Origin: an uncultured Ellagibacter sp.
GTDB lineage: Bacteria > Actinomycetota > Coriobacteriia > Coriobacteriales > Eggerthellaceae
Direction of reading: 5' to 3'
Length of the DNA stretch: 13,735 nt
Assembly: GCA_934613165.1 (NCBI GenBank)
Contig: CAKTSW010000010.1
Location: 1-13,735 of the forward strand
The notes under the pieces are model-generated. The model was not told the origin of the DNA. It was given only the letters and a program-made list of their open reading frames with translations, and ran no database searches. This document shows, one piece after another, positions 1 through 13,735 of this stretch. The first letter of the stretch is position 1. Each line of letters starts with the position of its first letter. The position numbers and the translations under genes were made by a program.

Positions 1-926
1 CGTTCTTCTCGGCGATGACGACCACGATGATGTCGAAGGTCATGTACTCGTCGGAGGCCGTCATGATCGCCGAAGACGCGCTGCGGCGGATGAACGCGAT
101 TATGGAGGTCGCCCCCATCGCCGAGGTGGACGCCGAGAACGCGCTTCATCCGAAGGAGGCGAGCATCGAGCTTGCAAACGTCAGCTTCTCGTACCCGGCC
201 TCCAAGGAACCGGCGCTTCACGACGTGTCGCTTTCCGTTCCCGCCGGGGCGACGGTGGCGCTCGTCGGGCCGTCGGGCGGCGGCAAGTCGACGCTCGCGT
301 CGCTCGTCCCGCGCTTCTGGGATGCGGATGAGGGCGCCGTTCTCGTGGGCGGGGCGGACGTGCGGCGCATTCCGTCCGAAGAGCTGATGGGTATCGTTTC
401 CTTCGTGTTCCAAAACGACCGGCTGTTCAAGCGGAGCTTGGCCGACAACGTGCGCGCGGGTCGCCCCGACGCGAGCGATGCCGAGGTGCTCGCGGCGCTC
501 CATGCGGCCCAGTGCGACGACATCGTCGCCAAGTTCCCCGACGGCGTGGACACCGTGGTGGGGAAGGCGGGCGTGTACCTTTCCGGGGGAGAGCGCCAGC
601 GCATCGCGCTTGCGCGCGCCATCCTGAAAGACGCCCCGATCGTGGTCCTCGACGAGGCGACGGCGTTCGCCGACCCCGAAAACGAGGCGCTGATTCAGGC
701 TGCTCTCGCGACGCTTTGCAAAGACAAGACGGTGCTCATGATCGCGCACCGCCTGTCCACCGTCGCGAACGCGGATTGTATCTTCGTCATCGACCGGGGC
801 TCTGTCGTGGAGCAAGGCACTCATGAAGAACTCGTCGCGCAGGGCGGGCTGTACGCGCGCATGTGGCGAGACTACCGAACGAGCGCGACGTGGAAGATCG
901 AAAGGGGTGACAGCCGTGCGGCGTAG
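1..926 (+). CDS. ABC transporter half, permease-ATPase fusion (C-terminal part, 5' truncated)
   Basis: The reading frame is open from base 3 with no start of its own, so the gene begins before the window. What remains is the end of the membrane domain and a whole nucleotide-binding domain. Walker A (GPSGGGKST) lies at 267-293, the LSGGE signature at 579-593, Walker B with its catalytic glutamate (VVLDEA) at about 642-659, and the H-loop (IAHR) follows near 740. The stop is TAG at 924-926. The next gene starts at 916 inside this one, so the two halves are probably translationally coupled and pair as a heterodimer that uses ATP to move a substrate across the cytoplasmic membrane. The text ATAFADPENE after Walker B recalls, from memory, IrtA/YbtP-type siderophore transporters and related exporters. 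The substrate cannot be read from sequence. Family is certain, role is not. Confidence 0.93.
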   Translation, partial: FFSAMTTTMMSKVMYSSEAVMIAEDALRRMNAIMEVAPIAEVDAENALHPKEASIELANVSFSYPASKEPALHDVSLSVPAGATVALVGPSGGGKSTLASLVPRFWDADEGAVLVGGADVRRIPSEELMGIVSFVFQNDRLFKRSLADNVRAGRPDASDAEVLAALHAAQCDDIVAKFPDGVDTVVGKAGVYLSGGERQRIALARAILKDAPIVVLDEATAFADPENEALIQAALATLCKDKTVLMIAHRLSTVANADCIFVIDRGSVVEQGTHEELVAQGGLYARMWRDYRTSATWKIERGDSRAA

Positions 927-2661
927 GCTTCAAGATGCTTTCGCCCTGACCGACCAGGGCATGAAGGACTTCGTGCGCGGCGCCGGGTTCTGCGCGCTGG
1001 CGAACCTGATGCTGATGCTGCCCATCGCGGTGTTGTACTTCGTTGCGAGCGATTTCATCAGGTACCTTGGCGATCCTGCTGCCGGCCTGCCCGGAATGGC
1101 GCCCTACGCGGCGGGCATACTGGCGGCGCTCGCCGCGATGTCCGTCACGCAGATGTGGGAATACCGCGCGACGTACACGGTGGTGTACCGGGAAAGCGCC
1201 CGCAAGCGCATCGCCATCGCGGAGCGCCTGCGGCTGCTCCCGCTCTCGTTCTTCGGGAAGCGCGATTTGGCCGACTTGACGAGCGTCATCATGAAGGACT
1301 GCTCCGACCAGGAGCGCCTGTTCTCGCACACCATGCCGCAGATCTTCGGCATGGGCGCCTCGACGCTGGTGTTCGCCGCCATGATGTTCGCGTGCGACTG
1401 GAGGCTGGCGGCGTCCGCGCTCTGGCCCATTCCCGTGGCGCTCGCGGCGCTGCTTCTGACCGCGCGCGTCCAGAAGTCGCATACCGCGAAGAAGAACGCG
1501 GCGTCCCTTGCATTCGCCGATGGGCTGCAGGAATACCTCGAATGCCACCGCGAGATACGCTCGCTCAACAAGGTGGGCGCGTTCCAGGGCGAGCTTGGCC
1601 GCCGCATCGATCGCTTCGAACGGGAGAAGATCGGCGCCGAGCTGGCTATGGGCGTGGCGGTGTGCTCCGCCCAAGGATTCTTGCGCCTGGGAATCGCATC
1701 CGTCATCGTGGCGGGGACGATGCTGCTCGTAACAGGGCAGGTCGACTTCCTCGTGTTCTTCGTGTACCTGCTGGCGGTGACGAGGATCTACGACCCCATC
1801 AACGTCATCTTGCAGGCCACAGCCGAGCTGATGGACATGAGCTTGAGCCTGGAGCGCATGCGCGCCATCGAGAGCGAGCCGGTTCAGACAGGCAGCACCT
1901 CGTTTAAGCCTCAAGGGTACGACGTGGTTTTCGACGACGTGGGCTTCGCATACGCCGACGGCGAGGATGTCTTGGACGGCGTGTCGTTCACGGCGCGGGA
2001 GGGGCAGGTGACGGCGCTTGTGGGCGCGTCCGGTTCGGGCAAGAGCACGGCCGTCAAGCTCGCTTCGCGTTTTTGGGACGTAAGCTCGGGCGCGGTCTAT
2101 GTGGGCGGCGTCGACGTCTCCTCCATCGATCCGGAAACGCTGCTTTCCGCGTTTTCCGAGGTGTTCCAGGACGTGGTGCTTTTCGACGGCACCGTGCGCG
2201 AGAACATACGCCTCGGGAAGAAGGACGCCACGAACGAGGAGGTTCTCGCAGCTGCGAAGGCGGCGCGCTGCGACGAGTTCGTAGAGCGTTTGCCCGAGGG
2301 CTACGACACGATGATCGGGGAAAACGGCAGCAGGCTTTCGGGTGGCGAGCGCCAGCGGATCTCTATCGCGCGTGCCTTGCTGAAAGATGCCCCGATCGTG
2401 CTGCTCGACGAAGCCACGGCTTCGCTCGACGTGGAAAACGAGACGCAGGTGCAAGCCGCGCTCTCCGAGCTGCTTCAAGGCAAGACGGTCCTCGTCATCG
2501 CGCACCGCATGCGCACGGTCGACAACGCCGACAAGATCGTGGTGCTGGAAGGCGGTCGCGTGGTGGAACAGGGAAGCCCGGCCGAGCTGCGCGATAAGCC
2601 CGAAGGCAGATACCGCCGTATGCTGGAGTTGCAGCGCGAAAGCGCCGAGTGGGCCCTCTAA
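916..2661 (+). CDS. ABC transporter half, permease-ATPase fusion (second subunit)
   Basis: A complete half-transporter of 581 residues, the normal length for a fused six-helix membrane domain plus ATPase. I chose GTG 916 because AAAGGGG at 901-907 is a well-spaced ribosome binding site. A longer frame from ATG 823 would add only low-complexity arginine-rich sequence overlapping the previous gene, and ATG 961 would cut into the first helix region. Hydrophobic segments occupy roughly residues 22-330. Walker A (GASGSGKST) is at residues 370-378, LSGGERQ starts at 474, Walker B is IVLLDE ending at E499, and the H-loop histidine is H530. All catalytic residues are present, so both ATP sites of the presumed heterodimer could be active. 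It forms an operon with the preceding gene and ends at a strong terminator. The substrate is unknown; siderophore or multidrug transport are both possible. Confidence 0.94.
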   Translation: MRRRLQDAFALTDQGMKDFVRGAGFCALANLMLMLPIAVLYFVASDFIRYLGDPAAGLPGMAPYAAGILAALAAMSVTQMWEYRATYTVVYRESARKRIAIAERLRLLPLSFFGKRDLADLTSVIMKDCSDQERLFSHTMPQIFGMGASTLVFAAMMFACDWRLAASALWPIPVALAALLLTARVQKSHTAKKNAASLAFADGLQEYLECHREIRSLNKVGAFQGELGRRIDRFEREKIGAELAMGVAVCSAQGFLRLGIASVIVAGTMLLVTGQVDFLVFFVYLLAVTRIYDPINVILQATAELMDMSLSLERMRAIESEPVQTGSTSFKPQGYDVVFDDVGFAYADGEDVLDGVSFTAREGQVTALVGASGSGKSTAVKLASRFWDVSSGAVYVGGVDVSSIDPETLLSAFSEVFQDVVLFDGTVRENIRLGKKDATNEEVLAAAKAARCDEFVERLPEGYDTMIGENGSRLSGGERQRISIARALLKDAPIVLLDEATASLDVENETQVQAALSELLQGKTVLVIAHRMRTVDNADKIVVLEGGRVVEQGSPAELRDKPEGRYRRMLELQRESAEWAL

Positions 2662-2708
2662 CGCGAAGGCGGCGCAAGGCGTCGCGAACCCTCGCGCCGT
2701 CTCCGTAA

Positions 2709-2742
2709 AAAAGGGAGCCGACCGTGCGGTCGGCTCCCTTTT
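2709..2742. terminator. Bidirectional rho-independent terminator
   Basis: A perfect 15-bp inverted repeat with a GTGC loop: the arm at 2709-2723 pairs with 2728-2742. The core AGGGAGCCGACC is GC-rich. T-rich sequence follows the stem on both strands (TTTTCGTTT to the right, and the complement of AAAAAA at 2707-2712 to the left). It lies 48 bases after the ABC operon and about 90 bases beyond the end of the convergent molybdoenzyme operon, so it should stop transcription from both sides. Confidence 0.92.
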
Positions 2743-2793
2743 CGTTTGCCCGGGCCTAGAAGAGGGGAAGGGAAACCCGGGTTTTGGAAGGAT

Positions 2794-2818
2794 GCGCGCC
2801 GGAGGGGGAGGGGCGCGC
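2794..2818 (-). terminator. Possible secondary hairpin after the anchor gene
   Basis: GCGCGCC at 2794-2800 pairs with GGCGCGC at 2812-2818 around an 11-base purine loop. It lies directly downstream of the minus-strand stop at 2833. No clear T-run follows it on the minus strand, so it may be a processing or stabilising hairpin or a weak terminator ahead of the strong one at 2709-2742. Confidence 0.3.
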
Positions 2819-2832
2819 CGGATATGTTCCCG

Positions 2833-3705
2833 CTACAGCGGATAGTTGAACGAGGCGATGCCGTTCAGGTAGAACACCACGCGCAGGGCGAACGCCGCGA
2901 CGAACCCGGCGACGACGATGACGGGGGCCGCCACCTTCCAGTTCTTCTGCTGCTTGCCGAAGATTGCCGCCGCGATGGCGACCACGATGGCGACGATCGT
3001 CACGATCGCGGGTGCCAGGGAATCGCCGGTGAAGGGGCCGACGGCGGTGGAGGAGTTGTACAGCGCCGCGTTAGGCTGGGTGGGATCGAAGCTGTAATCG
3101 CTCAGGTAGAACAGCGAGCCGCTCATGAAGTTCATCGACACGAGGTAGGCGAACATGATCACGCCGCCCGCGATGGAGCCGATGAGGTTCTGCTTCGTCA
3201 TGTCCGCGTCGTCCTTCTTCACCGCAGCGATGACGGCGACGGTGGCCGGGCCCATGACGAGGCCTCCCGCAACGATGGAGAGGATCTGCAGCACGCTATC
3301 CCATGCGGGACGCGCCGGCATGTTGTAGGAATGGCCCGAGACCACGCATAGCACCACGGCGAGCACGATTGCGATGACGGAGCACCACGTGGGGATCTTG
3401 CCTTCGTTGCGGCGATAGAGCGCGAAGTACACGACCATCCACACGAACAGCGCGATGATGGCGATGAGCTCCTGGGTGATACCGGAGGTCAGGTTGCCGA
3501 AGCCGTTGAAGATGTGCAGCGGCTGGGCAAGGTGGAACGTCACCGAGATGCCACCGATTGCAAGCAGGACGACCGACACGATGAGGGCGGGAAGCTGGAC
3601 CCTTTCGCCCTTGCCCTTGATGGCGAGGATGGCGCTCGATCCGAACACGCCCGCCGACCAGGCAAGAAACGTCGTGAACAGGATAAGGGGAATCTGGATT
3701 TCCAT
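2833..3705 (-). CDS. DmsC/NrfD-like membrane anchor subunit of molybdoenzyme
   Basis: A 290-residue, strongly hydrophobic protein with about eight membrane segments (roughly residues 5-29, 38-60, 81-98, 108-127, 139-163, 175-199, 230-250 and 256-280). That matches the length and topology of DMSO-reductase anchor subunits. The stretch HLAQPLHIFNGF (58-69) and the late RVVFYLNGI (275-283) resemble DmsC. Such subunits fix the catalytic and ferredoxin subunits to the membrane and exchange electrons with the quinone pool. It starts two bases after the ferredoxin gene's stop, with GGAGGAG at 3714-3720 as ribosome binding site, so it is the last gene of the operon. DmsC family is more likely than NrfD proper, but the two are hard to separate by eye. 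The quinone-binding residues were not identified. Confidence 0.88.
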   Translation of the reverse strand: MEIQIPLILFTTFLAWSAGVFGSSAILAIKGKGERVQLPALIVSVVLLAIGGISVTFHLAQPLHIFNGFGNLTSGITQELIAIIALFVWMVVYFALYRRNEGKIPTWCSVIAIVLAVVLCVVSGHSYNMPARPAWDSVLQILSIVAGGLVMGPATVAVIAAVKKDDADMTKQNLIGSIAGGVIMFAYLVSMNFMSGSLFYLSDYSFDPTQPNAALYNSSTAVGPFTGDSLAPAIVTIVAIVVAIAAAIFGKQQKNWKVAAPVIVVAGFVAAFALRVVFYLNGIASFNYPL

Positions 3706-3707
3706 GG

Positions 3708-4391
3708 TTACTTCTCCTCCTCACCCTCGCCGCTTTGCCATTTGCGATTGCGCAGGATGTAGCAGACCGACGGGTCGTTGCCCACGTTCGGCAGATGGTA
3801 GATGTCGTCTTCGGTGTAGGGGGTCACACAGTCCTTGAGCGTGATGCGCGAGTCGACCGTGCGCTGATAGGAGTTGTCCTTCTCCGTGATGTCGACGACG
3901 TAGTTCGCCTCGAAGGTGTCGATGCCCTTGTCGAGGTCGCCGAAGAAGCGGGCGCGCGCGCCGCAGGACTGGACGCACTGGGGCAGCTGGCCCTCGGCGG
4001 TTTTCTGCTGGCACAGCGTGCATTTCTCGACGACGCCTTCGCCCTGGTTGAGGTAGCGGACGCCGTAGGGGCAGCTCATGACGCAGAACTGGCAGCCGAT
4101 GCACTTCTCCTTGTTAATCTGGATCGTGCCGTCTTCGGCTTTGTAGCTCGCGCCGGTGGGGCACACCTTGACGCACTCGGGGTTCTTGCAGTGCTGGCAC
4201 TGCAGCGTGAGGAAGTACATCTCGACGTCGGGCCACTGGCCGCTTCCGCCCTCTTTCGGGTTGGGGCCGACGCGAAGCGTCTTGTTCCAGAAGTTGCCCG
4301 GAAGCACGCCGTTGACGAGCTTGCACGCCGCGCTGCAGGCGAGGCACCCGACGCAGCGGTTGAGGTCGGTTACGATCGCATAGCGAGTCAT
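3708..4391 (-). CDS. Four-cluster ferredoxin electron-transfer subunit (DmsB-like)
   Basis: A 227-residue protein with sixteen cysteines in four groups: C13/C16/C19/C23, C65/C68/C73/C77, C97/C100/C103/C107 and C124/C127/C139/C143. This is the standard arrangement of the DmsB/NrfC/PsrB family, which holds four [4Fe-4S] clusters and passes electrons between the membrane anchor and the molybdopterin subunit. There is no signal peptide, so export would be by hitchhiking on the Tat signal of the catalytic subunit. AAGGAGG lies at about 4400-4406 on the minus strand with good spacing. The start is three bases after the catalytic subunit's stop, and the stop is two bases before the anchor gene. The tail of about 80 residues after the last cysteine is acidic and ends in EGEEEK. 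Family assignment is secure; the specific partner follows from the operon. Confidence 0.95.
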   Translation of the reverse strand: MTRYAIVTDLNRCVGCLACSAACKLVNGVLPGNFWNKTLRVGPNPKEGGSGQWPDVEMYFLTLQCQHCKNPECVKVCPTGASYKAEDGTIQINKEKCIGCQFCVMSCPYGVRYLNQGEGVVEKCTLCQQKTAEGQLPQCVQSCGARARFFGDLDKGIDTFEANYVVDITEKDNSYQRTVDSRITLKDCVTPYTEDDIYHLPNVGNDPSVCYILRNRKWQSGEGEEEK

Positions 4392-4394
4392 GGT

Positions 4395-7307
4395 TTAGGC
4401 CTCCTTCCTGATCTCGTAGTTCGGCAGCCAATCCCTGAGGCGAGGATCGGACGCGCTGTGGATGATCTCGTTTCCGTTGTGGTCGCAGGGCACGGGGTTG
4501 CCGAAAGGCGAGTTCTCCGCCGTGGCCTTGTAGATCTTGACCGGGTATCCGCGCAGGTAGCTCGAACCCGTGACGGGGTCCTGGAAGCCGACGCCCGTGG
4601 TGACGAGGCAGTTGATGCCGGAAAGGTCAAAGCCGCGATCCGCCTGGTCAAGCTCGGGGTACCACCACTGATGCTCGGCGTGGATGATGCCCTTCTGGAT
4701 GCCGTAGTACAGATCGGCCGTCTGGCGAACCTTGCCCTGGTCGTTTTCGATCCACACCCAGTCGCCCTGCTCGATGCCGAGCTCGGCGGCGTCTTCGGGG
4801 TTGATTTCGCAACGCGGCACGGGCCACTGCTCGCGGCACCAGGGAAGCTGGCGATGCTCGGAGTGGAAGTACACCGGGATGCGGCGGCCGGTGATGCAGG
4901 TGAAGGGGTACTTCTCGTTCATCTCGGGGTTCATCTTCGGAGACAGCGGCGGCTCGTTGTAGAACGGCAGCGGGCTGTAGGGGTTGCCCTCGACGTCCGT
5001 CTTGCCCTCCATGAACTTCTCGCAGATAAGGGAGTACAGCTCGACCTTGCGGGTGGGCGTGCGCCAACCGGGGATCATGAGCTCGCTCACGGGGTTCTCG
5101 CCGAAGCACTTGAGCGGCATCATGCCGGTCTCGTAGCGGCGATAGGTGCCCCAGGCGTCGGGCGCGACGATCTTGCAATCCTGCCAGCCGTTCTTCTCGA
5201 AGTCGTCTCTGTACTCCTGCCAGGTCTGGCCGCTCGCCGCGATGATGAGGTCGAGGTTCTCCTCGGCGGTGGGGTGCGGGTTGTCCGGCTTGCCCCAGTC
5301 GACGCCCATGTAGTCGTAGATCATCATGGCCGTTTCGAGGTCGGCCTTGACGTCGGCCGGCGGCTCGACCGCGCGCACCGTCGCGCCGCGAGCGCCGTGG
5401 GCGCCCTGCGACAGGCGCGGGCAGTTGGTCTCGATCCAGTGCTCGGCGGGCAAGAGGATGTCGGCCATGCCAGCGGTCGGGGTCTTCCACAGATCCTCGC
5501 ACACGAAGAAGTCGAGGTTCTTGAACGCCTCCCACTTCTGCAGGGAGTTGGACATGCACATGAAGTCGCCGGTGCAGCTCCAGCCGAACTTGACGGGATA
5601 GGGGTCCCCGGTCTCGATGGTTTTCCACAAAGACGCGTCGTCGGCCCATTCCTGCCACCAGGACAGCATCGGGAAATCCTCGACGCCGATGGCCTTGTCG
5701 GTCTGGGACACGGGCAGGTAGGCCTCTTCCAGGCCGGGGGCCATGGATCCGGGGCCGGCCTTCTGCACGTAGTCGGCCTGCGTGCCGCCGCGCGGGCCGC
5801 CGGGGATGTCGTAGTTGCCGGTGATGGACCAAAGCATCTCGAGCGCGCGGCAGGTGCCCATGGCGTTGCAGTAGTGCTCGATGGCGAGCTGGGCGTTGAT
5901 GCCGCCGTTGCCGTAGCCGGTTTCGGGGTCGAGGCGCGTCGCGTAGGTGAGCGCGGCCTTCTCGATCGTCTTCGCGTCGACGCCGGTGATCTCGGAGACG
6001 TACTCGGGCGTGAACTTGTCGAGGTACTCCATGAACTTCTGCCAGACGGGGATGGCGGTGACCTCGCGGCCGTCCTTCAACGTGACCTTGAACTCGCCGT
6101 AGAGCGCCGGGTCCTTCTCGGGGTCGAACTCGGTCGGGTCGAGGACCCAGCCCTGGCTCACACCGGGAAGCAGGTGCTTCTGCTGGGCTTCCTTGCCCGC
6201 GGTCGGGGCCTTCCAGTTCTCGCCTTCGCCTTCCCAGAAGCCGGTGAGCGAGTCGAAGTAGGTCATCTTGTCGTTAAGGTTGTCCCACACCATGAAGCGG
6301 TCGACCGAGCCGCCTTCCTTGATGTCGCTTTCCTTGAGCAGGCGGGTCTTGATGGTCCAGTCGCCGCTCATGAACCGCTTGCGCGTGCCGCCTTCGGTGG
6401 GCTCCATCTCCTCCACGTAGAGGAAGGGCGCGTTCATCCAGCGCTTGACGAACAGGTCGTCTTGCAGGTCGTTGTCGAGGATGACCTTGATCCAGCCCAA
6501 GGCCATCGCGTCGTCGGTGCCGGGGCGCAGGTTCACCCAGATGTCGGCTTCCTTGCCGAGGTTGGTCATGCGCGGGTCGACGAGGATATGGTGCTCCGCC
6601 TTCTCGTGCACGTCGACGATGGTGCGGCAGGAGTCGTCGTAGTTCGACATCTCGACCGCCGTCGCCCACTGGGTGTACACGAGCGGGCGTGCGACGTTCT
6701 CGGTCCAGAAGTCCTGGAAAAGGCTCGTGATGCCGCCGCACCAGTGGCGCGGGCCCTTGCAGACCTGCCACGGGATGGCCATGTTGGGCGAACCGGTAAG
6801 CTGTGCGAGCGCGCCGTAGGCGAACATGCCCCAGATGCGGCTCGTGCCGGACATGCCGAACACGGTCTCCACGCCGTACTTGTCCATGCACTCGTTCATC
6901 TTCGTGGAGATGGTCTCCATCGCCTCGTCCCAGGTGATGCGCTCCCAGCCCGGGTCGTCTTCGCCGCGGGGGTTCGTGCGCTTCATCGGGTGGTACAGAC
7001 GGTCGGGGTGGTAGGCTGCCTGCAGAGACGACTGGCTCTTGCAGCAGCAGTGGCCGAACGACTGGAACGCCGACTCATCGCCCTCGACGCGCGTGGCGAC
7101 GCCGTCTTCGACGGTGACCCAAACGCCGCATTCCATCTTGCCGCAGCCGCGGCAGCAGCTGCGCACGCGCGTGATCTTGGAATCGCTTTTGGCTTGATCG
7201 CCCGTGCCGGTGTCCGCCAGCGCGACGGAAGTCATCTGCGAGCCGATCGCCGCAGCGGCGCCAACCGCCGCCGAAAGCTTCACGAAGCTTCTGCGCGAAA
7301 GGTTCAT
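4395..7307 (-). CDS. Tat-exported molybdopterin oxidoreductase, acetylene hydratase / catechol dehydroxylase-like
   Basis: Catalytic subunit of 970 residues in the DMSO reductase superfamily. ATG 7305-7307 is chosen because AGGAGGG precedes it and the protein then begins with a Tat signal (SRRSFVK at residues 4-10, hydrophobic stretch, likely cleavage after ALA at 31). A [4Fe-4S] site is formed by C52, C55, C60 and a fourth cysteine in the CCC run at 87-89, followed by K90. Then comes GSPN (172-175), and C183 in the segment WQVCKGPRHWC is the probable Mo ligand. Later segments such as PYPVK, TPTAGMADILLPAEHW and the C-terminal pterin-binding domain resemble, from memory, acetylene hydratase (GSPN...MYMCIG, with Cys141 as metal ligand). 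In Eggerthellaceae this branch includes the catechol dehydroxylases. With the ferredoxin and anchor genes behind it, it is most likely a membrane-bound reductase facing outward. The substrate cannot be told from sequence. Confidence 0.93.
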   Translation of the reverse strand: MNLSRRSFVKLSAAVGAAAAIGSQMTSVALADTGTGDQAKSDSKITRVRSCCRGCGKMECGVWVTVEDGVATRVEGDESAFQSFGHCCCKSQSSLQAAYHPDRLYHPMKRTNPRGEDDPGWERITWDEAMETISTKMNECMDKYGVETVFGMSGTSRIWGMFAYGALAQLTGSPNMAIPWQVCKGPRHWCGGITSLFQDFWTENVARPLVYTQWATAVEMSNYDDSCRTIVDVHEKAEHHILVDPRMTNLGKEADIWVNLRPGTDDAMALGWIKVILDNDLQDDLFVKRWMNAPFLYVEEMEPTEGGTRKRFMSGDWTIKTRLLKESDIKEGGSVDRFMVWDNLNDKMTYFDSLTGFWEGEGENWKAPTAGKEAQQKHLLPGVSQGWVLDPTEFDPEKDPALYGEFKVTLKDGREVTAIPVWQKFMEYLDKFTPEYVSEITGVDAKTIEKAALTYATRLDPETGYGNGGINAQLAIEHYCNAMGTCRALEMLWSITGNYDIPGGPRGGTQADYVQKAGPGSMAPGLEEAYLPVSQTDKAIGVEDFPMLSWWQEWADDASLWKTIETGDPYPVKFGWSCTGDFMCMSNSLQKWEAFKNLDFFVCEDLWKTPTAGMADILLPAEHWIETNCPRLSQGAHGARGATVRAVEPPADVKADLETAMMIYDYMGVDWGKPDNPHPTAEENLDLIIAASGQTWQEYRDDFEKNGWQDCKIVAPDAWGTYRRYETGMMPLKCFGENPVSELMIPGWRTPTRKVELYSLICEKFMEGKTDVEGNPYSPLPFYNEPPLSPKMNPEMNEKYPFTCITGRRIPVYFHSEHRQLPWCREQWPVPRCEINPEDAAELGIEQGDWVWIENDQGKVRQTADLYYGIQKGIIHAEHQWWYPELDQADRGFDLSGINCLVTTGVGFQDPVTGSSYLRGYPVKIYKATAENSPFGNPVPCDHNGNEIIHSASDPRLRDWLPNYEIRKEA

Positions 7308-7340
7308 CTTTCCCTCCTCTTTGCTCTTTCTCTCTCTTTC

Positions 7341-7377
7341 CGAGATGGGGCTTCGCCTTTGCGCCCGACATCTCGGC
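7341..7377 (-). promoter_or_regulatory. Hairpin in the leader of the molybdoenzyme mRNA
   Basis: CCGAGATG at 7341-7348 pairs perfectly with CATCTCGG at 7370-7377. An inner GGGC/GCCC helix (7349-7352 with 7364-7367) adds four pairs, with a two-base bulge and an 11-base loop. In the minus-strand transcript it stands 33 bases before the start codon, followed by a purine-only run and the ribosome binding site. No U-run follows, so it is not a terminator. It could stabilise the mRNA or regulate translation; it does not look like the much larger Moco riboswitch. The structure is seen; the function is inferred. Confidence 0.45.
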
Positions 7378-7448
7378 ATCTAACCTATCAGCGCGATGCC
7401 GGGTTCCCCGTTTCGCTCTTTTCCTTGTGAGGATTGTTGAGCTTTCAT

Positions 7449-7464
7449 GATTCCCAAATGGAAT
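7449..7464. promoter_or_regulatory. Palindromic operator candidate, copy 1 (LysR-type box)
   Basis: GATTCCCAAATGGAAT contains the inverted repeat ATTCC-N5-GGAAT and fits the LysR-type pattern T-N11-A. It lies in the 262-base gap between the divergent molybdoenzyme operon (start 7307) and the LysR gene (start 7570), about 140 and 105 bases upstream of them. The identical 16 bases recur at 9437-9452. The site is AT-rich in a GC-rich region. The likely reader is the neighbouring LysR protein or a paralogue. Confidence 0.65.
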
Positions 7465-7468
7465 TAAG

Positions 7469-7477
7469 TGGTATTCT
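7469..7477 (+). promoter_or_regulatory. Possible extended -10 element for the LysR gene
   Basis: TGG followed by TATTCT resembles an extended -10 element, about 93 bases before the LysR start. No good -35 hexamer is seen; where it should be, the palindrome at 7449-7464 lies instead. That arrangement would fit autorepression, which is common for LysR regulators. No convincing promoter for the molybdoenzyme operon was found on the other strand. Confidence 0.3.
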
Positions 7478-7569
7478 TCGAATCGGGCAGCGCCGTCGAC
7501 CCAGGTTGGACGGCATGTCGTTCTCTGGGGAATCGCGAGGGGTCGCGAAAAGGGGTATAAGGGGGATTC

Positions 7570-8528
7570 ATGCGTATCTCGTATATCGACGAGTTTCTCG
7601 AACTGTATAAATGCGTCAACTTCAACGAAGCCGCGAGAACCTCTTCATAAGCCAGTCGACGCTGTCGAAGCACATCAAGGCGCTTGAAGACGACCTTGGG
7701 GTGAAGCTTTTCAACCGCGACAAATACTATTCCGAGCTCACCGTCCAAGGGAGCGAGTTCTACGCGTATGCGGTGCAGATATCGAAGGCGTACAAGGCCG
7801 CCCAGGAGCAATTCGAGAACGAGTCGGTCGCGCGCGGGCGGTTCCTCGTCGGGGGTCTTATGGACAGCGCGCTCGAAACGGATTGGCTCAACCGCGCGAC
7901 GAGGGTGATGCGCGCACGGTACCCCCAGTTCACCCCGATGTTCATTCCATCGGGCATCAATTCTCCCATGGGGGAGCTTGCCTGCGGCAACCTCGATGCG
8001 CTCATTTTCGCGTACAACGGCAACGACGCGTTCGCGGGCGAATCGGGCCCGATCCGCGCCATCCCGCTTAAGCGCGTGCCGATCATGGCGCTTGTGAGCG
8101 CAAACGGGTCGCTTTCGCATTTGAGCGTCGTCAAGGCGGAGGACATGAAGCGCAAGACGTTCATCCAGATGATGGGGCCGCGCATGCAATCGGGCTGGCG
8201 CGCGATGGCAAGGTTCCTCGAAGGGCTGCACATCGAGTACGACACGCGTCAGGTGCCGATCATGTCGGCGTACGATTACCCGAGCATCGCGCTTTCCGAC
8301 GACGACGTCCTTCTCATCCCGAAATGCGAGCTGTCCCCCAACGCCCTTGCGGGCAACGCCCTCATCGAGGGCGCGGTCGTCCTTCCCATCGCCGAGGCGA
8401 CCGCCTTCACGCCGCTCGACCTTATCTTCAAGGAGAACGACGCGCCGGCGTTCATCGACGATTTCGCGGACGTGCTCAAGAAGACGCCGCTTTTCGCAAG
8501 CGCCTGCCCGACCTTCGAATGCATTTAA
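7570..8528 (+). pseudogene. LysR-family transcriptional regulator, frameshifted in the N-terminal HTH
   Basis: Two frames together make one LysR-type regulator of about 319 residues. ATG 7570 has a strong ribosome binding site (AAGGGGG) and reads MRISYIDEFLELYKCVNFNE, a typical LysR start, but this frame stops at TAA 7648-7650 after 26 codons. The rest, LFISQSTLSKHIKALEDDLG onward, is in another frame from about 7638 to the stop at 8528 and contains the second half of the winged helix and the effector-binding domain. One missing base near 7636-7638 (AGAAC instead of AGGAAC) would join them as NEAARNLFISQS. The ATG at 7611 in the second frame has no ribosome binding site and would give a protein lacking the first HTH helices. 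Either the gene is inactivated or the base is a sequence error. An intact copy would probably control the divergent molybdoenzyme operon. Confidence 0.85.
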
Positions 8529-8530
8529 CC

Positions 8531-8629
8531 GGCGCGCCCGCCCGCGTGCCGGGTGCCGGCGGCCCCGCCTGACGACAGGCCCCGCGCGCCGTTTAAGGAC
8601 GGCGAGACGGAGCGCCCGAATGGGCGCTC
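8531..8629. other. GC-rich hairpin cluster between convergent genes
   Basis: The gap between the LysR stop (8528) and the convergent stop at 8642 holds several short perfect stems: GGCGCGC 8531-8537 with GCGCGCC 8584-8590, enclosing GCCGG/CCGGC (8548-8560) and GCCTG/CAGGC (8567-8580), then GAGCGCCC/GGGCGCTC with a GAAT loop (8610-8629). None is followed by a T-run. The last hairpin is the best candidate for a shared transcription end. In sequence this GC-rich, some of these stems will be chance. Confidence 0.35.
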
Positions 8630-8641
8630 GGCCGGGTGCTT

Positions 8642-9313
8642 CTATAGCGCGACTTTTCGAGAGGTGCCGTCGGCGAACAGGATGTGCGCCGTGCTCGCGT
8701 CGAGCTTGCGGGCGTCTTGCTCGTCGAGTGCCACGCGCGCCACGGCGACGCTTTGGGCGGTTATGCCCGAATTGAACCATGCGCGCACCTGCTTGATGAC
8801 CGCCGGGGCGTTATCGGGTATGGCGCAGTCGGGCGTGAGCTCGACGTCGATGAGGGCTTTCCCGTCGAATTCGTACTGAACGGAGCTGAAGGGCACCTCA
8901 AGCCCGCCGTTGCGGTGGCGCATCGTGTTGAAGGCGACCATGGTGTTCGACACCTTTGTGGTGACGTTTCGCAGCCAGCGGTCCATCATGGAATCCCATA
9001 GCTCGACGGCCGCCGGGTTGTCGGTTTCCCAGTAGGGCTTGTGCAGCCGTATGGCGATGCGCATGATGCAGCGCGCCGGAACGATCTTAAGCGACGCGGC
9101 GGCCTCTTTCCCCGCGTCGACGTTGCCGTCCTCGTCGGTCGCGGCTGTCTCGATCTCTGCGCGTTTCTCGGCGCTGATCTCCTCTTCGTGGAACTTCACG
9201 CGGGTCGGCGCGATGTACAGATACGAGCGCTTGATCGCCTGCGTGAGCTCGGAGTTCGGGTCGAGACGCGAATCGACGTTTACCGTCAGGATGACGGATG
9301 GTCTTACGGACAT
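8642..9313 (-). CDS. Hypothetical protein, 223 residues
   Basis: I do not recognise this family. ATG 9311-9313 is preceded on the minus strand by GAGAGG at good spacing, and the protein begins MSVRPSVILTVNVDSRLDP. A longer frame upstream is only the antisense of the next gene. The sequence has an alternating hydrophobic start, a charged segment at about residues 43-70 (EEEISAEKRAEIE...EDGNVDAGKE), and a more conserved-looking part around 80-190 rich in W, F and Y. There is no signal peptide, membrane helix or cysteine motif, so it is probably a soluble cytoplasmic protein. It is transcribed away from the TorD operon and shares with it the intergenic region that carries palindrome copy 2, which suggests a common regulator. 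It is real on codon pattern and start signals; its function is unknown. Confidence 0.75.
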   Translation of the reverse strand: MSVRPSVILTVNVDSRLDPNSELTQAIKRSYLYIAPTRVKFHEEEISAEKRAEIETAATDEDGNVDAGKEAAASLKIVPARCIMRIAIRLHKPYWETDNPAAVELWDSMMDRWLRNVTTKVSNTMVAFNTMRHRNGGLEVPFSSVQYEFDGKALIDVELTPDCAIPDNAPAVIKQVRAWFNSGITAQSVAVARVALDEQDARKLDASTAHILFADGTSRKVAL

Positions 9314-9357
9314 ACCTATTCCTCTCTTTGTCAACGTGCCTCTCGAACCCGTTTCCG

Positions 9358-9387
9358 ATTGTGCCGCCGCCGCGGTGCTTTCGTCAA
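9358..9387 (-). promoter_or_regulatory. Promoter candidate for the 223-residue gene
   Basis: On the minus strand TTGACG (9382-9387) is followed after 18 bases by CACAAT (9358-9363), about 45 bases before the start codon. The -35 is close to consensus, the -10 is fair and the spacer is acceptable. Confidence 0.45.
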
Positions 9388-9436
9388 CAACTTGCCATGC
9401 ACGTTTTGGATTCGACTGATTACAAAGGGCATCGAG

Positions 9437-9452
9437 GATTCCCAAATGGAAT
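9437..9452. promoter_or_regulatory. Palindromic operator candidate, copy 2
   Basis: GATTCCCAAATGGAAT is identical to copy 1 at 7449-7464. Here the flanking C extends the arms to GATTCC-N5-GGAATC. It ends ten bases before the TTGACC of the plus-strand promoter candidate, so its centre is about 50 bases upstream of the expected transcription start, a usual place for a LysR-type activator site. Confidence 0.65.
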
Positions 9453-9462
9453 CGACATCGCG

Positions 9463-9490
9463 TTGACCGCATCGACTCGCTTCCCATACT
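9463..9490 (+). promoter_or_regulatory. Promoter candidate for the TorD operon
   Basis: TTGACC (9463-9468), a 16-base spacer and CATACT (9485-9490). The -35 matches consensus in five of six positions and the -10 in four. Transcription would start near 9497 and leave a leader of about 120 bases before ATG 9620. Palindrome copy 2 sits just upstream. Confidence 0.5.
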
Positions 9491-9619
9491 GCACAGGTAG
9501 ATAAGCGCCGCTCGAACCCACGATTGCGACGTATGCCGGGCTTCCTCCGTTCGAGGGGAACGATCGCGAATCCGCGCGACAAGGGAGCTTCGGCTGAAGA
9601 AAAAAGAGGGAGGGCGAGA

Positions 9620-10459
9620 ATGCCACAACCAACAGATTCGCGAGATCTTTCGTCGTTGTTCGACGACGGGTTCGATCTCGAGCAGGCTATCGACGACCGA
9701 TTCAGCACCGAGGGAATCGACACGGAAAACGGCTCCTGGATCCCCGAAACGCCGACGCAGACCGCGAAGGCGCCGGTCGTGAGGAAAAAGGCCGACACGC
9801 GCACCGCCGAAGAGCGCATAGACGACCTTTTCTCGAAGATGGGGCCGCAGCGCCGGATCCTCATCGCCGTTTTGTCCGCATGCGGTAAGCGCGCCCCGTT
9901 CGACGAGCTCGATCGCGTCGTCGGCGAGATGCAGCAGTTCAACGCCTCGGTCTATTCGACGTCGAACTTCTGCGCGATGCTCGAGGCGGCGGGCGCGCTC
10001 AAGCACGTCGTCGAGGACGGGACGCTCTATCGCGACTTCGTGAACGAGCCCGAGCTCGTCGTCGTTGACGGTCTTGAATTCTTGAAGCCCCGACCTGCGC
10101 CGAAGAGCTTCTGGGAGGCGACCGACGAAGGTACCGCCCGCGTCGCCGCCCACGACCCGTACGCCCAGCTCGCCAAGATTTACGGGGAGTTCCCGCACAC
10201 GCTTCCCATCTACAAGCGCGTGCTGTCGATGCTCGCGGAAAGCCCCGACGGCGTCGAGCTCCCGGAAATCGCCGCGGCGGTCGACGACGACCCGCTCGTC
10301 CAGAAGCCGCGTTTCTACGCGGGGCACTTCCTCGAGCGGCTCGAGCGCGCCGACGCGGTCGAATGGCGCGGCGCCTGGTGCATAACCGACGTGGGGCGCG
10401 CATCGCTCAAGCAGATGGACGACGTGGCCGACCCGGGCTTGCCCGGCGCGGAAAAGTAG
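9620..10459 (+). CDS. Probable tandem winged-helix protein, first gene of TorD operon
   Basis: A 279-residue protein of no family I can name. ATG 9620 is chosen for the GGGAGGG just upstream; a longer frame from 9524 has an arginine-rich unlikely N-terminus and no ribosome binding site. Residues 1-60 are acidic and polar and look disordered. Residues about 62-140 (helices with DELDRVVGEM and SNFCAMLEAAGALKHV, then a short strand with VVEDG) and about 181-265 (LPIYKRVLSMLAE, LPEIAAAVDDD, FLERLERADAVEW, then WCITDVGRASL) each read like a winged-helix fold, the second ending in the T-x2-G pattern common in such domains. A DNA-binding or protein-docking role is inferred. It is followed after 13 bases by the TorD gene, so it is probably co-transcribed with it. 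Confidence 0.8.
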   Translation: MPQPTDSRDLSSLFDDGFDLEQAIDDRFSTEGIDTENGSWIPETPTQTAKAPVVRKKADTRTAEERIDDLFSKMGPQRRILIAVLSACGKRAPFDELDRVVGEMQQFNASVYSTSNFCAMLEAAGALKHVVEDGTLYRDFVNEPELVVVDGLEFLKPRPAPKSFWEATDEGTARVAAHDPYAQLAKIYGEFPHTLPIYKRVLSMLAESPDGVELPEIAAAVDDDPLVQKPRFYAGHFLERLERADAVEWRGAWCITDVGRASLKQMDDVADPGLPGAEK

Positions 10460-10472
10460 AGGGGGCAGGGAA

Positions 10473-11300
10473 ATGACCGAGCAGAACGCACAGGGCGCGA
10501 TCGGCGCCGAGGACCAGGTCGCGGACGCGCGCGACGCGGATACGGTGGGCAATGCCGAGCTGCACGATTTGTGCCGCAGCTACGCCGACGCCTTCGGGCT
10601 CATGGCCCACCTTTGCAACAAGGAAGTCGACGAGGGCCTTCTCGCCACGCTCATGGAGACGCTCTACCCGCTGTCGAGCGGCAACGACAACGTCTCCGAA
10701 TCGAGCCGCCTCATCGCAGGGTACCTTTCCAAGACCTGGGAGGGCGCGCTTGACGATATGGCCGCCGACTACACGGCGACCTTCATCGGGCACGGGTCCG
10801 ACGGGCACAGCGCCGCCTACCCCTACGAGTCCGCCTACACGAGCTCGAAGCGCCTGCTCATGCAGGGCGCGCGCACCGAGGTCCTCGCGATCTACCGCAG
10901 CCAGGGCCTCGACAAGCAGGAAAGCTGGCGCAACAGCGAGGACCACGTTTCCGTGGAATTCGAGTTCATCCAGCGCATGTTCGTCCGTGCGGCCAACGCG
11001 TTCAAGCGAAACGACGTCGAACATGCCGAGTTCTTCCTGACCACGCTGCGTGGGTTCGTCGTCTCGCACCCCCTTGCGTGGGTTCCCATGCTCGCCTCCG
11101 AGATGCGCAACTTCGCGAAGACCGACTTCTACCGCGGCCTGAGCTTCATGCTGGTGGGGTATCTGCAGCTGACGAAGCAGATGCTCGACGAGATCCTGGG
11201 AATCGAAGAGGACGCGCAAGGCGCCGACGCGGACGCCTTCGCCGTCGACTTCGGGGCGAGCCTCGACGACGGCCTTAACGTCGCTGCGGACGAGGACTAG
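10473..11300 (+). CDS. TorD/DmsD-family molybdoenzyme chaperone
   Basis: A 275-residue, mostly helical protein with the family's landmarks: YTATF (100-104), PYESAY (117-122), a glycine turn at G145, EDHVSVEFEF (156-165) and the later helix pair FFLTTLRGFVVSHPLAW (187-203). These chaperones bind Tat signal peptides and apo-forms of molybdopterin enzymes in the cytoplasm, so that cofactor is inserted before export. The molybdoenzyme at 4395-7307 has such a signal and is a natural client, but this is inferred from neighbourhood and a shared operator motif. It is somewhat longer than typical TorD proteins (about 200 residues), with an acidic N-terminal extension of about 25 residues and an acidic tail of about 30. 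GAGGGGG precedes the ATG. Confidence 0.9.
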   Translation: MTEQNAQGAIGAEDQVADARDADTVGNAELHDLCRSYADAFGLMAHLCNKEVDEGLLATLMETLYPLSSGNDNVSESSRLIAGYLSKTWEGALDDMAADYTATFIGHGSDGHSAAYPYESAYTSSKRLLMQGARTEVLAIYRSQGLDKQESWRNSEDHVSVEFEFIQRMFVRAANAFKRNDVEHAEFFLTTLRGFVVSHPLAWVPMLASEMRNFAKTDFYRGLSFMLVGYLQLTKQMLDEILGIEEDAQGADADAFAVDFGASLDDGLNVAADED

Positions 11301-11307
11301 ATGCCGT

Positions 11308-13218
11308 ATGGGTTGCAACCAGAAAGACGCGCTGCTCGTCCGCGGCGCCTCATCGACGGGAAAAACCGCTGCCCTCGCCGCGCGCGCTTGCGAGCTTGCG
11401 GCGGCTGGCGAGGACGTCCTCGTTGTCGCCGCCTGCCCGGGTGGCCTGCGCGAAATGGGCAAACGGCTTAGCGCCTTCGGCGATGGGGGCTCCGTCCGCC
11501 TTGTCAGCGCCGAGCGCTTGGCGTCCGATCTGCTTGGAGAGCCGGAAGTCGCCGCGCACCTGGGCCATCCCGCCCGCCTCATGATGCCCTTCGAGCAGAA
11601 GATGCTCTTCGAGGATTTGAAGACGAGCGGCATCAAGCCCAAGCGCCTGCGCGAGATGACGGGGTTCTTCGAGCGCACCTACAGCGACCTGGGCGAGCGA
11701 GCCGATGACTTCCCCTTCGAATGGGAAGAGACGGGCATGCTCTCCTACGAGGAGGGGTATCTCTCCCTTTACAAGGTGGCGACGATCGAGCGCGCCTCGT
11801 GCGTCATTTGCCGCTGTCTTGAGGAAGACGGGTCCTTCGCCGCGCGCGTCGGCGCGCAGCACGTGCTCGTCGACGACTATCGGCTCTTGGGGCGTGCCAT
11901 GCAGCGTGCGTGCTGCGCCCTGGCGAAGCGGGAAATCGTCGTGTCGTGGGATGACGCCCCGGCGACCCCCGTCCGCTTCCGGTTTCCCTGCGAGACGGGC
12001 GACGCCGAGTTCTTGGAGGCGTTCCCGAACGCGCGCGTCGTCGATCTGGGCGCGAGCCGCGCGAGCCGGGGCGTATGCGAGGCGCTGGACGCGATTCGCG
12101 CAGACGAGGTCATGGGGCTCGAGTCCCTTACGTGCGCCCTCGGCGAGGGGTCGCAGGCGGGCGCAGGCGAGCGCCGAGCCTTCGCCACCCCCGCTGCCGA
12201 GCTCGAGGGCATCGTGGGCATCTTCAAGGAGGCTCACGATCGAGGCGTCGCCTGGAGCGATATGGCGATAAGCGGCGTGAGTGGGCTGTGGCTCGCGAAC
12301 GCGGCGTCGGCCTTGCGCCGCGCGGGCGTTCCCGTCTCGGTCGTGCCCGATGACGACGTCGTCCCGGTCGGCTTCGAAAACGAGAAACGCAACGACGCCG
12401 CGCGCCTGGCGAGCATGATCGCGCTCGCCGCGAACCCCGACGACGACATGGCCTGGCGCGCGTGGTGCGGGTTCGGGTCGTACACGGGCAACAGCGCCGT
12501 CTTCATACGCATCCGCGAGGCGGCGAAGGCCGACGGATGCGGCGTGCGCGCCGTGCTCGAGGGGATTCGGGCGGGCAAATACCCCAAGATCGGCGCGATC
12601 GCCGACTCGGCGAACGTCGTGACCGCCCTCGACGAGGCCCTCTTCGCCTTGGGAAAGCTCGAAGGCGCCCGAGGAAGCGAGCTTCTCCATCTTGCCGCGA
12701 CGCTTTCCCAGGTAAACGACGGGAAGCCCGCTAGCGGCATCATGCGGCTTATAAGCTGCGCCAATGGGCGGCACGGTCTGTCCGGAGGCGAAGACGCCCC
12801 GGCTCTTGCGGCCCTTTTGGCGCATGCGGCGGCAGAGCCGACCCGCTCGGCGGACGACGCCGTGCTCGCTTGCGCGCCCGAGGGCATGGCGGGCGAGAAG
12901 TTTCGCGTCGTCGTCTTCTGCGGCGCGGTGAACGGCATCGTGCCGAAGGCGAAGTACTTCGATGCGGCTCAGCTCGAAGAGGACAAGCGCGACCGCGTGC
13001 GCCGCAAGGACGAGGCGCGCCTGTACGCGGCGCTTTCATGCGCAACCGATTCGATGCATGTGACGAGCTTCACCGACATCGGGCTCGAGCAAGCCGAGCG
13101 CCTGAAACTCGAGATGGACCGTATTCGGGCGGAACGCGGCATGCGCATCGCCACGGTGTCGCCGAGCGTCTTCGTGCTCGGCATCCCCGATGCTGGCAGA
13201 GCCGGTGACGGGCGATGA
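11308..13218 (+). CDS. Degenerate UvrD/Rep-like P-loop protein
   Basis: A 636-residue protein that follows the outline of superfamily 1 helicases but has lost key residues. Q-motif-like NQ (4-5) and an intact Walker A (GASSTGKT, 13-20) open it. Motif II is HVLVDDYRLL (185-194) where helicases have VDEFQD, so the catalytic glutamate is aspartate and the Gln is Arg. Motif III is reduced to VVSWDDAP (211-218). The C-terminal half has AGVPVSVV (339-346), FRVVVFCGAVNGIVP (532-546) and RLYAALSCATDSMHV (571-585), which match motifs IV-VI, but the usual TRA is SCA, so the arginine finger is gone. It may bind ATP without being an active helicase. It starts eight bases after the TorD stop and its stop overlaps the ferredoxin start (ATGA). 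A DNA repair role is possible but unlikely in this operon. The size is near that of small UvrD proteins. Confidence 0.85.
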   Translation: MGCNQKDALLVRGASSTGKTAALAARACELAAAGEDVLVVAACPGGLREMGKRLSAFGDGGSVRLVSAERLASDLLGEPEVAAHLGHPARLMMPFEQKMLFEDLKTSGIKPKRLREMTGFFERTYSDLGERADDFPFEWEETGMLSYEEGYLSLYKVATIERASCVICRCLEEDGSFAARVGAQHVLVDDYRLLGRAMQRACCALAKREIVVSWDDAPATPVRFRFPCETGDAEFLEAFPNARVVDLGASRASRGVCEALDAIRADEVMGLESLTCALGEGSQAGAGERRAFATPAAELEGIVGIFKEAHDRGVAWSDMAISGVSGLWLANAASALRRAGVPVSVVPDDDVVPVGFENEKRNDAARLASMIALAANPDDDMAWRAWCGFGSYTGNSAVFIRIREAAKADGCGVRAVLEGIRAGKYPKIGAIADSANVVTALDEALFALGKLEGARGSELLHLAATLSQVNDGKPASGIMRLISCANGRHGLSGGEDAPALAALLAHAAAEPTRSADDAVLACAPEGMAGEKFRVVVFCGAVNGIVPKAKYFDAAQLEEDKRDRVRRKDEARLYAALSCATDSMHVTSFTDIGLEQAERLKLEMDRIRAERGMRIATVSPSVFVLGIPDAGRAGDGR

Positions 13219-13735
13219 AAGAGGCGATCCTCGGCGTATGGGAGGGCATCGACAGCACGCTTTTGGGGGTGCATCCCGAGCGCTGCATCTGCATTCGCAA
13301 CAAAAACGCCCATTGCATGCGATGTGCCGAGGTCTGCACGACGGGGGCCATCGCCTTCGACGGCGAGACGCTTTCGCTCGACCCCGACCGCTGCATCGGG
13401 TGCGGAACCTGTGCGACCGCGTGCCCGACATGCGCGCTCGAGGCGAAGAACCCGACCGACCGCGAGCTTTCCGCCGCTTGCGCGGCGAAGATCTCCTCGT
13501 CGGAGGGCTCGCTCGAGCTTCGCTGCTCGAGCAACGTCGGCGGCGGGGAGGCGTCGGGGGAGGTGCCGGACGTCATGTGCATGGGGCGCCTTGACGAGTC
13601 GCTTTTCGTGGAGATGGCGCTGCGCGGATGCAAGCGGGTCGTCCTGCACACGGGGGACTGCGCGGCATGCCCCCATGCGCACGGCGGCGCCCTGGCGCGC
13701 GAGGTCGCATCGTCGGTGTCGGATCTGCTGGCGGC
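13215..13735 (+). CDS. Ferredoxin-type 4Fe-4S protein with MvhD-like C-terminal part (3' truncated)
   Basis: ATG 13215 overlaps the previous stop by four bases and the frame is open to the edge of the window (173 codons seen). Cysteine groups C26/C34/C37/C41 (with an extra C24) and C60/C63/C66/C70 form two [4Fe-4S] sites, the first with an unusual seven-residue gap. The following part has single cysteines at C89, C104, C122 and C139, and a CMGRLDESLF (122-131) ... GDCAAC (147-152) pattern that resembles, from memory, the MvhD/F420-hydrogenase delta-type iron-sulfur domain. No signal peptide or membrane helix is visible, so it is a cytoplasmic electron carrier. Its position behind a molybdoenzyme chaperone suggests it supplies electrons for a cytoplasmic step or partner; the partner is probably encoded beyond the window. 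Confidence 0.85.
   Translation, partial: MKEAILGVWEGIDSTLLGVHPERCICIRNKNAHCMRCAEVCTTGAIAFDGETLSLDPDRCIGCGTCATACPTCALEAKNPTDRELSAACAAKISSSEGSLELRCSSNVGGGEASGEVPDVMCMGRLDESLFVEMALRGCKRVVLHTGDCAACPHAHGGALAREVASSVSDLLA

Follow-up and report, generated by a model that had tools for sequence, protein, structure and literature searches.

Why does the same 16-base palindrome stand in two separate divergent promoter regions of one stretch of DNA, and does it tie the genes around it together? In the window, by which we mean the whole stretch of 13,735 nt that was analysed, GATTCCCAAATGGAAT occurs exactly twice when both strands are scanned, at 7449-7464 and 9437-9452, and no further matches with up to three mismatches were found on either strand, which bears out the original prediction of two identical intergenic copies that are absent elsewhere in the window. 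It had also been expected that chance would very rarely produce such a duplication, and dinucleotide shuffles of the window agree (mean of 0.03 matches, never two). The sequence is an imperfect palindrome with arms ATTCC and GGAAT and the 5-nt spacer CAAAT, and its core has the proposed T-N11-A geometry of a LysR box, with the T at position 2 and the A at position 14. Copy 1 lies between the start of a molybdoenzyme gene (7307, minus strand) and a LysR-type regulator gene (from 7570, plus strand), which is the neighbour that had been predicted for it and whose frame is broken; copy 2 lies between the genes of a 223-residue protein (start 9313, minus strand) and a 279-residue protein (start 9620, plus strand). 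Outside the 16-nt palindrome the bases around the two copies are not alike. The features of the window are as follows, L001 being an orthologous locus that is described below:

2833..3705, minus strand, DmsC-like membrane anchor (PF04976)
3708..4391, minus strand, 4Fe-4S electron-transfer subunit (Pfam/sequence match)
4395..7307, minus strand, molybdoenzyme catalytic subunit with Tat signal, sharing 49% identity with the presumed E. lenta Dadh
7449..7464, no strand, candidate operator copy 1, GATTCCCAAATGGAAT, ATTCC-N5-GGAAT (exact match; orthologous site at L001 5579-5593 with another spacer)
7473..7483, no strand, short palindrome ATTC-TTC-GAAT, its centre 21 bp from copy 1 (read by eye)
7570..8528, plus strand, LysR-type regulator gene, frame interrupted near residue 23 (intact orthologues exist)
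8642..9313, minus strand, 223-residue protein without Pfam or NCBIfam match
9419..9432, no strand, possible degenerate second half of a tandem site, ATTAC-N4-GGCAT, its centre about 20 bp upstream of copy 2
9437..9452, no strand, candidate operator copy 2, GATTCCCAAATGGAAT (exact match; orthologous site at L001 8601-8615 with another spacer)
9463..9468, plus strand, -35-like TTGACC of the accessory operon promoter (window sequence; kept in L001)
9485..9490, plus strand, -10-like CATACT, 16 nt after TTGACC (window sequence; kept in L001)
9620..10459, plus strand, 279-residue protein, DadhE-like (34% identity)
10473..11300, plus strand, TorD-family chaperone, DadhF-like (44% identity)
11308..13218, plus strand, helicase-like protein, DadhD-like (27% identity)
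13215..13733, plus strand, ferredoxin-type Fe-S protein that runs off the window (ORF and domain match)

The molybdoenzyme aligns with Dadh over 1029 columns at 49% identity, its B and C subunits are recognized by Pfam, and its homology together with the accessory genes qualifies it as a predicted catechol dehydroxylase. The second operon, with its DadhE-, DadhF- and DadhD-like genes, resembles the E. lenta dadh accessory operon. In the LysR ORF (7611-8528) the HTH domain PF00126 is found with an E-value of 3.1e-10 and the substrate-binding domain PF03466 reaches 24.4 bits, under the cut-off of 28; orthologues P0010-P0018 carry PF03466 in their precomputed annotation. A search of 5.8 billion proteins returned 27 matches to this regulator, nine of which are close relatives at 57-96% identity. 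No relatives of the TorD protein were found in viral contigs, nor any of the 223-residue protein in plasmids.

Are the two sites kept where the genes are kept? A LysR alignment (A1) matched 13 loci in genome contigs. One of them, L001, which belongs to an Eggerthellaceae MAG, proved to be truly orthologous, with a LysR that is 72% identical over residues 1-319, whereas the remaining 12 are 29-53% identical over only 72-198 residues. Gene content and order are the same in L001, except that the LysR gene is followed by two small additional ORFs, and the genome of L001, G001, is the nearest relative found (molybdoenzyme 93% identical). ATTCC-N5-GGAAT stands at both orthologous places with identical arms and with the spacers GTTTT and TAACC, as against CAAAT in the window. 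The intergenic regions that hold copy 1 align in only 40% of columns, yet its arms do not differ; near copy 2 conservation is good from TTTTGGATTC through CATACT, and here the arms, TTGACC and CATACT are all identical. The whole of G001, a draft of 2.4 Mb that may be incomplete, contains exactly two ATTCC-N5-GGAAT, both at these orthologous places, and none of the reversed control. The abundance across the genome that had been named as speaking against a regulatory role is not seen, both G001 copies being at these operons, and the conservation upstream of orthologous operons that had been proposed as a check is found, in L001 as well as in the loci chosen by protein. The window LysR itself is matched at E 1e-40 or better in only one of 138 family genomes.

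A pattern scan of those 138 genomes gave 27 sites of GATTCC-N5-GGAATC in 24 genomes. Outside G001 there are 25, and by a crude gene caller 22 of these lie inside ORFs and three between genes; one of the three, in L051 (the same place as L079), is at the promoter of a related molybdoenzyme operon, and the stretches fetched around the other two, L055 and L061, hold none of the query genes. Chance copies of the pattern exist in coding DNA and a raw genome scan alone is a poor test; the test must therefore rest on loci chosen by protein. Sixteen genomes chosen for such LysR genes or sites have 38 exact sites against 4 for the reversed control. By our own tally 18 of the 38 are those described here at LysR and dadh loci, and these 18 cannot serve as an independent count, since those very features had guided the choice of genomes. 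The 20 elsewhere comprise 16 inside ORFs (crude caller) and four that are intergenic, two of the latter being beside other molybdoenzyme-like genes, one of which is a weak match.

Our set chosen by protein and not by motif consists of 107 loci and 1,493,403 bases after the duplicates L051, L076 and L083 were dropped (L138 and L170 still overlap by about 4 kb, with no exact site there). Its queries were the 223-residue protein, with matches in 28 of the 138 genomes, the 279-residue protein, with matches in 60 (not every match to either was fetched), and an alignment of 16 LysR proteins, with matches in 101 at E 1e-30; 57 of the 59 LysR matches listed with at least 195 bits are covered, the two omitted being G081:C153 (partial) and G070:C1:1916193. 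As subfamily LysRs we count the 58 genes that score at least 190 bits, a threshold set afterwards on a 16-protein model for which some of the source loci were already known to carry the site. The 107 loci contain 15 exact ATTCC-N5-GGAAT sites, in 13 loci, and all 15 lie within 400 nt upstream of a subfamily LysR gene or of its partner genes, that is, the molybdoenzyme, 279- or 223-residue genes in a locus with a subfamily LysR. This promoter class makes up 47.6 kb, or 3.2%, of the 1,493 kb, and when the window and L001 are left aside it still holds 11 of 11 exact sites. Loci that lack a subfamily LysR contribute 34.3 kb of equivalent promoters, in which no exact sites were found, and there are none in the 1,409 kb elsewhere in the 107 loci. 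The independent lineages number fewer than 15 because several loci are close relatives (L079/L092, L101/L103/L171 and L189/L190 are similar). One-mismatch sites fall inside LysR-linked promoter regions in 20 of 49 cases, and the 40 loci fetched by the 279-residue protein have three exact sites, every one of them between a LysR gene and a molybdoenzyme gene.

A site accompanies 33 of the 58 subfamily LysRs and is exact for 13; in L188, one of the 33, the sole site has one mismatch and precedes the 279-residue gene, and the second LysR in L169 and that in L172 borrow their site from a neighbour. For 25 of the 58, neither a site with at most one mismatch nor ATKCC-N5-GGMAT is present in the roughly 450 nt searched upstream of LysR, molybdoenzyme, 279- or 223-residue genes, and no site was found in the LysR-linked clusters of L111 and L117. 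Ahead of the accessory operon, no loci other than the window, L001 and the dadh loci have an exact site; L086 departs from it at one position, and L079, L085, L088, L090, L091 and L092 do so at two.

Do the regulators themselves look as if they read one sequence? In the 16 aligned LysR proteins the recognition-helix residues Q29, L32, S33, K34 and H35 are invariant, and LysRs outside the window's orthologue group are only 21-27% identical to the first sequence of the alignment. By a hand count that leaves out the dadh loci, helix residue 30 is Ser in 11 and Pro in two cases with exact ATTCC arms, and Ser in none and Pro in five with ATGCC arms; this possible link between arm letters and residue 30, seen post hoc among related loci, is a lead only.

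In the LysR-side intergenic regions of the 58 genes we searched for perfect palindromes with 5-bp arms, presetting a 5-nt spacer and the T at position 2 and leaving the other arm letters free, and obtained 23, of which 11 have ATTCC arms, three have ATGCC arms and nine have seven other arms. We consider the link to LysR well supported because exact sites occur at loci with the subfamily, and not at the same promoters without it, and because ATTCC or ATGCC arms account for 14 of 23 palindromes that were preset only for T-N11-A.

The site also occurs in dadh loci. The order in one of these, L213 (genome G054), is molybdoenzyme, LuxR-family protein (PF00196), a protein of 188 residues in which the LysR HTH (PF00126) is the one domain above cut-off and the effector domain has no match, helicase-like protein, 279-type protein and TorD, and these predicted genes match DadR, DadS and DadhD-F as described in PMC9734109 and PMC11887054. 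The L213 molybdoenzyme has Ser at residue 506, counted from MGNL; Ser506 is reported for the Dadh of strains with little or no dopamine metabolism, and DSM 2243 is named as a non-metabolizer of dopamine (PMC9734109). An exact site, ATTCCGTTTCGGAAT, lies over the dadS stop codon of L213, about 110 nt ahead of dadhD, and an exact site is at the dadS stop codon in seven of the seven loci with Dadh, DadR and DadS matches (L213, L218, L219, L220, L221, L222 and L231), with CATACT downstream of it in all seven, as in the window. In L219 dadS is frame-shifted. Wherever the residue is the same, the codons under the site are identical in 21 of 21 pairs of these loci; in the 30 preceding dadS codons distant pairs have many synonymous differences (L220 and L221 keep nine of 20) and close pairs keep nearly all codons. 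G054 has a second exact site, inside a molybdoenzyme gene, and L230, with a LysR match of 107 bits, has no exact site. The dadh accessory genes are co-induced by dopamine, and dadhD-H are needed for activity in a heterologous host (PMC11887054). When dadS was deleted from a plasmid-borne dadh cluster in G. urolithinfaciens, dopamine metabolism was unaffected, and DadS was therefore not essential in that plasmid test (PMC11887054). The 2022 paper on E. lenta regulators, in the text available, goes no further than suggesting that the TorD and ferredoxin genes may be under DadS control (PMC9734109).

Where would a regulator on copy 2 stand relative to the promoters? Copy 2 ends ten bases before TTGACC (9463-9468), exactly the distance ahead of a -35 element that had been claimed, and its centre is about 52 bp before a transcription start that is guessed from the hexamers. 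As in LysR-type operators, the site is close to the gene of the divergent regulator and ahead of the promoter that it would serve, with the transcription start placed from the hexamers alone. For the 223-residue gene on the minus strand, hexamers at 9387-9382 and 9363-9358, read by eye, are promoter-like and about 50 bases from copy 2. Many LysR operators have a second (activation) site about two helical turns away. The block GATTACAAAGGGCATCGA around ATTAC-N4-GGCAT has one change in L001, and when 29 sites are aligned, the highest peak beyond the region where the site overlaps itself is at offset -21, with at least 7 of 10 arm positions matching in only five of the 29. A second site about 21 bp away is thus weakly hinted at, and we dropped a strong tandem-site claim because only those five sites support it. 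ATTC-TTC-GAAT near copy 1 is not conserved at the 21-bp distance in L001 and for that reason is only a lead.

We think it very probable that a LysR-type regulator, acting at an ATTCC-N5-GGAAT operator, co-controls the molybdoenzyme and maturation operons. ATTCC-N5-GGAAT would be the operator of one LysR-type subfamily; the LysR beside copy 1, in its intact form, would bind both copies and co-regulate its own gene together with the molybdoenzyme operon and the DadhE/DadhF/DadhD-like maturation operon; enzyme and accessory proteins would thereby be made together. Activation may depend on a signal, which would probably be a phenolic substrate of the enzyme. From the small regulon of the original prediction the link to LysR stands, the sites tracking the subfamily; the binding, the activation and the membership of the 223-residue gene we only infer. 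Several observations do not sit easily with co-control by LysR: the frame of the window LysR is broken, 25 of the 58 subfamily LysRs lack even a near-match, 20 of the 38 exact sites in the 16 genomes lie elsewhere (16 of them in ORFs), and the dadS deletion left dopamine metabolism intact, although it is not evident from the accessible text whether the operator was also deleted (PMC11887054).

Could the regulator bind and yet mainly repress, whether released by an inducer or regulating its own gene? We regard this as unlikely, though worth keeping in view. LysR proteins often activate a target and repress their own gene from one site, and a repressing role is compatible with the co-control that we favour because one LysR site can serve both roles. 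The LysR start of L101, L103 and L171 follows the centre of the site by 14 nt, an arrangement that would suit blocking, and the dadS deletion brought no loss of activity in the plasmid test (PMC11887054); against this, the accessory operon of the window, of L001 and of the dadh loci has the site immediately ahead of its -35-like region, a usual position for activation. Far less credible is that another regulator of the cluster, such as a 12-TM LuxR protein, binds the palindrome and that LysR is linked to it by neighbourhood alone. In E. lenta, dadh, cadh and hcdh are reported to be activated by LuxR proteins (PMC9734109), and both types of regulator are present in the dadh loci, but many of the exact sites are found right between a LysR gene and its divergent molybdoenzyme gene, and T-N11-A is a geometry typical of LysR proteins. 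We rejected the reading as a LuxR operator because none of the 11 loci that match LuxR (scores against the DadR tail 40-139 bits, for the most part 40-61) and lack a LysR match has an exact site. That the duplicate arose by chance, or as a recent functionless copy of short DNA, as the identity of the two window copies might suggest, is scarcely conceivable when the flanks beyond the 16 bases differ, both sites recur in L001 with different spacers and 3.2% of the sequence of the 107 loci accounts for all 15 exact sites.

If LysR co-control is accepted, how far might it extend? Tentatively, and as an idea that could well prove wrong, we propose that in the Eggerthellaceae ATTCC-N5-GGAAT is a common socket for many LysRs whose sensors have diverged (21-27% overall identity) and whose recognition helix has stayed fixed, each coupling its own molybdoenzyme, or only a maturation operon, to a different signal, and that DadS would be an accessory-operon regulator acting at a site in its own stop codon. 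Catechol dehydroxylases govern the transformation of dopamine and dietary polyphenols by gut bacteria. A defined candidate operator opens to direct testing the suggestion that DadS is the switch of the accessory genes, predicts which orphan enzyme clusters would be under LysR control, and offers a handle for finding inducers and thereby substrates. No report of this operator was found in searches of the open-licence literature on LysR regulators of Eggerthella, Eggerthellaceae, Coriobacteri or Gordonibacter, on T-N11-A sites of LysR-type regulators and on LysR with molybdenum and TorD. A LysR operator is of a known kind; an operator shared across divergent sensors and the prediction for DadS seem to be new.

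How does this arrangement compare with known systems? The CO dehydrogenase regulated by CutR is a molybdenum enzyme. CutR of Mycobacterium sp. JC1 is a LysR-type regulator of that CO dehydrogenase and is like the window in its divergent gene order and in having inverted repeats, bound by CutR, upstream both of the enzyme operon, where the repeat is near -60, and of its own gene, but its arms are TTAAG-n6-CTTAA (T-n12-A) as against ATTCC-n5-GGAAT (T-n11-A), and the available text describes no separate maturation operon tied in by a site, which the window has (PMC12609908). In Gordonibacter the catechol dehydroxylase Gs Vadh is likewise in a cluster with a LysR gene, for which the accessible part of the paper gives no operator (PMC11887054). 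LysRs of the BenM/CatM type are, by sequence, the nearest specifically named structures to the window-type regulators, sharing the T-N11-A palindrome and the HTH recognition helix and differing in arm letters and target pathways. BenM/CatM sites are ATAC-N7-GTAT. The dadh system differs from the window in its 12-TM LuxR activator (PMC9734109), in a DadS that matches the LysR DNA-binding domain only, and in an exact site that marks the accessory operon only and not the enzyme operon; it is like the window in its homologous enzyme (49% identity), in its TorD, DadhE and DadhD homologues and in the exact ATTCC-N5-GGAAT ahead of the accessory operon.

The reading frame of the window LysR gene shifts near residue 23 (window 7570-7660), whereas close relatives are intact; the gene may be a genuine pseudogene, or the assembly may be wrong at this point. 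The LysR subfamily tied to the ATTCC-N5-GGAAT operator varies at residue 30 of its recognition helix, which is Ser in most of the loci that carry exact ATTCC arms and Pro in L075, L169, L172, L090 and L091, where perfect variant palindromes, ATGCC-N5-GGCAT, are found. It is possible that Pro/Ser at this position constitutes a one-residue specificity switch, a reading suggested by a sequence pattern that we noticed post hoc.

In L091 the operator arms occur with a spacer one base shorter (ATTCC-N4-GGAAT), 95 nt upstream of LysR, and L189 and L190 have in common an extra palindrome, TTTCC-N5-GGAAA, which precedes LysR by about 44 nt. The molybdoenzyme promoters of L085, L086, L088, L090 and L091 contain, downstream of the operator, another conserved element, GGAAATTCCTTAT.

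The 223-residue protein (window 8642-9313) matched no family in Pfam or NCBIfam; its relatives are present in 28 of the 138 family genomes searched, many of them close to molybdoenzyme genes. The similarity of the DadhD-like protein (window 11308-13218) to DNA helicase II is only weak (E 2e-5). Deletion of dadhD, according to PMC11887054 (section 5), resulted in no detectable Dadh expression.

Among the dadh-type loci, L213 has a differing palindrome, ATTCT-N6-AGAAT (5369-5384), between dadh and dadR, which could be a site for the LuxR-family regulator DadR or some other site. The gene for DadS, a protein that matches only the DNA-binding domain of LysR regulators, is frame-shifted in L219 (6973-7538), yet the operator spanning the dadS stop codon has stayed intact there.
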